Below, in pieces: positions 1 to 64,000 of a DNA stretch of 64,000 nt. Origin of the DNA: Roseomonas populi. GTDB lineage: Bacteria > Pseudomonadota > Alphaproteobacteria > Acetobacterales > Acetobacteraceae. Position numbers and translations under genes: made by a program. A model generated the notes under the pieces. It saw only the letters and a program-made list of their open reading frames with translations. It was not told the DNA's origin and did no database searches. The stretch's first letter is position 1; the number at the start of each line of letters is the position of its first letter. Location: contig NZ_JANJOU010000007.1 in the NCBI RefSeq assembly GCF_024594815.1, positions 1 through 64,000 on the forward strand. Direction: 5' to 3'.

Positions 1-1
1 C

Positions 2-139
2 GCCGATGTCAGCCGCGGCTCGACGGAGACGGGGGCGGCCGCCGGCCAGGTGCTCTCGGCCGCCTCCGACCTCGCCGGACAGGCCGAGCGCCTCAACGAC
101 ACCGTCGCACAGTTCGTCGCAGAGGTCGGCGCGGCCTAG
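2..139 (+). CDS. Methyl-accepting chemotaxis protein, C-terminal end (partial)
   Basis: This is the last 45 codons of a gene entering from the left edge. The reading frame ends in TAG at 137-139. The peptide is an Ala/Ser/Thr/Gln-rich amphipathic helix that closes with LNDTVAQFVAEVGAA. That is the usual ending of the long cytoplasmic signalling coiled coil of chemoreceptors in this group, where the last helix follows the adaptation region. The signalling hairpin tip and any sensor domain lie outside the window. The gene converges on the minus-strand permease gene and the two stop codons overlap by a few bases. A different coiled-coil sensor protein cannot be excluded from so short a piece. 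Confidence 0.6.
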   Translation, partial: ADVSRGSTETGAAAGQVLSAASDLAGQAERLNDTVAQFVAEVGAA

Positions 140-885
140 CCGTAGCGTGCCCGCGCCCAGTGCTCCACCCGCAGGGAGAGCAGGTAGAGCGTCAGGGATA
201 TGGCGGCGACGATGAGGCTGGCCCCCAGCGCGCGCTCCGTGTTCAGCTCCGACTTGGCGGCGGCGAACATGGCGCCGAGCCCTGAGCTGCCCATCAGGTA
301 CTCCGCCACCATCGCCGCCAACAGCGCGTGCGCGGCCCCGATCCGCAGCGCGACGGCGAGGTTGGGCATGGCGGCGGGCAGGGCGAGGGAGGTCAGCACC
401 CGCCAGCGGGAGGCGCCGAGCACGCGGAACAGGTCCGCGCTGCCCGGCGGCAGCGCCCGCAGCCCCGCCGAGGAAAAGACGAAGGCGGGGAAGAAGGAGA
501 TGATGACGGTGATGGCCACCACCGTGCCCGGCCCGTAGCCGAAGAGGCGGGCGAGGATGGGGATGAGGGTGACCACGGGCACGGAGGAGAACAGCACCGT
601 GACGGGCGTGAGCATCCCCGCCGCGATCGTCGAAGCCCAGGTGAGGATGCCGAGGCCGAGGCCAAGCATGAAGCCGCCCACCAGCCCGAAGGCCGCCGCG
701 GCGAGGCTGATGCCGAGGGCGGGCAGGTAGACCGGCAGGTTCGTCGCGATGTCCGCCACGACGTCCAGCGGGCGCGGCATGACGATGGCGTTCAGGCCGG
801 AGAGCACCACCCAGGCCTGCCAAGCGAGCAGCAGGAGGAGGATTCCCCACCAGTCCCGGATGAAGGGGCGGAGGAGGCGATCCAT
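136..885 (-). CDS. ABC transporter permease (NitT/TauT/ThiX type), second permease
   Basis: This is an inner-membrane permease of about 249 residues with roughly six hydrophobic segments. It carries the cytoplasmic EAA-type coupling loop (VLGASRWRVLTSLALPAA), the contact site for the ATPase. It belongs to the BPD_transp_1 family used for nitrate, taurine, aliphatic sulfonates and thiamine pyrimidines. The start (MDRLLRPF) is the ATG that overlaps the TGA of the upstream permease gene as TGATG. A longer frame upstream exists but lies wholly inside that gene. It is the last gene of a five-gene minus-strand cassette, so the transporter probably uses a heterodimeric channel. The substrate is not visible in this subunit. 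Confidence 0.88.
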   Translation of the reverse strand: MDRLLRPFIRDWWGILLLLLAWQAWVVLSGLNAIVMPRPLDVVADIATNLPVYLPALGISLAAAAFGLVGGFMLGLGLGILTWASTIAAGMLTPVTVLFSSVPVVTLIPILARLFGYGPGTVVAITVIISFFPAFVFSSAGLRALPPGSADLFRVLGASRWRVLTSLALPAAMPNLAVALRIGAAHALLAAMVAEYLMGSSGLGAMFAAAKSELNTERALGASLIVAAISLTLYLLSLRVEHWARARYG

Positions 886-1634
886 CAGCGGAACCTCGCG
901 TGCACGGCGCGCTCGATCGCGCCCGCGATGAGGTAGGCAGTGAGGGAGATGAGGGCGACGAGGAGCACGGCGCTCCAGAGCAGGACAATCTGGAAGTTCT
1001 GCATGCCGTTTACGATCAGCACGCCCAGCCCGCGCGGTGCGCCGAACCACTCGCCGATCACCGCGCCGATGAGGGCGGCCGGCACGGCCAGGCGAAGGCC
1101 GGTGGCAATGGAGGGCAGCCCCGCCGGGAGGTCCAGCCGCAGGAGCCTGGCCGAGGGGTGGGCACCGAGCACCTGGAACAGGTCGCGGTGCGCCGCGCTC
1201 GCGGCGCGAAGGCCGGCGGCGGCGGCCACGTAGACGAGGAAGGCTACCCCGATGCCGGCCAGCGTCGGCGGCGTGCTGTCGGCTGGCAGCAGGATGAGGA
1301 ACACGGGGGCAAGCGCCACGGTCGGGATGGCGTGCATCCCCGCCGCCAGGCGGTCCGCCCCCGGGGCGAGGCGCGGCAGGAAATGGGTGAGCATGGCGAG
1401 CGCCACCCCGGCCAGGGTGCCGAATATGTAGCCCACCACCGCAGAGGCGAGGGTGGACCCGGCGGCGCGGCCGAAAAGGTCCCAGCGGTCCGGATCAGCC
1501 AGCATGGCGAGGACGCGCGAGAGCGGCGGCCAGGTGAAGCCGCCGAGGCCGGAGGCGCCGATGCCTTCCCAGGCCAGGCAGAGAACCAGCGTGCCCAGCA
1601 CGCCCAGCACCCGCGGATCGCGCGCCAGCCGCAT
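885..1634 (-). CDS. ABC transporter permease (NitT/TauT/ThiX type), first permease
   Basis: This inner-membrane permease of about 249 residues has the same fold and length as the downstream permease but has diverged from it in sequence. The coupling loop reads VLGAHPSARLLRLDLPAGLP, and hydrophobic segments cover most of the chain. Its ATG overlaps the TGA of the ATPase gene, and its own stop overlaps the next permease start, which implies translational coupling. Two non-identical permeases in one cassette are common in the SsuC/ThiX families, where many systems use a single homodimeric permease and others a pair. Confidence 0.88.
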   Translation of the reverse strand: MRLARDPRVLGVLGTLVLCLAWEGIGASGLGGFTWPPLSRVLAMLADPDRWDLFGRAAGSTLASAVVGYIFGTLAGVALAMLTHFLPRLAPGADRLAAGMHAIPTVALAPVFLILLPADSTPPTLAGIGVAFLVYVAAAAGLRAASAAHRDLFQVLGAHPSARLLRLDLPAGLPSIATGLRLAVPAALIGAVIGEWFGAPRGLGVLIVNGMQNFQIVLLWSAVLLVALISLTAYLIAGAIERAVHARFR

Positions 1635-2431
1635 CAGTCGTGCGCCTCGGGCTCGAGCGCCAGGACCAGGGAGTCCTGCATCTCGTGGAACCTCTCCTCC
1701 CGCATCACCTCCACCGGGCGGGGGCGGGCGAAGGGCACGGGCAGGTCCTGCGCCACGCGCCCCGGGCGGCCGGTCATCACCACGATGCGGTCGGCCAGGA
1801 ACAGGGCCTCTTCCACCGCGTGCGTCACCAGCAGGGTGGTGGTGCGCGTCTCCGTCCAGATGCGCTGCAGTTCCAGGTTCATGTGCCGGCGCGTCACGGC
1901 GTCCAGAGCGCCGAAGGGCTCGTCCAGCAGCAGCACCTCCGGCTGCAGCACCAGGGCGCGGGCGATGTTCACGCGCTGGCGCATGCCGCCGGAGAGGTTG
2001 CGCGGGAAGGCCTCCTCGAAGCCCGTCAGCTTCACCAGCGCGATCAGGGCGGCGATGCGCCCCTGATTCACCGGCTTGCCCGCCACCCGGAAGGGCAGGG
2101 CGATGTTGTCGCGCACGGTCAGCCAGGGCAGCAGCGCGTGGTCCTGGAAGGCCACGCCGAAGCCCTGGCGCGCCGCCACGGCGGCGGGTGTCTCGCCGCC
2201 CACGCGCACCGTGCCCGTGCTCGGCGTGTCCAGCCCCGCCGTCATCCGCAGCAGCGTGGACTTGCCGCAGCCGGAGGGGCCGAGCAGCGCCACGAACTCG
2301 CCCGGCTGGACGTCCAGCGTCACGCGGTCCAGCGCCAGTACGCCCTCCGGCACCCCCTTCAGCGGGAAGCGGCGGGTGACGTCGTGCAGCGCGATGGCAG
2401 CCCCCGAAGGACCGCTCATGGATCCGCTCAT
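1634..2431 (-). CDS. ABC transporter ATP-binding protein (NitT/TauT family)
   Basis: This is the cytoplasmic ATPase subunit, about 265 residues. It shows a Walker A motif (GPSGCGKST), the signature LSGGMRQRVNIARAL, Walker B LLLDEPFGALD, and a switch histidine in LLVTHAVEEA. This spacing is typical of SsuB/TauB/ThiZ proteins. The start codon overlaps the stop of the amidohydrolase gene as ATGA; a second in-frame ATG four codons on is possible. It should energise import through the two downstream permeases. The gene order, binding protein then hydrolase then ATPase then permeases, ties import directly to a deaminating or ring-cleaving hydrolase. Confidence 0.93.
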   Translation of the reverse strand: MSGSMSGPSGAAIALHDVTRRFPLKGVPEGVLALDRVTLDVQPGEFVALLGPSGCGKSTLLRMTAGLDTPSTGTVRVGGETPAAVAARQGFGVAFQDHALLPWLTVRDNIALPFRVAGKPVNQGRIAALIALVKLTGFEEAFPRNLSGGMRQRVNIARALVLQPEVLLLDEPFGALDAVTRRHMNLELQRIWTETRTTTLLVTHAVEEALFLADRIVVMTGRPGRVAQDLPVPFARPRPVEVMREERFHEMQDSLVLALEPEAHD

Positions 2432-3810
2432 GCGACCTCGGTCTCGAAGCGGTGCATCAGGCCGGGGTGGCGCTCCCGCAGCAGCGCGGCCATGCGCTCC
2501 GTGTCCAGCGCGGTGAACTCGCGCTCCTTCATCACCACGCGCCCGTCCACGATGGCGGTCCGAACGTCCCGCCCCACGGCCGTGTTGGCCGCGGAGAACA
2601 TCGGGTCATAGACCGGCTGGTGGTCCGGGTCGTCCGCGCGCAGCAGGATGATGTCGGCCCGCCGCCCCACCTCCAGCGTGCCGATGTCCAGTCCCAGCGC
2701 GCGGCCGCCGCCAGCGCAGGTGGCGCGCAGCATCATCTCCCCGCTCACCGCGAAACGCTCATGCCACGAGGTGCCGGTGATGCACTGCTGCGCGATGCGG
2801 CCGCAGCGGGCCACCTGGAACATGTCCATCGTGCCCAGCGCCGCCGCGCCGTCCGTACCCAGGCCCAGGCGCACGCCCTTGTGCAGCATCTCCAGCACGC
2901 GGGGGTGGCCGATCGCGTAGTTGTTGAAGGCGCAGTGGGCGATGGAGACGTCGTTCCCCACCAGCAGGTCCATCTCGTGCTGGGAGAGCATGATGGCGTG
3001 CGCCGCGTGCAGGAAGGGCCCGATGCAGCCGAGGCTGTCCAGGTACTCCGCCGGGCGCTTGCCGAACCGCTCCAGCGCGAAGTCGATCTCGTAGGATCCC
3101 TCGCAGAGATGGGTGTGCAGCATGGCGCCCAGCCGCCGCGCCTCCTCCGCCATCATGCGGATCAGGTCGGTGGTGCAGACCATGATCTGGCGCAGGGAGA
3201 GCGCGGCCGTCACCAGCCCCTGGCCCTTCTGCTTCCAGCGCTCCACCAGCTCAACGTTGCGCCGCAGCGCCTCGTCGGTGGAGAGCATCATGCTCGGCGG
3301 AATGCCGTTGCCCATGTCCACCGTGGAGAGGGCGATCACGCCGCGGATGCCGGCATCCAGCGCCGCCTCGCCCATGATGTCGGGGCGCGGGCCGCCGGCC
3401 TCGGCGAAGCAGGTGGTCCCGTTGCTCAGCAGGTCCGCGTAGCAGAGCAGGGCGGAGAGCCGCACCTCCTCCTCGTCCAGCATTCCCTCGAAGGGGATGT
3501 AGTAGTTCTTCCAGACCGGGTTGCGGATGCCGGTGCGGCGCGACAGCTCGAAGATCTTGCCGCGAAGCAACTGCTGGCCCGTGTGCATATGGGCGTCCAC
3601 CAGCCCGGGCATGGCGATGCGGTCGCGCCCGTCCAGCCGCTCGCGCGGGGCGAAGCGGCTGCGGGCCTCGGCGGCCGGGCCGATCCAGGCGATGGCGCCG
3701 CCCTCGATCGCGATGGCGGCGTCGCGCAGCGTGGTGTCCGCGCCATCGAAGGCGACGACGTCGCAGCCCTCGACCAGCAGGTCCACCGCGCGGGGCGGGG
3801 TATTCTCCAC
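2428..3810 (-). CDS. Amidohydrolase of the TRZ/ATZ (cytosine/S-adenosylhomocysteine deaminase-like) family
   Basis: This is a cytosolic metal-dependent hydrolase of about 460 residues in the amidohydrolase superfamily. The metal-site motifs appear in order: DAHMHT (HxH), HTHLCEG, a further His in the HAAHAIML stretch, and GTDGAA with the catalytic Asp. Relatives remove amino or chloro groups from pyrimidines, purines and s-triazines. The start is GTG, five bases after the stop of the binding-protein gene. The position inside an ABC uptake cassette suggests it acts on the imported compound, plausibly an aminated heterocycle. The exact substrate is unknown. Confidence 0.85.
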   Translation of the reverse strand: MENTPPRAVDLLVEGCDVVAFDGADTTLRDAAIAIEGGAIAWIGPAAEARSRFAPRERLDGRDRIAMPGLVDAHMHTGQQLLRGKIFELSRRTGIRNPVWKNYYIPFEGMLDEEEVRLSALLCYADLLSNGTTCFAEAGGPRPDIMGEAALDAGIRGVIALSTVDMGNGIPPSMMLSTDEALRRNVELVERWKQKGQGLVTAALSLRQIMVCTTDLIRMMAEEARRLGAMLHTHLCEGSYEIDFALERFGKRPAEYLDSLGCIGPFLHAAHAIMLSQHEMDLLVGNDVSIAHCAFNNYAIGHPRVLEMLHKGVRLGLGTDGAAALGTMDMFQVARCGRIAQQCITGTSWHERFAVSGEMMLRATCAGGGRALGLDIGTLEVGRRADIILLRADDPDHQPVYDPMFSAANTAVGRDVRTAIVDGRVVMKEREFTALDTERMAALLRERHPGLMHRFETEVA

Positions 3811-3815
3811 GCCGC

Positions 3816-4823
3816 TCAGCCCTGGCGGAGGTTGCGGTGAACCTCCTCCATCACCGTGAAGTCGCAGAAGCGCTCCACCGGCGGAAGGTTGGTGCGGCCG
3901 GTGGCGCGCACCGCGTCCATCATCGGCCCCTCCAGCACCGCGCGGTCGAGGCTGAGCAGCGGCGCGCTCGCGTTCTCCGGCGACTGCAGGAAGGAGTTCT
4001 GCACCGTGTTCTGCCGGGTCTGCTGGTCCAGGTCGAGGCCGAGGTCGCGCCCGTAGGTGCGCACCGCCAGCCGCGCGCCCACCGCCGGGTCCTTGTTCTC
4101 CGCCCAGCCGCGCGTGACGCCGGAGAGGAACTTCACGACCGTCGCGCGCTCCGCCTCAAGGTACCGGCGCGTGGTGAAGACCATGCTGGCGTAGGAACGG
4201 AACTTCATGGAATCGAAGGAGGCGAAGAGGAAGTCCTTCCCGCGCGTCATCCCCATCTTCTCCAGGGTGATGACCTGGTTCGTCTCGAAGGCCGTGTAGC
4301 CGTCGCCGGCGCGGGCCAGCAGCGGCTCCGGCGAGAAGCCGGCGGGCACGAACTCCGGCCCGGAGGGCAGGTTGTTCAGCTTCACCACCGCGTCCAGCGC
4401 GGTGCGCTCGTTCGGGCCCTGGACCAGCATCTTCTTGCCCGGCAGGTCCGCTGCCGTGCGGATCGGCTTGCCCGGCAGGGAGAGGATGCCCAGCGGCGAG
4501 CGCTGGAACACGGCCGCCAGCAGGACGAAGTCGTTCCCGCGCGACACGGCGTCGAGGAAGGGCAGGAGCTGCGTCTCGCCCATCTCCGCGCCGCCGCCCG
4601 CCACAGTCACGGCGGAGGCCGGCGCGTTCGGGCCGCCCTGCACCCAGCCGAACTCCTCCCCCTTCAGCCAGCCGCGGTCCAGCGCGATCCAGAGCCCGGC
4701 GTACTGGACGTTCGGGATCCAGGTCATGGCGAAGCGCGCCGGCCGCGCCTGCGCGCGCGCCAGGCGGGGCAGGGCCAGCACCGCAGGGGCGGCGAGGAGG
4801 AGGCGGCGGGGGAGGTGGGTCAT
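3816..4823 (-). CDS. ABC transporter substrate-binding protein, NMT1/THI5-like
   Basis: This is a periplasmic binding protein of about 335 residues with an N-terminal signal peptide (cleavage near LARAQA). The mature N-terminus FAMTWIPNVQYAGLWIA matches the NMT1/THI5 family, whose members bind hydroxymethylpyrimidine precursors, riboflavin or related heterocycles. The ATG is preceded by AGGAAG at about eight bases; the much longer open frame upstream lies inside gltX and was rejected. It starts 54 bases after the gltX stop on the same strand, so read-through from gltX is possible. Together with the downstream hydrolase, ATPase and permeases it forms a complete importer, probably for a pyrimidine-like ligand (inference). 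Confidence 0.85.
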   Translation of the reverse strand: MTHLPRRLLLAAPAVLALPRLARAQARPARFAMTWIPNVQYAGLWIALDRGWLKGEEFGWVQGGPNAPASAVTVAGGGAEMGETQLLPFLDAVSRGNDFVLLAAVFQRSPLGILSLPGKPIRTAADLPGKKMLVQGPNERTALDAVVKLNNLPSGPEFVPAGFSPEPLLARAGDGYTAFETNQVITLEKMGMTRGKDFLFASFDSMKFRSYASMVFTTRRYLEAERATVVKFLSGVTRGWAENKDPAVGARLAVRTYGRDLGLDLDQQTRQNTVQNSFLQSPENASAPLLSLDRAVLEGPMMDAVRATGRTNLPPVERFCDFTVMEEVHRNLRQG

Positions 4824-4876
4824 GTCAGATCTTCCTGCAATACGGGTGCCATGGTCGGCCGGGTAACACCGGGGCT

Positions 4877-6283
4877 TCAGCCCCCGACAAGCGTGACGCC
4901 TTCTGCGGCATCGCCGATCCGGGCGAGGCTCTCCTCCTTGCCCAGCGCGGCCAGCACGGCATCGATCGGGGGAGATTGCAGGCTGCCCGTCAGCGCCGCG
5001 CGCAGCGGCTGGGCCACCTGCCCGAGCTTCACGCCTTCCGCCTCCGCGAAGGCGCGCAGCGCGGCGTCCAGCCCCGCGCGGGCCCAATCCGTGCCGGACA
5101 GGGCCTTGGAGAGGCGGGCGAGACGGTCGCGCACGTCCGGGTGGTCCAGCGCCTCGGCGGCCTTGGGCTCGTACTTCAGCGGCCGCTCGGCCAGGGCGAA
5201 GCGGGCGCCGTCCGCCATCTCCACCAGGGTGCGCGCGCGGGGCTGGAGATCGGGGATCAGGGCGGCCACGCGGGCGCGCTGCTCCTCCGTCACCTCGCCC
5301 AACCGCCCCAGCACCGGCGCCAGCAGCGCGTCCGGCGCGGCCGCGCGGATATACTGGCCATTCAGGTGCGACAGCTTGGCATAGTCCATGCGGGAGGCGG
5401 CGCGGCCGACATCCTTCAGCTCGAACAGCTCGATCGCGCGCTCGCGCGGCACGAACTCCTCGTCCCCGTGGCCCCAGCCCAGCCGCAGCAGGTAGTTGCA
5501 CACGGCCTCCGGCAGGAAGCCCTGGTCGCGGAACTCCAGCGCGCCCACCGCGCCATGGCGCTTGGAGAGCTTGGCGCCGTCGGCGCCGTGGATCAGCGGG
5601 ATATGGGCGAAGGCCGGCCGCTCCCACCCCATGGCGTCATAGACCATGATCTGGCGGAAGGTGTTCGTCAGGTGGTCGTCGCCGCGGATCACGTGGGTGA
5701 TGGCCATGTCGTGGTCGTCCACCACCACGGCGTGCAGGTAGGTCGGCGTGCCATCGGAGCGGAGGATGATCATGTCGTCCAGTTCGCTGTTCTGCACGCG
5801 CACCTCGCCCTGGACGAGGTCGTTCACCACCGTCTCGCCCTCGCGCGGGGCCTTGATGCGGATCACGGGGTTCACGCCCGCCGGGGCCTCTGCGGGATCG
5901 CGGTCGCGCCAGTTGCCGTCGTAGCGCGGCGGCCGGCCCTCCGCCTGGGCGCGCTCCCGCATCGCTACCAGCTCCTCGGCGGTGTCGTAGGCCTGGTAGG
6001 CCTTGCCCTCGGCGAGGAGCTGGCGCGCGACCTCCGCGTGCCGCGCCTCGCGCGAGGTCTGCATCACAGGCTCCTCGTCCGGGTTCAGGCCCAGCCAGTC
6101 GAGGCTGTCCTTGATCTGCTGCACCGCTTCCGGCGTGGAGCGGGCGCGGTCCGTGTCCTCGATCCGCAGCAGGTACTGCCCGCCGTGATGGCGCGCGAAG
6201 AGGTAGTTGAAGAGCGCGGTCCGGGCCCCGCCGATATGCAGGTACCCGGTGGGGGAGGGGGCGAAGCGCGTGCGGACGTTCAT
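4877..6283 (-). CDS. gltX: Glutamate--tRNA ligase
   Basis: This class Ib aminoacyl-tRNA synthetase of 468 residues charges tRNA-Glu in the cytosol. The HIGH-type signature is PSPTGYLHIGGARTA (HIGG at about residues 16-19), followed by LLRIEDTDRAR. The KMSKS-type loop is KLSKRHGA at about residues 238-245. The C-terminal anticodon-binding part is helical. Length and motifs are normal for bacterial GluRS. Many alphaproteobacteria carry a second gltX copy that charges tRNA-Gln; which of the two this is cannot be told from the window. It is divergent from comEC across a 68-base gap. Confidence 0.97.
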   Translation of the reverse strand: MNVRTRFAPSPTGYLHIGGARTALFNYLFARHHGGQYLLRIEDTDRARSTPEAVQQIKDSLDWLGLNPDEEPVMQTSREARHAEVARQLLAEGKAYQAYDTAEELVAMRERAQAEGRPPRYDGNWRDRDPAEAPAGVNPVIRIKAPREGETVVNDLVQGEVRVQNSELDDMIILRSDGTPTYLHAVVVDDHDMAITHVIRGDDHLTNTFRQIMVYDAMGWERPAFAHIPLIHGADGAKLSKRHGAVGALEFRDQGFLPEAVCNYLLRLGWGHGDEEFVPRERAIELFELKDVGRAASRMDYAKLSHLNGQYIRAAAPDALLAPVLGRLGEVTEEQRARVAALIPDLQPRARTLVEMADGARFALAERPLKYEPKAAEALDHPDVRDRLARLSKALSGTDWARAGLDAALRAFAEAEGVKLGQVAQPLRAALTGSLQSPPIDAVLAALGKEESLARIGDAAEGVTLVGG

Positions 6284-6351
6284 CTCGCCCCCTTAACACC
6301 GCGCATCCGGCCTGTTCAGCCCCTCACGCATTCGCGATCAGCCGGTCTAGC

Positions 6352-8556
6352 ATGTCGTCCCGAATGTCCGCCCCGATTCCGATCCCTGCCGGCCCGGTCC
6401 TGATCACCACGCCCACCGTCGCCCTCTCCGAGCGCGCATGGGGTTGGGTCGCGGCGGAATGGGACCGCTGGCCCCTCTGGTTGCCCGTCGTCATGGGCAT
6501 CGGGGTGCTGGCCTACTTCGCCCTCCTGGCGGAGCCGAACCCCTTCTGGGCCGTCCTTCCCTTGCCGCTCCTCGGGGCGGCGCTTCTCCTGCGTGGGCGG
6601 CGGCCCCTGGCGGCGGCGGCCCTGGCCCTGATCGGCGCCGCGGCACTCGGCTTCGCCGTTGCCCTCCTCCACGCCCGCTGGGCGCCGCCCATGCCGGACC
6701 TGCCGCGCAACGCCGCCATCATCACCGGCCGGGTCGTCAGCCTGGACCTGCTGCCGGACGGCCGGCGCGTGACGCTGGAGGCCCCGCGCATCAACGAAGG
6801 CAACCCGCTGGACCGGCAGATCCGCGTCCGTCTTCGCGCCAACGATCCGACGCCGGTCGCACCCGGGGACACGGTGTCCCTCCGCGCCCTGGTGCGCCCG
6901 CCCATGCCGCCCGCCTATCCCGGTGCCTTCGACATGCAGCGCAACGCCTATTTCTCCGGGCTCGGCGGGTCCGGCTTCGCGCTGAACGTGGCGAATATCC
7001 TGGAGCGGCGCGACCCGCCCCTCTTCGCCGGCCTGCGTGCCTCCATCGAGGCCCGGATCACCGCCGCCCTGCCCGGAGCCACCGGCGCAGTGGCCTCCGC
7101 CCTGCTCACCGGATCGCAGTCCGGCATCCCCGCGCCGACCATCGCGGCGCTGCGCGATTCGGGGCTGGCGCACCTTCTCTCCGTCTCCGGGCTGCACGTG
7201 GCGATCGTGATCGGGATTGGCTTCACCCTCTCCCGCCTCGCCATCGCCGCGATCCCCTGGCTGGCGCTGCGGATCGATTCGAAGGGCGGGGCGGCACTGG
7301 TCGGGCTGGCGCTGGGGGCGGTGTACACGCTGCTCACCGGCTCCGGCGTGCCGATGCTGCGCTCGTTCGCCATGGCGGCCCTCGCCACGCTGGCGATCCT
7401 GACAGGGCGGCGAGCCCTCTCCCTCCGCGCGCTGGCCCTGGCCGCGGGGGTGGTGATCCTGCTGAACCCGGCCGCGCTCACCGGGCCCTCCTTCCAGATG
7501 TCCTTCGCCGCCGTCCTCGCCCTGGTCGGGCTAGCGGCGGCGATGCGCGGCCCCGTGCAGGGACTAAAAAGCCTTGGATGGCAGGGGAGGCTGGCGGCGG
7601 CGGTGCTTGGGCTTGCCGCCACCTCCATCATCGCCGGCGCGGCCACCACGCCCTATGGCCTGCACCACTTCGGGCGGCTCCAGCTCTACGGCGTGGCGGC
7701 GAACGCGGTGGCGGTGCCGCTCACCTCCTTCCTCGTCATGCCGGCCGGGCTGATGGCGGTCTTCCTCATGCCTTTCGGGCTGGAAGGGCCGGCCCTGGCG
7801 GCCATGGGCTGGGGGGTGGACGGCACGATCCTCACCGGGCGCGTCGTCGCTTCCTGGCCGGGCGCGGCGCTGACGGCACCGCCGATCCCGGCCTGGGGGC
7901 TGGGCCTTTTTACCCTCGGCCTGTGCTGGGTGCTGCTCTGGCGCCTGCCGTGGCGCTGGGCGGGGGTGCCGGCGATGGCGGCGGGGCTTCTCTCCGGCCT
8001 CGCCGCCAACCCGCCCGACCTGCTGGTGGCGGCGGATGGCCGGATGCTGGCCTTGGCAACGCCTGGCGGCGTCCTGGTGGAGCGGGCCTCCGGCGCCAAC
8101 CGCCTGATCCGCGAATCATGGCTGCGCGGCTGGGGAGAGGACGATGCCGCGCCCCTTCCGCGAGAGGGCGAGACGCCGGGCGCCGAATGCTCGCCTCTGT
8201 CCTGCCTGCTACGCCCGCGCGCGGATGGCGCGGCGGCCATCTTCCTCCGCCAGCCGCCGCGCGAGCCCCGACCGCGTCGCGGCCCGGCCCCGCCACCCCC
8301 GGCCGTCTATGCGGAGACGGGCTGCGGCAAGGCGGCGGTGATGGTGTCGCTGGAACCTATCCGCGGCCGTTGCCGCGAGACGCCGCGCGTGGACCGCTTC
8401 TCCGTGTGGCGGGACGGAGCCCACGCCATCTGGCTGGGGCGGGACGGTGCAACGATCCTCTCGGACCGTGCCAGCCGCGGGGCGCGGCCCTGGGTGCCAC
8501 CCGTGCCAACGCCCCGGGCCCAGCCGCAGGAGGAACCGCCGGCAGAGACCGAGTAG
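6352..8556 (+). CDS. comEC: ComEC/Rec2-family DNA uptake channel protein
   Basis: This is a polytopic membrane protein of about 734 residues. It has two early transmembrane helices, a DUF4131-like segment (roughly residues 120-210), then the competence domain with the diagnostic LLSVSGLHVAI and ALLTGSQSGIP motifs and about ten hydrophobic helices. Family members form the inner-membrane channel that takes up single-stranded DNA during transformation. The C-terminal 200 residues are hydrophilic and lack the HxHxDH metallo-beta-lactamase motif found in longer family members. Gene order next to gltX is common in this class. It ends two bases before the tyrS stop on the other strand. Confidence 0.9.
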   Translation: MSSRMSAPIPIPAGPVLITTPTVALSERAWGWVAAEWDRWPLWLPVVMGIGVLAYFALLAEPNPFWAVLPLPLLGAALLLRGRRPLAAAALALIGAAALGFAVALLHARWAPPMPDLPRNAAIITGRVVSLDLLPDGRRVTLEAPRINEGNPLDRQIRVRLRANDPTPVAPGDTVSLRALVRPPMPPAYPGAFDMQRNAYFSGLGGSGFALNVANILERRDPPLFAGLRASIEARITAALPGATGAVASALLTGSQSGIPAPTIAALRDSGLAHLLSVSGLHVAIVIGIGFTLSRLAIAAIPWLALRIDSKGGAALVGLALGAVYTLLTGSGVPMLRSFAMAALATLAILTGRRALSLRALALAAGVVILLNPAALTGPSFQMSFAAVLALVGLAAAMRGPVQGLKSLGWQGRLAAAVLGLAATSIIAGAATTPYGLHHFGRLQLYGVAANAVAVPLTSFLVMPAGLMAVFLMPFGLEGPALAAMGWGVDGTILTGRVVASWPGAALTAPPIPAWGLGLFTLGLCWVLLWRLPWRWAGVPAMAAGLLSGLAANPPDLLVAADGRMLALATPGGVLVERASGANRLIRESWLRGWGEDDAAPLPREGETPGAECSPLSCLLRPRADGAAAIFLRQPPREPRPRRGPAPPPPAVYAETGCGKAAVMVSLEPIRGRCRETPRVDRFSVWRDGAHAIWLGRDGATILSDRASRGARPWVPPVPTPRAQPQEEPPAETE

Positions 8557-8558
8557 CC

Positions 8559-9782
8559 TCAGCCCGCCCGCACGAGGACGTGCCGCTTGCGACCGGCGGA
8601 GAGCTTGGCGGCCCCCTCGCGCAGGTCCTCGGCCGTCACCTCGCGGGCGATGTCGCTCACCACCTCGTCGTTCAGCCGTAGGCCGGACTGGCCGACCAAG
8701 CGCCGCGCCTCGCCCTTGCTGGCAGCAAGGCCGGCGGCCACGGCCAGATCCAGCAGGCTGGCGGGAAGGGCCGCGGTGATGCTCGGCAGGGTTTCCGCGG
8801 CCTGCCCGGCCTCGAAGGTGGCGCGGGCGGTCTCGGCCGATGCCTCGGCCGCCTCTCGGCCGTGCAGCAGGGCCGTCGCCTCCGTGGCCAGTATCTTCTT
8901 CGCCTCGTTGATTTCGGCCCCCTGGAGGGCGGCGAGGCGGTCGCACTCGGCGATCGGCATGTCCGTGAACAGCCGGAGGAAGCGGCCGACATCGGCGTCC
9001 TCCGTGTTCCGCCAGAACTGCCAGTAGTCGTAGGGCGAGAGGCGCTCGGGGTTCAGCCAGACGGCGCCGGAGGCGGTCTTGCCCATCTTCGCGCCGGAGG
9101 CAGTGGTCAGCAGCACGGTGGTGGCGCCGAAAACTTCCGCGGCATCGGCGCGGCGGTTCAGCTCCACGCCCATGATGATGTTGCCCCACTGGTCGCTGCC
9201 GCCGAGCTGCAGCCCCACGCCGTGGCGGCGGCGCAGCTCCAGGAAGTCGTAGGACTGGAGGAGCATGTAGTTGAACTCGAGGAAGGAGAAGGCCTGCTCC
9301 CGCTCAAGCCGCATCCGCACGCTGTCCAGCGTCAGCATCCGGTTCACGCTGAAGTGCCGCCCCACCTCGCGCAGGAAGGGGATGTAGGCCAGCTCGTCGA
9401 GCCAGGCCGCGTTGTCCAGCATGATCGCGTCCGAGGCGCCCTCGCCGAAGCGGAGGAAAGCATCGAAGCTGCGGCGGATGCCGGCCTTGTTCACCTCGAT
9501 CTGCGCGTCGTCCAGCAGCGGGCGCTGCGTGTCGCGGAAGGAGGGGTCGCCGATCTTCGTCGTGCCGCCGCCCAGGAGCGCCACGGGCTTGTGGCCACAG
9601 CGTTGCAGCAGGCGCAACAGCATGATGGGCAGCAGGTGGCCGACATGCAGGCTGTCCGCCGTGCAGTCGAAGCCGACATAGGCCGGAAGGACGCCCTGAG
9701 CCATGCGGGCGGCGAGCGCCGCCTCGTCCGTTACCTGGTGGATGTAGCCCCGCTCGCGGGCGAGGTGCAGGAACTCGTTCAT
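8559..9782 (-). CDS. tyrS: Tyrosine--tRNA ligase
   Basis: This cytosolic class Ic synthetase of about 407 residues charges tRNA-Tyr. The HIGH-type motif is LHVGHLLP (about residues 45-52). The tyrosine-binding region reads [11 protein letters not shown], and the KMSKS loop is [11 protein letters not shown]-terminal S4-like RNA-binding domain ([19 protein letters not shown]) closes the protein. The start MNEFLHLA is preferred: an upstream in-frame ATG adds 15 poorly conserved residues ([14 protein letters not shown]). It is convergent with comEC and divergent from anmK. Confidence 0.97.
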
Positions 9783-9836
9783 CGGATGGTCACTCAAGGG
9801 CCTTGCAAAGCGGCCCGGCCGTAGCACAAGTGCCGC

Positions 9837-10943
9837 ATGCTGCGAACCATCGGGCTGATGAGCGGAACCTCGCTGGACGGGGTGGACGCCGCCTATGTCG
9901 AGACGGACGGGGAGCGGATCGGGCGCCTCGGCCCCTCCGTGACCATTCCCTACCCCTCCAGCCTACGGCGGGAGCTGCGGGCGCTGCTGGATGCCGCCCC
10001 CACCCTCCATGACGAGGGGCGGCTGGCCGACCCCTCCGTGCTGGAGGCGGCCCGGCGGCTGACGGAGATCCATGCGGAGGCCGTGGCGAAGCTGAACCGC
10101 CCGGCCGACCTGATCGGTTTCCACGGCCAGACCGTGCTGCACCGCCCGGCCAAGGCGCCCGGGCAGTCCGGCCACACCTGGCAGATCGGCGATGCCGCCC
10201 TGCTGGCCCGGCTGACCGGGGTGGAGGTGGTGCACGACTTCCGCTCCGCCGACGTGGCTGCGGGCGGGCAGGGGGCGCCGCTGGTGCCGGTGTTCCACCG
10301 GGTCCTGGCAGAGGCGTTGCCGAAGCCCGTGGCCGTGCTGAACCTCGGCGGGGTGGGCAACGTGACCTGGATCGGGCCCGAGGGGGAGCTGATCGCCTTC
10401 GACACCGGCCCCGCGAACGGCCCGCTGGACGATTGGGCGCGCCGTTCCCTGGGCGCCGATTACGACCGGGACGGGCTGCTGGCGCTGGCGGGCACGCCGG
10501 ACGGGGCGGTGCTGGGGCGGCTCATGGCGCATCCCTACCTCGCCGCATCCCCGCCCAAGTCGCTGGACCGGCTGGATTTCGATGCGGCGCTGCGGGAATC
10601 CGGCGCGGGCGCGCTCTCGCCGGCGGATGGGGCGGCGACGCTGGCGGCCTTCTGCGCGGTCTGTGTCGGGGCCGCGGCCCGGCACTTCCCCGATCCGCCG
10701 GTGCAATGGCTGGTGGCCGGCGGCGGGCGGCGGAACCCGGCGCTGATGAAGGCGCTCGCCTCCATGCTGGACGCGCCCGTGCGACCGGTGGAGGTGGCGG
10801 GCTGGGACGGCGACGCGCTGGAAGCGCAGGCCTTCGGCGTGCTGGCCGCGCGCGTCGCCAAGGGCCTGCCCTTGACCTTCCCCGGCACCACCGGGGCGCC
10901 GCACCCGCTAACGGGCGGGCGGCGCGTGCCCGCCTACGCCTAG
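9837..10943 (+). CDS. anmK: Anhydro-N-acetylmuramic acid kinase
   Basis: This cytosolic kinase of 368 residues recycles the 1,6-anhydro-MurNAc released from peptidoglycan. It opens the anhydro ring and phosphorylates it to MurNAc-6-P. It shows the family N-terminus [15 protein letters not shown], then [11 protein letters not shown], a phosphate-binding [23 protein letters not shown], and [12 protein letters not shown]. Length is normal. It is divergent from tyrS across 54 bases, a frequent pairing in alphaproteobacteria. Confidence 0.96.
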
Positions 10944-10945
10944 GC

Positions 10946-10960
10946 GAGGCGCCGCGCCTC
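10946..10960 (+). terminator. Possible hairpin terminator after anmK
   Basis: A six-base-pair stem (GAGGCG / CGCCTC) with a three-base loop lies directly after the anmK stop. It is followed by a pyrimidine-rich stretch (CCCTCCCTATTTCC). The stem is short and there is no clean T run, so this is a weak call. Confidence 0.3.
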
Positions 10961-10993
10961 CGGCCCTCCCTATTTCCTCGCAAGGTCGTTTCG

Positions 10994-11026
10994 GTCCCGA
11001 CTAAGCTCGTCCCCACGGGTCGGGAC
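10994..11026. repeat. Inverted repeat just upstream of a membrane-protein start
   Basis: GTCCCGAC and GTCGGGAC form perfect eight-base arms separated by 17 bases. The right arm abuts the purine-rich ribosome-binding region of the gene starting at 11037. It could be an operator or a leader hairpin controlling that gene; nothing in the sequence decides between these. Confidence 0.35.
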
Positions 11027-11036
11027 GAGGCGCGGC

Positions 11037-11627
11037 ATGCTCGTAAACCTTCCGTTCACCTTGGGCGCGCTCGCGCTCGTCGTACTGATCGCGCGGCTGG
11101 CGAGCCTCATCCTGCCGCCGGACCTCTACTTCACCTTTGAATCCTTCCTGTTCGAGAAGACGGCGGAGCTGCGCTACTACGCCCTGGCCCTGAAGCTGGC
11201 GGCGCCGGTCGCGGCCGGCTTCCTGGTGGTGGCCCTGCCGGTGTGGCTGGCGGGGGATGGCGGGCCGGTACGGCGCAGGCAGCTCCGCGCGCTGCATCCC
11301 TCGCTCTTCGTGGCCGGCAGCGCCGCCGCCTTCCTCATGGCATGGCCCTTCATCCTCTACTGGGACGTCTTCGCGGCCCCGGCGGTGCGGGAGCAGAAGC
11401 CGGCCTTCCTCATGGCGTACCTCTTCTACTTCGCGGCGTTCGGCTACTTCTGCCTGCTCGGCGGCAACCTCGCCCAGCTCCTCCTCCGCCGGCGCATGCC
11501 CGCGTCGATGGTCGCCTTCGCCGAGCGCAACGTGACCTGGGCGGACAGCCTGCGCCTCGCCGTCCTCGGTTCCTTCACCACCATCGTCGCGACGGCCATC
11601 GCCGACCTGCTCGGCAAGGCGGGGTGA
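11037..11627 (+). CDS. Uncharacterised four-helix membrane protein
   Basis: I do not recognise this 196-residue protein. It has four long hydrophobic segments: about residues 5-25, 50-75, 95-115 and 128-150. Charged loops lie between them (VRRRQLRALHP and LLRRRMPASM), and the C-terminus is polar with one last weak hydrophobic stretch. No catalytic motif is visible. It begins 11 bases after an inverted repeat and is followed after six bases by a second uncharacterised gene, so the two probably form a small operon. Small integral membrane partners of exported proteins look like this, but no function is assigned. Confidence 0.75.
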   Translation: MLVNLPFTLGALALVVLIARLASLILPPDLYFTFESFLFEKTAELRYYALALKLAAPVAAGFLVVALPVWLAGDGGPVRRRQLRALHPSLFVAGSAAAFLMAWPFILYWDVFAAPAVREQKPAFLMAYLFYFAAFGYFCLLGGNLAQLLLRRRMPASMVAFAERNVTWADSLRLAVLGSFTTIVATAIADLLGKAG

Positions 11628-11633
11628 CCGGCG

Positions 11634-12992
11634 ATGGCGGAGGGGAAGCCGATGTTGGCCGAATCCTGGCGCCGTTCCGCGCGGCGGCTCGCCCTCGGCA
11701 TCGCCGCCGCCGCGGTGCTCGGCCTCGGCTTTGAGATGAGCGCGCCGCCGCCGCCGGTCGAGGCCGTCAGCCTTCGAGAGAGGGCTGCCTACACGGTCGC
11801 TGTCCGGGCGGGGCTGGGCAGCGCCGAGTCGGTGACGCCGGAGGAGGGAGTCGGTGCCAGGGGCGTCCACTTCGAGGCCGACGGTATGCAGCTGGTGCAG
11901 GACCGGGAATGCGCCCTCGGCGGCCAGGACCCGGGGGGCCAGGAGGAGGAGCTGGCCGCCCGGCTGGCCGTCGCGATCCTCGCCACGGAGCAGCAGGCCC
12001 GGTCACCTGCGCGGCGCCGCCTCGAATCCGCCGTGGCGCACCACTTGGACCGCTTCGGGATGGGCCCGGACTGGTCGTTGGGGCCGGCGCAGATCCGCAT
12101 CTCCACCGCGAGGCCGGTCCTCGCGGGGATCTTCCCGCAGCAGCGCCTGTCCTGGCGGGACCTGGCCACCGCGGTGGAGGAGCGCTGCCTCGCCCTCGCC
12201 GTGGTTCGTCAGATCATCCGGCCCGCCCTGGCCTCCGGCGGCGCTCCGCCGCCCGGCGGCTGGCGCTTCTGGTACACCGTCCCGGCGCCAAGGCCGGTGC
12301 CGCCGCCAGCACCGGCGCTCCCGCCGGAGCCGACCCGCCGGCCGGGCGCCGCGGCAGCCTTGTTGCCCGCGCCGGCACCGCCGAGGCCGGCGCCGGAGCC
12401 GCCCCTGCCGTCGCTCCGGGCCTTCCCGGCCGAGCGCGCCATCGCGGCCTACCGGGGTGGGGAGGAGCGGCGGATCTTCACGATCGGCTACGAGACCATG
12501 GTGGCCGACGTTCTCGGGCTGCTTCTGCCGTTGCCAGTGGAGGCCGACCTGCCTGGCCCCTCCGATCAGTCGCCGGACGGGCGTCCACCTGGGATAAGCT
12601 TCGACGCAAGATCCCGTCAGGGGCAGGACCGCCTGGAGAGCGAGGCGGGCACCTGGACGTTTTCCCCTGGGCAGACACAGCCGCGCGCCGCGGACCCGGA
12701 GGATAGTCCGCCGCAGCCCTTGGCCTGGCGGTCGGAGACAGGGCAGGCCCTGGTGCTGCGGTGGTCGAGGGGCCGGCTGGAGCCGCCCTCCGTGGCCGCG
12801 GCCCTGCGGGAGGGGCGAACGGCTGCGATCCTGGGCGCCTTGCCCCCGGCACTGCGCCACCTGCCCGTCGCCGCGAGCGAGGAGCGCCCGCCGCTGCCAT
12901 GCGACGCCGCCCTCTTCACCACGGCCGCCCTCGTCGTCCCTGCTGGCTACCGACCCATGGCTCCTCCCGGCAGGGCAGGGGAGGGCTGCTGA
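11634..12992 (+). CDS. Uncharacterised membrane-anchored protein with a lysozyme-like motif
   Basis: This is a protein of about 452 residues of unknown function. A single N-terminal hydrophobic segment (about residues 18-35) would anchor it with the rest in the periplasm. The first half contains DWSLGPAQIRISTARPV. The SxGxxQI...TA pattern, following an upstream Glu in RRLESAVAHH, recalls the active-site region of lysozyme-like transglycosylases. This is a motif-level resemblance only. Residues about 220-270 are a Pro/Ala-rich linker typical of periplasm-spanning proteins. The C-terminal half has no recognisable motif. An alternative start is the ATG at 11652. It is probably co-transcribed with the preceding membrane-protein gene. 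Confidence 0.7.
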   Translation: MAEGKPMLAESWRRSARRLALGIAAAAVLGLGFEMSAPPPPVEAVSLRERAAYTVAVRAGLGSAESVTPEEGVGARGVHFEADGMQLVQDRECALGGQDPGGQEEELAARLAVAILATEQQARSPARRRLESAVAHHLDRFGMGPDWSLGPAQIRISTARPVLAGIFPQQRLSWRDLATAVEERCLALAVVRQIIRPALASGGAPPPGGWRFWYTVPAPRPVPPPAPALPPEPTRRPGAAAALLPAPAPPRPAPEPPLPSLRAFPAERAIAAYRGGEERRIFTIGYETMVADVLGLLLPLPVEADLPGPSDQSPDGRPPGISFDARSRQGQDRLESEAGTWTFSPGQTQPRAADPEDSPPQPLAWRSETGQALVLRWSRGRLEPPSVAAALREGRTAAILGALPPALRHLPVAASEERPPLPCDAALFTTAALVVPAGYRPMAPPGRAGEGC

Positions 12993-13030
12993 GCCCCGGC
13001 TCCGGGCCGGGACGCCCCGGAAACGACAAA

Positions 13031-13056
13031 GGGCGGCGCCCCTGCAGCCGCCGCCC
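13031..13056 (-). terminator. Rho-independent-type terminator of the hydrolase gene, possibly bidirectional
   Basis: GGGCGGCG and CGCCGCCC make an eight-base-pair GC stem around a ten-base loop. Read on the minus strand, just after the stop at 13081, the stem is followed by TTTGTCGTTT. It also lies 39 bases past the stop of the plus-strand gene ending at 12992 and may end both transcripts. Confidence 0.6.
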
Positions 13057-13080
13057 CCTTCTCGGCCGTGCGGCCCTGGA

Positions 13081-13749
13081 TCAGTCCGCCGCCATCGACA
13101 TGCGCGCGCGGTTCAGCACCGTCGTCACGTGGTCCTGCGTGGCGTCCGCCACCTTCTCCGTCTGCTCCGGCGTGAAGACATGGCCGGCACCGGGCATGGT
13201 CCGGTAGTCGATCTTGATGCCCTTCTGGGTGTTCAGCTTGTCCACCAGCTTCCGCACCGAGGGCTCCGGCACCAGCTCGTCCGCCTCGCCGTGCAGGATG
13301 AGGCCGGAGCAGGGGCAGGGGGCCAGGAAGCCGAAATCGTAATGGCTGGCGGGGGCGGCGATGGAGACGAAGCCGCCCATCTCCGGCCGGCGCATCAGCA
13401 CCTGCATGCCGACATAGGCGCCGAAGGAGTAGCCGGCGACCCAGAGCATGGACGCCTGCGGGTTCACGGCCTGGAGGAAGTCGAGCGCGGCAGTCGCATC
13501 CGAGATCTCGCCGATCCCGCCATCATAGCGGCCCTGGGACTTGCCGACGCCGCGAAAGTTGAAGCGCAGCGTGGAAAAGCCCATGGCCCGGAAGCGCTCG
13601 TACAGCGCGTGGACCACCCGGTTGTTCATGGTGCCGCCGTGGAGCGGGTGCGGATGGAGGACCAGGGCAGTGGGAGCATTGGGCTGCTTGGCGTGGTGGT
13701 AGCGACCCTCGAGCCGACCGTCGGGACCGGCGAACATCACCTCGGGCAT
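13081..13749 (-). CDS. Alpha/beta hydrolase (small dienelactone-hydrolase-like serine hydrolase)
   Basis: This cytosolic hydrolase has about 222 residues. Motifs are HPHPLHGGTMNN near the oxyanion region, FRGVGKSQG, the nucleophile elbow GYSFGA, an acidic residue in LHGEADELVP, and a C-terminal catalytic His in GAGHVFT. It resembles the COG2945 family of predicted alpha/beta hydrolases. Two adjacent ATGs are possible. The second is chosen because a GGAAGG sequence sits five bases ahead of it, against two bases for the first. It lies upstream of, and is divergent from, the Rrf2/cysteine desulfurase operon. The substrate is unknown. Confidence 0.88.
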   Translation of the reverse strand: MPEVMFAGPDGRLEGRYHHAKQPNAPTALVLHPHPLHGGTMNNRVVHALYERFRAMGFSTLRFNFRGVGKSQGRYDGGIGEISDATAALDFLQAVNPQASMLWVAGYSFGAYVGMQVLMRRPEMGGFVSIAAPASHYDFGFLAPCPCSGLILHGEADELVPEPSVRKLVDKLNTQKGIKIDYRTMPGAGHVFTPEQTEKVADATQDHVTTVLNRARMSMAAD

Positions 13750-13800
13750 CATCACCTTCCGCCCCGTGGGGCGTTCTTCTGGGGCGGGCCGAGCCCCGCC

Positions 13801-13824
13801 GGGATCGCCCGGAGGGGATCGCCC
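13801..13824. repeat. Short tandem direct repeat
   Basis: GGGATCGCCC occurs twice with a 14-base period, separated by GGAG. It lies in the intergenic region upstream of the alpha/beta hydrolase. It may be a protein-binding site or simply low-complexity drift. Confidence 0.4.
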
Positions 13825-13855
13825 CGCCTGTTTCATCGAGGCTGGCATCCCGCCC

Positions 13856-13925
13856 CGGCGGAACGGGTTCAATCCCGGCCCCCGCGGGAGTATCCCAGGG
13901 GCCGCGGACGGAACCCGTTCCGCCG
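13856..13925. repeat. Nested inverted repeat (15-bp outer stem, 6-bp inner stem)
   Basis: CGGCGGAACGGGTTC at 13856-13870 is a perfect reverse complement of 13911-13925. Inside it GGCCCC (13877-13882) pairs with GGGGCC (13898-13903), with 6- and 7-base side loops between the stems. The regular nesting suggests a structured element such as a dispersed palindromic (REP-like) repeat or a leader RNA, not a simple terminator; no T run follows on either strand. Confidence 0.6.
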
Positions 13926-14209
13926 AACCGAAACCTGCCCTGGAGGTGCTAGGCGGCAGTGCCGGCCCGTGCGAAGGGAAACCTTCGCACCAGCGGCGAC
14001 CTCCAACCGGGCTCCGGGGATGCCATGCGCCCCGCGCGGCCTTTCGGTCTGCGGGACCGGTCCAATATAGGCAGCGCCCGGCGAGAATCATAACCAAATC
14101 ATGGCATGGCCTCACGTTTCAGCGCGCATGGCTGCCCAGGGTGGCAGTCCTGGCCCCCGGGGTGTCCCCCTGGCGGGGTGCTGGCGGCGCATGGCCGGGC
14201 GGCGCTGAG

Positions 14210-14665
14210 ATGCGGCTCTCCACCCGTGGCCGCTATGCCGTGATGGCACTGACCGAGATGGCCCGGCGTGGGGTGGAGGGAGCGGGCGCCCCCATGTCCC
14301 TGGCGGAGGTGGCGCAATCCCAGATGCTCTCCGTCGCCTATCTTGAACAGCTTTTCGGCCGGTTGCGGCGCGCCGGCCTAGTCCGCTCCGCCCGTGGCCC
14401 CGGGGGCGGCTACCGGCTGGCGCGACCGGCCTCCGAAATCACGGTGGCCGAGGTGGTGGACGCGGTGGAGGACACGATCGCGGGCCCGCCCGAGGCGACG
14501 GAAGCGCCGGGCGTGCCGCAGGAGCAGCGAGACCTCTGGCGGGAGCTGGGCGAACAGGTGCGGCTCTTTCTCTCCGCCATCAGCCTGCAGGACGTGGTGG
14601 ACGGCCGCACCTTCGGCCGCGCCGTGCCCGTGCCGCCCGCGCCCACTGGGCCGGAGGAGGGTTGA
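14210..14665 (+). CDS. Rrf2-family transcriptional regulator without cluster-binding cysteines
   Basis: This DNA-binding regulator of about 151 residues has the Rrf2 N-terminus (MRLSTRGRYAVMALTEMA), a winged helix (LAEVAQSQMLSVAYLEQLF) and the wing motif GPGGGYRLARP. IscR ligates a [2Fe-2S] cluster through three cysteines after this wing; here that region reads EDTIAGPPEATEAPG, and the whole protein contains no cysteine. It should therefore either respond to something else or bind constitutively. Its stop overlaps the start of the first cysteine desulfurase gene (TGATG), so it probably controls the operon it heads. Confidence 0.9.
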   Translation: MRLSTRGRYAVMALTEMARRGVEGAGAPMSLAEVAQSQMLSVAYLEQLFGRLRRAGLVRSARGPGGGYRLARPASEITVAEVVDAVEDTIAGPPEATEAPGVPQEQRDLWRELGEQVRLFLSAISLQDVVDGRTFGRAVPVPPAPTGPEEG

Positions 14666-15750
14666 TGAGCCTCTACCTGGACGCCAACGCCACCGAGCCG
14701 CTGCGGCCGGAGGCGCGGGAGGCCGCGGTCGCCGCCATGGAGCTTCCGGGCAATCCCTCCTCCGTCCACGCGGACGGCCGCGCGGCGCGGCGGGTGCTGG
14801 AGACGGCGCGGGCCCAGGTGGCGGCCCGGTTCGGCGCCTCGGCGCGGGACGTCGTCTTTACCTCGGGCGGGACGGAGGCGAACGCGCTGGGCATCGCCTC
14901 CCTTCGCCGGGGGCGACGGGTGCTGGCGGGGGCGACGGAGCATCCGGCGGTCCTCCGCGCGGCAGAGGGCGCGGCCACCTTGCCGGTGCTCGCGGACGGC
15001 ACGCTGGACCTTGGCGCCCTGGAGGCGGCCCTGGCGGGCGGGGAGCCCGCCCTGGTCTGCCTGATGGTGGCGAACAACGAGACGGGGGTGATCCATCCCG
15101 TGGCGGAGGCGGCGGCGATCTGCCGCCGGTACGGCGCTCTGCTGCATCTGGACGCGGTCCAGGCGGCGGGGCGCGTGCCCCTGGACGCCGTGGCGCTGGG
15201 GGCGGAGACGATGGCGGTCTCCGGCCATAAGATGGGCGGGCCGAAGGGCGCGGGGGCGCTGATCCTGCGCCCCGGGCTGGACCTGGCCCCGCTGGTGGCC
15301 GGGGGCGGGCAGGAAAGGGGCCGGCGCGGCGGCACGGAGGCGCTGCCCGCCATCGCCGGGCTGGGCGCCGCCGCGGAGGCGGCCGACCCTGCGGCCGCGG
15401 CCCGGCTGGGCGCTGCCCGCGACACGATCGAGGCCGGCCTGGGTCTGCCCGTCGCCGGTGCCGGCGCGCCGCGCCTGTCGAACACGAGCTGCGTGGCCCT
15501 GCCGGGCGCCAGCGCCGAGACGCAGGTTATCGCCCTGGACCTTGCGGGGGTGCGGGTCTCGGCCGGGGCGGCCTGCTCCTCGGGCAAGGTGGCGCGCAGC
15601 CCCGTGCTGGCCGCGATGGGGCTGGAGGACGTCGCCGGCTCCGCCATCCGCGTCTCCCTGCCCTGGAACACGCCGGCGGACGCGGCGGAGCGCTTCCTCG
15701 CGGCCCATGCGGCCATGCGGGCGCGCTTGCGGGGCGCGGGGCAGGGCTGA
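14665..15750 (+). CDS. Cysteine desulfurase, NifS/IscS-like (first copy)
   Basis: This PLP enzyme of about 361 residues would remove sulfur from cysteine as a protein-bound persulfide. It starts LYLDANATEPL. The PLP lysine is about K189 in SGHKMGGPKG, and the persulfide cysteine is about C304 in AACSSGKVARSP. It is shorter than, and clearly different from, the second desulfurase downstream. The ATG at 14665 overlaps the regulator's TGA; a TTG one codon earlier is not needed. A 68-base gap separates it from the next gene. Its sulfur acceptor is unknown. Confidence 0.93.
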   Translation: MSLYLDANATEPLRPEAREAAVAAMELPGNPSSVHADGRAARRVLETARAQVAARFGASARDVVFTSGGTEANALGIASLRRGRRVLAGATEHPAVLRAAEGAATLPVLADGTLDLGALEAALAGGEPALVCLMVANNETGVIHPVAEAAAICRRYGALLHLDAVQAAGRVPLDAVALGAETMAVSGHKMGGPKGAGALILRPGLDLAPLVAGGGQERGRRGGTEALPAIAGLGAAAEAADPAAAARLGAARDTIEAGLGLPVAGAGAPRLSNTSCVALPGASAETQVIALDLAGVRVSAGAACSSGKVARSPVLAAMGLEDVAGSAIRVSLPWNTPADAAERFLAAHAAMRARLRGAGQG

Positions 15751-15818
15751 CCCGGGCGCGCGGCGGATGCGCGCCCCGGCACCTCCCGCCCCGGCGCGCG
15801 ATCCCCCATCTTCCCGGT

Positions 15819-17000
15819 ATGAGGGATGCCGCGAACCGCCCCGCCTATCTCGACAACCACGCCACCACCCCGGCAGATCCGCGGGTGCTGGCCGCGATGC
15901 GCCCCTGGTGGGAGGCGAACTTCGCCAACCCTGCCAGCATCGAGCACGCGCTGGGCCGCGAGGCCGAGGCAGCGGTGGAGGAAGCGCGCGCCCATGTGGC
16001 CGCACTGATCGGGGCGGAGGCGCGGGAGGTGATCTTCACCTCCGGCGCGACCGAGTCGAACAACCTGGCGATCAAGGGCGCGGCCCGCTTCGCCGCTGGG
16101 CAGGGCAGCGGCCGGCGGCGCGTGATCACCGTGGCCACCGAGCACAAATGCGTGCTGGAAAGCGTTCGGGACCTGGCCGCGGAGGGCTTCGAGCCGGTGA
16201 TCCTGCCCGTGGGACCGGACGGGCTGCTGGATCCGGAGGCGCTGCGCGCGGCGCTGGAGGTGCCGACGGTGCTGGTTTCCGTTATGGCCGTGAACAACGA
16301 GATCGGGGTGGTGCAGGACATCGCCGGACTCGCCGTCATCGCGAAGGCGGCGGGCGCGCTGTTCCACACGGACGCGGCCCAGGCGGCCGGGCGCGTTCCA
16401 ATCGACGTGGCGGGGATGGGGATCGACCTCCTCTCTCTCTCCGCCCACAAGCTCTACGGGCCGAAGGGAATCGGCGCGCTCTATGTCCGCCGGCGGCCGC
16501 GGGTGCGGCTGGCGCCGCTGCTCTCGGGCGGCGGGCAGGAGCGGGGGCTGCGCTCCGGCACCCTGCCGGCGCCGCTGGTCGTCGGCTTCGGGGAGGCGGC
16601 GCGGATCGCCCGGTTGGAGATGGCGCTGGACGAAGGCCGTATCGCCGGCCAGCGGGAACGGTTCCTGGCCGCGCTGGAGGCGGGCATCCCCGGCCTGCGG
16701 GTGAATGGCAGCAGGGAGAGCCGGGTGGCGGGGAACCTCAACATCACCCTGCCCGGCGGGGTGGACGCGCAGGAGGTGATGAAGGCGGCGCCGGGGGTCT
16801 GTGTCTCGACCGGCAGCGCCTGCTCCTCGGCCAGCATCGAGCCCTCCTACGTGCTGAGCGCCCTGGGTTTGCCGGAAGCGGAGGCGCGTTCGACCTTGCG
16901 GATCGGCATCGGCCGCTTTACCTCGCCCGCCGAAGTGGACCGGGCGGCGGCGGAGCTGGCACGCGCCTGGCAGGGGCTGCGCCGCGCGGCGGCCGAGTAG
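15819..17000 (+). CDS. iscS: Cysteine desulfurase IscS-type (second copy)
   Basis: This PLP-dependent cysteine desulfurase has 393 residues. The N-terminal motif is AYLDNHATTPADP, the PLP lysine is K211 in SAHKLYGPKG, and the persulfide cysteine is C335 in TGSACSSASIEPS, the flexible-loop motif of IscS. It supplies sulfur for iron-sulfur clusters and for tRNA thiolation. The ferredoxin and MnmA genes downstream are typical partners, but no IscU, IscA, HscA or HscB gene is present here. SufS-type cysteine desulfurases lack this loop motif, so IscS is the better name. Confidence 0.93.
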   Translation: MRDAANRPAYLDNHATTPADPRVLAAMRPWWEANFANPASIEHALGREAEAAVEEARAHVAALIGAEAREVIFTSGATESNNLAIKGAARFAAGQGSGRRRVITVATEHKCVLESVRDLAAEGFEPVILPVGPDGLLDPEALRAALEVPTVLVSVMAVNNEIGVVQDIAGLAVIAKAAGALFHTDAAQAAGRVPIDVAGMGIDLLSLSAHKLYGPKGIGALYVRRRPRVRLAPLLSGGGQERGLRSGTLPAPLVVGFGEAARIARLEMALDEGRIAGQRERFLAALEAGIPGLRVNGSRESRVAGNLNITLPGGVDAQEVMKAAPGVCVSTGSACSSASIEPSYVLSALGLPEAEARSTLRIGIGRFTSPAEVDRAAAELARAWQGLRRAAAE

Positions 17001-17024
17001 CGCCCTGCGGATTAGGAGAGATAG

Positions 17025-17351
17025 ATGCCGAAGATGACCTTCGTCGAGCGGGATGGCACGCGCCGCGAGGTGGATGCGCCGCTGGGTCTTTCGGTTCTTG
17101 AGATCGCGCACAAGCACGGCGTGGACATCGAGGGCGCCTGCGAGGGCAGCCTCGCCTGCTCCACCTGCCACGTCATCGTGGACGAGAGCTGGTTCGAGCG
17201 GCTGGAGACCCCGACCGAGGACGAGGAGGACATGCTCGACCTTGCTTTCGACCTGCAGGAGACGAGCCGGCTGGGCTGCCAGCTCATCATGACGGACAAG
17301 CTGGACGGGCTGGTGGTGAAGCTGCCCGCCGGCAGCCGCAACGCGGGCTGA
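17025..17351 (+). CDS. fdx: [2Fe-2S] ferredoxin, ISC/adrenodoxin type
   Basis: This cytosolic electron carrier has 108 residues. The cluster ligands are C39, C45 and C48 in GACEGSLACSTCHV plus C85 in SRLGCQL, the C-x5-C-x2-C...C pattern of Fdx/adrenodoxin. The acidic region ETPTEDEEDMLD is the usual partner-binding helix. It likely donates electrons for persulfide reduction during iron-sulfur cluster assembly with the neighbouring cysteine desulfurases. An AGGAGAG ribosome-binding site precedes the ATG, and tenA follows after four bases. Confidence 0.95.
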   Translation: MPKMTFVERDGTRREVDAPLGLSVLEIAHKHGVDIEGACEGSLACSTCHVIVDESWFERLETPTEDEEDMLDLAFDLQETSRLGCQLIMTDKLDGLVVKLPAGSRNAG

Positions 17352-17355
17352 GGAG

Positions 17356-18039
17356 ATGAGCGCCCCCTATGGCCGCGAGGGCGGGCTGTTCCGGGCCCTG
17401 CGGCAGGGGGCGGCGCGGGAATGGGACGCCTATTGCTGGCATCCCTTCGTGCAGGGGCTGGCCGAGGGCACGCTGCCGCTTGCGGCCTTCCGGCGCTACC
17501 TCGTGCAGGACTACCTCTTCCTCGTGCAGTTCGCCCGCGCCCAGGCGCTGGCGGTGGTGAAGGCCGAGAGCCTGGAGGCCATGCGCGAGAAGGGCCGGGT
17601 GGTGCAGGCCATCCTGGACGAGACGAAGCTGCACCTCGTCTACTGCCGGGAATGGGGCCTGGACGAGGCCGCGGTGCTGGCCGAGGCGGAGGCGCCGGAG
17701 ACGGTGGGCTACACGCGCTGGGTGATGGACCAGGGCTTCCGCGGCGACATTCTGGACCTGGAAGTGGCGCTGGCGCCCTGCACGGTCGGCTACGGCGAGG
17801 TGGCGCGGCGGATCGAGGCGCATCCCGGCCGTGTCCGCGAGGGCAATCCCTATGAGAACTGGATCGTCCAGTACGCGGGTCCCGACTACCAGGCGGTGGC
17901 AGCCGGTGCGGCGGCGCGGCTGGACATGCTGGGGGAGACCCATGGCGGCGCGGCGCGGATCGCCTCGCTGACGCGCGTCTTTGCCGAGGCGTCGAGGCTC
18001 GAGGCCGATTTCTGGCAGATGGGGCTGAACGCCTCATGA
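17356..18039 (+). CDS. tenA: TenA-family aminopyrimidine aminohydrolase (thiaminase II)
   Basis: This cytosolic enzyme of 227 residues hydrolyses aminopyrimidines derived from thiamine degradation, feeding HMP salvage. Expected catalytic positions are present: D52 in YLVQDYLFL, C142 in APCTVGYGEVA and E216 in LEADFW. Length is normal. Its position between ferredoxin and mnmA is unusual, since tenA normally sits with thiamine genes. It starts four bases after fdx, and its stop overlaps the mnmA start (ATGA), so it is translated as part of the sulfur operon. It could process the ligand of the NMT1-type importer at the left of the window (inference). Confidence 0.9.
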   Translation: MSAPYGREGGLFRALRQGAAREWDAYCWHPFVQGLAEGTLPLAAFRRYLVQDYLFLVQFARAQALAVVKAESLEAMREKGRVVQAILDETKLHLVYCREWGLDEAAVLAEAEAPETVGYTRWVMDQGFRGDILDLEVALAPCTVGYGEVARRIEAHPGRVREGNPYENWIVQYAGPDYQAVAAGAAARLDMLGETHGGAARIASLTRVFAEASRLEADFWQMGLNAS

Positions 18040-19136
18040 GGATCATGGTCGCCATGTCCGGCGGCGTGGACAGCAGCGTGGTCGCCGGGCTGCTGGCGGA
18101 GCAGGGGCACGAGGTGATCGGCGCCACGCTGCAGCTCTACGACCACGGCGCTGCCGTGCAGAAGAAGGGCGCCTGCTGCGCCGGCCAGGACATCCACGAC
18201 GCGCGCGACGTGGCGGACCGCCTGGGCATCGCACACTACGTCCTTGACCGCGAGAGCCGCTTCCGGGACGCCGTGATCGCGGACTTCGCCGACAGCTACG
18301 CGCGCGGCGAGACCCCGATTCCCTGTGTACGCTGCAACCAGACCGTGAAGTTCCAGGACCTGGTCGCCCTGGCCCGGGAGCTGGGCTGCGAGGCCATGGC
18401 CACCGGCCACTACGCCCGCCGGGCCGAGGGGCCGGACGGCGCGGAGCTGCGCCGCGCGGCCGATCCGGCGCGGGACCAGTCCTACTTCCTCTTCGCCACC
18501 ACGCGGGAGCAGCTGGCCTTCTCCCGCTTCCCGCTGGGCGAGATGCCGGACAAGGCGGCGGTGCGGCGGGAAGCAACGCGGCTGGGCCTGGCGGTGGCGG
18601 AGAAGCCGGACAGCCAGGACATCTGCTTCGTCCCGCAGGGCCACTACCACGAGCTGGTCGCCAAGCTCCGCCCGGAAGCGGCGGAAGAGGGCGAGATCGT
18701 GGACGAATCGGGCAACGTCCTCGGCCGCCACAAGGGCGTGGCCCGCTACACGGTGGGGCAGGGGCGGGGGCTCGGCCTCTCGCGCGATCCCGGGATGCGC
18801 GTCGCGGCGCTGGACCCCGCCCGGCGCCGCGTGATCGTTGCCCCGGCCCGTGCCATTCCCGTGGCCGAGGTGCCCGTGGCCGAGGTGAACTGGCTGATCG
18901 ACCCGCCGGAGGCTCCTTTCCGCGCCGAGGCGAAGTTCCGCGCCCGCGAGGTGCCGCAGCCCGTGACGGCGCGCTGGGACGCGTCATCGGGGCGGCTGAT
19001 CGTGACCCCCGACACGCCCGTAATCTCCGCCCCAGGCCAGGGCTGCGTGCTCTACGAGGGTGACCGCGTGCTGGGCGGCGGCTTCATCCGCGCCTCACGC
19101 GTCGCGGTGGTTGACGCCGAGGCGCCGGCGGCCTAA
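18036..19136 (+). CDS. mnmA: tRNA-specific 2-thiouridylase
   Basis: This cytosolic enzyme of 366 residues puts the 2-thio group on wobble U34 of Lys, Glu and Gln tRNAs, using ATP and persulfide sulfur from IscS. The PP-loop is VAMSGGVDSSVVAG at residues 5-18. The catalytic cysteines are C100 in CNQTVKF and C197 in DSQDICFVPQG. Length is normal. Translational coupling with tenA and the two upstream desulfurase genes gives a plausible direct sulfur donor. A tRNA-Met gene begins 28 bases downstream on the same strand. Confidence 0.96.
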   Translation: MRIMVAMSGGVDSSVVAGLLAEQGHEVIGATLQLYDHGAAVQKKGACCAGQDIHDARDVADRLGIAHYVLDRESRFRDAVIADFADSYARGETPIPCVRCNQTVKFQDLVALARELGCEAMATGHYARRAEGPDGAELRRAADPARDQSYFLFATTREQLAFSRFPLGEMPDKAAVRREATRLGLAVAEKPDSQDICFVPQGHYHELVAKLRPEAAEEGEIVDESGNVLGRHKGVARYTVGQGRGLGLSRDPGMRVAALDPARRRVIVAPARAIPVAEVPVAEVNWLIDPPEAPFRAEAKFRAREVPQPVTARWDASSGRLIVTPDTPVISAPGQGCVLYEGDRVLGGGFIRASRVAVVDAEAPAA

Positions 19137-19147
19137 TTCGCGGCCTC

Positions 19148-19259
19148 CCGGCAGGCGGCGCTCTGGCGGGGTAGCTCAGCTGGTTAGAGCACAGCACTCA
19201 TAATGCTGGGGTCACCGGTTCAAGTCCGGTTCCCGCTACCAGTCCTCGCCGCCTGCCGG
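19148..19259 (+). repeat. 13-bp inverted repeat bracketing the tRNA-Met gene
   Basis: CCGGCAGGCGGCG at 19148-19160 is the exact reverse complement of 19247-19259. The arms lie four bases before and five bases after the mature tRNA. In a precursor transcript they would pair, lengthening the acceptor stem through short unpaired flanks. This could guide processing or stabilise the precursor; the right half, with pyrimidine-rich DNA after it, might also help termination. Confidence 0.7.
19165..19241 (+). tRNA. tRNA-Met (anticodon CAT, elongator type)
   Basis: The 77-base cloverleaf has CCA encoded. The acceptor stem is GGCGGGG/TCCCGCT, the D arm GCTC...GAGC, the anticodon stem CAGCA/TGCTG with loop CTCATAA, and the T arm ACCGG-TTCAAGT-CCGGT. 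The discriminator is A. The anticodon CAT is at 19199-19201. The GAGCA(C) and GGGGTCA surroundings match elongator tRNA-Met; the initiator's three G-C pairs at the anticodon stem are absent, and the acceptor differs from tRNA-Ile2. The first pair is G-U (G1-U72). Confidence 0.96.
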
Positions 19260-19269
19260 ATCTCCCCTT

Positions 19270-21048
19270 CTACAAGATGAAATCCGCCGCGGTCAGCGGC
19301 ACGGCGCTGCTGACGAGCAGGACCATGTCCGCCGGCCCGCCATCCAGCGAGATCTCCACGCGCCAGTTGCCGCCGAGGTCGAGCGCCCGCAGCTGGGGGC
19401 CCGATGCCGAGAATTCGGCGCCGCCGATGAAGGCGAAATGCCCATCAACCAGGGCCGAGAGGTCCAGGCGGTCTCCCTCCGCGCCATTGAAGTCGGCCAC
19501 GCGATCCGCGGGGTTGCCGCGCGGGCTGTCCGAGGCGGTGGTCCAACGGAAGAGGTCAGCCCCGGCGCCGCCCGTCAGGATGTCCGTCCCCCTGCCGCCG
19601 ATGAGCAGGTCGGCGCCGGCGCCGCCGAACAGGCGGTCGTTCCCCGCGCCGCCGAGCAGATGGTCCGAGCCGTCGCCGCCGTCGAGCCTGTCCGCGCCGG
19701 CGCCTCCGATCAGCAGGTCCTCGCCCGCCCCGCCGAGCAGGTTATCGTTCCCCTCCATGCCGGAAAGGAGGTCGTCCCCGTCGCCGCCCTGGACCCGATC
19801 GGCACTCGCCCCGGCGAAAACTCGGTCGTTCCCCGCGCCGGCGGCGATCGTATCCGCCCCGTCCACGCTGCCCGTGGGCGCACCGGTGGAGATCCGGGTC
19901 AGGGTGCCGTCGATGCCGACGACGAAGAGCGAGCCGTCACCGTCCTCGGCGAAGGAGACGAGGGCGTGGCGGGCCAGCGCGCCGCCGTCGTCTATCTCCG
20001 TGCGGTCCAGGGCGCCGTCGCCATCCCTGTCCGCCAGGGTCCAGAAGCGGGTGCTGATGTAGTCGCCGAAGAGGTACTGGCCGTAGAGGCCCGTCTCCGG
20101 CCCGCGGCTGACATAGCCGCCGATCACCGAGCGGTCGCTCGTCGAATGGTCGTAGGCATAGACGGGGAAGGTGAAGCCCGCGGCGGGGCCCGTCCCGCCC
20201 TCATAGGTGTTCCAGCCGTAGTTCGCGCCGGGGGCGCCGATGTTGACCTCCTCGAAGGCGTTCTGGCCGACATCGCCGATCCACAGCTTCCCCGTCCCGA
20301 TGTCGAAGCTGTCGCGATAGGGGTTGCGGAGGCCGTAGGCCCAGACCTCGGGCGCGCCGCCGCCATCCACGAATGGGTTGTCGGCGGGGATCGCGTAGTT
20401 GCGCGCGGCGTCGCCAGGGAAGTCGTCCCCGTTCACGTCGATGCGCAGGATGGAGCCCCGCAGGTCGTTCGGGTTCTGGCCGCCGCCGGTCGCGTCGTTG
20501 GGGCCGCCACCATCGCCGGTCGCGATGTGCAGCATCCCGTCCGGGCCGAAGCCCATCCAGCCGCCCTTGTGGTTGGTGTAGCGACCGGGTTGGGGGATGG
20601 TGAGGATGTCCCGCGCGGTGCCGGCCGGTGCGGTGTCCGGGTCCTCCGGGTCGATCGTGTACTCCCGCACTTGGCTGTCGCCGTCGAGCCGGGAGAAGAA
20701 GACGTAGAACTTGCCGTTCGCCCGGAAATCCGGATGAAAGGCCATGCCGAGCAGGCCTTGCTCCCCGTCGGTCGCCACCTCGGCGCTCATGTCGAGGAAG
20801 GGCGTGGCCCGCACCTCTCCGGTGGCCGTGTCCACCACCCGGATCACGCCTGTCCTGTCGAGCACGTAGAGCTGCCCTACCTCGCCCTGCGGCGAGGTCG
20901 CGAAGACGGCCTGGCCCAGCCCGGTGGCAATGGTGGTGAAGACGGGCGCGGTCGCCGTGGCGGCCAGCGGGGCGTGGCCCTCGATCAGGTCGTCGCCCCT
21001 TGTGCCGGCGAGCCTGTCGCCGAGAAGGCTGCCCGTCACCGTCGCCAT
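19270..21048 (-). CDS. Secreted PQQ-type glucose/sorbosone dehydrogenase domain fused to RTX calcium-binding repeats
   Basis: This protein of about 592 residues has two parts. Residues about 30-410 form a glucose/sorbosone dehydrogenase beta-propeller, shown by EQGLLGMAFHPDF, NHKGGWMGFGPDG, AYGLRNPYRDSFD and GEVNIGAPGANYGWN-type blocks. Residues about 425-520 contain about ten RTX nonapeptides (GGAGADLLIGG-like), followed by a C-terminal domain that in this class usually carries the type I secretion signal. There is no N-terminal signal peptide; a stray RTX-like stretch GSLLGDRLAGTRGDDLIEG sits at the start. The ATG is chosen over an earlier one because GGAGGAG precedes it. No type I secretion genes are nearby. 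Confidence 0.88.
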   Translation of the reverse strand: MATVTGSLLGDRLAGTRGDDLIEGHAPLAATATAPVFTTIATGLGQAVFATSPQGEVGQLYVLDRTGVIRVVDTATGEVRATPFLDMSAEVATDGEQGLLGMAFHPDFRANGKFYVFFSRLDGDSQVREYTIDPEDPDTAPAGTARDILTIPQPGRYTNHKGGWMGFGPDGMLHIATGDGGGPNDATGGGQNPNDLRGSILRIDVNGDDFPGDAARNYAIPADNPFVDGGGAPEVWAYGLRNPYRDSFDIGTGKLWIGDVGQNAFEEVNIGAPGANYGWNTYEGGTGPAAGFTFPVYAYDHSTSDRSVIGGYVSRGPETGLYGQYLFGDYISTRFWTLADRDGDGALDRTEIDDGGALARHALVSFAEDGDGSLFVVGIDGTLTRISTGAPTGSVDGADTIAAGAGNDRVFAGASADRVQGGDGDDLLSGMEGNDNLLGGAGEDLLIGGAGADRLDGGDGSDHLLGGAGNDRLFGGAGADLLIGGRGTDILTGGAGADLFRWTTASDSPRGNPADRVADFNGAEGDRLDLSALVDGHFAFIGGAEFSASGPQLRALDLGGNWRVEISLDGGPADMVLLVSSAVPLTAADFIL

Positions 21049-21166
21049 GTTCCAGCGCTCCTCCGTCCAGATCGGATCATGTCGGAACGAACGGCGTGAC
21101 GGCAACGCAAGGAATTGCGGAGAGCGTTACGCATCCACCACGGCGGCGTGCGCGCGGCCAGCAACC

Positions 21167-21194
21167 TTGTTGTTCCACAAGCCTTTGTTATCGT
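21167..21194 (+). promoter_or_regulatory. Possible sigma-70 promoter for the secreted protein at 21281
   Basis: TTGTTG (21167-21172) and TATCGT (21189-21194) are separated by 16 bases in the most A/T-rich part of the 232-base divergent gap. The match is partial and the implied leader is about 80 bases long. Confidence 0.3.
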
Positions 21195-21280
21195 TCGCAC
21201 GAGCCCGTGAGCCGTCCGGCGGTTCCGCCGTGGCCATGCCGTCCCCTTCTCTGTCCTGACATCAATCAGAAGGAGAGAGG

Positions 21281-21922
21281 ATGCGCCCGACCGTCACCGC
21301 CCTGCTGGCCGGCCTTGCGCTGGCGCCCTTGTCCGCCGCCGCGCAGCCTGCCGCACCTGACACCTCCCGGGCGGTGCCCATCCCAGGCGTCTCGCCCGGC
21401 ACGCGGCCGGGGAATGCCGCCGAGATGCCACGGGTCGTCATCGGCGCGCCGGGCCGGTGCGAGCTGTCCACGGCCGGCCGCTCGCAGCCCTGCACCAGCG
21501 GCCTGGTCTATGTGCAGCACCAGAATGGCACGGTGCTGATTTCCGTGCAGTCCACCCCGACCAGCACCATCGGCTTCCAGGGAAACAGCGACACCCAGCC
21601 GCGGCCGGAGGAGTACACGCTGAACCTCAGCCGGATGCACACGTCGGTGAACGGCACGACGGCGGCGAAGAGCGTGAGCGGCACCTGCCAGATCAGCATG
21701 ACGGCCGACGGACAGACCTGGCACCGCGCGACCTGCCGCGCACGGGACGGCAACGGCATGGAGACGGTGATGAGCTTCACCGGCGACGGCCGGCAGGTGA
21801 CGGCGGCCCGGCCTGGGGCCCAGCCCGGTGCCCCGTCTGGTGCCCAGCCCGGCGGGCAGCCCGGGCATGGGGGCGGGGCGAGCGGCGCCAAGCCAGCGCC
21901 GGCCGCGCCGCCGAAGGGTTGA
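21281..21922 (+). CDS. Uncharacterised secreted protein
   Basis: I do not recognise this 213-residue protein. It has a clear signal peptide ([22 protein letters not shown], in two hydrophobic turns ending at an Ala-x-Ala site). A compact central region of about residues 50-165 holds four cysteines ([27 protein letters not shown]), suggesting two disulfides in the periplasm or outside. The C-terminal 40 residues are a Gly/Pro/Ala/Gln-rich tail with repeated GAQPG units, probably disordered. AGGAGAG precedes the ATG. It is divergent from the dehydrogenase-RTX gene. Confidence 0.78.
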
Positions 21923-21989
21923 GCGCCGCCCCTTTGCCTGGAGGCCGGGAGGCCGCATCGTTCCCGCCGGCATTCGGCGGGAGTCGCGC

Positions 21990-23243
21990 GTGAAGGTCCT
22001 CGTCCTCGGCAGCGGCGTCATTGGCGTCACCACCGCCTGGTACCTGGCGAAGGCCGGGCATGAGGTGACGGTGATCGACCGCCAGGACGGGGCGGGCAAG
22101 GAGACGAGCTTCGCCAATGCGGGGCAGCTCTCCTACGGCTACTCCTCGCCCTGGGCGGGGCCGGGCGTGCCGATGAAGGCGGTGAAGTGGCTGCTGATGC
22201 ACCACCGCCCCTTCGTCCTCTGGCCGCGCCCGGACTGGGAAATGCTCTCCTGGCTCGCCCGCATGGCGGCGAACTGCACGGAGCGTGCCTATCGCCGCAA
22301 CAAGGGCCGCATGGTGCGCGTGGCCGAGTACAGCCGCGTGGCGCTGGCCGATCTGCGCGCCGAGACGGGGATCGAGTTCGATCACCGCGCCCGCGGCACG
22401 GTGCAGCTCTTCCGCACGCAGAAGCAGCTGGACCATGTGGGCGGCGACACCGCCGTGCTGGACGAGTACGGCGTGCCCTGGGAACTGCTGGACTTGGCCG
22501 GCTGCATCGCGGCGGAGCCGGCGCTCGCGCGGGTGCGGGACAAGTTCGTCGGCGGCCTCCGCCTGCCGCAGGACGAGACAGGGGATGCCTTCCTCTTCAC
22601 CCAGCGCCTGGCCGAGCTTGCCCGCGGCAGGGGCGTGGAGTTTCACCTGGGCGTCGGCATCGCCTCCATCCACTGCGAGGGCGGGCGCGTGGCAGCTGTG
22701 GAGACGGACCACGGCGACTTCACCGCCGATGCCTATGTCGCCGCGCTGGGCAGCCACACCCCTGCGATGCTGCGGCCGCTGGGGCTGCGCCTGCCGGTCT
22801 ACCCCATCAAAGGCTATTCCCTGACCCTGCCGGTGACGGCGGAGGAGGCCGCGCCCGTCTCGACCGTGATGGACGAGACCTACAAGATCGCCATCACGCG
22901 CCTGGGCGACCGCATCCGGGTGGGCGGCACAGCGGAGATCGCGGGCTTCTCCACCAGCCTGCGCCGGCCCCGGCGGGAGACGCTGGAGCACTCCGTCCGC
23001 GACCTCTTCCCCGATGGCGGGAACATCGGGGCGGCGAAGTTCTGGACGGGGTTGCGGCCCATGACGCCGGACGGCACGCCCATCATCGGCAGAACGCGGA
23101 TGCCCAACCTCTTCACCAACACCGGCCACGGCACGCTGGGCTGGACCATGGCCTGCGGCTCCGGCCGGGCGCTGGCGGACATCGTCTCCGGCCGCACGCC
23201 GGAGATCGACGTCTCGGACCTCGGCCTCTCGCGTTACGGTTGA
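21990..23243 (+). CDS. dadA: D-amino-acid dehydrogenase
   Basis: This FAD-dependent dehydrogenase of about 417 residues oxidises D-amino acids to 2-oxo acids at the inner membrane. The N-terminal dinucleotide motif is [19 protein letters not shown]. The DadA-specific [19 protein letters not shown] follows, and near the C-terminus [17 protein letters not shown] and [17 protein letters not shown]. The start is GTG, with GGCGGGAG ahead of it; an upstream ATG would add an arginine-rich stretch overlapping the previous gene. It sits without an alanine racemase gene nearby. Confidence 0.93.
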
Positions 23244-23244
23244 T

Positions 23245-23290
23245 CCAGGGACCTTGGCATGCCGGGGCGGGGCGCCGACATGCCCCCTGG
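23245..23290 (+). terminator. Bulged hairpin after dadA
   Basis: CCAGGG-(5)-GGCATG on the left pairs with CATGCC-CCCTGG on the right, giving twelve base pairs with a five-base bulge and a 17-base loop directly after the dadA stop. No T run follows, so it may be a structural 3' end rather than an intrinsic terminator. Confidence 0.4.
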
Positions 23291-23363
23291 GCGGCCCGCC
23301 TTGGAGGCCACCGCCAGGCCGTGATAGCGTCGTAGAATAACGAATTCCACGGAGGATTGCCGC

Positions 23364-24002
23364 ATGACACTCCAACTCGGGCAAACCGCCCCGGACTTCG
23401 AGGCCGACACCACCCAGGGCCGCATCCGCTTCCACGAGTGGCTCGGCGATTCCTGGGGCGTGCTGTTCAGCCACCCCAAGGACTACACCCCCGTTTGCAC
23501 GACGGAGCTGGGCTATACCGCCAAGCTGAAGCCGGAGTTCGACAAGCGGGGCGTGAAGGTGATCGGCCTCTCGGTCGATACGCTGGACCGGCATGAAGGG
23601 TGGAACGCGGACATCGAGGAGACGCAGGGCACCCCTGTGAACTTCCCGATGATCTCCGACCACGACAAGAAGGTCGCCTCCCTCTACGATATGATCCACC
23701 CCGAGGCGGACGCGGCGGTGACGGTGCGGACGGTCTTCGTGATCGACCCGAACAAGAAGATCCGGCTGATGCTGATCTACCCGCCCTCCGCCGGGCGGAA
23801 CTTCGACGAAATCCTGCGCGTGATCGACAGCCTGCAGCTGACGGACAAGCACAAGGTTGCCACCCCCGTGAACTGGCAGAAGGGTGACAAGGTCATCGTC
23901 GCCGCCAGCCTCTCGGACGAAGAGGCGAAGAAGCACTTCCCGAAAGGCTGGACGGCCGAGAAGCCGTACCTGCGCTGGGTTGACCATCTGGAGTGGACCT
24001 GA
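23364..24002 (+). CDS. 1-Cys peroxiredoxin (Prx6 type)
   Basis: This cytosolic peroxidase of 212 residues reduces H2O2 and organic peroxides. The peroxidatic residue is C45 in DYTPVCTTELG. There is no resolving cysteine elsewhere, and the C-terminal Prx6-type extension (NWQKGDKVIVAASLSDEEAK) is present. GGAGGA precedes the ATG by about seven bases. It is followed after six bases by cysK, so peroxide defence and cysteine synthesis are probably co-expressed. Confidence 0.94.
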   Translation: MTLQLGQTAPDFEADTTQGRIRFHEWLGDSWGVLFSHPKDYTPVCTTELGYTAKLKPEFDKRGVKVIGLSVDTLDRHEGWNADIEETQGTPVNFPMISDHDKKVASLYDMIHPEADAAVTVRTVFVIDPNKKIRLMLIYPPSAGRNFDEILRVIDSLQLTDKHKVATPVNWQKGDKVIVAASLSDEEAKKHFPKGWTAEKPYLRWVDHLEWT

Positions 24003-24008
24003 ACCAGC

Positions 24009-25004
24009 ATGCCCATCCTCGCAACCGACTTCTGGGACGCGGTCGGGAATACGCCGCTCATCCGGCTCCGCCGCGCCTCCGAGGAGACGGGGTGCGAGAT
24101 CCTGGGCAAGGCCGAGTTCATGAACCCCGGCGGCAGCGTGAAGGACCGCGCCGCGATCGGGATCCTCGGGGAGGCCGTTGATCGCGGCCTCCTCACCCCG
24201 TTCCAGCCCGGAACGGTGGTTGAGGGAACGGCGGGGAATACTGGCATCGGGTTGGCGCTGGCCGCCAATGCGCGGGGCTGGAAGTCCGTCATCGTCGTGC
24301 CGCGCACGCAGAGCCAGGAGAAGCTGGACTTCCTGCGCATGATCGGCGCCGACCTGCGGCTGGTAGACCCGAAGCCGCTGGCGGACCCGAATCACTACGT
24401 GAACTACTCCCGCCGCCTGGCGGAGGAGATGGGCGCGGTCTGGGCCAACCAGTTCGGCAACTCCGCCAACGCCGTGGCGCATGAGCGCACCACGGGCGTG
24501 GAGATCTGGGAGCAGACGGGCGGGAAGGTGGATGCCTTCACCTGCGCCTGCGGCACCGGCGGCACGCTGCACGGCACGGCGCGTGCGCTGAAGGCGCGGA
24601 ACCCCGGCGTGCGGATTGTGCTGGCGGACCCGCACGGCTCGGGCCTCTTCTCCTGGGTGAAGACCGGCACCGTCTCGGCCGAGGGCAACTCCATCACCGA
24701 GGGGATCGGGCAGGCGAGCAAGGTGCCCGCCGTGCTGGAGGGCGCACCGATCGACGACGCGGTGCGGATCTCCGACGCGGAGGCGCTGGAGCAGTGCTTC
24801 TCCCTCCTCGTCGAGGAGGGGCTGAGCGTGGGCGGATCGGCCGGGCTGAACGTGGCGGCGGCGATCCGGGTGGCGAAGGACCTAGGCCCGGGGCACACCG
24901 TGGTCACCGTCCTCTGCGACGGCGGGGCGCGCTACCAGTCCAAGCTCTTCAACCCGGAATTCTTGCGGGAGAAGGGGCTGCCGGTGCCGGGCTGGCTGGC
25001 ATGA
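24009..25004 (+). CDS. cysK: Cysteine synthase (O-acetylserine sulfhydrylase)
   Basis: This PLP enzyme of 331 residues makes cysteine from O-acetylserine and sulfide. The PLP lysine is K45 in [11 protein letters not shown], the Asn-loop is [12 protein letters not shown], and the phosphate-binding loop is [14 protein letters not shown]. It is adjacent to cysE, the gene for its acetylserine supply and complex partner. The length slightly exceeds that of CysK proper because of a C-terminal extension ([18 protein letters not shown]) seen in an alphaproteobacterial subgroup. Confidence 0.93.
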
Positions 25005-25014
25005 CGAGGTTCCT

Positions 25015-25650
25015 GTGATCCGGGAGGCGCTGGAGATCGCGCGGGCCATCCGAGCGCGGGATCCGGCGCGGCCGACCTTCACCGAATCGATCCTCTGCTA
25101 TGCCGGGCTGCACGCGGTGCTGTGGCACCGGCTGGCGAACCGCCTCTGGCGCGCTGGCTTCCGTGCGCCGGCCCGCGTTGTCTCCCATCTCTCGCGCTTC
25201 CTGACGGGGATCGAGATCCATCCCGGCGCGATGATCGGCCGGCGGCTCTTCATCGACCACGGGATGGGCGTGGTGATCGGCGAGACGGCCGAGATCGGCG
25301 ACGACGTGCTGATCTACCACGGCGTGACCCTGGGCGGCCTGACCCTGCGCCCGGGCAAGCGCCACCCAACGCTGGAGAGCGGCGTGGTGATCGGCGCGGG
25401 CGCACAGGTGCTGGGCCCCATCCGGATCGGGCGCAACGCGAGGGTGGGGGCGAACGCCGTCTGCGTGGATCCCGTGCCGGACGGGGTGACTGTCGTCGGC
25501 ATTCCCGCCCGCCCGCCGGGCAAGCCTTGCGAGGAGGGAACGACGGGTTACGGCATCGCGCCGGGCGCGTTGGAATCCATGACGGAGCAGGTCGCCGCGC
25601 TGCGGGCGGAGATCGCGGCCCTGAAGGAGCGCGACTCGCTTCGGGCCTGA
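25015..25650 (+). CDS. cysE: Serine O-acetyltransferase
   Basis: This cytosolic enzyme of 211 residues acetylates serine for cysteine synthesis. A helical N-terminal part is followed by a left-handed beta-helix of hexapeptide repeats ([40 protein letters not shown]). It has the catalytic His in DHGMG and the HGVTLGG motif. The start is GTG, ten bases after cysK. The C-terminus lacks the long tail ending in Ile that E. coli CysE uses to bind CysK; this one ends in a charged helix (KERDSLRA). Confidence 0.94.
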
Positions 25651-25676
25651 CCGACTCTGCCTTTGCGGAGGATGCC

Positions 25677-26669
25677 ATGCACCGGAGGACCCTGATCCTG
25701 GCCAGTCTCGCTGCCGCCACCGCCGCACCCGCCGCCGCGCAGGGAAAATCCGGCACCCTGCTGGTGATGGAGAAGAACGATGCCCGCCTGGCTTTCCTGG
25801 ACGCATCCGACGGGCGGCGGCTGGGGCAGGTGGAGTTGCCGGAGTTCCCGCACGAGTTCGTGGTGGACCCGGCAGGGCGGCACGCCTTCGTCGGTCATTA
25901 TGGCGTCGAGGCTTCCGCCAGGCCGGGGGAGGGTGGGCACTCCGTGCTGGTGGTGGACATCGCCGCGCGGAAGGTGGCGCGCCGGATTGACCTTTCGCCC
26001 TTCAACCGGCTGCACGGCATGGGCGTCGACGCGCAGGGCCGCCTCTCCGTGGTCAGCGAGGAGAAGGGCGTCCTCCTCACCCTGGACAGGCCGCTGGAAG
26101 ACGAGGCGCCCGGCTTCGCCGTGCCGGCGGGCGGCATCAAGACCCACATGTTCGCGCTGTCGCGGGACGGGGAGCGGGCCTTCGTTACCGGGCTGCTCTC
26201 CAACACCGCCAGCCTGGTCCGCCCGCGCGACGCGTCGGTGGCGCCGGTGGTGGTGACGACGGGGCGGATGCCCGAGGGGTGCTGCCTCTCCCCGGACGAG
26301 GGCACGCTCTATGTCGGCAACCGGCGCAGCGGCACGCTGGCCGCGATCGACACGGCAACCATGCGCGTGCGCGACACGCGGGAGGTCGGGGGCGATCCGC
26401 TCCGCGTCTATCCCCTGCCGGACGGCCGGCTGCTGATGATCGACCTAGCCCGCTCCGCACTCGTCCTGCTGCGGGCGGACATGCGGGAGATCTGGCGCCT
26501 CGACCTCGGCGCGAAGCCGAACGCGGCCTCGCTGCATCCCTCGCAGGCCAGGGCCTTCGTCTCCCTCGCCTCGGACGAGGTGGCCGTGGTGGACCTGGAT
26601 CGTCCGGCGATCGAGGGGCGGATGGCGACCGGGCGGGGTGCGGACGTGACGCGGCTGCTTCAGACATAG
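25677..26669 (+). CDS. Periplasmic YncE-like beta-propeller protein
   Basis: This exported protein has about 330 residues. A signal peptide (about residues 1-22, ending AAAQ) leads into repeated propeller blades with motifs such as HEFVVDPAGRHAFVGHYG, KTHMFALSRDGERAFVTG, PEGCCLSPDEGTLYVGNRRSGTLA-like segments and a late ASLHPSQARAFVSL. This pattern matches YncE/YVTN-type seven-bladed propellers, which bind surface or DNA-like ligands, but no enzyme activity can be read. It starts 27 bases after cysE. The link to cysteine synthesis may be only positional. Confidence 0.8.
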   Translation: MHRRTLILASLAAATAAPAAAQGKSGTLLVMEKNDARLAFLDASDGRRLGQVELPEFPHEFVVDPAGRHAFVGHYGVEASARPGEGGHSVLVVDIAARKVARRIDLSPFNRLHGMGVDAQGRLSVVSEEKGVLLTLDRPLEDEAPGFAVPAGGIKTHMFALSRDGERAFVTGLLSNTASLVRPRDASVAPVVVTTGRMPEGCCLSPDEGTLYVGNRRSGTLAAIDTATMRVRDTREVGGDPLRVYPLPDGRLLMIDLARSALVLLRADMREIWRLDLGAKPNAASLHPSQARAFVSLASDEVAVVDLDRPAIEGRMATGRGADVTRLLQT

Positions 26670-26674
26670 GCGAA

Positions 26675-26702
26675 GGGGGCGGGACCTTCCGGCCCCGCCC
26701 CC
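26675..26702. terminator. Bidirectional terminator between the propeller gene and ompA
   Basis: GGGGGCGGG and CCCGCCCCC form a nine-base-pair stem with a ten-base loop in the 62-base gap between two convergent stop codons. CTCGTGTCTT follows on the plus strand. Confidence 0.55.
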
Positions 26703-26731
26703 CTCGTGTCTTCGAGACGGGATCGGGCTGC

Positions 26732-27829
26732 TTAGCGCAGCACGATCTCGACGCGGCGGTTCTGCGGCTCGCGCACGCCGTCGGCGGTCGGGACCAGCGG
26801 GCGGCTCTCGCCGAAGGCCTGGATCGACATGGCCGAACGCGGCACGCCACGGCGCGTCAGCTCGGCAGCGACGGCCTCGGCGCGGCGCATGGAGAGGCGC
26901 TGGTTGTACTGCGGCGTGCCGGAGCGGTCGGCGTGGCCGGCCACCTCGATGCGCGTGGTGTTGGTGCTGCTCGCGGCCTGGGCGGCGTCCGCGATGATCT
27001 GGCGGGCGCGGTCCGTCAGGTCGGCGCGGTCGAAGTCGAAGAACACGAGGTAGGTGCGGGCCGGGGCCGGCGCGGCCGCCGGGGCGGGCGCGACGATCGG
27101 GGCCGGCGCCGGGCGCGGCTGGTTGAAGGCGTAGCGCAGGCCCAGCATGATCGAGTGATTGAAGTTCTCCACCTCCGTCTTGCGCTGCAGGACAGTGTTC
27201 GCCGCGGGGACGTAGTTGGACGGCACGTCCTGGTTCAGCGTGCCGTAGAAGCGGTACTCCGCCGTCAGCGTCAGGCCCGGCACGGCCCGGATGGGGAAGC
27301 CCACGCCGCCGATGGCCTGGTAGGCGAAGTCGCCGCTCGTGCCATAGGCATCGACGCGCGGCCCGCTCGCGCTCTGCACGCGTACGCCCTGGTAGTTCAC
27401 CCAGCCATAGCCGGCGCCGAGCCCGACATAGGGCTGCACGGGCCAGTTCGGGACAGCGAAGTCGTAGAACACGTTGGCCATCACGCCGTACTGGATGACG
27501 TGGCCGCTGGTCCGCCGCGGCGGCGCGATGAAGCCCATCCGGCCGCTATCCACGTCGTTGTTGCGGTAGTTGCCCTCGATCTCCGCGCGCAGCCCGTTGC
27601 CGAAGCCCCAGCCGAGGCTCCCGACGAAGCCATAGCCCGTCTCGAAGTCGATGGAGCCGCTGCCGGTCAGGGCGCGGGCGCCGGAACTGCTGGGCTGGAA
27701 GTCCGAGCGCTGCGTCCAGTTCACCCCGCCGCCGCCCGCGATGTACAGGCCGGATACGGGTTGCGCCCCTGCCACGAAGGGGAGGGCCACGAGGCTGGCG
27801 GACAGTAGCGCGCCCTGAAATCTTTTCAC
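26732..27829 (-). CDS. OmpA-family outer-membrane protein
   Basis: This protein of about 365 residues has a signal peptide (KRFQGALLSASLVALPFVAGAQP), an N-terminal eight-stranded beta-barrel (about residues 25-240; GGGGVNWTQR, GYGFVGSLGWGF, VGLGAGYGWVNY, AEYRFYGTL), an Ala/Pro linker (about 240-265) and a C-terminal OmpA peptidoglycan-binding domain (FFDFDRADLT, GHADRSGTPQYNQRLSMRRA, FGESRPLVPT, NRRVEI). The start is GTG with GGAG seven bases ahead; no signal peptide fits an earlier start. It has its own promoter and a leader of about 145 bases. Confidence 0.92.
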   Translation of the reverse strand: MKRFQGALLSASLVALPFVAGAQPVSGLYIAGGGGVNWTQRSDFQPSSSGARALTGSGSIDFETGYGFVGSLGWGFGNGLRAEIEGNYRNNDVDSGRMGFIAPPRRTSGHVIQYGVMANVFYDFAVPNWPVQPYVGLGAGYGWVNYQGVRVQSASGPRVDAYGTSGDFAYQAIGGVGFPIRAVPGLTLTAEYRFYGTLNQDVPSNYVPAANTVLQRKTEVENFNHSIMLGLRYAFNQPRPAPAPIVAPAPAAAPAPARTYLVFFDFDRADLTDRARQIIADAAQAASSTNTTRIEVAGHADRSGTPQYNQRLSMRRAEAVAAELTRRGVPRSAMSIQAFGESRPLVPTADGVREPQNRRVEIVLR

Positions 27830-27980
27830 GAGGGTTCTCCCGGCATGTCTCAGCGCATCCAGCCGGCCGCGGTCCTTGCGGCCGGGTCTGCGCGAGTCTC
27901 TTCCGAACCTATTTTGAGAATGGGTGTGCAGATTTGTAAAAACACAACCCTGTGCGCGAGAACGTACTAACATTTCGCGC

Positions 27981-28009
27981 ATAAGAAGAATCAAATTTGG
28001 TGAATGCAA
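27981..28009 (-). promoter_or_regulatory. Sigma-70-type promoter of ompA
   Basis: On the minus strand TTGCAT (28009-28004) is followed, after exactly 17 bases, by TCTTAT (27986-27981). The spacer is A/T-rich, unlike the surrounding DNA. The start of transcription would give a leader of about 145 bases before the GTG. Confidence 0.55.
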
Positions 28010-28095
28010 CCAAGACGAGTAGAAGGTGTTCTGAGCCGTCAAACGCCTCTTGGCCGGTGCGTTATCGCGGAGCAGGACCCAGGGCGCTATAACCA

Positions 28096-28125
28096 AAGAG
28101 GTTCTCCCGCGCGGGAGAACCTCTT
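28096..28125 (-). terminator. Intrinsic terminator of glcB (perfect 30-base palindrome)
   Basis: AAGAGGTTCTCCCGC is followed directly by its exact reverse complement. On the minus strand, 57 bases past the glcB stop, the hairpin is followed by TGGTTAT after the terminal CTCTT, so the RNA ends CUCUUUGGUU. The stem is very stable with a tetraloop-size turn. Confidence 0.65.
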
Positions 28126-28182
28126 CTCAGGCAGCCGACGATCCCCGTCGGCAGGTGCCGGACGGTGTTGGCGGGCGGGTGC

Positions 28183-30330
28183 TCAGCCCAGCTTCGCCTC
28201 GCGCCGGCGGCGGTGCAGCACGAACTCCGTGTAGCCGTTCGGCTGCGCGGCCCCCTCGAAGACAAGGTCGCAGGCCGCCTTGAAGGCCACGCCGCCGAAG
28301 CCCGGCGCCATCGGCGTGTACTCCGGGTCGCCCGCGTTCTGCTTGTCCACCACCGCCGCCATGCGGCGCAGCGTCTCCTCCACGCGCTCACGCGTCACGA
28401 TGCCGTGGCGCAGCCAATTGGCGATGTGCTGGGCGGAGATGCGGAGCGTCGCGCGGTCCTCCATCAGCCCGACATCATGGATGTCCGGGACCTTGGAGCA
28501 GCCGACGCCCTGGTCGATCCAGCGCACGACATAGCCGAGGATGCCCTGGGCGTTGTTGTCCAGCTCCGCCTGGATGTCCTGGTCCGCGAAGTTGGTGTTC
28601 TCCGCCAGCGGGATGGTCAGCAGGTCGGCCAGCTTCGCGCGCGCTCCGCCCTTCGCCAGCTCCGCTTGGCGCGCGGCCACGTCCACCGTGTGGTAGTGCA
28701 GCGCGTGCAGCGTGGCGGCGGTGGGGGAGGGGACCCAGGCCGTGCTGGCGCCGGCCTTGGGGTGGCCCACCTTCTGATCCAGCATCGCGGCCATCGCATC
28801 TGGGGCGGCCCACATGCCCTTGCCGATCTGGGCGTGGCCGCGCAGCCCGCAGGCCAGGCCGACATCCACGTTGTTGTCCTCGTAGGCGCCGATCCAGGCG
28901 GCCTTGCGCATGTCGTTCTTGCGGACGACGGGGCCGGCCTCCATGGAGGTGTGGATCTCGTCGCCCGTGCGGTCGAGGAAGCCGGTGTTGATGAAGAACA
29001 CGCGGGACTTCGCCGCCTCGATGCAGCGGGCGAGGTTCACGGTGGTGCGCCGCTCCTCGTCCATGATGCCCATCTTGAGCGTGTTGGCGGGCAGGCCGAG
29101 CGCCGCCTCCACCTCGCCGAAGAGCGCCACGGCCCACTCCACCTCGGCCGGGCCGTGCATCTTCGGCTTGACGATGTAGACGCTGCCGGCGCGGCTGTTC
29201 ATCCGCTTGCCGCGCAGGTCGTGCAGGGCGATCAGGCTGGTCACGTAGGCGTCCAGGATCGTCTCCGGCGTCTCTGCGCCGTCCAGCTTCACCGCGTCCG
29301 TCATCATGTGGTGGCCGACGTTGCGGACCAGCATGATGGAACGGCCGTGCAGAGTGAACTCCCCGCCATCTGCCCCCTTGTAGCTCCGGTCCGGGTTCAG
29401 GCGGCGCACGAGCGTCTCGCCGCTCTTCTCGAAGCTCGCCGAGAGGTCGCCGCGCATCAGGCCCAGCCAGTTGCGGTACACCACCACCTTGTCGTCCGCG
29501 TCCACGGCGGCGACCGAGTCCTCGGCGTCCATGATGGTGGAGAGCGCCGCCTCCAGCAGCAGGTCGGCGACGCCCGCCTTGTCCGTGCGGCCGATCGGGT
29601 GGGCGCGATCGATCACGATCTCCATGTGCAGGCCGTTCCGCGCCAGCAGGATGCCGGTCGGCTCGTCCTCGCTGCCGTTGTACCCGCGGAACTGCGAGGG
29701 ATCCTTCAGCCCGGTGAGGGGCCCTCCGGCCGTCACGGCGCTCAGCCGCCCGGCCTCAACGCGGTAGGCGGCGACATCGGCGTGGCTGCCGGTCTCGAGC
29801 GGCGCGGCGGCGTCTAGCACGGCGCGGGCGCGGGCGATCACGGCCGCCCCGCGGACTGCATCATAGCCCTTGGCCTTCGGGCCCTCCTGCGGGATGGCAT
29901 CGGTACCGTAGAGCGCGTCGTAGAGGCTGCCCCAGCGGGCATTCGCCGCGTTCAGCGCGTAGCGGGCATTGTTCACGGGCACGACGAGCTGCGGGCCGGC
30001 CATGCGGGCAATCTCGTCGTCCACATTCGCCGTCTCGACGGTGAAGGGGGCGGGTGGGTCCAGCAGGTAGCCGATCTCGCGCAGGAAGGCCTCGTAGGCG
30101 GCGCGGTCCACCGGGCGGGCGGGGTTGGCGCGGTGCCAGGCGTCGATTTTCGCCTGCAGCGCGTCGCGCTCGGCCAGAAGGGCGGCGTTGCGGGCGCCCA
30201 GGCCGCGCAGCGTGGCCTCCATGGCCGCCCAGAAGGCACCGGCCTCCACGCCCGTGCCCGCCAGGGCCTCTTCCTCGATGAAGCGACGGAGGACGGGGGC
30301 GACCTCCATGCCCTGACCCGTTCCAGCCAT
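28183..30330 (-). CDS. glcB: Malate synthase G
   Basis: This cytosolic enzyme of about 715 residues condenses glyoxylate with acetyl-CoA to malate. Length and motifs fit isoform [33 protein letters not shown] (with the catalytic Arg region), [15 protein letters not shown] and [17 protein letters not shown]-like segments; the C-terminal domain carries [14 protein letters not shown]. The ATG at 30330 has GAGGAGG eight bases ahead; a GTG/ATG extension far upstream is not credible. No isocitrate lyase or glycolate oxidase genes are in the window. It ends at a strong palindromic terminator. Confidence 0.96.
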
Positions 30331-30468
30331 GCCGTGTCCCTCCTCTTGCAGCGTCCTTGTCCAATAGGCCGGCGCCGTGCGGCGGGCAAACCGGCCCGCC
30401 ATCCGGGCGGCCTTGCCCATGCGGCCGTCCGGCGCGACGCTCTCCCGCCCTTTTACCGCAGGTGCCAG

Positions 30469-32076
30469 ATGTCCGACCTCGCCGCCTACCTCCCCCCGCC
30501 GCACACCATCCAGCACTGGTCCCTTTCCAAGCCCGGCGCCTCCGGCCGGGGAGGGATCGTCGCCTCCCAGTCCCGGGCGGCGGCGGAGGCCGGGGTGGCG
30601 GTGCTGGAAGCGGGCGGAAACGCGGCGGACGCGGCGGTGGCCGCCGCCTTCGCGCTGGCCACGGCCGAGCCCTGGAACAGCGGGCTGGGCGGCATCGGCT
30701 TCGCCATCGTGCACAAGCCCGGCGCCGCGCCGAAGGTGGTGGATTTCGGCCCCGTGGCGCCGGCCGGGGTGGATCCGGCCGCCTATCCGCTGACCGGCAA
30801 GTGGAAGCAGGACCTCTTCGCCTGGCCGGAGGTGGTGGGGGACGTGAACATCCACGGCCCGCTCTCCTTCGTCATTCCCTCATCCGTCGCGGGCTACGAC
30901 CTGCTGCGGACGGAATTCGGCACGGGAATGGGCCTGGACGCGCTGCTGGGGCCGGCCATCGCGCTCGCCCGGCGCGGGCTGGCGCAGGATTGGTTCACCA
31001 CGCTGAAGGTCTCGGCCTCCGCCAAGGTGCTGCGGCTGTACGAGGAGAGCGCGCGGATCTACCTGCCGGACGGATTGCCGCCCAACCCGCCCTACCAGGG
31101 CAAGCCCGGCTTCCTGCAGCAAGGCGCCTTGGCGGAGACGCTGACGCGCCTGCGCGACAAGGGCTTGCGCGACTTCTACGAGGGCGGGCTCGCCGCCGAC
31201 CTCGTGGCCGACTTCCAGGCCATGGGGAGCGTGATCGGCGCCGCCGACCTGGCGGGCTGCCGCGCGGTGGTGCGGGAAGCCATGCCGATCGACTGGCGGG
31301 GCACCCACACCATCCACACCGCGGGCGGGCTGACCGCCGCGCCGACCATGGCGGCGGTGGTGAAGGAGATGGCGCGCCTGCCCGTCTCGGCGGGGCTGGG
31401 CGCGGACTGGTATCGCGGCTTCGCGCGGGCCATGCGCGGCGGCTACGCCGACCGTCTTACGGGACTGGGCGCGGGGGAGGGCGCGAAGGAGACGGCCGAG
31501 ACCTGCACCACCCACCTGACCGTCTGCGACGGGGACGGGATGATGGTCACCGTCACCACGACCCTGCTCTCCTCCATGGGCAGCCGCGTGGTCCTGCCGC
31601 GCACGGGCGTGCTGATGAACAACGGGATGATGTGGTTCGACCCGCAGCCCGGCAGCGCCAACGCCATCCGCCCCGGCGCCCGCCCGCTGTGCAACATGAG
31701 CCCGGTGACGGTCACGCGGGCCGGGGAGGATACGAACCCGATCCTGGCCGGCGGCGCCTCCGGCGGGCGGCGCATCCTGGCGAGCGTGATGCAGATGCTC
31801 GCCTTCCAGCTCGATTTCGGCATGGGACCGGAGGCGGCGGCGCACACGCCTCGCATCGACGTCTCCGGGCCGGACTCCGTTACGGCGGACCGGCGGGTGG
31901 GAGACGAGGTGCTGGGCGGCCTGGCGCAGGACGGGGGGCTGGAGGTGGTGGAGCACGCGGTGCTGCCCGTGAACTTCGCCTGCCCCAACTTCGTCGCGCG
32001 GGACGGCAATGGAGTGGCCGAGGGGATCACGGACGTGATGTCACCCTGGTCAGCGGCGCTGGCGGCAAAGACTTGA
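30469..32076 (+). CDS. Gamma-glutamyltransferase-family protein, cytosolic
   Basis: This Ntn-hydrolase homologue of about 535 residues would be processed autocatalytically at Thr347 ([14 protein letters not shown]). Other family motifs are [37 protein letters not shown] and the Gly-rich [12 protein letters not shown]. There is no signal peptide, unlike periplasmic GGT. Relatives in this clade act on gamma-glutamyl compounds or are annotated as acylases/YwrD-like. It is divergent from glcB across 138 bases; I see no convincing promoter there. A lipoprotein operon follows after 137 bases. Confidence 0.88.
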
Positions 32077-32127
32077 GCCTGGCGGGTTTGTCGTTGCATG
32101 GAAGTCACAGGCACGAGTTCGCTCTAC

Positions 32128-32170
32128 GAAACGTAACGGCATCAGATAGGAAATTCTCGCGGAAACGTTA
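32128..32170 (+). promoter_or_regulatory. Direct repeats upstream of the lipoprotein operon
   Basis: GAAACGTAA (32128-32136) and GAAACGTTA (32162-32170) recur with a 34-base period in an A/T-richer stretch ahead of the first lipoprotein gene. They may be regulator sites or part of promoter DNA. No consensus is recognised. Confidence 0.35.
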
Positions 32171-32178
32171 GAACGCTG

Positions 32179-32201
32179 TTGCCGGGTCTGCTGCCCGGCA
32201 A
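32179..32201 (+). promoter_or_regulatory. Leader hairpin just before the first lipoprotein gene
   Basis: TTGCCGGG and CCCGGCAA form a perfect eight-base-pair stem with a seven-base loop. It is followed at once by the GGGGG ribosome-binding site and, 12 bases later, the ATG at 32214. With no T run it looks like a 5' leader structure rather than a terminator. Confidence 0.45.
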
Positions 32202-32213
32202 GGGGGCACTCGA

Positions 32214-32780
32214 ATGATTCTCAGGAGGTTCCGGCGCGTCGGGGTCGTCGTCGCGCCGGTAATGATGACGACGCTGCTCGCTGGGTGCGTGAATCACAAC
32301 CAGATTGCGATGGAAGTTGGAGCGCCGCCGAAGGATGCGGCTCAGCTCCGCGAAATGCAAACGGCACGTTTTGATGCTGCAGATGAGGTTGTTTTGCTGA
32401 CCGAGGCGACGCAGGTCCTGCAGGATCTCGGCTTCGGAGTGGCGGAGAGCGCGCCGCAGGTGGGCGTACTCACCGGCAGCAAGTCGCGGGACGCGACGGA
32501 GGCAGGCGAGGTGGCGGCCCAAATCGCGCTGACCGTTGTCGCAGCGGCGTTCCTCGTCGCCTATGTGCCGACCTGGGATACCAATCAGGTCATCCGGGTG
32601 ACTCTTGTTTCCCAACCGGTGCCGCAAAGCCGGCAGACTCAACTCCGTGCCTCGTTCGAGCGCCTCGTGGCCAACAACAAGGGCCAGATCCGCGTCGAGC
32701 CCCTGCAGCAGCCCGAGATGCACCAGGAATTCTTCAAAATGCTTCGGAACGGAATGGCCATGCGGGAGAACCGCACGTGA
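32214..32780 (+). CDS. Lipoprotein of unknown family, long subtype (gene 1 of 5)
   Basis: I do not recognise this 188-residue lipoprotein. The lipobox is LLAG-C25; residue +2 is Val, so sorting to the outer membrane is expected. The core begins REMQTARFDAADEV and includes the array's signature VLQDLGFGV, then LTGSKSRDATEAGEVA, a strongly hydrophobic run (IALTVVAAAFLVAY, about residues 105-122), and a last block with FERLV and EMHQEFFKML. The same order recurs in the gene at 33714. It is preceded by a hairpin and AGGGGG. Its stop overlaps the GTG of the next gene. GC content is visibly lower than in flanking genes. Confidence 0.85.
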   Translation: MILRRFRRVGVVVAPVMMTTLLAGCVNHNQIAMEVGAPPKDAAQLREMQTARFDAADEVVLLTEATQVLQDLGFGVAESAPQVGVLTGSKSRDATEAGEVAAQIALTVVAAAFLVAYVPTWDTNQVIRVTLVSQPVPQSRQTQLRASFERLVANNKGQIRVEPLQQPEMHQEFFKMLRNGMAMRENRT

Positions 32781-33304
32781 GCTTGCGCCTCGTCGTGCTT
32801 CTCGGGCCCCTTCTGCTCGGCGCATGCGCCGTCCAGCAGGAGCGGCAGTTCCAGGCCAGTGACAAGAGCTCGGTGGAGATGCGGGCGATGCAGTCGCGCA
32901 TCATCGACGGCGATGCACCCACCGTGACGCGGGGCGTCGTCGCTACGCTGCAGGACCTTGGCTACCGCATCAACAAGGCTGAACCTGCGGCCGGCAGCAT
33001 CACGGCCACTAAGCTAGAGCGGCTGCGCCTCACGGCGGTAGTCCGGCCCGTCGACAGCAACCGGGCTGCCGTGCGGGCGAACGCGGTTGTTGTCCTGCCC
33101 CAGACCGAAAATCAGGTCGATGATCCGCAATTCTACCAGCAGAACTTCTTCGCCCCGCTCTCGACCACACTCGGGCGCGAGGCTTTCGCTGCCCCGGCAG
33201 ACACCCAGGTTCCCGACGCGGCTGTTCCCCGGGTAACCTCGGACCTACCCGGTGGCGGCCCCGCTCCTGGTGGCCAGGGCCGGCAGGAGACCGCCCGGCG
33301 ATGA
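32777..33304 (+). CDS. Lipoprotein of unknown family, short subtype (gene 2 of 5)
   Basis: This lipoprotein of 175 residues has lipobox LLGA-C17. It carries the array core RAMQSRIIDGD...VVATLQDLGYRI, followed by SITATKLERLRLTAVVRPV and FYQQNFFAPL. It lacks the DATEAG segment and hydrophobic insert of gene 1. After residue about 135 it has a Pro/Gly/Gln-rich, probably disordered tail that its sister at 34261 does not have. The start is GTG, overlapping the upstream stop (GTGA); the stop overlaps the next ATG (ATGA). Function is unknown. Confidence 0.82.
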   Translation: MSLRLVVLLGPLLLGACAVQQERQFQASDKSSVEMRAMQSRIIDGDAPTVTRGVVATLQDLGYRINKAEPAAGSITATKLERLRLTAVVRPVDSNRAAVRANAVVVLPQTENQVDDPQFYQQNFFAPLSTTLGREAFAAPADTQVPDAAVPRVTSDLPGGGPAPGGQGRQETARR

Positions 33305-33705
33305 TCCGACCGATTCTCATCCTTGCCGGGCTGCTGGCTGGCTGCGCGACGGCCGGTGATCATGCGGCTCAGGTTGGCGCGGGCGGCGCGACCGACGAGC
33401 GGCTGGCCCTGGGTACGGTTCAGCGCCAGATCCGCATTGGCATGACGAACGCCGAAGTGGTCGCCGTACTCGGCGCTCCGAACATGGTAACGACCGATGA
33501 TCGGCGGCGTGAGAACTGGGTCTATGACCGGGTTTCCAGCGAAAGCGCCTACTCGTCAGGGGCCGCCGGTGCGAATGTGCTCTTCCTCGGGGCCGTCTCC
33601 TCGTCGGGCGCGTCGCGGCGCTCGCAGCGCACCCTGACCATCATCATCCGCTACGACGAGGGTGGGCGCGTGCGGGACTTCAGCTACCGCTCGAGCAGCT
33701 TCTGA
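33301..33705 (+). CDS. SmpA/OmlA (BamE-like) lipoprotein (gene 3 of 5)
   Basis: This lipoprotein of 134 residues has lipobox LLAG-C15. The SmpA/OmlA fold is indicated by QIRIGMTNAEVVAVLGAPN, ENWVYDR, and a closing strand TLTIIIRYDEGGRVRDFSY. BamE belongs to this fold, but a similar domain occurs in many lipoproteins; the Ser/Gly/Ala-rich loop between the strands (about residues 80-108) is not typical of BamE. It sits in the middle of the paralogous array and overlaps the upstream gene. The chromosomal bamE is usually elsewhere, so this is more likely an accessory paralogue. Confidence 0.85.
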   Translation: MIRPILILAGLLAGCATAGDHAAQVGAGGATDERLALGTVQRQIRIGMTNAEVVAVLGAPNMVTTDDRRRENWVYDRVSSESAYSSGAAGANVLFLGAVSSSGASRRSQRTLTIIIRYDEGGRVRDFSYRSSSF

Positions 33706-33713
33706 GACGGCCC

Positions 33714-34271
33714 ATGCGGCGACGTGCCATCATCGAGTCGGGCCTGTTCGCGTCTTTAGCCGGCCTTGCGGCATGCCAAAGCAAGGAGGAGGTCCACGCC
33801 AACGCGCTCACGCCCTCTTCTTCCGTGGTGTCGCAGCGCGTCCTGCAGACGCGACGGTTCGACACGCGCGACGATACGGTGCTGATGCAGGCCGCCATTG
33901 GGGTGCTCCAGGACCTCGGTTTCATTATCGAGGAGAGCCGGGCGCAGGCTGGCCTCGTCACCGGGATCAAGGAGCGCGACGCCACAGAGGCAGGACAGGT
34001 AGCGGGCCAGCTGCTGCTCGTTCTTCTTGCCGCGGCGGCCCGCACCCAGCACCGCGTGGTCATGGACCGGGATCAGGTCATCCGTGCCCAGGTCGTCGTA
34101 AGGTCCGTGCCGGACCGCTCGGGTATGCTGGCCCGCGTCACCTTCCAGCGGCTCGTTCGGAACACGGACGGGCAGGTGAGCCGCCTGGAGACCATCGAGG
34201 ACCCGGAACTCTACAAGGGGTTCTTCAACCAACTCGCCCAGTCCACCTTCCTGGCGGCCCATGAGATCTAG
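33714..34271 (+). CDS. Lipoprotein of unknown family, long subtype (gene 4 of 5)
   Basis: This lipoprotein of 185 residues has lipobox GLAA-C21. It matches gene 1 along its length: RVLQTRRFDTRDDTV, GVLQDLGFIIEES, VTGIKERDATEAGQVAGQ, a hydrophobic run LLLVLLAAAA, DQVIRAQVVVRSVP, FQRLVRNTDGQV and ELYKGFFNQL. The hydrophobic run is interrupted earlier than in gene 1 by RTQHR. It begins eight bases after gene 3, and its stop lies inside the first codons of gene 5 (11-base overlap). Function is unknown; it is clearly a paralogue. Confidence 0.85.
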   Translation: MRRRAIIESGLFASLAGLAACQSKEEVHANALTPSSSVVSQRVLQTRRFDTRDDTVLMQAAIGVLQDLGFIIEESRAQAGLVTGIKERDATEAGQVAGQLLLVLLAAAARTQHRVVMDRDQVIRAQVVVRSVPDRSGMLARVTFQRLVRNTDGQVSRLETIEDPELYKGFFNQLAQSTFLAAHEI

Positions 34272-34683
34272 CCTTCTCCTCACCCTCGCCGCGGCGGCCT
34301 TCGCAGTGCCGGGATGCCAGATGGACAGCCGGCAACAAGTCCTGGCCACTGCAAACACTCAGGTGGCCCAGCGCGCCATCTCCACCCGTGTCTTTGACAC
34401 GGCGGACCGGTCTGCCGTCTTCCGCGGCATCATCGCCACTTTTCAGGACCTCGGCTTTGTCGTGGATCGGGCGGATGATGTCCTGGGAACGATCAGCGGC
34501 ACGCAACTGCAGAACGGGATCGTGCGCCTCACCGTCACAGTACGGCCGATTTCCGGGCAGCGGGTTCTCGTGCGCGCTTCCGGGCAGCACAACCTCGATG
34601 CCTTGACCGACCCCGTGCCGTTCCAGCGGTTCTTCGACGCGCTTGCCCAGGCTCTCTTCCTGACTGCCAATCAGGTCGATTAG
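34261..34683 (+). CDS. Lipoprotein of unknown family, short subtype (gene 5 of 5)
   Basis: This lipoprotein of 140 residues has a weak lipobox (AVPG-C19, with proline at -2). It matches gene 2: RAISTRVFDTADRS, IIATFQDLGFVV, TISGTQLQNGIVRLTVTVRPI and FQRFFDALAQ. It contains nothing beyond the shared domain and so gives the minimal form. It overlaps gene 4 by 11 bases. The Bug-type binding-protein gene starts 86 bases downstream; a small GGCGC/GCGCC hairpin in that gap is too weak to call. Confidence 0.82.
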   Translation: MRSSLLLTLAAAAFAVPGCQMDSRQQVLATANTQVAQRAISTRVFDTADRSAVFRGIIATFQDLGFVVDRADDVLGTISGTQLQNGIVRLTVTVRPISGQRVLVRASGQHNLDALTDPVPFQRFFDALAQALFLTANQVD

Positions 34684-34769
34684 CGACCGAAGAGCGGCAT
34701 GGGGATTGCAGGTCCGTAACGTGACGCGGCGCCCCGCCCCGGAGCGCCAGCCGTGACGAAGGACCGCCC

Positions 34770-35744
34770 ATGATCCGTCGCCGCTCCCTCCTGGCCGCTG
34801 GCGCGGCCAGCCTTGCGCTGCCCGCCATCGCCCAGACCCCCTGGAAGCCCCGCCAGCCCATTCGCCTGATCGCCACCTTCCCGCCGGGCGGGCTGGCGGA
34901 CGTGGTGGCGCGGCTGGTGGCGCCCGCGATCGGCGCCAACCTCGGCACCACGGTGGTGGTGGAGAACCGCCCGGGTGCCGGCGGCACGATCGGCGCCGAT
35001 GCCGCGGCCAAGGCGGCGCCGGACGGCACCACGCTCGTCATCAGCCACGCCTCGCCGCACGGCATCGCCGCGGGCGTCTATCCCAGCCTGCCCTACGACC
35101 CTGTCGCCGACTTCACCCATGTCGCCATGCTCTGCGAAACGGCGAACGTGCTGCTGGTGAACAAGGGCTCCGCCACGCCCGACTTGGAGAGCTTCCTGAG
35201 CAAGGCCCGCAAGGACGGGGCGCGCTACGGCTCCTCCGGGATCGGCTCCATCACCCACCTGCTGGGCGAGGTGCTGATGAGGGAGGCGAGCGTGCCGAAG
35301 CTGGACCACGTTCCCTATCGCGGCAGCGCCCCGGCCATGCAGGATCTCTTCGCCGGGCATATCGAGAGCGTCTTCGACCCGCTGACGACGAACGTGGCGA
35401 TGATCAGGGACGGCACGGTGACGGCCCTCGCCGTGTCCTCCTCCGCCCGTGTGCCGGCCACGCCCGACGTGCCGACCTTCGCAGAACTGGGCCTGCCCGC
35501 GCTGACCTGCACGGCCTGGATCGGCGTCTCCGGCCCCAGGGGCCTGCCCGCGCCCGTGGCGGCGGCCGTTGAGGAGGCGGTGCTGGCCGCCGTGGCGCAG
35601 CCGGATATCCGCGCGAAGATGGCCGACCTCGCCTCCTACCCGCCCGAGAAGCCCTTGGTCGGCGCCGCGTACACCGCCATGATCGGGCGGTACGCGGCGA
35701 GCTGGAGCGCGGTGGCGAGAGGGGCGGGGATCACCGCCTCCTGA
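34770..35744 (+). CDS. Tripartite-tricarboxylate-type (Bug/TctC) substrate-binding protein
   Basis: This periplasmic binding protein of 324 residues has a signal peptide (MIRRRSLLAAGAASLALPAIAQ; the RRR could allow Tat export). Bug-family blocks are PIRLIATFPPGGLADVVARL, VVENRPGAGGTIGADAAAKA, and YRGSAPAMQDLFAGHIESVF. Bug proteins bind small carboxylates and amides. No TctA/TctB membrane genes are near, so it is an orphan receptor that may share a membrane unit or act in sensing. The next gene follows after 25 bases. Confidence 0.92.
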   Translation: MIRRRSLLAAGAASLALPAIAQTPWKPRQPIRLIATFPPGGLADVVARLVAPAIGANLGTTVVVENRPGAGGTIGADAAAKAAPDGTTLVISHASPHGIAAGVYPSLPYDPVADFTHVAMLCETANVLLVNKGSATPDLESFLSKARKDGARYGSSGIGSITHLLGEVLMREASVPKLDHVPYRGSAPAMQDLFAGHIESVFDPLTTNVAMIRDGTVTALAVSSSARVPATPDVPTFAELGLPALTCTAWIGVSGPRGLPAPVAAAVEEAVLAAVAQPDIRAKMADLASYPPEKPLVGAAYTAMIGRYAASWSAVARGAGITAS

Positions 35745-35769
35745 GCCACCGGCCCGGTGCCGCGCCGAG

Positions 35770-36405
35770 ATGGTGGACAGGATGCTGACGGTGCCGGAGG
35801 AGGTGGTCCTCCTCAGCCTCGATGACGCGACGGGGCGGCCGCTGGAACTTCCGGCGGCCGCGCTCTCACTTGCGCTGTCGGGCGCGGTGCTGATGGAGTT
35901 GACCCTGCGCGGGCGGCTGGACAGCGATCCGGACCGGCTCTTCGTGGCCGACCCTAACCCCTGCGGCGACGCGCTGCTGGACCCGGTGCTGGCGCGGATC
36001 GCGATGGCGGCGGAGCCGCAGGACAGCCGCTGGTGGATGGGCCAGCTCGCCCCCGGGGCGCCCGCGCTGCGGCAGGCGCTTCTGGACCGGCTGGTGGCCG
36101 GCGGGCTGCTGCAGGTGGAGACGGCACGGAAGTTCTGGATCCTGCCGGATCGGCGCTACCGGAAGGCCGGCGACGCCGCCGCCACGCGCGAGAGGCTCCG
36201 GGCGGTTCTGCTGGCCGGGGAGATTCCGGAGGCGAGGGACTCCCTCATGGCAGGGCTGTGCCGCGCCACGGGCCTGACAGCCCTCCTGCTCTCCGAGGAC
36301 GAGGCCCGGGAGGCCGCCGCGCGGATTGCGGCCGTGGCCGCGCTTGAGGAGATGAGCCGCTCCCTTATCGCCGAGACGCGGGACCGGCTGACGACGGAGC
36401 ACTGA
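35770..36405 (+). CDS. GOLPH3/GPP34-family protein
   Basis: This protein of 211 residues with no signal peptide resembles the Golgi phosphoprotein 3 family: LTVPEEVVLLSLDDATGR, SGAVLMELTLRGRL, CGDALLDPVL, WWMGQL, and RQALLDRLVAGGLL then FWILPDRRY, in the family's order. Eukaryotic members bind PI4P; the Trp and Arg used for that (in the WND...LRGG stretch) are not conserved here (LSGA instead). Bacterial members are best known from actinobacteria and have no settled function. It may associate with the membrane. It sits between a binding protein and an amidase. Confidence 0.75.
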   Translation: MVDRMLTVPEEVVLLSLDDATGRPLELPAAALSLALSGAVLMELTLRGRLDSDPDRLFVADPNPCGDALLDPVLARIAMAAEPQDSRWWMGQLAPGAPALRQALLDRLVAGGLLQVETARKFWILPDRRYRKAGDAAATRERLRAVLLAGEIPEARDSLMAGLCRATGLTALLLSEDEAREAAARIAAVAALEEMSRSLIAETRDRLTTEH

Positions 36406-36471
36406 CCTCGAAGGGGTTCCGCCCGGCGGCGGGCGGGTCCATACCCCGGCCGAACAGGTTCCAGGCATCGC

Positions 36472-37872
36472 ATGACCGCCACCGATCCCGCGCTGATGGA
36501 CGCGGAAACCCTGATCGCCCTCTATGCCCGCCGCGCCCTCAGCCCCGTGGAGGCGCTCAAGGCCGTGATGGAGCGGATCGCCCGCTACAACCCCGCCATC
36601 AACGCCTTCGCGGCCATGAACCCGAACGCGCTGCGCCAGGCTGGGGAGAGTGAGGCGCGCTGGGCGGCTGGGCGTCCCCTGGGGCTCCTGGACGGCGTGC
36701 CCGCCACGGTGAAGGACGTGCTGAACCTGGCGGGCTTCCCCACCCGCCGGGGCAGCCGCACCACCGACCCCCGCCCGCAGGCCGAGGACGCGCCGGCGGT
36801 GCTGGGGCTAAAGGCGGCGGGGGCGGTGATCGTCGGCAAGACCACCACCACGGAGTTCGGCTGGAAGACGCCGGGCGACTGCCCGCTGCACGGCATCACC
36901 CGCAATCCCTGGAACAACCGCCGCACCACGGGCGGCTCCTCTTCCGGTGCGGGGGCGGCGGCCTCGGCGGGGTTCGGGGCGCTGCATGTCGGCACGGATG
37001 CGGGCGGCTCCATCCGCATCCCGGCCGCCTTCTGCGGCGTGGTCGGCTTCAAGCCCAGCTACGGGCGCGTGCCGCAATGGCCGCACGGCGCCTTCTCCGC
37101 CGTGTCCTGCGCGGGGCCGATGGCGCGCACGGTGCGGGATGCCGCACTGCTGCTGAACGCGATCGGGCGGGCGGATGCGCGCGACCCGCTCTGCCTGCCC
37201 GACGAGCCGCGGGAGTGGCGCGCGGGGATCGAGGACGGGGTACGGGGGATGCGGATCGCGCTCGTCCGCCGCTGGGGCTTTGAGCCGCTGCTGGACGCGG
37301 ATGGCGATGCCGCCCTGCAGCGCGCCGCCGAGACGCTGCGGGCCGAGGGCGCGCTGGTGGAGGAGGCCGATCCCGGCCTGCCCGACACGCGCCACGCCTT
37401 CGGCCGCGTCTGGGGCGTGGCGCTGGCGCGGCTCGTCGCCACCGTGCCCGAGGCGCAGCGGGGCGAGCTGGATGCCGGGCTGGACGAGGTGGCCCGGCGC
37501 GAGGGCGGGCTGCCCGCCACCGAGTTCCTGTTCGCCGACGCCATGCGGGTTGAGGCGGCGCACCGCATGGCGCTGTTCCACCTGAAGTACGACCTGGTGC
37601 TGACGGCGGCGACCCCGACCGCCGCCTTCGCCGCCGACCAGCCCACGCTGAAGCCCACCGAGGCGCTGTGGCGGGACTGGGCGCCCTGGACCTTCGCCCA
37701 GAACCTGACGCGCCAGCCCGCCATCGCCGTGACCACGGGGCTGGACGACCACGGGATGCCGCGCGCCGTGCAGATCGTGGCCGCGCAGGGCCGGGACGAC
37801 CTGTGCCTGCGCGGCGCACGGGCGCTGGAGCGGGCGCTGGAGATGCCGGAGATCGATCCGCTGGCCGCCTGA
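36472..37872 (+). CDS. Amidase (amidase-signature family)
   Basis: This cytosolic hydrolase of 466 residues has the Ser-cisSer-Lys triad: K81 in PATVKDVLN, the cis-Ser in TTGGSSSGAGA (about S156/157) and the nucleophile S180 in GTDAGGSIRIPA. The family includes GatA and many amidases of broad range. The absence of gatC/gatB and the neighbouring Bug receptors point to a catabolic amidase. The specific substrate is not evident. The next gene follows after 57 bases. Confidence 0.92.
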   Translation: MTATDPALMDAETLIALYARRALSPVEALKAVMERIARYNPAINAFAAMNPNALRQAGESEARWAAGRPLGLLDGVPATVKDVLNLAGFPTRRGSRTTDPRPQAEDAPAVLGLKAAGAVIVGKTTTTEFGWKTPGDCPLHGITRNPWNNRRTTGGSSSGAGAAASAGFGALHVGTDAGGSIRIPAAFCGVVGFKPSYGRVPQWPHGAFSAVSCAGPMARTVRDAALLLNAIGRADARDPLCLPDEPREWRAGIEDGVRGMRIALVRRWGFEPLLDADGDAALQRAAETLRAEGALVEEADPGLPDTRHAFGRVWGVALARLVATVPEAQRGELDAGLDEVARREGGLPATEFLFADAMRVEAAHRMALFHLKYDLVLTAATPTAAFAADQPTLKPTEALWRDWAPWTFAQNLTRQPAIAVTTGLDDHGMPRAVQIVAAQGRDDLCLRGARALERALEMPEIDPLAA

Positions 37873-37929
37873 GCCTTGCGCCTCTCAAGCGCCGGGTTCA
37901 TCCCAACCCCTCAGCCATGGAGTGAGACG

Positions 37930-39117
37930 ATGAGCGCCACCACCGAAGCCCGCGTGCTGGAATGGCTGGCCGGCCGGCAGGACGAGATGCTGGCGGCGCT
38001 GGAGGCCATGGTGAACACCGATGGCGGCTCCTACGACAAGGCCGGGGTGGACGCGGTGGGCGGCCAGGTGCGCGCCTTCTTCGCTGCCCACGGAATCCCC
38101 GTAGAGACGATGCCGCAGTCCCGCTTCGGGGACTGCCTGCGCGCCACGCTGGACGCGGACGGTGCCGAAGCGAACGAGGGCAATGCCCGCCGCAACATCG
38201 TGCTGATGGGCCACCGCGACACGGTCTTTCCCAAGGGCGAGCCGGAGCGCCGCCCCTTTCGGGTGGAGAACGGCATCGCCACCGGCCCCGGCGTGGCCGA
38301 CATGAAGGCGGGGCTGGTGATGAACATGTTCGTCATGGCCGCCTTCAAGGCCGTGGGCGGCGCGCCCGGCCCAATGGTGGCGCTGTTCACGGGTGACGAG
38401 GAGATCGGATCGCCCGAGGGCCGCCCGGTGATCGAGGCGGAGGCCCGCCGCGCCCGCGTGGTGTTCAACTCCGAGCCCGGCCGCGCCAATGGCGGGGTGG
38501 TCACGGGCCGCAAGGGCGGCGTCTTCATGGCCGTGGAGATCGAGGGCCGCGCCGCCCATTCCGGCGGCAACTTCGAGCAGGGCATCAGCGCCATCGGCGA
38601 GCTGGCGGAGAAGGTGCGCGCCATCCACGCGCTGACGGACCTCAAGCGCGGCATCACGCTGAACGTGGGCCTGATCAGTGGCGGGCAGAGCGTGAACACC
38701 GTGGCCCCGCACGCGCAACTGCAGATCGACCTGCGCTACGTGGAGCCCGGCGACCGCGACGAGATCATGGGGCGTATCCACGAGATCGTGGCGAAGTCCT
38801 TCGTGCCGGGCACCCGGGCCGAGATGACCATTCGCGGCGAGTTCCTGCCGCTGACCCAGACCCCCGCCGCCGCGCGGGTCTTCGAGATGTACCGAGAGGC
38901 GGCCTCGGAAGCGGGGCTGAGCATCACCGAAGACTTTTCCGGCGGCTGCGCCGACAGCGGCTTCACCGCGGCGATGGGCGCGCCCACCCTCTGCGCCGTT
39001 GGGCCGGTGGGCGGGAAGGCGCACTCCCCGGAGGAGTACCTGGAGGTGGCGAGCATGGTGCCGCGTGCCCAGGCCCTGGCGCGGGCCATCCTGCGGCTGG
39101 ACCGGGCGGGGCTGTAG
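37930..39117 (+). CDS. M20-family metallopeptidase (carboxypeptidase G2-like)
   Basis: This protein of about 395 residues shows zinc-site motifs in order: MGHRDTVFPKG (His, Asp), GPGVADMKAG (bridging Asp), TGDEEIGSPEG (catalytic Glu and ligand Glu), NSEPGRANGG and a C-terminal GKAHSPEEY His. The dimerisation domain is inserted between (RAAHSGGNFEQGISAI). Relatives cleave C-terminal glutamate or other N-acyl amino acids. There is no signal peptide. The ATG has GGAGTGAG ahead; an earlier in-frame ATG adds a stretch without similarity. It probably forms one unit with the amidase. Confidence 0.9.
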   Translation: MSATTEARVLEWLAGRQDEMLAALEAMVNTDGGSYDKAGVDAVGGQVRAFFAAHGIPVETMPQSRFGDCLRATLDADGAEANEGNARRNIVLMGHRDTVFPKGEPERRPFRVENGIATGPGVADMKAGLVMNMFVMAAFKAVGGAPGPMVALFTGDEEIGSPEGRPVIEAEARRARVVFNSEPGRANGGVVTGRKGGVFMAVEIEGRAAHSGGNFEQGISAIGELAEKVRAIHALTDLKRGITLNVGLISGGQSVNTVAPHAQLQIDLRYVEPGDRDEIMGRIHEIVAKSFVPGTRAEMTIRGEFLPLTQTPAAARVFEMYREAASEAGLSITEDFSGGCADSGFTAAMGAPTLCAVGPVGGKAHSPEEYLEVASMVPRAQALARAILRLDRAGL

Positions 39118-39199
39118 TCGCATTCCGACCGCACCGGGACACATTCCCGCAACGCGCCCCGGCGAGAAGCGCGGCCCCTTTGCCGGATCCGCCACCCGC

Positions 39200-39499
39200 A
39201 TGACTCGAACCAGGCGCCACGCCATGGCCCTGCCCATCCTGGCCCTGGCGGCGCTCGGGCCCGCGCCCGGCCCTGCCTGCGCCGCCGCCGGTGCCCCCAT
39301 GGCGCAGGAACGGCCGGACCCGCCGCGCCGGAGCTGCGCGGGCGGGCGGGAGACGGTAGCCTTCGGACGGCTGCTGATCCACTACGGGCTGCAGACGCTG
39401 CAGTACGGGATCGGTATCGTCCTCGTCTTCCTCGGGCTGGTGGTGACGGCGCTGGGCTACATGCTGCTGCTCATCGAGCTGATCCTCTGCTGGAGCTGA
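39200..39499 (+). CDS. Small membrane protein of unknown function
   Basis: This small protein of about 99 residues has an N-terminal hydrophobic segment resembling a signal peptide (MALPILALAALGPAPGPACA) and a second, long hydrophobic helix in the C-terminal third (GIGIVLVFLGLVVTALGYML), ending CWS. A start at the internal ATG 39224 would place the signal sequence at the N-terminus. It lies between the peptidase and diaminopropionate ammonia-lyase genes, with four bases to the next GTG, so it is probably translated. No family is recognised. Confidence 0.6.
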   Translation: MTRTRRHAMALPILALAALGPAPGPACAAAGAPMAQERPDPPRRSCAGGRETVAFGRLLIHYGLQTLQYGIGIVLVFLGLVVTALGYMLLLIELILCWS

Positions 39500-39503
39500 G
39501 GCC

Positions 39504-40694
39504 GTGCACTCCTTCCGCTTGTTCCCGAATCCACGCCATGGCGTGCCAGGCGTCGTCGTGCTGCCGGAAGGCGGCTGGCGGCGGGCGCGGGCGGCCATCA
39601 CCACCTGGCCGGGATACGCGCCCACACCTCTGCGCGCGCTGAAGGAGGTGGCGGAGGCGCTGGGGCTGGAATCCGTCTGGCTGAAGGATGAATCCACGCG
39701 CTTCGGCCTCGGCTCCTTCAAGGCGCTGGGCGGCGCCTACGCGGTGGCGGGCGTGCTGGCGCGGGAACTCGCGCGGATGGGCTTGGCGAACGCCGCCACG
39801 GCCGCCGACCTGGAATCCGGCCGCTACGCCGGGGCGGCCTCCGGAATTACCGTGACCTGCGCGACGGACGGCAACCATGGCCGCAGCGTGGCCTGGGGCG
39901 CGCGGCGCTTCGGCGCGCGCTGCGTGATCTTCGTCCACCCCGGCGTCACGCCCGGCCGTCGCGCGGCCATGGAGGCCTTCGGCGCCGAAGTGCGGGAGGT
40001 GCCGGGCAACTACGACGACAGCGTACGCGCCGCCGAGGCCATGGCGCAGGAGAATGGCTGGCACGTCGTCTCCGACACCTCCTGGCCCGGCTATACGGAA
40101 GTGCCGCGGGAGGTGATGCAGGGCTATCGCCTGATGGCGGAGGAGGCGCTGGACTCCATGCCCGCGCCGCCCACCCATGTCTTCATCCAGGGTGGGGTAG
40201 GGGGCGTTGCCGCCGCCGTCTCGGTCGCGCTGCGAGCCCGACGCGCGGGGGCGCGGCTGGTGGTGGTGGAGCCGGAGCGGGCCGCCTGCCTCCTCGCCAG
40301 CGCCGAGGCCGGGTTGCCGACAGCCGTCACCGGCGACCTGGACACGATCATGGCCGGGCTGGCCTGCGGCGAGCCGAGCCTCCTGGCCTGGCAGGAGCTG
40401 GAGCGGGCCGCCTTCGCCTTCATGTCCATCCCGGACGGGGCCGCGCTCGCCGCCATGCGCCACCTGGCCTGGCGGGAGGAGCCGGTAGTGGCCGGGGAGA
40501 GCGGGGTGGCGGGGCTCGCAGCCCTCGCGCTCGCCGGCCAGGACGCGGCTGCGCGGGAGGTGCTCGAGTTACGGAATGATTCACGCGTGCTGCTCTTCAG
40601 CACGGAAGGATCGACGGACGAGGACCTGTATAAGTCAGTCATTCATCGGGATGCGGTTGACAGGAAAGGCGGGTCTCCCCTTTTGGGGGGCTGA
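39504..40694 (+). CDS. dpaL: Diaminopropionate ammonia-lyase
   Basis: This PLP enzyme of 396 residues converts 2,3-diaminopropionate to pyruvate and ammonia. The PLP lysine is K73 in GLGSFKALGGAYAV, followed by TCATDGNHGRSVAWGAR (phosphate and substrate loop), YTEVPREVMQGYRLM and IQGGVGGVAAAV. Length and motifs match YgeX/DpaL rather than threonine dehydratase. The start is GTG. It completes a short run of hydrolases (amidase, M20) that could release diaminopropionate or a relative from an amide. A Bug-type receptor gene follows after 33 bases. Confidence 0.92.
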   Translation: MHSFRLFPNPRHGVPGVVVLPEGGWRRARAAITTWPGYAPTPLRALKEVAEALGLESVWLKDESTRFGLGSFKALGGAYAVAGVLARELARMGLANAATAADLESGRYAGAASGITVTCATDGNHGRSVAWGARRFGARCVIFVHPGVTPGRRAAMEAFGAEVREVPGNYDDSVRAAEAMAQENGWHVVSDTSWPGYTEVPREVMQGYRLMAEEALDSMPAPPTHVFIQGGVGGVAAAVSVALRARRAGARLVVVEPERAACLLASAEAGLPTAVTGDLDTIMAGLACGEPSLLAWQELERAAFAFMSIPDGAALAAMRHLAWREEPVVAGESGVAGLAALALAGQDAAAREVLELRNDSRVLLFSTEGSTDEDLYKSVIHRDAVDRKGGSPLLGG

Positions 40695-40727
40695 AGCATT
40701 GCATCCAGTTCAGGAAGGACGCCCCGC

Positions 40728-41717
40728 ATGATTCAGCGCCGCCACCTCATGGCCGGGGCAGCCGGCCTCGCTACCGCGCCGCTCGCCGCGCCGTCCGTCC
40801 ATGCCCAAGGCACGGGATGGCCCAGCGCCCCGGTCCGGCTGGTGGTTCCCTTCGCCGCGGGCGGCCCCACGGACATTCCCGCGCGCCTGCTTGCAGACGA
40901 GCTGTCCAAGATGCTGCCCCAGCGCGTAATCGTGGAAAACCGCACGGGCGCCGGCGTCGTCGTCGGCTCCGACGTGGTGGCGAAGGCGCCAAAGGACGGG
41001 CAGACGCTGCTCTACACCACCATCGCGCACTCCACCCTGCGCTCCATCTTCCCGAAGCTGCCCTTCGACCCGGTGGCGGACTTCACCCCGGTGGCGCTGA
41101 CGGGCGTGATCCCGATGATCGTGGTGGTGAACAAGGACCTGTCGGTGAACAACCTGCAGGACTTCGTGAACCTGCTGAAGGCGAATCCCGGCAAGTACGA
41201 CTACGGCTCCACCGGCAACGGCGCCGCGCTGCACCTGGCGAGCGAGCTATTCCTGCGCCAGGCGGGCGGGCTGCGCGTGAACCACGTGCCCTATCGCGGT
41301 GAGGCGGCGGCCATGCCGGACCTGCTGAACGGCACCATCGCCATGATGATCAGCATCGCGAACTTCGCGCTGCCCTTCGTGTCGCGCGGCGAGGTGAAGG
41401 GGCTGGCCGTCACCTCCGCCCAGCGCATCCCGCAGCTGCCGGACTTGCCCACGGTGCAGGAGGCGGGCGTGCCGGGCTACGAGGCCTATACCTGGCACAT
41501 GGTCATGGCGCCCTCCGGTACGCCGGAGCCGCTGGTGACGCAGATCAACGAGGTGGTGAACAAAGTGATGGCGATGGAGAGCGTGAAGCAGCGCCTCTCC
41601 GACCTCACGCTGACCACCCGCTCCGACACCACGCCGGCGACGGCCAAGAAGTGGCTGGACGACGAGATCGCGAAGTGGGAGCCGATCATCAAGGCCGCCG
41701 GCATCAAGGCGGATTGA
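40728..41717 (+). CDS. Tripartite-tricarboxylate-type (Bug/TctC) substrate-binding protein
   Basis: This periplasmic receptor of 329 residues has a signal peptide (MIQRRHLMAGAAGLATAPLAAPSVHAQ-like, in two parts). Bug blocks are VRLVVPFAAGGPTDIPARL, VIVENRTGAGVVVGSD and YRGEAAAMPDLLNGTIAMMI. It is the second Bug protein in 6 kb, only moderately similar to the one at 34770. It follows dpaL by 33 bases and ends at a strong hairpin, so the amidase-to-receptor stretch may be one transcript. No cognate membrane subunits are seen. Confidence 0.92.
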   Translation: MIQRRHLMAGAAGLATAPLAAPSVHAQGTGWPSAPVRLVVPFAAGGPTDIPARLLADELSKMLPQRVIVENRTGAGVVVGSDVVAKAPKDGQTLLYTTIAHSTLRSIFPKLPFDPVADFTPVALTGVIPMIVVVNKDLSVNNLQDFVNLLKANPGKYDYGSTGNGAALHLASELFLRQAGGLRVNHVPYRGEAAAMPDLLNGTIAMMISIANFALPFVSRGEVKGLAVTSAQRIPQLPDLPTVQEAGVPGYEAYTWHMVMAPSGTPEPLVTQINEVVNKVMAMESVKQRLSDLTLTTRSDTTPATAKKWLDDEIAKWEPIIKAAGIKAD

Positions 41718-41723
41718 ACGAGG

Positions 41724-41752
41724 CGGGGCGGGGGGCGATGCCTCCCGCCCCG
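41724..41752. terminator. Terminator between convergent genes
   Basis: CGGGGCGGG and CCCGCCCCG pair over nine bases around an eleven-base loop; TTCGCTTTC follows on the plus strand. It sits seven bases after the plus-strand stop and eight bases before the minus-strand stop, so it can serve both. Confidence 0.65.
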
Positions 41753-41759
41753 TTCGCTT

Positions 41760-43190
41760 TCACACGCCCTGGCCCATCGCCTTGATCGGTGGCGCCAGAT
41801 CCTTCGGCAGCGGGCTCTCATAGGGCTTCCCGCCCGTCCGCTCCTTGAACTCCGCCTTCGCCTTCTCGACCAGCGATGGGTCGCGGATCGCGTCGACCGC
41901 CGTGCCCGCCATCACCTTCGCCACGTGCACCACGCCCTTGTGCGCATGGGGCGACTTGCCCTGGGCCGTGAGCTGCCAGGAGTGGAAGGGCGTGCCGATG
42001 GCGCAGGTGGCGCCGCGCGCCTGCACCGTGGGCACGGCCCAGGAGACGTCGCCCACATCGGTGGAGCCGACGCCGCCGCCATCGCCCTTGCTCTCCAGCG
42101 GCACGACGATGTCGCAGAGCACCTTGCCTGGCTCCACCTTCAGCCCGTGGCGGCGATGGGCGTTCTGGATGTCCTGCTCCGTCAGCGTCGCCTGGATCTG
42201 GGCGGCGTACTCCCGGTCCTTGTCGTCGAACTGCGGCGGGCCGAGGCGCTGGAAGTTGTCGTACATCGCCTTCTCCAGCGGCGTGTTGCCGAGAAGGTTG
42301 GAGACGGCGGAGACCACGCTCGTCTCCACCCGCGTCTCCGTCATCAGCGCCGCGCCGTCCGCAATCTTGCGGACACGGCCCACCAGCATGTTCAGCTCCG
42401 GCAGATCGCGCGCGCGGATGAGGTAGCGGACCTTGGCGCGGGACTGCACGACGTTCGGCGCGATGCCGCCGCCGTCCAGCATGGCGTAATGAATGCGCGC
42501 GTGGTCCGGCATGTGCTCGCGCATATAGTTCACGCCGACATTCATCAGCTCCACGGCATCCAGCGCGGAGCGGCCCAGCTCCGGCGCGGCGGCGGCGTGG
42601 CTGGACTTGCCGTGGAAGGTGAAGTCGATGCGCGTGTTGGCGAGTGAGACGGGGTCGTTCACGCCGGAGAAGGAGGCGGGGTGCCAGGAGATGGCGATGT
42701 CCACGTCGTCGAACACGCCGTCCCGCGCCATGAAGCCCTTGGCCGCGCCGCCTTCCTCGGCCGGGCAGCCGTAGTAGCGCACGCGGCCCGGAATGTTGTT
42801 CTCCTTCAACCAGTCCTTCACCGCGGCGGCGGCGAGAAGGGATGCGGCGCCCAGAAGGTTGTGGCCGCAGCCATGCCCGGGGCCGTTCGCCACCACCTCC
42901 TTGTGCTCGGCGATCCCCGCCTCCTGGGAGAGGTTGGGCAAGGCATCGTACTCGCCGAGGATGGCGATCACCGGCCCGCCCTCGCCCCACTCGCCCATCA
43001 CGGCGGTCGGGATGCCGGCCAGGTCGCGCGTGATGCGCGCGCCCTCCTTCTCCAGCATGGCGACGTGTTCGGCGACCGAGCGCGTCTCGGTATAGGCGAT
43101 CTCCGGCATGTCCCAGACGCGGTCGGAGAAGGCCGCGTAGTCCTCCTTCCGCTCGTCCACGGCGCGCCAGACGAATTCGTCGTTCCTCAT
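41760..43190 (-). CDS. M20-family amidohydrolase (AbgB/p-aminobenzoyl-glutamate-hydrolase-like)
   Basis: This protein of about 476 residues has metal-site motifs of the M20D clade: GPGHGCGHNLLG, PAEEGGAAKGFM, WHPASFSGV, the dimer-domain GKSSHAAAAPELGRSALDAV and a late HKGVVHVAKVMAG. AbgB hydrolyses p-aminobenzoyl-glutamate; similar proteins act on N-acyl amino acids or indole-acetyl conjugates. The start follows GGAGAGGGG; a longer frame overlaps the next gene. No AbgA partner is present. It is the second gene after a branched-chain-type receptor on the same strand. Confidence 0.88.
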   Translation of the reverse strand: MRNDEFVWRAVDERKEDYAAFSDRVWDMPEIAYTETRSVAEHVAMLEKEGARITRDLAGIPTAVMGEWGEGGPVIAILGEYDALPNLSQEAGIAEHKEVVANGPGHGCGHNLLGAASLLAAAAVKDWLKENNIPGRVRYYGCPAEEGGAAKGFMARDGVFDDVDIAISWHPASFSGVNDPVSLANTRIDFTFHGKSSHAAAAPELGRSALDAVELMNVGVNYMREHMPDHARIHYAMLDGGGIAPNVVQSRAKVRYLIRARDLPELNMLVGRVRKIADGAALMTETRVETSVVSAVSNLLGNTPLEKAMYDNFQRLGPPQFDDKDREYAAQIQATLTEQDIQNAHRRHGLKVEPGKVLCDIVVPLESKGDGGGVGSTDVGDVSWAVPTVQARGATCAIGTPFHSWQLTAQGKSPHAHKGVVHVAKVMAGTAVDAIRDPSLVEKAKAEFKERTGGKPYESPLPKDLAPPIKAMGQGV

Positions 43191-43203
43191 GGACCCCTCT
43201 CCT

Positions 43204-44472
43204 CTATTCCGTGCCCAGGCGGGCGCGGGGCGGGGCCACGGCCGCCGCCTCCGGGTGGATGGTGACAAGGCGCCCGTCCTGCCATTGCATCAGCCAGGGG
43301 CGGGCGCGCGTGTTCTGGCCGCGCTCATCGAAGGCGGCGCCCCAGCCCGCGGGGGTCGTGCCCTCCGCGATGTCGGTGGCCAGCATGGCGGCCCGCAGCT
43401 TGTCCTTCTCCGTGCCGCCGGCGCGCCCGATGGCGTCCAGCGCGACGCGTGCGCCGAAGAAGTTCGCCAGGGAATGGCCTGAGCGCGGGTCGGCGCCGTA
43501 GCGCCGCTTGTAGGCCTCCGCGAAGGCGGCGTTGCCGGGGGCCACGCGGTCGGCGATCGCGAAGCCGGTGAAGCCGACGTTCATCACGCCCTCGAAGGCG
43601 GGCCCGATGGCGCGGGCCGTGTCGGACAGGCTGTACCCGCCGCCGGAGCCGATGATCATCCGTGGCCGCCAACCCGCCTCCCGGAGGTTGCGGAACAGCA
43701 GGATTACGTCGTTCTGGCCGGCGGCGTGCAGCAGCACGTCCACGAAGGCTTCCCGCAGCCGCTGCACCGCCGCGGTCAGGTCGGCGGGGCGGGCGGGGTA
43801 GGGCACTCGCTCCGCCACGCGGATCCCGGCCTCGGTCAGCCGCTGGGCCTGCAACTCGGCGACGGACCCGCCATAGGGGCCATCCTCGTGCAGCAGCCCG
43901 ACACGGAGCTCCTCGCGCGGGCGGCCCAGCAGGGGCGGCAGCACCGAAGTGACGGCCTCCGCCGTCACCGCCGCGAAATCGGCCGCGCGCGGGCATGTGC
44001 GCCAGAGGAAGCGAAAGCCGCGGTCGGTGATGCCCTCCGTCACGGCCCCCATCTCGAAGTAGGGAATGCCTCCCGCGTCACTCGCCTGGCTGGCGGCGAG
44101 GGACACGCCGGAATCGCTGCTGCCGAAGAGGATCGCCGCCTTCTCCGCCCCGATCAGCCGCCTCGCCTCCGCGACGGCCGCGGCCTGGTCGGTGGCGTCG
44201 GCTCGCAGCAGGCGGATGGGGCGGCCCTGCAGCCCGCCGGCGGCATTGCGCTCCTCCACCGCCATCTCCAGCCCGCGGAAGGATTCATCCCCGAGGAGGC
44301 CCGGCGCGCCGGAGAGGGGGTAGACCGCACCGAAGCGCCACTCATTGCCGCCCGAAGGCCCGGCGGGCGGCTGCGGGGCCGGCGGCGCGGGGGCCTGGGC
44401 GCGTGCCTCCCCGGCCGCGAGCGGCAGGGCGAGCGCGGCGAGGAGGCTGCGGCGCGGCGCGGCCGGGCGCAT
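43204..44472 (-). CDS. ABC-type Leu/Ile/Val-like substrate-binding protein
   Basis: This periplasmic receptor of about 422 residues belongs to the Peripla_BP_6 family. It has a signal peptide ending GEARAQA, a Pro-rich linker, then FGAVYPLSGAPGLLGDESFRG, RNAAGGLQGRPIRLL, FGSSDSGVSLAAS and GTTPAGWGAAFDERGQN near the end. It probably binds an amino acid or amide. No branched-chain permease or ATPase genes are close, so it is an orphan. Thirteen bases separate its stop from the M20 start, suggesting co-transcription and a shared substrate (inference). Confidence 0.88.
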   Translation of the reverse strand: MRPAAPRRSLLAALALPLAAGEARAQAPAPPAPQPPAGPSGGNEWRFGAVYPLSGAPGLLGDESFRGLEMAVEERNAAGGLQGRPIRLLRADATDQAAAVAEARRLIGAEKAAILFGSSDSGVSLAASQASDAGGIPYFEMGAVTEGITDRGFRFLWRTCPRAADFAAVTAEAVTSVLPPLLGRPREELRVGLLHEDGPYGGSVAELQAQRLTEAGIRVAERVPYPARPADLTAAVQRLREAFVDVLLHAAGQNDVILLFRNLREAGWRPRMIIGSGGGYSLSDTARAIGPAFEGVMNVGFTGFAIADRVAPGNAAFAEAYKRRYGADPRSGHSLANFFGARVALDAIGRAGGTEKDKLRAAMLATDIAEGTTPAGWGAAFDERGQNTRARPWLMQWQDGRLVTIHPEAAAVAPPRARLGTE

Positions 44473-44544
44473 GGTTCCTTCTGTCCCTGCATTCCGTGGA
44501 GCGGTCCGATCGTCGCCCCTGGACCGGCGCCGCGCAAGGCCGGG

Positions 44545-44565
44545 GCGTGACCGATCGTGTCACGC
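44545..44565. promoter_or_regulatory. Operator-like palindrome in a divergent promoter region
   Basis: GCGTGAC and GTCACGC are perfect seven-base arms around CGATCGT. The dyad is centred in the 168-base gap between divergent genes starting at 44472 and 44641, a usual place for a dimeric regulator. A TTGACG at 44586-44591 on the plus strand could be the -35 of the downstream gene. No regulator gene is adjacent. Confidence 0.4.
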
Positions 44566-44640
44566 ATCGTTGGCCCGCCCCGCGCTTGACGCGCCGATCC
44601 CCCGCGCCGACCTTCCGCCGCCCTGCCCGGAGAGCGCCCG

Positions 44641-45645
44641 ATGCCCGACCTGCCCGAGAGCATGACCTTTATCGACCACGGCCCGGGGGGCGAGCCGGAG
44701 GTGCTGGTGCCCGCCACCGGCCCCGTGCCCCGCGCCGCCGCGAGCGAGGTGCTCATTCGCGTCATGGCGGCCGGGGTGAACCGGCCGGACGTGCAGCAGC
44801 GCAAGGGACTCTACCCGCCGCCCAAGGGGGCGAGCCCCGTCGTCGGGCTGGAAGTGGCCGGCGAGGTGGTGGCGGTGGGAGAGGGGGTGGAGCGCTTCCG
44901 CCCGGGGAACCGGGTCTGCGCCCTGGCGAATGGCGGCGGCTACGCCGAGTACGCCGTGGCCCCTGCCACCCAGTGCCTGCCCTGGCCGGAGGGGTACGAC
45001 GCCGTGCGCGCGGCGGCCCTGCCGGAAACCTTCTTCACCGTCTGGGCGAACCTCTTCGGGCATGGGCGGCTCTCCAGGGGTGAGGTGATGCTGGTGCATG
45101 GCGGCACCTCCGGCATCGGGTCCACGGCCCTGCAGCTCGCGCGGGAGTTCGGCGCGCGCCCCTTCGCCACCGCCGGCAGCGCCGAAAAGGTGGCGGCCTG
45201 CCTGGAGTTCGGGGCGGAGGAGGCCTTCGACTACAAGACCCAGGACTTCGTCGCCGAGATGAAGCGCGTGACGGACGGGCGCGGCGCGGACGTGGTCCTG
45301 GACATGATCGGCGCGGACTACTTCCAGCGGAACCTGCGGGTGCTGGGGCAGGATGGCCGGCTGGTGATCATCGCGCTGATGGGCGGGTACGAGGTGGAGA
45401 AGGCCGATATCCGCCCGATTATGCTCAAGCGCCTGGTGGTCACGGGCAGCACGATGCGCCCGCGCACCGCGGCGGAAAAGGGCGCCATCGCCGACGAGCT
45501 GGAGCGGAAGGTCTGGCCCGTGCTCTCGGCCGGGCGCTGCGGGCCGCGCATCCACGCCACCTTCCCGCTGAACGAGGCGGCGGAGGCGCACCGGCTGATG
45601 GAGAGCAGCGCGCATATCGGCAAGATCGTGCTGACGGTCGCCTGA
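44641..45645 (+). CDS. NAD(P)H quinone oxidoreductase (zinc-independent MDR, PIG3-type)
   Basis: This cytosolic medium-chain reductase has 334 residues. The N-terminal domain includes VNRPDVQQRKGLYPPPKGASP and VVGLEVAGEVVAVGEGV. The NADPH-binding motif is VHGGTSGIGSTALQLA, with a family tail PLNEAAEAHRLMESSAHIGKIV. The zinc-binding residues of alcohol dehydrogenases are absent. Relatives reduce quinones. The gene is followed after nine bases by an exporter gene with a TTG start. Confidence 0.93.
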   Translation: MPDLPESMTFIDHGPGGEPEVLVPATGPVPRAAASEVLIRVMAAGVNRPDVQQRKGLYPPPKGASPVVGLEVAGEVVAVGEGVERFRPGNRVCALANGGGYAEYAVAPATQCLPWPEGYDAVRAAALPETFFTVWANLFGHGRLSRGEVMLVHGGTSGIGSTALQLAREFGARPFATAGSAEKVAACLEFGAEEAFDYKTQDFVAEMKRVTDGRGADVVLDMIGADYFQRNLRVLGQDGRLVIIALMGGYEVEKADIRPIMLKRLVVTGSTMRPRTAAEKGAIADELERKVWPVLSAGRCGPRIHATFPLNEAAEAHRLMESSAHIGKIVLTVA

Positions 45646-45654
45646 GACGGGATC

Positions 45655-46515
45655 TTGAACCCGCGCGACCTCTGGCTGCTGGCCGTCGCCGTCCTTCTCT
45701 TCGGCGGGGTGTGGCCGATCGCGAAGGACGCGCTCCGGGATGCCACGCCCGTCTGGTTCGGCGCCAGCCGCGCGGGCCTGGCGGCGCTGGCCTCCGGCCT
45801 GGTGCTGCTGGCCCTGGGGCGGCTGCGCTGGCCGGGGCGGAGGGACCTGCCCTCGGTGCTGGCGCTCGGCCTGCTGCAGATCGGCGGCTTCTTCGCGCTG
45901 ACCCACATCGCGCTCGGAGTGCTGCCCGCCGGCCGCATCGCCGTGCTGTCCAACGTGACGATCTACTCCCTCGTCCCGCTCTCCGTGCTGGTGCTCGGGG
46001 AACGGGTCTCGGCGCTGCGCTGGGCCGCGGCGGGGCTGGGGCTGGCAGGGGCGCTGGTGCTGGTGGGCCCCTGGGCCGTGGACTGGTCCGATCCCGCTAC
46101 CCTCGCGGGGAACGCGCTCCTCGTCGGCGCCTCGGTGCTCTGGAGCATCGCCATCGTGGTCACGCGGCGTTTCCCGCCGCAGCGGCCGATGCTGGAGCTG
46201 CTGCCTTTCTTCTTCGGCCTGGCGACGCTCCTGCTCCTGCTGCTGGCCGTTTGGCGGGAACCGGGCGGTGGGATCGGCCTTGGTGCGCTGCCGCACGCGG
46301 CCTTCATCGGCCTCATCGCCGCGCCGCTGGGCACCTGGAGCGTGATCGAGGCCGGGCGGCGCCTGCCCTCCACCGTGGCCTCCGTGGGCTTCATGCTGGT
46401 GCCCGTCCTCGGCGTGACGCTCGGGGCGCTCTGGCTCGGAGAGCCGGTTGGGTGGGACATCTGGGTCGGCGGCGCGCTGATCTTCGCGAGCGTCGTCCTC
46501 GCGGTGCGCGGGTAG
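45655..46515 (+). CDS. EamA/DMT-family transporter
   Basis: This inner-membrane protein of 286 residues has about ten hydrophobic helices in two EamA halves (about 1-140 and 145-285). Motifs include FGGVWPIAKDA, IGGFFALTHIALGVLPAGR and WLGEPVGWDIWVGGALIF. DMT proteins export amino acids or other metabolites. The TTG start is the only one that keeps the first helix complete; GGGA precedes it. It is likely translated in the same unit as the quinone oxidoreductase and the YbfF-like esterase. Confidence 0.88.
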   Translation: MNPRDLWLLAVAVLLFGGVWPIAKDALRDATPVWFGASRAGLAALASGLVLLALGRLRWPGRRDLPSVLALGLLQIGGFFALTHIALGVLPAGRIAVLSNVTIYSLVPLSVLVLGERVSALRWAAAGLGLAGALVLVGPWAVDWSDPATLAGNALLVGASVLWSIAIVVTRRFPPQRPMLELLPFFFGLATLLLLLLAVWREPGGGIGLGALPHAAFIGLIAAPLGTWSVIEAGRRLPSTVASVGFMLVPVLGVTLGALWLGEPVGWDIWVGGALIFASVVLAVRG

Positions 46516-46525
46516 GGGAGAGGCG

Positions 46526-47281
46526 ATGATCCTGAACGCAATCGAAGCGGGGGAGGGGCCGCCGCTGGTGCTGCTGCACGGGCTGTTCGGGCAGGCCCGC
46601 AACTTCGGCGCGCTGCAGCGGCGCCTGGCCGCGGGCGGGCGCCGCGTGGTCGCGCTGGACATGCCCAACCACGGCGCCAGCCCGCACGCGCCGGCGATGG
46701 ACTACCGCCGCATGGCGGATGCGGTGGCAGAGACTCTTCTCGCGAAGGGCATCCCGCGCGCGGCGGTGATGGGCCACTCCATGGGGGGCAAGGCGGCGAT
46801 GATGCTGGCGCTGACCCGGCCGGAGCTCGTCTCGCGACTGCTGGTCTCGGACATCGCGCCCGTCGCCTATCCCTCCCGCTGGGTGCCGCTGGTGGAGGCG
46901 ATGCGGGCCGTGCCGCCCGGCACACCGCGTGCCGAGGTGGACACCGGCCTGGCTTCCGTGGAGCCCGATGCGGGAGTGCGCGCCTTCATCCTGACCAACC
47001 GCAAGCCCGACGCTTCCGGCTGGCGGATCGGGCTCGAGGGGATCGCGGCCTCGCTGCCGGCCATCATGGGGTGGGAGGCGACCGAGGGGGCGGCCTATGA
47101 CGGCCCGACCCTCGTCGTGGCCGGGGAGCACTCGCCCTACATCAAGCCCGAGGACCGGCCGGGCATCCGCGCGCTTTTTCCCCATGCGCGCTTCCTGACG
47201 GTGAAGGGCGCGGGCCACTGGGTTCACGCCGACCAGCCGGACGGCTTCGCGGCCGTCGTCGAGGGCTTCGCGCCGGTCTGA
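46526..47281 (+). CDS. YbfF-like alpha/beta-fold esterase
   Basis: This cytosolic serine hydrolase of 251 residues shows LLHGLFGQARNFGAL, ALDMPNHGASP, nucleophile elbow GHSMGGKAAMM (S85), and a catalytic His in GAGHWVHAD. The arrangement matches YbfF, which hydrolyses short-chain acyl esters and acyl-CoA analogues. It overlaps nothing, starts ten bases after the exporter gene and is convergent with the AlkA-type glycosylase gene (adjacent stops). Confidence 0.9.
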   Translation: MILNAIEAGEGPPLVLLHGLFGQARNFGALQRRLAAGGRRVVALDMPNHGASPHAPAMDYRRMADAVAETLLAKGIPRAAVMGHSMGGKAAMMLALTRPELVSRLLVSDIAPVAYPSRWVPLVEAMRAVPPGTPRAEVDTGLASVEPDAGVRAFILTNRKPDASGWRIGLEGIAASLPAIMGWEATEGAAYDGPTLVVAGEHSPYIKPEDRPGIRALFPHARFLTVKGAGHWVHADQPDGFAAVVEGFAPV

Positions 47282-47926
47282 TCAGATCGCGCTCGGCGCC
47301 TTGAAGCTGTTCGTCTTGTTCAGGTCCGCCGCGCGCCAGAGATACCAGGCGGCCGCGGAGCGGAACGGTGCCCAGCGCGCGCCGATGGCGGCCAGCTCCT
47401 TCGGCTTCGGCTGCGTCTCCAGCCCGGCCGCTACGCGATATCCCTCGCGCACGCCGAAATCATCCACGGGCAGGATGTCCGGGCGGCCCAGGGTGAACAT
47501 CAGCAGCATCTCCACCGTCCAGCGGCCGACGCCGCGCAGTGCCACCAGCCGCTCGATCAGCGCCTCGTCCGAGAGGCGGGCGGCGGCGCGGCGGGTCGGC
47601 ACCCAGCCGGCGGCGGCCTTGTGCGCGATGTCCAGGATGGCGGCCTGCTTGGCAGCGGAGAAGCCGCAGGCCCGCAGCGCGCCCTCCGGAAGGGCCAGTA
47701 CGCGTTCGGGTGGCGGGAAGGGGTGCTCCGGCGTGTTCGCGATCAGGCGGTTCAGCATGGCCTCCGCCGCGCGGCCATGCACCTGCTGGTGCGCGATGGC
47801 GCGCACCAGCGCCTCATAGGGCTCGCGGTCCTTCACCGGCTTCAGCCCCATGGCCCCGACCTGGGCGATGACGGGGCCGAGGACGGGATCGGCGGCGAGG
47901 TGCTTGCGGGCGGCGCGGGCGCTCAT
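47282..47926 (-). CDS. DNA-3-methyladenine glycosylase II (AlkA-type)
   Basis: This base-excision repair enzyme of 214 residues has the helix-hairpin-helix-GPD motif LVALRGVGRWTVEMLLMFTL, with catalytic Asp in ILPVDDFGV. The N-terminal substrate domain of E. coli AlkA is absent, as in the shorter bacterial and yeast Mag1 forms. It removes alkylated purines. It is separated by nine bases from the stop of the permease gene upstream on the same strand. No ada-type regulator is adjacent. Confidence 0.92.
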   Translation of the reverse strand: MSARAARKHLAADPVLGPVIAQVGAMGLKPVKDREPYEALVRAIAHQQVHGRAAEAMLNRLIANTPEHPFPPPERVLALPEGALRACGFSAAKQAAILDIAHKAAAGWVPTRRAAARLSDEALIERLVALRGVGRWTVEMLLMFTLGRPDILPVDDFGVREGYRVAAGLETQPKPKELAAIGARWAPFRSAAAWYLWRAADLNKTNSFKAPSAI

Positions 47927-47935
47927 CTCTCCGGC

Positions 47936-49339
47936 TTACGCCAGGGCGTGCAGGATCGCCACGGCCGCCCAGCCGACCAGCAGGGCGACCAGGATCAGGG
48001 GCCACACGCCGCGCCAGATGGCGGGCGGGCGCGTGCCGTCGGCCAGGAGGCCGCAGACCATTGCCGTCATCGCGAAGGAGTAGGCGGCGCCGGCGCCGGA
48101 GGAGAAGTTGTGGATGCCCGGCGCCAGCCAGGGCGGCAGGCCGGCGGCGAGGCCGAGGTCGGCCTGGACGCTCATCATCGAGGAGGCCGCGCCGACGCCG
48201 CTGCCCGTCAGCAGCCCGCCGATGAAGCCCAGCGGCGGAATGGCAAAGGGCGCCAGCGGCCCCAGCCCCGCCGCGATGCCGTGCGCCAGCCCGGTGGCCG
48301 CGCCCGATCCCGCCAGCCAGCGCCCGAGCAGCACGTAGAGGAGCATGGCGGCGGCCGGGCGTCGCATGCGGAGCATCGCTTCCCTGAACCGCAGGTGGCC
48401 ATCCTGGCGCTTCGCCAGGAAGCCGAGCGAGACGGCCCAGAGCACCACCGCCACATGGGTGAGCTGGAAGGCCGGAAGGTCGGTGTAGGGCCGCCAGCCC
48501 GGCGCCCCGGCCCAGGAGCGGGCCAGGAGAAGGACGACGGTCAGCAGGGCCCATGGCCCGATCGCGGCCAGAGCCCGGTCCCGCGCCTGCGCGTTGCGCG
48601 GCGGGGCGAAGTGCCAAAGTGCGGGCAGCAGCACGAGGCCGGCGGAGAGGAAGCCCACCGTTTCCGCCGGCATGAGCCAGCCGAGGAGAAGGACGAGGGC
48701 GGCCACGGCGGCCTGCATTCCCAGCTGCGCCAGCCGCTCCGCTCGCGGGACCGGCAGCCCCGCCTTCGCCAGCAGCGCCCAGAGGACGGGAGGCGTCGCG
48801 AGGAGCCAGACGGCGTGAGGCAGGGCAGTGACGAAGGACACCTCGTGCGGCGGGCGGTGAGCCAGGGCCGCGCCCAGCGCCAGCCCCGGCCCCAGCCCGC
48901 CCCAGGGCGCCAGCCATAGGGAGAGCACGGCCATCCCGCCCCCCGGCGCCCCGCCGATGCCCATGGCCCGAAGCGCGCCCACGGTGAAGACCGCGCCGAC
49001 GCCGAAGCCCGTCACACTCTCCACGAAGGAGCCGGCGAGGATCATCAGGTAGGCGCGGCGCGGGGAGGCGGGCACGGGCTCCGTCGCGCGCGGGGCGGCG
49101 GCGAGGCTGAAGAGAAGCCCGCCCGAGAGGGTGGCCACCGGCAGCAGCCCCAGGAAGAGGGCGCGGACGCTCTCCGTCGCCAGGAAGCGCGTGAGGTCCA
49201 GGCCGGGCGGGAGCGCGGCCGAGACGGCGGGGAGCGAGGCGGCCAGGGCCGCCAGGCAGGCCGGAACGGGCGCCACCCGCCCCGATCCCAGCAGCACCAG
49301 CAACAGGAGGAGAGGTAGGGCCTGGAGAAGGATATCCAT
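47936..49339 (-). CDS. L-lactate permease (LctP)-family transporter
   Basis: This polytopic inner-membrane protein of about 467 residues has about twelve hydrophobic helices. Motifs resembling the lactate permease family are SFVESVTGFGVGAVFTVGAL, PPLGFIGGLLTGSGVGAASSMM and HNFSSGAGAAYSFAMTAMVC. It is shorter than E. coli LldP (about 550). The transported acid (lactate, glycolate or similar) cannot be read. The start MDILLQALP is chosen over an upstream ATG that adds a basic leader. No lactate dehydrogenase gene is adjacent. Confidence 0.85.
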   Translation of the reverse strand: MDILLQALPLLLLLVLLGSGRVAPVPACLAALAASLPAVSAALPPGLDLTRFLATESVRALFLGLLPVATLSGGLLFSLAAAPRATEPVPASPRRAYLMILAGSFVESVTGFGVGAVFTVGALRAMGIGGAPGGGMAVLSLWLAPWGGLGPGLALGAALAHRPPHEVSFVTALPHAVWLLATPPVLWALLAKAGLPVPRAERLAQLGMQAAVAALVLLLGWLMPAETVGFLSAGLVLLPALWHFAPPRNAQARDRALAAIGPWALLTVVLLLARSWAGAPGWRPYTDLPAFQLTHVAVVLWAVSLGFLAKRQDGHLRFREAMLRMRRPAAAMLLYVLLGRWLAGSGAATGLAHGIAAGLGPLAPFAIPPLGFIGGLLTGSGVGAASSMMSVQADLGLAAGLPPWLAPGIHNFSSGAGAAYSFAMTAMVCGLLADGTRPPAIWRGVWPLILVALLVGWAAVAILHALA

Positions 49340-49419
49340 GCGCCCCTGTGCTACTCCCTTGCCGCCTCTGGCCACGCGGGCGTGCCCCGCGTATCACGCC
49401 ACAAGCATATCGCAGTGCA

Positions 49420-49439
49420 GCACGAAACCATCCTCGTGC
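49420..49439. promoter_or_regulatory. Short palindrome upstream of opgG
   Basis: GCACGA and TCGTGC are separated by eight bases in the 170-base gap between the divergent permease and glucan genes. It may be a regulator site; arms of six bases are close to chance in this GC-rich DNA. Confidence 0.25.
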
Positions 49440-49509
49440 AACCCGTTCTAGGCCCGTCGCCCAACCTTCGTTAAGGCGCCCCAGACATGGCTTCGGCCGG
49501 GAGAACAGT

Positions 49510-51060
49510 TTGAACCGCCGCGCTCTCATTGCCGGATTCGTCATGGCCGGGCTCATGCCCCGGATCCCCGGCACGCTCTACGAGCGCGCGGAGGCGGCGG
49601 ATGATCCGGTCCGTCCTTTCGACGACACCACGGTCCGCACCATGGCGCGGGAACTGGCCACCAAGCCCTATGCCGCGCCCGATGAGCGCCTGCCCGCACC
49701 TTTCGCCGACCTGAGCTACGACGCCTACCGCACCATCCGCTTCAACGCGGGGCGCGCGATGTGGCGGGCCGATGGCCTGCCCTTCCAGATGCAGCCCTTC
49801 CATCGGGGGTTCCTGTTCAAGGCGAAGGTCGGGCTGTTCGAGGTGGCGGACGGGCGGGCGACGCCCATCCCCTACGACCCGTCCGCCTTTACCCTTTCCG
49901 AGCTCGGCGGGCCGCTGCCGTCCCCGGTGCCGGACCTCGGCTTCGCGGGGTTCCGCCTTACCAACCCGATGAACCGGGCGGATCACTACGACGAGGTGGC
50001 CGCCTTTGTCGGCGCCTCCTACTTCCGCGCCATCGGAAAGGGCCATGTGTATGGCCTGTCCGCGCGCGGCCTCGCCATCGCGACGGCTGAGCGGTCCGGG
50101 GAGGAGTTCCCGCTCTTCCGTGCCTTCTGGCTGGAGCGGCCGCGGGCGGGGGTGAACTCCATGGTGGTCCACGCGCTGCTGGACAGCCCGAGCACCACAG
50201 GCGCCTTCCGCTTCACCATCCGCCCGGGCGACGACACGGTGTTCGACATCGAGTCCCGCCTCTATCCGCGGGTGGAGATGCCGACCGTCGGCGTCGCGCC
50301 GCTGACGAGCATGTTCCTCCACTCCGCGCTCGACCATGTTGGAGCGGACGACTACCGCCCGGCGGTGCACGACTCCGATGGCCTGATGCTCTCCACCGGG
50401 CGCGGCGAGGCGATCTGGCGGCCGCTGGCAAACCCTCGCGAGCTGCAGATCAGCGTCTTCACCGACGTGAACCCGCGCGCCTTCGGCCTGATGCAGCGCG
50501 CGCGGAACTTCCGCGACTACCTGGACCTGGAAGCGCGCTACGAGCGGCGCCCGGGCGCCTGGGTGGAGCCGATCGGCGACTGGGGCGAGGGCGCGGTGCA
50601 CCTGGTGGAGATCCCGACGCGGGAGGAGATCCACGACAACATCGCCGCCTTCTGGCGCCCGAAGGCGCCGCTGAAGCCCGGGCAGGAGTACAGCTACGTC
50701 TATCGCCTGCACTGGGCGAGCGGCGCGGCTTTCGGCGCGGCCAACCGCCCGCCGCCCGCACAGTTCACCGGCGGGCGCCAGGGCGCGAAGCCCTCGGTCC
50801 AGGGCACGCGGCTCTTCGTGCTGGAGGCGGCCGGCGGGCGGCTGGCGGCCCTGCAGCCGGGTGAGACGCCGGTTTTGGACGTGACATCGAGCGCCGGGCG
50901 GATCGAGAACGCCGTGGTGCAGCGCAATCCCGAGACGGAGGGCTGGCGCATGTCCTTCGAGTTGGTTCCTGGCGGGGAGAAGCTGATCGAATTGCGCGCG
51001 CTACTGAAGAACGATGCTGGCCCGCTGACCGAGACATGGCTGTTCCGCTGGACACCCTGA
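49510..51060 (+). CDS. opgG: Glucan biosynthesis protein G/D, periplasmic
   Basis: This periplasmic protein of about 516 residues is needed for osmoregulated periplasmic glucan synthesis. It has a signal sequence with an Arg pair (NRRALIAGFVMAG; Tat or Sec), then MdoG-family blocks: YRTIRFNAGRAMWR, LPFQMQPFHRGFLF, FRLTNPMNRADHYDEV, ASYFRAIGKGHVYGLSARGLA, and ESRLYPRVEMPTVGVAPLTSM. The TTG start has GGGAG six bases ahead. It overlaps opgH by 25 bases. OpgD is the close alternative name; the signal resembles the Tat type seen in OpgD. Confidence 0.93.
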   Translation: MNRRALIAGFVMAGLMPRIPGTLYERAEAADDPVRPFDDTTVRTMARELATKPYAAPDERLPAPFADLSYDAYRTIRFNAGRAMWRADGLPFQMQPFHRGFLFKAKVGLFEVADGRATPIPYDPSAFTLSELGGPLPSPVPDLGFAGFRLTNPMNRADHYDEVAAFVGASYFRAIGKGHVYGLSARGLAIATAERSGEEFPLFRAFWLERPRAGVNSMVVHALLDSPSTTGAFRFTIRPGDDTVFDIESRLYPRVEMPTVGVAPLTSMFLHSALDHVGADDYRPAVHDSDGLMLSTGRGEAIWRPLANPRELQISVFTDVNPRAFGLMQRARNFRDYLDLEARYERRPGAWVEPIGDWGEGAVHLVEIPTREEIHDNIAAFWRPKAPLKPGQEYSYVYRLHWASGAAFGAANRPPPAQFTGGRQGAKPSVQGTRLFVLEAAGGRLAALQPGETPVLDVTSSAGRIENAVVQRNPETEGWRMSFELVPGGEKLIELRALLKNDAGPLTETWLFRWTP

Positions 51061-53195
51061 CCCGCCCCGAGGCGCTTCCCGGGGGCCTGCCCGCCCTCCC
51101 GGCGGAGGCGCCGCTGGGCATGCCCGTGCAGGATCTGCGCGCGCGCCCGCAACCTGCACGCCGGCCGGACACCGCGCCGCGCGGCATGGCGTGGCGCCGC
51201 ATCCTCGTCTTCGGCGCGGCGCTCCTGCTGACGGCCATCGGCACGCGCGAGATGGCGTTGGTGCTGGACGTCACCACCGCCTTCACGCCGGGTACGGTCG
51301 TGCTCGCGCTCTTCGTGCCGCTGTTTGCCTGGATCGCGCTCTCCTTCGTCTCCAGCCTCTGCGGCGCGGCCAGCGTGGCGCTAGGGGGCGGCAAGGGCCT
51401 GGGTGTCGACCCGGACGCCCCGCTACCCGCGCTGTCCGGCCGCACGGCGCTCCTCATGCCCGTCTACAACGAGGACCCGCGCCGCGTGCTGGCGGGGCTG
51501 GAAGCCATGGAGGCCGCGCTGCGCGAGGCGGGGGCGGCGGATCACTTCGACATCTTCATCCTCAGCGACACCACGGACCCCGATGCCTGGGCGCGGGAGG
51601 AGGAAGCCTTCCTCGCCCTCCGCGCGCGGGCCGGAGAGGGCGCGCACATCTTCTACCGCCGCCGCGCGAAGAACGTGGACCGCAAGGCCGGCAACATCGC
51701 GGACTGGGTGCGCCGCTTCGGCGGCGCCTACCCGCAGTTCCTGATCCTTGATGCGGACAGCGTGATGTCGGCCGAGGCGCTGATCCGCCTTGCCGCCGCG
51801 ATGGAGGCGCATCCGGGCGTCGGGCTGATCCAGAGCCTGCCGGTGATCGTCAACGGCCGCTCCCTCTTCGCGCGGATGCAGCAATTCGCCGGGCGCCTCT
51901 ACGGGCCGGTCATCGCCCACGGCATCGCCTTCTGGCACGGTGCGGAGGGGAACTACTGGGGCCACAACGCGATGATCCGCACCGTGGCCTTCGCGGAGGC
52001 GGCGGGGCTGCCGCACCTGCCCGGGCGCAAGCCCTTCGGCGGCACAATCATGAGCCACGACTTCGTGGAGGCCGCGCTGATGCGGCGCCAGGGCTGGGCC
52101 ATCCACTTCGTCCCCGCGCTTGCCGGCAGCTATGAGGAGAGCCCGCCCGCGCTCTCCGACCTCGCCATCCGCGACCGGCGCTGGTGCCAGGGGAACCTGC
52201 AGCACATGGCGGTGCTGCCCACGCGCGGCCTGCATGCCATCTCTCGCTCCCACCTGTTGGTCGGGATCGGCTCCTACATTACCGCGCCGCTCTGGCTGCT
52301 CTTCCTCGTCGCGGGCGTGCTGTTGTCGCTGCAGGCGCGCTTCGTGCTGCCCGTGTATTTCCCGCAGGGGCCGGCGCTGTTCCCGAACTGGCCGGTGGTC
52401 GATCCGGTCCGCGCGAAATGGGTGTTCATCGGCACCATGGGCCTGCTGCTGGTGCCGAAGCTGCTGGCCTGGGGCGCCATGCTGCTGGACGGTCCCTGGC
52501 GGCGCGGCCATGGCGGCGGGCTGCGCGCCCTGGTCAGCATGATCGTGGAAACCGTGCTGGCCGGGCTGCTGGCACCGGTGACGATGCTGACCCAGTCCGT
52601 GGACGTGTTCTCCATCCTGCGCGGGCGGGATTCCGGCTGGTCCGCGCAGACGCGCGACGATGGCAGCCTGCCGCTGGGGCAGGTGGCGCGGCTATACTGG
52701 CGGCACACGGCCTTCGGCCTGGCCTTCGGCGTCGCGGCCTTCCTCGTCTCGCCCTATCTCGCGGCCTGGATGTCGCCGGTGGTAATCGGCCTCGCCCTCG
52801 CCATTCCCCTCGCGGCCTGGACGGCGCGGCGCGCGGCGGGACAGGGGCTGCGGCGCGCCGGGCTGCTGCTGATCCCGGAGGAGCGCGACCCGCCGCCCAT
52901 CCTGCGCCGAACCCTTGCCCTGCGCGCGGAGTGGGAGGCGCTGGCGCCGGAGGGCGAGGCGCTGGCACGGCTGCGCGCCGATCCCACGCTGCTCGCCGCG
53001 CACCGCGCAATGCTGCCGGCCCCTTCGCCGACGCGGGCGGACGCGCTGGACCCCAATCTCGTCATGGGCCGCGCCCGCGTGGCGGCGGCTGCATCGGCCG
53101 AGGAAGTCTTGGCGGCACTGACCCGCGCGGAGAAGGCCGCGCTGCTGGCCGATGCGGCGGGGCTGGACGCACTGATCGCGCTTCCGCCGCGCTGA
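51036..53195 (+). CDS. opgH: Glucan glucosyltransferase H
   Basis: This inner-membrane glycosyltransferase of 719 residues polymerises glucose from UDP-glucose and passes the beta-glucan to the periplasm. It has N-terminal membrane helices (about residues 50-115), then a GT2 catalytic domain: LLMPVYNEDPRRVLAGL, ILDADSVMSAE, and the acceptor and product motifs GGTIMSHDFVEAAL and DRRWCQGNLQHM, then a set of C-terminal helices. The N-terminus before the first helix is short. It overlaps opgG and is coupled to the 2H phosphoesterase (TGATG). Confidence 0.94.
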   Translation: MAVPLDTLTRPEALPGGLPALPAEAPLGMPVQDLRARPQPARRPDTAPRGMAWRRILVFGAALLLTAIGTREMALVLDVTTAFTPGTVVLALFVPLFAWIALSFVSSLCGAASVALGGGKGLGVDPDAPLPALSGRTALLMPVYNEDPRRVLAGLEAMEAALREAGAADHFDIFILSDTTDPDAWAREEEAFLALRARAGEGAHIFYRRRAKNVDRKAGNIADWVRRFGGAYPQFLILDADSVMSAEALIRLAAAMEAHPGVGLIQSLPVIVNGRSLFARMQQFAGRLYGPVIAHGIAFWHGAEGNYWGHNAMIRTVAFAEAAGLPHLPGRKPFGGTIMSHDFVEAALMRRQGWAIHFVPALAGSYEESPPALSDLAIRDRRWCQGNLQHMAVLPTRGLHAISRSHLLVGIGSYITAPLWLLFLVAGVLLSLQARFVLPVYFPQGPALFPNWPVVDPVRAKWVFIGTMGLLLVPKLLAWGAMLLDGPWRRGHGGGLRALVSMIVETVLAGLLAPVTMLTQSVDVFSILRGRDSGWSAQTRDDGSLPLGQVARLYWRHTAFGLAFGVAAFLVSPYLAAWMSPVVIGLALAIPLAAWTARRAAGQGLRRAGLLLIPEERDPPPILRRTLALRAEWEALAPEGEALARLRADPTLLAAHRAMLPAPSPTRADALDPNLVMGRARVAAAASAEEVLAALTRAEKAALLADAAGLDALIALPPR

Positions 53196-53713
53196 TGGAA
53201 CCGGCGCCGCTGATCCTGACGCTGCGCTTCGACGCCGCAGCCTTCGCGCGGCTCGATGGGTTACGCCGCGCGCATTTCCCGCCGGAGCGCAACCACATCC
53301 CCGCGCACCTCACCCTGTTCCACGCCCTGCCCGGTGCGGGACGGACGGAAATCGAGGAAAACCTGCGCGTCGCCTGCGCGGGAACGCCGCCCATGGCGCT
53401 GCGCGTGACAGGGCCGCGCCCCCTCGGGCGCGGCGTCGCGCTGGAGGTGGAGGCGCCGGCGCTGGTGGCGCTGCGCCGCCTGCTGGCGTCCCACTGGCGG
53501 GAATGGCTGACGCCGCAGGATGCGGGCGGCTTCCGCCCGCACGTCACCGTGCAGAACAAGGTGACGCCGGAAGCGGCTCGGGGCCTGCTCGCCGAACTGG
53601 CGGCGGCGTTCCAGCCCTGGGAAGCCCGGGCCGAGGGGCTCCTGCTGTGGCACTACCGCGGGGGCCCCTGGGAGGCTGCCGCGGAGTTCCCTTTCCTGGG
53701 GCGGGCCCCTTAG
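53195..53713 (+). CDS. 2'-5' RNA ligase-like (2H) phosphoesterase
   Basis: This cytosolic protein of 172 residues has two catalytic HxT motifs, H38-x-T40 in PAHLTLFHAL and H116-x-T118 in RPHVTVQNK. The family hydrolyses 2',3'-cyclic phosphates or related bonds. Its ATG overlaps the opgH stop, so it is made with the glucan enzymes. OPGs carry phosphoglycerol decorations, but a role there is only a positional guess. Its stop overlaps the stop of a convergent small secreted protein. Confidence 0.85.
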   Translation: MEPAPLILTLRFDAAAFARLDGLRRAHFPPERNHIPAHLTLFHALPGAGRTEIEENLRVACAGTPPMALRVTGPRPLGRGVALEVEAPALVALRRLLASHWREWLTPQDAGGFRPHVTVQNKVTPEAARGLLAELAAAFQPWEARAEGLLLWHYRGGPWEAAAEFPFLGRAP

Positions 53714-53958
53714 CGCCGCGCGCGGCGGCGCGGCTGCGACGGGGCCGGCGCGGCCTCGCCGCGCGCGGCGGCCGCGCGCTGGCGGACCATCTCGTTGCGA
53801 GACATCGGTGCCCCCTGGGCATTGAAGTCCGAGTTCGGCGCCTGGCCCCGCGACCAGCCCGGCCGTGAGATGGAGCCCGTTGCCCCCTGGGCTAGGGCTG
53901 GACCGGCAGCGGTCAGGCCGGCGAGCGCCAGGATGGCAAGGGCAGTGCGATTCTTCAT
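53710..53958 (-). CDS. Small secreted protein A (GQAPxSDF motif)
   Basis: This protein of about 82 residues has a signal peptide (KNRTALAILALAGLTAAGPALAQ, split by the hydrophobic core). The mature part has RGQAPNSDFNAQGAPMSRNEMVRQR, in two blocks, and a basic tail (RRRARR). GGAGAGG precedes the ATG; an upstream ATG would bury the signal peptide. It shares its central motif with the neighbour at 54072. Function is unknown. Confidence 0.72.
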   Translation of the reverse strand: MKNRTALAILALAGLTAAGPALAQGATGSISRPGWSRGQAPNSDFNAQGAPMSRNEMVRQRAAAARGEAAPAPSQPRRRARR

Positions 53959-54071
53959 GGAACGCCTCTCCGTGTGAGACGGCGGATTGATTGCGCGACG
54001 GATCATGCCGCGCAAGCACCGTTCCGGCTCACGAGCCAGGGTTCATGCTTGTTGAAAGGTGGAAGCCGGCC

Positions 54072-54377
54072 TTAGGAGCGGTCGTTGCGCGCCCGCGCCG
54101 CGTCCTCCCGCCGCTCCTGCGCCATGGCGGCGGCCGAGCGCCGGCGAATGATCTCGGTGCGCGTCAGGGGCCGCCCGTTCTGGCCGACGGGCATGCCCTG
54201 CCGATCGAAATCGGAGGTCGGCGCCTGACCGACGGTCCAGTCGCCATAGGAGCCCGCACCCGTGGCGCCGCCGATGGGCGCGCGGCTGGTGGGAAAGGCG
54301 GATTGTGCCTCGGCGGGGGCGAAGGGGGCAGCAAGGAGGGCGGCGAGCAGCAGGGGGGAGAGGCGAGTGAATTTCAT
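54072..54377 (-). CDS. Small secreted protein B (GQAPxSDF motif)
   Basis: This protein of 101 residues has a signal peptide ending in APAEAQ. The mature part has GQAPTSDFDRQGMPVG, then RTEIIRRRSAAAMAQ and a charged C-terminus. Alignment by eye with the gene at 53710 gives GQAP(N/T)SDF(N/D)xQG(A/M)P and (S/T)R(N/T)E(M/I)(V/I)R(Q/R)R, so they are paralogues. They lie in the same orientation, 113 bases apart. No family is recognised. Confidence 0.72.
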   Translation of the reverse strand: MKFTRLSPLLLAALLAAPFAPAEAQSAFPTSRAPIGGATGAGSYGDWTVGQAPTSDFDRQGMPVGQNGRPLTRTEIIRRRSAAAMAQERREDAARARNDRS

Positions 54378-54412
54378 CCCTTACCTAACGCCGCCTCGCC
54401 GCGCCCGTTCCC

Positions 54413-55573
54413 TCACACGCCCGCCAGTAGCCCGGCCAGCAGCTTCGCGCGGGGCACGAGGCTGTCCTCCCGGATGTACTCGCCGAGGGTGTGATAGCCG
54501 GCGCCGAGCACCCCCAGCCCGTCCAGCGTGGGGATGCCCATAGCGCCGGTGAAGTTGCCGTCCGAGCCGCCGCCGGCGCTCTCATGCGGGAGGGGATGGC
54601 CCAGCCGCGCCGCCAGCGCCTGCGCCCGTTCGTGGAGGCCCATCGCCGCCCCGTCCGGCTCCCAGACGGGGCGGGTTACGCCGCGGCGCACATCCAGCAG
54701 CACGTCGGGCGCGCTGGGCTTGAGCGCCAGCATCCGCTCCACGGCCTCGTCCAGGTCCGCCTGGCGCTTGGCCATGCTCAGCGCCTCGGCGTCGCAATGG
54801 GTGGCTACGCAGTTCACCCATTGCCCACCATGAATGACGCCGACGGAGTAGGTGGCCGCCTCCGTCGTCATCGCCTCGATCGCCAGAACCTGCCGGCACA
54901 TCTCCCGGATGGCGGAGCGCCCATCGGACAGGCGCGCGCCGGCATGGCTGGGGCGGCCGGTGGTGCGCAGGTTGAAGCGGGCGATGGCATAGCGGCCGGT
55001 GACGACCCCGCCCATCGGACCTTCGTCGGTCGGGCGCCCGGGCTCGGGCACGAGCACAACGGCGTGCCGTGCCGCCTCGGCCTCGATCACGTCGCGGGTG
55101 GAGGGGGTGCCCACTTCCTCGTCCGGGGTCAGCAGAACGGTAACGGGGCGGGAGGTGGCGATGCCCGCGCGGGCAAGTTCCCGGATGGCCTCCACCGCCA
55201 GCAGCGTGCCGCCCTTCATGTCGCAGATGCCCGGGCCGTAGCAGCGCCCGCCCTCCCGCCGGAACGGCAGCACGCCAAGCGTGCCGACGGGATGCACCGT
55301 GTCCAGGTGCGCGAGGACGAGGATGCCCGGCGCGTCTCCGTCCGGGTGCGGGAAGCGGGCGCGGACGCAATCGCCGAAGCCCATGCGGCCGGCGATGCGC
55401 TCAGTCCGGGCACCGAGCATCGCTAAATCGCGGGCGGCCAGGTCCATCATGCGGTTCACGGCGGCGGCGTCGAAGGTCGGGCTCTCGCACTCCACCCAGG
55501 GGCGGAGCCGGCCGAGGATGGCCTCCGCGTCGAAGGGCAGGTCCAGGGCGGGGTTGGCAGGGATGGCGTCCAC
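54413..55573 (-). CDS. M20-family metallopeptidase (ArgE/carboxypeptidase G2-like)
   Basis: This hydrolase of about 386 residues shows LAHLDTVHPVG, GPGICDMKGGTLL, TPDEEVGTPSTRD, VPEPGRPTDEG and the late catalytic GYHTLGEYI His. The dimer-domain signature is GRPSHAGARLSDGRSAI. A GTG start (VDAIPANPAL) is chosen because AAGGA lies seven bases ahead; the upstream ATG (55642) has no ribosome-binding site. It is divergent from the TauD-like gene. The substrate is unknown; N-acyl amino acids or glutamyl conjugates are typical. Confidence 0.88.
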   Translation of the reverse strand: MDAIPANPALDLPFDAEAILGRLRPWVECESPTFDAAAVNRMMDLAARDLAMLGARTERIAGRMGFGDCVRARFPHPDGDAPGILVLAHLDTVHPVGTLGVLPFRREGGRCYGPGICDMKGGTLLAVEAIRELARAGIATSRPVTVLLTPDEEVGTPSTRDVIEAEAARHAVVLVPEPGRPTDEGPMGGVVTGRYAIARFNLRTTGRPSHAGARLSDGRSAIREMCRQVLAIEAMTTEAATYSVGVIHGGQWVNCVATHCDAEALSMAKRQADLDEAVERMLALKPSAPDVLLDVRRGVTRPVWEPDGAAMGLHERAQALAARLGHPLPHESAGGGSDGNFTGAMGIPTLDGLGVLGAGYHTLGEYIREDSLVPRAKLLAGLLAGV

Positions 55574-55681
55574 GGCGCGGTCCTTCGGGCAGGGGTCCGG
55601 CAGCCTGCGCCGGTGCCGCGCCGGGGTGAAGGCTTGCGTCATGTTTTTGCGCGGGGCGCTGGGGGCGCTACCCTGGGGGAG

Positions 55682-56398
55682 ATGAGCGACCCCCTGAACA
55701 TCGCCCCGCGCCGCCTGGTCTCGCTGGCCGGCCCCATCCTCTGGTCCGCGGCCGAACTGGCCCCGAACGAGCAGATGATCCCGCTGGGTGCGGAGCACAC
55801 CGCCGAACTCGCCGCGCCCGGCCTCCCCACCCCCCGCCTGGACGCGCTCGCCCAGGAGCTGCGGAGCCGCCTGGACCACGGGCGCGGCTTCGCCCTGCTG
55901 CGCGGCCTGCCGGTCTCGGACGACCCTGAGGCGCCGTTGCGCGCCCTCGCTTCCCGGCTGGGACAGGCCGTGGACCCCGAACCCGCTTCCGGCGGCCGCT
56001 ACACGGAGGCCTGCGACGCGCTGCTGCTGCGCGTGACCGGTCCGGCCGTCGCGCGGCTTCGCTCGGCGGCCTGCATCCACAACGCGCTGCTGCGGACCGA
56101 CCGTGCGGGGCTGGCCGCCCTCTACGAGGCGCGCGGGGAGCCGGCCGTGCCCGTCTTCTCCAACGAGGGCGGCGTCTTCGCCGCGCGCTGGGACGATGCC
56201 GCCCTGCCGGAAGACCGGTTGCCGGCCGCCATCGGCGAGGCGATGGGCGAGCCGCTCCTTCTCAGCCTGCGCGGGGGGGATATCCTCGCCTTCAACCCCT
56301 TCCTCGTCTGGGTGGACCGGGTGCCGGGCGCCGCGGTCGTGGCCGCGCGGGAGGAGCCGTCACGCCTGGACAGCCCGGGCTTCTCCGGGCTCCGCTAG
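55682..56398 (+). CDS. TauD/TfdA-like protein lacking the iron-binding residues (putative pseudoenzyme)
   Basis: This protein of about 238 residues follows the order of TauD/TfdA-type dioxygenases: LDHGRGFALLRGLPV, then YTEACDALLLRV where active members have FHTDxCDxVGLL, then AACIHNALL, VPVFSNEGG and LRGGDILAFNPFLVWVDR, where active members have the distal His before the DR. The HxD pair is replaced by Tyr and Glu and the distal His by Val, so Fe(II) binding is unlikely. It is about 90 residues shorter than active relatives. The frame is intact, so it is probably a repurposed fold. The racemase-like gene starts five bases after it. Confidence 0.72.
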   Translation: MSDPLNIAPRRLVSLAGPILWSAAELAPNEQMIPLGAEHTAELAAPGLPTPRLDALAQELRSRLDHGRGFALLRGLPVSDDPEAPLRALASRLGQAVDPEPASGGRYTEACDALLLRVTGPAVARLRSAACIHNALLRTDRAGLAALYEARGEPAVPVFSNEGGVFAARWDDAALPEDRLPAAIGEAMGEPLLLSLRGGDILAFNPFLVWVDRVPGAAVVAAREEPSRLDSPGFSGLR

Positions 56399-56403
56399 CG
56401 CCC

Positions 56404-57138
56404 ATGCGAATCCTGGTAGCCAACGCGAATACCACCGAGGCCATCACACGGCTCTGCGCCGATGCCGCCCGCGCCGCCGCCTCGCCAGGGGTGGAGATCG
56501 TGCCGGGCACGCCGCGCTTCGGCCCGGCCGTGATTTCCTCCGGCCTGGAGAATGCGATCGCCGCGCACGGCATTCTGGATCTTCTGGCGGAGCACGCGGG
56601 GCAGGTGGATGCCGTGGTCCTCGCCGTCTCGCTGGACACGGCGCTGGAGGCGGCGCGGCAGCTCATGCCCTGCCCGGTGGTGGGCATGACGGAGGCGGCC
56701 TGCTTCGCCGCCTGCATGCTGGGAAACCGCTTCGGGCTGGTCACCTTCGGGGGGACGGAATCCTACCGTCGCCTAATCGACAGCCACGGCCTGACATCCC
56801 GCTGCGCCGGCCTGGTCGGGGTGGATTTCACGCCCCAAAGGACGCTGGTCGATCCCGAAGGCGCGGTGCGCGCGGTGGGCGAGGGTATCGCCCGGCTTGT
56901 CGCGGGCGGGGCAGACGCGGTGGTGCTTGGCGGCGCGGCGCTGGCGGGGATGGAACCGGCGCTGCGGGAGGCATCCCCGGTGCCGCTGCTGGACGGGATC
57001 ACCTGCGGCGTACGGATGGCCGAGGCGCTGGCCAGGATGAAGCCCGCACGTACCCGCCAGGGGCCCCTTGCGCCGGTGCGCGATCGGGAGTCCCTGGGCC
57101 TCTCTCCTGCCTTGTCCGCGCTGCTGCGCGGGGCCTAG
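56404..57138 (+). CDS. Asp/Glu/hydantoin racemase-fold protein without the usual catalytic cysteines
   Basis: This cytosolic protein of 244 residues has the Asp/Glu racemase fold: RILVANANTTEAITR at the start, GMTEAACFAACMLGNRFGLVTFGG, and GADAVVLGGAALAGM. In active racemases the positions corresponding to DAVVLAVSLD and VVLGGA hold Cys; here they are Ser and Gly. Other cysteines exist (MPCPVVG, GITCGVRM) but not at the catalytic positions. It is closely coupled to the TauD-like gene. It may act by another mechanism, as maleate isomerases and decarboxylases of this fold do with altered residues. Confidence 0.75.
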   Translation: MRILVANANTTEAITRLCADAARAAASPGVEIVPGTPRFGPAVISSGLENAIAAHGILDLLAEHAGQVDAVVLAVSLDTALEAARQLMPCPVVGMTEAACFAACMLGNRFGLVTFGGTESYRRLIDSHGLTSRCAGLVGVDFTPQRTLVDPEGAVRAVGEGIARLVAGGADAVVLGGAALAGMEPALREASPVPLLDGITCGVRMAEALARMKPARTRQGPLAPVRDRESLGLSPALSALLRGA

Positions 57139-57195
57139 CGCGGTCCAACTCCGGCGCGGGGGCGGCGTTCCGCTCGCGTGAACGGAGGAGGCTGC

Positions 57196-58191
57196 ATGAG
57201 CAAGGTCGTCGTCGTTACAGGGGCGGGCGCCGGCATCGGCCGGTCCACCGCGCTGGAGTTCGCCCGCGCGGGCTACGATGTGGCGCTGCTCTCGCGTGAC
57301 CCCGGGCGGCTGGAGAGCGCGGCGGAGGAGGTTCGCCGCTTCGGCGTGCGCGCCCTGCCCGTGCCGACGGACGTGGCAGATGCCGCGGCCGTGGAGGCGG
57401 CGGCTGAGCGCGCCGAGGCGGAGCTGGGCCCGATCGAGGTCTGGGTGAACGTGGCGATGGCGACCGTCTTCGCCCCCATTGCCGAGCTGACGCCGCAGGA
57501 GGTGCTGCGCGCCACCCAGGTCACCTATCTCGGCCAGGTCCATGGCATCATGGCGGCGCTGAAGCGGATGCGGCCGCGCGACCGGGGGACCATCGTCAGT
57601 GTCGGTTCCGCCTTGGCCTACCGTGCGATCCCGCTGCAGGCCGCCTATTGCGGCGCCAAGTTCGCGACGCGCGGCTTCACGGACTCCCTTCGCTCCGAGC
57701 TGATCCACGACGGCAGCATGGTCCACGTGACCACGGTGGACCTGCCGGCCTGCAACACGCCGCAGTTCGATTGGTCGCTGAACAAGATGGGCCGCAAGGC
57801 GCAGCCCGTCGCGCCGATCTATCAGCCCGAGGTGGCGGCGCGTGCCATCCTCTACGCCGCCACGCATCGTCGGCGGCAGGTCTGGGTCGGGCTGCCGACA
57901 ATCGTGACCATCGCGGCGGACCGGATCGCGCCGGGGCTGGTGGACCGCTACCTCGCCAAGTCAGGATACAGCGGGCAGCTGACCGAGGAGCCGCGCGCGC
58001 CGGACGCGCCGGCGAACCTGTTCGAGCCCGTCGCCGGCCCTTACGGCGCGCATGGGCGGTTCGACGATCGCCAGCCCAGGACAGCGGGGTGGGAGGTGTT
58101 CACCAGCCGCCAGCGGGACGTGTTCTGGCTGGGGGCGCTGGCTGCGGCGGCGGTGGGGCTCCGCGCCGTTGTCAGGCGCCTGCGCCGCTGA
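57196..58191 (+). CDS. Short-chain dehydrogenase/reductase with C-terminal membrane helix
   Basis: This protein of about 331 residues has the cofactor motif VTGAGAGIGRSTA (residues 7-19) and a catalytic S138, Y151 and K155 in VGSALAYRAIPLQAAYCGAKF. The usual NNAG is VNVAMA. A C-terminal hydrophobic helix (VFWLGALAAAAVGLRAVV) may anchor it in the membrane. The start is preceded by GGAGGAGG at five bases; a GTG 18 bases upstream is less likely. The substrate is unknown. The gene is convergent with an esterase gene. Confidence 0.9.
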   Translation: MSKVVVVTGAGAGIGRSTALEFARAGYDVALLSRDPGRLESAAEEVRRFGVRALPVPTDVADAAAVEAAAERAEAELGPIEVWVNVAMATVFAPIAELTPQEVLRATQVTYLGQVHGIMAALKRMRPRDRGTIVSVGSALAYRAIPLQAAYCGAKFATRGFTDSLRSELIHDGSMVHVTTVDLPACNTPQFDWSLNKMGRKAQPVAPIYQPEVAARAILYAATHRRRQVWVGLPTIVTIAADRIAPGLVDRYLAKSGYSGQLTEEPRAPDAPANLFEPVAGPYGAHGRFDDRQPRTAGWEVFTSRQRDVFWLGALAAAAVGLRAVVRRLRR

Positions 58192-58941
58192 TCAGCCCGG
58201 CAACGCCTCCAGTTCCCGCGAGAGCAGCGCGAGGTCCTGCGGACGGGAGAGGCGGTGGTCGCTGTCCTTGACAAGGGTGAGCATCGTGTCCGGCCCCGGC
58301 AGTGCCTCCACGATCCGCAGCGCGTGACGCCAGGGCACGTCCGGGTCCGCCATGCCCTGCAGCAGGCGCACCGGGCCCTCATAGGGGATGGGGCCGGGCA
58401 GCAGGAGGTGGTTTCGCCCATCCTCCAGCAGCCGGCGGGTGATCGGGATAGGCTCGCCGTACTCGGACGGGCGGCGGATCACCCCGTCGCGCTCGAGCGC
58501 GGCCCGGTCTGCTTCCGTGAATTCGCCGGGCATCAGCGCCTCCGTGAAGTCCGGCGCCGCGGCGATGCCGACCACGCCGCGCACCCGCCCCGCGCCCCAG
58601 CGCCGGGCGAGGAGTAGCGCGATCCAGCCGCCCATGGAGGACCCGACCAGCACCACCGGGCCCGGTGCCCGCGCCTCGATGACCAGGGCGGCATCCTCGG
58701 TCCAGGTTCCGATGGTGCCGTCCTCGAACTCGCCCCCGCTGATCCCGTGGCCGGAATAGTCCAGCCGCAGGAAGGCCCGGCCGCCAGCGGCGCAGTGGTC
58801 GCGCAGGTGCAGGGCCTTGGAGCCCTCCATGTCCGAGCGAAAGCCGCCGAGAAAGACCACCGTGGGCCCGGCGCCGGGCAGGGCGGCCCAGGCGAGGGTG
58901 ACGCCATCGGAGCGGGAGAGGGTGCCACGGATCTCGTTCAT
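58192..58941 (-). CDS. Alpha/beta hydrolase (ABHD10-like)
   Basis: This cytosolic serine hydrolase of 249 residues shows VVFLGGFRSDMEGSKA (oxyanion region), RLDYSGHGISGG, nucleophile elbow GSSMGGW (S102), an acidic residue near GMADPDVP and a late His in DSDHRLS. The FRSDMEG and DYSGHG blocks match the ABHD10/mycophenolic-acid-acyl-glucuronide esterase group and its bacterial relatives. Stops of this gene and the SDR are adjacent. No operon partner is evident. Confidence 0.9.
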   Translation of the reverse strand: MNEIRGTLSRSDGVTLAWAALPGAGPTVVFLGGFRSDMEGSKALHLRDHCAAGGRAFLRLDYSGHGISGGEFEDGTIGTWTEDAALVIEARAPGPVVLVGSSMGGWIALLLARRWGAGRVRGVVGIAAAPDFTEALMPGEFTEADRAALERDGVIRRPSEYGEPIPITRRLLEDGRNHLLLPGPIPYEGPVRLLQGMADPDVPWRHALRIVEALPGPDTMLTLVKDSDHRLSRPQDLALLSRELEALPG

Positions 58942-59039
58942 CCGCCCGGCCTAGCCCCGGAGGACCCGGCGCGGCAAGCCGGGCGGCGCCGATGCGGCCG
59001 CCCGTGACGGGGGCGCCGCGGCGGGGTAAGGGGCGGGCC

Positions 59040-60167
59040 ATGCCAGCCCCCTTGCCCACCGTTCTGCAGGTGCTGCCCGCCCTGGGCCAGGGCGGGGTGG
59101 AGCGGGGTACGGTGGAGATCGCCCAGGCCATCCAGGAGGCAGGAGGCCGCGCGATCGTTGCCTCCGCTGGCGGGCCGATGGTGGCGGAGCTGGAGGCGGT
59201 GGGCGCGCGGCACGCCAGCCTGCCGCTGGACCGGAAGAGCCCCGGCGCGCTGCTGGCAGGGGCCGCGGCCCTTTCGCAAGTCATCCGGGCGGAAGGGGTG
59301 CGGATCGTCCACGCGCGAAGCCGCTTCCCCGCCTGGTCGGCGCTGATGGCGGCGCGGAGGACGGGCGCGCGCTTCGTCACCACCTATCACGGCAGCTACA
59401 ACGAGGGCTTTCCCGGCAAGCGCCTCTACAACTCCGTCATGGCAAGGGGGGACCGGGTGATCGCCATCAGCGATTACATCGCCGATCTCGTCCGCGCCCG
59501 GCACGGCGTGGGGCCGGACCGGCTGCGGGTGATCCCGCGCGGCGTGGACCCCACCCGCTTCGATCCGGCCGCCGTGGATCCCGCGCGCATCGAGGCGCTG
59601 CGCCGCGATTGGGACCTGCCGCAGGACCGCCCGGTGATCCTGCTGCCCGCGCGGCTGACGCGTTGGAAAGGCCAGCCCGTCCTGCTGCGCGCCGTGCGGA
59701 TGCTGGAGGAACCGCGCCCGCTGGTGGTGCTGGCGGGCGACGCCCAGGGCCGCGATGCCTATCGGGCGGAGCTGGAGGCGCTGGCGGCCGAGAGCGGTGC
59801 CACGGTGCGTCTCGTGGGGCCGGTGGCCGACATGCCGGCGGCCCTGGCCCTCGCCAGCCTGGTGGTCCACGCCAGCACGGATGCGGAGGCCTTCGGCCGC
59901 ACGGTGATCGAGGCCCAGGCCATGCGCCGCCCCGTCATCGCCTCCGACCTCGGTGCCCCGCGCGAGACGGTGAATGAGGGGGTGACGGGCTGGCGCGTGC
60001 CGCCCGGCGACCCCGCGGCGCTGGCGGCCGCGATCGTGCGGGCCCTGGCCATGCCGGCCGAGGCGCGGGAGAGGATGGGAGAGGCGGCGCGGGCCGCCGT
60101 CCTCGCGCGCTACACCACCCATGCCATGCAGGAGGCGACCCTGGCCGTGTACCGGGAACTGGCATGA
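59040..60167 (+). CDS. Glycosyltransferase, family 4 (surface polysaccharide)
   Basis: This GT-B glycosyltransferase of about 375 residues has the N-terminal VLQVLPALGQGGVERGTVEIA and VHARSRFPAWSALMAAR. The donor-binding domain is LLPARLTRWKGQPVLLRAVRML with the E-x7-E motif in TDAEAFGRTVIEAQAMRRPV. The ATG at 59040 is chosen; an upstream ATG adds a short Arg/Gly-rich leader. It overlaps the GT9 gene (ATGA), so it probably works with it in lipopolysaccharide core or capsule synthesis at the inner face of the membrane. Confidence 0.92.
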   Translation: MPAPLPTVLQVLPALGQGGVERGTVEIAQAIQEAGGRAIVASAGGPMVAELEAVGARHASLPLDRKSPGALLAGAAALSQVIRAEGVRIVHARSRFPAWSALMAARRTGARFVTTYHGSYNEGFPGKRLYNSVMARGDRVIAISDYIADLVRARHGVGPDRLRVIPRGVDPTRFDPAAVDPARIEALRRDWDLPQDRPVILLPARLTRWKGQPVLLRAVRMLEEPRPLVVLAGDAQGRDAYRAELEALAAESGATVRLVGPVADMPAALALASLVVHASTDAEAFGRTVIEAQAMRRPVIASDLGAPRETVNEGVTGWRVPPGDPAALAAAIVRALAMPAEARERMGEAARAAVLARYTTHAMQEATLAVYRELA

Positions 60168-61081
60168 GCGGGCGCATCCTCGTCATCAAGCTCGGCGCGC
60201 TCGGCGACTTCGTGCAGGCCTTCCAGCCCTTCGCCGCCATCCGCGCGCACCATCCGGGCGCGCGGATCACGCTGCTCACCACGCCTGCCTTCGCTGACCT
60301 GGCCCGTCGCAGCCCATGGTTCGACGAGGTGTGGCCGGAGGGGCGGCCGCGCTACACGGACCTGCGGGCGAATCTTTCCCTCGTCCGCAAGCTGAGGAGT
60401 GGGCGTTTCGAACGGGTCTACGACCTCCAGACCTCGCCGCGCTCCTCCCGCTACCGGTGGTTCGTCGGGCACGGCGCGGAATGGTCGGGGGTGGCGCAGG
60501 GGGCGAGCCACCCGCACGCCAACCCGAACCGCAACGCCATGCACACGGTGGACAGGCAGCGCGAGCAACTGGAGATGGCGGGAATCCCGGATTTCCCGCC
60601 GCCGGACCTCCGCTGGCTGGACGCGGACCTTTCTGCCCTGGCCCTGCCGCCCCGCTTCGCGCTTCTGATCCCGGGCGCCAGCCCGTCCCGGCCCGGGAAG
60701 CGCTGGCCTCACTTCCCGGATCTCGCCTCGCGCCTGGGCGTACCCGCCGTGGTCGCCGGTGGCCCCGGAGAGTGCCCCCTGGCGGATGCGATCCGGCAGG
60801 CCGCGCCCGATGCGCTGGACCTGACCGGACGCACCAGCCTGTTCGAGCTGGCCGCGGTGGCGCGCCGTGCCGCCGTGGCGGTCGGGAACGACACCGGACC
60901 CACCCATCTGGCCGCGGCGGCGGGCTGCCCCACCCTGTCCCTGTTCGGGGACGAGAGCGACCCGGCCCGCTGCGCGCCGCGCGGCGCCGCCGTTTCCGTG
61001 CTGCGGCAGGAACCGCTGCCGGCGCTCCCGCCCGATCGGGTGGCAGAAGCGGCGCGCCGCCTCTCCGGGATGCTGCCATAA
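60164..61081 (+). CDS. Glycosyltransferase, family 9 (heptosyltransferase-like)
   Basis: This protein of 305 residues has the family start ILVIKLGALGDFVQAFQPFA, the sugar-nucleotide loop LIPGASPSRPGKRWP, and VGNDTGPTHLAAAAGCPTL. These match ADP-heptose:LPS heptosyltransferases. The acceptor cannot be read. Its ATG overlaps the GT4 stop. A TRAP transporter operon begins 127 bases downstream. Confidence 0.92.
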   Translation: MSGRILVIKLGALGDFVQAFQPFAAIRAHHPGARITLLTTPAFADLARRSPWFDEVWPEGRPRYTDLRANLSLVRKLRSGRFERVYDLQTSPRSSRYRWFVGHGAEWSGVAQGASHPHANPNRNAMHTVDRQREQLEMAGIPDFPPPDLRWLDADLSALALPPRFALLIPGASPSRPGKRWPHFPDLASRLGVPAVVAGGPGECPLADAIRQAAPDALDLTGRTSLFELAAVARRAAVAVGNDTGPTHLAAAAGCPTLSLFGDESDPARCAPRGAAVSVLRQEPLPALPPDRVAEAARRLSGMLP

Positions 61082-61168
61082 TCGGCATTCCCTGCCTTGC
61101 CGCACCGATCGGGCGCCGCAGTGCCCTTGCGTCCCGCTCTGGCCGGTGCCGATGATGCGCACGGGAAT

Positions 61169-61190
61169 CGAACGTCCGTACCGAACGTTC
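61169..61190. promoter_or_regulatory. Repeat ahead of the TRAP transporter operon
   Basis: CGAACGT occurs twice with a 13-base period (61169-61175, 61182-61188), and the outer bases also form GAACGT-N9-ACGTTC. It lies 19 bases before the dctP-type start. It could be an operator, but no regulator gene is visible. Confidence 0.35.
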
Positions 61191-61208
61191 ATCCAGCGGA
61201 GCAGGCCC

Positions 61209-62192
61209 ATGTTCACCCGACGGAACCTCCTCGCGGCCGGCTCGGCCGGCGCCGTTGCCCTTGCCGGGGCTGGCAGCGCGCGGGCCCAGGCCCGCTGGCA
61301 GTTCGCCACCCCCTACCAGGACACGAACTTCCACACGAAGAACGTGAAGGCCTTCGTGGAGGACGTGGCGAAGGCCACGAACAACGCGGTGGCGATCCAG
61401 CTGCACACCAACGCCTCCCTCCTGCCCATGGCGCAGATCAAGGCCGGCGTGCAGCGCGGCCAGGTGCAGATGGGCGAGATCCTGACCTCCGCCTACGGCA
61501 ACGAGGACGCCTTCTTCGAGGTGGACGGGATCCCCGTGCTGGCGCCGAACTACGACGACGTGCAGAAGCTGGCCCGTCTGGCGCGGCCCTACCTGGAAGC
61601 GCGCTTCCAGCGCCAGGGCATGATGGTGCTCTACACCGTGCCCTGGCCGCCGGGGGGCTTCTACAGCAACGCGCCGGTGACGAACCTGGATGTGTTCAAG
61701 GGCACGCGCTTCCGCACCTTCAACGCCATGACCAACCGCTTCGCCACGCTGATGGGCGCGAACCCCACCCTGGTGCAGGCCACCGAGGTGCCGCAGGCCT
61801 TCGCCACGGGCGTGATCCAGGGCATGGTGACGAGCGCGGCGACGGGCGTGGACACCCAGGCCTGGGACTACTGCAAGGTCTATACCCCCGTCGGCTTCAG
61901 CTACACGAATAACGCCGTCTTCGTGAACCGTCGCGCTTTCGAGGCGCTGTCCGCGGCTCAGCAGGCCGCCATCAAGGAGGCCGCGGCCACGGCGCAGTCC
62001 CGCGGCCTGCAGATGTCCAAGGACGCGGAGAAGGAGACGACCGACACGCTGGCGGCGCGCGGCATGCAGGTGCTGCAGCCGAGCGACACGTTGAGGCAGC
62101 AGCTGGCCGCCATCAGCCGGACCATAACGGATGAGTGGGTGGCCCGGACCGGCGAGGACGGGAAGAAGCTGATCGAATCCTACCGCGCCTGA
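61209..62192 (+). CDS. TRAP transporter substrate-binding protein (DctP family)
   Basis: This periplasmic receptor of about 327 residues has a signal peptide (RRNLLAAGSAGAVALAGAGSARAQA, broken at the Arg pair; possible Tat export). DctP-family blocks are FATPYQDTNFHTKNVKAF, GVQRGQVQMGEILTSAYG and ATEVPQAFATGVIQGMVTS. It should bind a carboxylate and pass it to the DctQM channel. It heads a three-gene operon. The substrate is unknown. Confidence 0.92.
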   Translation: MFTRRNLLAAGSAGAVALAGAGSARAQARWQFATPYQDTNFHTKNVKAFVEDVAKATNNAVAIQLHTNASLLPMAQIKAGVQRGQVQMGEILTSAYGNEDAFFEVDGIPVLAPNYDDVQKLARLARPYLEARFQRQGMMVLYTVPWPPGGFYSNAPVTNLDVFKGTRFRTFNAMTNRFATLMGANPTLVQATEVPQAFATGVIQGMVTSAATGVDTQAWDYCKVYTPVGFSYTNNAVFVNRRAFEALSAAQQAAIKEAAATAQSRGLQMSKDAEKETTDTLAARGMQVLQPSDTLRQQLAAISRTITDEWVARTGEDGKKLIESYRA

Positions 62193-62202
62193 GGGGAGAG
62201 TG

Positions 62203-62739
62203 ATGCTGAGGCGGGCGCTGGACGCGCTCTACGCGGCCAGCGCCGGCTTCGCTGCGCTGTCCCTGTTCGGGATCTTCGTGGTGATGATGGCGCAGGTGGG
62301 GCTGCGCTTCCTGGGCATGCAGTTCGCGGGCGCGGACGACATCAGCGCCTATCTCTGCGTCGCCACCACCTTCTTCGCCCTCGCGCTCACCTTCCGCCGC
62401 GGCGAACTGATCCGGGTGGGGCTGCTGATCGAGCGGCTCTCCCCCGGCCCGCGCCGGGCTTTCGAGACCGGGGCGCTGATCTTCGCCGCGATCGGCTGCG
62501 GCTACGCCCTGTACTGGATGCTGGATGACGTCCTCTTCTCCTACGAGATCGAGGATGTCGCCCAGGGCGCGCTGGCGGTGCCGCTCTGGATCCCGAAGAT
62601 GGCCATGCCGGCGGGTGCCGCAGTCCTGCTGATCGCCGTGCTGGATGAGCTGGTCACCGTCCTGCGCGGCAGGCGCCCCAATTACGTGATCGCGGCGGAA
62701 GAGCGTGCCGCGCGCGGCGATTTCTCGGCCGAGGTGTAG
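62203..62739 (+). CDS. TRAP transporter small permease (DctQ family)
   Basis: This inner-membrane protein of about 178 residues has four hydrophobic helices (about residues 12-35, 47-65, 85-108 and 128-150). A DctQ-type block GADDISAYLCVATTFFALAL leads to FRRGELIRVGLLIERL. The ATG at 62203 is preceded by GGGGAGAG; a GTG one codon earlier is not needed. It forms the membrane complex with the large subunit that starts four bases after its stop. Confidence 0.9.
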   Translation: MLRRALDALYAASAGFAALSLFGIFVVMMAQVGLRFLGMQFAGADDISAYLCVATTFFALALTFRRGELIRVGLLIERLSPGPRRAFETGALIFAAIGCGYALYWMLDDVLFSYEIEDVAQGALAVPLWIPKMAMPAGAAVLLIAVLDELVTVLRGRRPNYVIAAEERAARGDFSAEV

Positions 62740-62742
62740 CCC

Positions 62743-64000
62743 ATGGGCATGCTTGAACTCTCCGGCCTGCTGCTCCTGCTGCTGGGCCTGTTCCTGGCCG
62801 GCGGCCTCTGGATCGGGATGAGCCTCGCTTTCGTCGGCTTCATCGCGATGACCTTCGTGCACCCGCAGCCCGGCACCTACCTCGCCACTTCCTTCTGGGA
62901 GGCGACAGGGTCCTGGACCCTGGCCGCGCTGCCGATGTTCGTCTGGATGGGCGAGATCCTGTTCCGCACGAAGCTTTCCGAGGAGCTGTTCAACGGCCTG
63001 GCGCCGTGGGTGCGGCGCATCCCCGGGCGGCTGCTGCACGTGAACATCCTGGCCTGCGGCATCTTCGGCTCCGTCTCCGGCTCCTCCGCCGCCACCTGCG
63101 CCACCGTGTCCAAGATCGCGCTGCCCGAGCTGAAGCGGCGCGGCTATGACGAGGACGTGGCAATCGGCAGCCTCGCGACCTCCGGCACGCTCGGCATTAT
63201 GATCCCGCCCTCCATCATCATGGTGGTCTATGCTGTGGCGGCGGAGGTCTCGATCGTCCGGGTCTTTATCGCGGGCTGCATCCCCGGGCTGATCGTGATG
63301 GCGCTGTTCAGCCTCTACATCGCTGTCTGGGCGGTGTTGAACCCGAGGAAGCAGCCGCCGATGGAGCCGAGCCTCTCCTTCATGGAGAAGATGCGGCAGT
63401 CCGCCCAGCTCATTCCCTGCGCGCTGCTCATCATCGGCGTGATCGGCACCATGTTCATCGGCTGGGCGACGGCGACGGAAGCGGCGGCCTTCGGCGTGCT
63501 GGGCAGCCTGCTGCTGGCCGCCGTCACGGGATGCCTGACCTGGGAGAGCTTCCGGGACAGCCTAACGGGTGCCACCCGCCTCTCCTGCATGATCATGTTC
63601 ATCCTGGCTGGGGCCGCCTACCTGACGAAGGCGATGGCGCTGACGGGCATTCCCGCGGCGCTGGCGGCTGCCGTTGCGGGAATGGGCCTCGGCCCCTACG
63701 GCATCATCGCCATGCTGACGGTGGTTTACGTGCTGCTGGGCACCGCGCTGGACGGCACCTCGATGATCGTGCTCACCACCTCCATCGTCGTCCCGATGAT
63801 CCAGCAGGCCGGGTTTGACCTGGTGTGGTTCGGCATCTTCATCGTGCTGCTGGTGGAGATCGCGGAGATCACCCCGCCCGTGGGCTTCAACCTCTTCGTC
63901 ATGCAAACCATGACGGGGAAGGAGCAGACGGCGGTTGCAAGGGCGTCGTTGCCCTTCTTCCTCATGCTCGTGGTGACGGTGGCCGTCATCACGGTCTGGC
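62743..64000 (+). CDS. TRAP transporter large permease (DctM family), partial
   Basis: The gene runs off the right edge with 419 codons inside the window; family members have about 430 residues, so only a few are missing. It is the sodium- or proton-coupled channel subunit of the inner membrane, with about twelve hydrophobic helices. DctM features are FGSVSGSSAATCATVSKIA, TSGTLGIMIPPSIIMVVYAV and LGTALDGTSMIVLTTSIVVP, then EIAEITPPVGFNLFVMQTM. It starts four bases after the small-permease stop. Confidence 0.93.
   Translation, partial: MGMLELSGLLLLLLGLFLAGGLWIGMSLAFVGFIAMTFVHPQPGTYLATSFWEATGSWTLAALPMFVWMGEILFRTKLSEELFNGLAPWVRRIPGRLLHVNILACGIFGSVSGSSAATCATVSKIALPELKRRGYDEDVAIGSLATSGTLGIMIPPSIIMVVYAVAAEVSIVRVFIAGCIPGLIVMALFSLYIAVWAVLNPRKQPPMEPSLSFMEKMRQSAQLIPCALLIIGVIGTMFIGWATATEAAAFGVLGSLLLAAVTGCLTWESFRDSLTGATRLSCMIMFILAGAAYLTKAMALTGIPAALAAAVAGMGLGPYGIIAMLTVVYVLLGTALDGTSMIVLTTSIVVPMIQQAGFDLVWFGIFIVLLVEIAEITPPVGFNLFVMQTMTGKEQTAVARASLPFFLMLVVTVAVITVW

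Follow-up and report, generated by a model that had tools for sequence, protein, structure and literature searches.

A conserved lipoprotein gene cassette with BamC-type and BamE-like folds in Roseomonas populi and on mobile elements

The five-gene array and its paralogue family

We analysed a window of 64,000 nucleotides from Roseomonas populi, which contains a compact array of five genes. All five open reading frames lie where the preliminary description had placed them, on the + strand, and each encodes a lipobox. Four of the products are paralogues that fall into two classes, a long class with a hydrophobic insert (long1 and long2) and a short class (short1 and short2). The fifth carries a BamE domain. 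The features are as follows.

32214..32780, + strand: long1, BamC-type domain with hydrophobic insert; 188 aa, lipid Cys25 (open reading frame, alignment and tree)
32502..32552, + strand: hydrophobic insert of long1, placed by alignment to the modelled helix of long2 and by its hydropathy peak
32777..33304, + strand: short1, the same domain without the insert, with a Pro/Gly-rich C-terminal tail; 175 aa (open reading frame, alignment and tree)
33301..33705, + strand: BamE-domain lipoprotein; 134 aa, lipid Cys15 (Pfam BamE)
33714..34271, + strand: long2, BamC-type domain with hydrophobic insert; 185 aa, lipid Cys21 (model, Foldseek and profile match)
33990..34040, + strand: insert helix of long2, mature residues 73–89 (DSSP of the model)
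34261..34683, + strand: short2, core domain alone; 140 aa (open reading frame, alignment and profile comparison; fold by homology)
32088..34693, + strand: stretch of ~2.6 kb without counterpart at the corresponding site of genome G014 (blastn bounds; nearly the same bounds against G012)

Three of the four junctions between the genes are overlaps (4, 4 and 11 bp) and the remaining one is an 8-bp gap. The tight packing noted earlier recurs in other genomes, where the median spacing is –4 bp between adjacent paralogues and 13 bp between the BamE gene and the next gene. The array is flanked by a gamma-glutamyltransferase-type gene (named by eye) on one side and a TctC-family gene on the other. The GC3 of the five genes is 0.77–0.84, versus 0.88–0.94 in six neighbours. 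Two open frames run antisense to the array on the – strand (32142–32825, 227 aa; 33756–34358, 200 aa); as such frames are expected in GC-rich DNA, they were not called as genes.

The proposed paralogy of the four genes holds. Their alignment has 16 invariant columns, and profile–profile comparison of the long and short classes gives 100% over 141 columns. The resemblance is thus not due to chance, and the possibility that the four belong to unrelated families is excluded. The motifs first given for them need some correction: QDLG and FF..L are indeed invariant, whereas the first segment reads TARFD, SRIID, TRRFD or TRVFD and the closing stretch of long1 is MHQEFFKML. A search of the R. populi genome returned no further paralogue copy at E ≤ 0.001; weaker lines start at 0.075 and look like chance.

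The +2 residues that follow the lipid cysteine are V, A, A, Q and Q in gene order. Across all loci, a lipobox was found in 271 of 283 cassette proteins. None of these 271 proteins has Asp at +2, which bears out the original observation. Gene starts were assigned by script and are in error in some loci (for example short1 of L026, and in L040, L043, L051 and L079). By the +2 rule, a rule of enterobacteria, the cassette proteins are predicted to be sorted to the outer membrane.

The insert was scored as a hydropathy peak above a threshold set in this analysis. It is present in 22/22 long1, 61/80 long2 and 1/103 short proteins, and 7 of 80 loci have no long protein above the threshold. Within the 22 five-gene loci measured, all long1 proteins carry the insert and only 10 long2 proteins do, which suggests a division of labour in the five-gene form. 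We built a tree from 120 proteins of 22 of the 23 five-gene and 16 of the 54 three-gene loci, the bootstrap of which had not settled. It separates long from short proteins with values of 100/100 and places long1 (100/100) and short1 (100/99) each on one side of a branch; none of 500 shuffles was equally low. The simplest account is that the five-gene form arose by a single duplication of the long–short pair as a unit.

Gene order, distribution and mobile settings

The cassette is patchy among relatives, since paralogues occur in 5 of 60 genomes searched, R. populi itself included. Scanning one genome per species with a paralogue profile yielded 78 distinct loci among the best 80 of 168 relatives. 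By record title these belong to Pseudomonadota and delta-proteobacteria, Planctomycetota, Verrucomicrobia, Nitrospirae and others, and many are metagenome assemblies. We counted gene orders in 81 loci, namely 77 of these 78 together with the window, L026, L027 and L028; L031 was dropped as the same locus as L026. The five genes had initially been taken as the unit, yet the commonest form is a trio of BamE, long and short, found in 54/81 loci. The order long–short–BamE–long–short occurs in 21, a version of it with broken or extra pieces in 2, and 4 loci show no BamE gene, three of which the contig end truncates. The five-gene order is kept in other genera, as the gene-order survey proposed with the original observation was meant to establish; an order unique to this genome, which would have refuted that observation, is excluded.

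BamE is followed directly by two paralogues in 77 of 78 informative loci; with the scan loci drawn from the best 80 of the 168 relatives, the sample is not even and favours closer relatives. Among the loci without BamE, L028 has none within 18 kb, and in L059, L090 and L095 the contig starts within ~120 bp of the long gene. In six further loci (L050, L064, L067, L085, L092, L099) the contig starts ~1 kb or less before BamE, so that these could be five-gene loci. Broken long or long–short genes lie beside or within some cassettes (L087:5488-5819, L104:3143-3703, L156:6040-6627).

Of 398 genomes drawn evenly from the phylum, 9 have a BamE-like gene and 11 a paralogue, with all 9 contained in the 11. 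When 7 of the 8 other BamE-bearing genomes were read, BamE adjoined at least one paralogue in 7/7. Plain trios are present in G372, G142 and G162, and five more paralogues surround BamE in G352. G352 belongs to the same family and measures 2 Mb; in its array BamE lies on one strand together with three paralogues, and a convergent long–short pair occupies the other (L154:5548-8461). A single paralogue was detected in G107, G165 (fragmented) and G400. A diverged long–short pair in G010 (L028:8654-10085) sits beside a gene that by eye encodes another small lipoprotein, of 124 aa, and is perhaps a second, related type of cassette. Taken together, a conserved cassette module is well supported.

The window and G001 have the array at a common site, and Roseomonas aerilata (L026/L031) carries its five genes at the site used in the window. 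Five relatives of the genus lack the array there: in G012, G014, G006 and G010 the gamma-glutamyltransferase-type and TctC genes are adjacent, and G002 has neither the array nor the TctC gene. In G032 the array lies between GMP synthase and rRNA methyltransferase genes (both read by eye).

Relatives also reside on mobile elements. On an 8-kb Acinetobacter plasmid, two pdif-like sites, at 4749-4776 (3 mismatches) and 6327-6354 (1 mismatch), enclose a trio at 4892-6277 and no other annotated gene. Four such sites were found on the plasmid with a pdif search pattern, versus 0 expected. The paper on the plasmid describes this region as a pdif module that encodes three hypothetical proteins (PMC10272872). 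Searching E. coli for the Acinetobacter trio gave no match. An Azospirillum plasmid carries a trio adjoining an IS5 transposase, and on both plasmids the paralogue relatives are annotated as hypothetical proteins.

Relatives also occur on six IMG/VR contigs, three of which were seen to have clear phage genes. In G460, a repressor, a transposase and a transposition protein lie on one side of the cassette and a terminase and portal on the other; the transposable phage type is known as Mu. In G459 the cassette lies between an integrase and genes for a tail fibre and a tape measure, and in G457 the cassette is at the contig end, beside a portal, a head protein and an integrase. Two virus contigs carry other genes nearby: an OLD-type nuclease ~1 kb from the cassette (L149:777-2579), and a methyltransferase and type III restriction gene next to the short gene, where the contig end cuts the cassette (L146:608-5427).

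No conserved partner gene is constant. The most frequent flanking families among the 25 of 144 listed are common enzyme types, namely an amidase type in 8/81 loci, of which two are one and the same, and an ABC ATPase type in 7/81, and a Pfam scan of the 131 nearest neighbours found no family in more than 3. Pfam WYL occurs in 3 of these 131, and related regulators, taken as WYL type by eye, lie upstream of BamE on the opposite strand in five loci (L040, L041, L042, L043, L052). A known anti-phage defence system was considered and set aside: PADLOC matched 0 of 5 proteins at E ≤ 0.1.

Relationship to BAM accessory lipoproteins

The BamE/SmpA-type domain proposed for the gene at 33301 is confirmed by sequence and by fold. 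The protein scores 23.7 bits against Pfam BamE, a small margin over the cut-off of 23.2, and 68/68 cassette BamE orthologues scanned match at E ≤ 0.01. Its structure model has a mean pLDDT of 80.0, with 56/134 residues scoring at least 90. In the structure search the first 12 rows are all chain E of BAM entries, which we took as BamE, with OsmE (8.6) and others close behind; entries 9uu1 and 9vnj are also among the matches. The fifth protein is thus BamE-like. It is not the only BamE of the host: a six-frame BamE family search of the genome listed only a separate gene at C12 (E 2.5e-16) and not the cassette gene. In contrast to BamE (SmpA, PF04355), the cassette protein has a Gly/Ser-rich loop between strands and BamC-type gene neighbours, and cassette BamEs share only ~21–33% identity with host BamE (values for every eighth of 68). 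The loop, at residues 86–103 (33556-33609 of the window), is very variable in length.

For the four paralogues, sequence databases gave little. No Pfam or NCBIfam model scored above cut-off, and in PDB sequence searches with the paralogue profiles the best matches stayed at E 0.04 or above and were to proteins of unrelated kinds. Pfam DUF4995 matches 11/78 short proteins weakly (best 2.4e-5; short-family alignment). The domain was first described as unrecognised; structure and profile comparisons show that it does have known relatives. The long2 model has a pLDDT of 90.7, with blocks of the insert helix at 68 and 81, below the core. In Foldseek, its top 11 matches are all BamC, with modest TM-scores of 0.35–0.44 by query length. 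Ranked by Z against known structures, BamC is level with a plant protein, a KA1 domain and the Francisella lipoprotein Flpp3. The helix-grip fold of the BamC N-terminal domain is present in the long2 model and is assigned to the short class by homology alone.

Profile comparison with the BamC N-domain gives a match of 78.6%, with 18.5% for the short profile by itself, and about 1% for both classes against the BamC C-domain. None of 84 decoy profiles reached 50%, although these are shallow, each made from 3–12 neighbour ORFs, and may include antisense frames. Reversing one of the two profiles lowered the match to 0.3 and 0.7%, and reversing both gave 63.6%, as expected for the same alignment read backwards. 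The profile of DUF3568, which we take to be the family of Flpp3, gave 0.1% with the paralogues, a weak test with script-picked stop-free frames from twelve loci, one empty, in which at least two of the twelve segments (L235, L238) seem to be wrongly framed or to come from unrelated proteins. Assignment of the paralogue domain to the type of the BamC N-domain is, on its fold, well supported.

The paralogues are nonetheless not members of the BamC family. The mature long2 model (165 residues) forms one domain, in place of the two helix-grip domains of BamC (NlpB, PF06804), and Pfam PF06804 (Lipoprotein_18) has no match to the four window paralogues at E ≤ 1. At E ≤ 0.1 this model is also absent among the families listed for 78 short (25 of 29) and 90 long proteins (25 of 26). 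The first core strand of long2 follows ~25 residues after the lipid cysteine, versus a median of 65 before the N-domain in 22 BamC matches. The model thus leaves no room for the long N-terminal lasso with which BamC binds BamD. The cassette proteins further differ from BamC by the hydrophobic insert of the long class, by lying below Pfam detection and by their occurrence on mobile elements and in lineages other than beta- and gamma-proteobacteria. A recent review calls BamC the most mysterious BAM lipoprotein, restricts it to beta- and gamma-proteobacteria and reports contacts between BamC and BamE (PMC13067283). A comparable case is BamF (DUF3035) of alphaproteobacteria, an additional lipoprotein of BAM where BamC is absent from the lineage. 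As described in its paper, its gene adjoins that for signal peptidase II and its N-terminus is disordered; by this description BamF is a different family and was rejected as the identity of the paralogues (PMC3359395). In sum, the cassette is built like BAM accessory subunits.

Possible functions of the cassette

Our tentative reading, to which we lean without holding it probable, is that the five genes represent a transferable module whose outer-membrane lipoproteins have BAM accessory folds and act on barrel assembly or on the cell surface. After export and lipidation, each protein would be sorted to the outer membrane. Docking may fall to the BamE-like subunit, in the manner of BamE, which binds BamD and POTRA-5 of BamA (PMC13067283). 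The long and short proteins would pair with each other as helix-grip domains of BamC type, and the long protein's insert helix could lie against or in the membrane. We infer that such an accessory subcomplex might alter the assembly or display of outer-membrane barrels, a trait presumably useful enough for temperate phages and plasmids to carry. That the proteins form a complex, dock on BAM, affect barrel assembly and benefit the carrier are all proposals, as would be any role against phages or toxins. Several findings count against this reading: the missing lasso, a fold that is not specific, the modest TM-scores, the weak short profile, the low values against the BamC C-domain, the shallow decoys, the other tasks of BamE-like folds, the host's own BamE, the single-paralogue loci and the loci without an insert.

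One rival, which we consider unlikely though less so than the other alternatives, is that the cassette is exclusion or immunity cargo. It would protect its carrier at the outer membrane either by superinfection exclusion, with phage receptors or the way they are assembled being changed, or through lipoprotein immunity factors against periplasm-acting toxins of rivals. This would fit the mobile settings, and BamE-like folds, including that of entry 9uu1, have been described as immunity proteins, which their paper calls rapidly evolving. The cassette BamE, on the other hand, is well conserved, with 38–67% identity to the window protein over 67 orthologues, and no neighbour recurs among the 25 of 144 families listed that could be a constant toxin; both observations would disfavour immunity. 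The lack of PADLOC matches for the five proteins also speaks against such cargo, as does the failure of two short proteins to match any of 50,697 deposited phage records.

It is less likely still that the module partners a particular outer-membrane barrel or peptidoglycan and not BAM, with the BamE-like domain holding the client and the paralogues scaffolding it. The N-terminal domain of the AtaA partner (presumably TpgA) appears to act in this way, and entry 9vnj fits. Together with the immunity proteins, this AtaA-bound domain places the BamE fold in envelope tasks other than BAM. Unlike in those cases, the neighbour families listed include no recurring toxin or adhesin gene, none of them recurs as a candidate client, and the combination of BamE-type and BamC-type folds points more simply to BAM. 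That the genes encode independent envelope-stress lipoproteins sharing an operon but forming no complex is very improbable and fits worst: co-transcription is by itself no proof of a complex and the host already has its own BamE, but across many lineages the same genes stay together in the same order without another constant partner, the long–short pair was duplicated as a unit and kept, and the insert pattern of long1 and long2 suggests a division of labour.

The reading as a BAM accessory module can be taken further, into a more speculative version that we regard as rather doubtful. Mobile elements would carry their own BAM accessory subunits that dock on the host BAM and reprogramme which barrels come to the surface, and a temperate phage or plasmid could so close the cell to competitors or adapt the envelope of its host to new conditions.

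The folds of the parts are known. Full-text literature searches found no description of the cassette, most subscription papers and preprints being outside their scope; within the literature searched, neither the cassette nor its presence on mobile elements or beyond the beta- and gamma-proteobacteria appears to have been described. A BamC-fold family tied to a BamE-like gene is found here in alphaproteobacteria, in several other phyla by record titles, on plasmids and on phage-like contigs. It would offer an independent system for learning the roles of BamC- and BamE-type domains, and would make it testable whether mobile elements manipulate the assembly of outer-membrane barrels.
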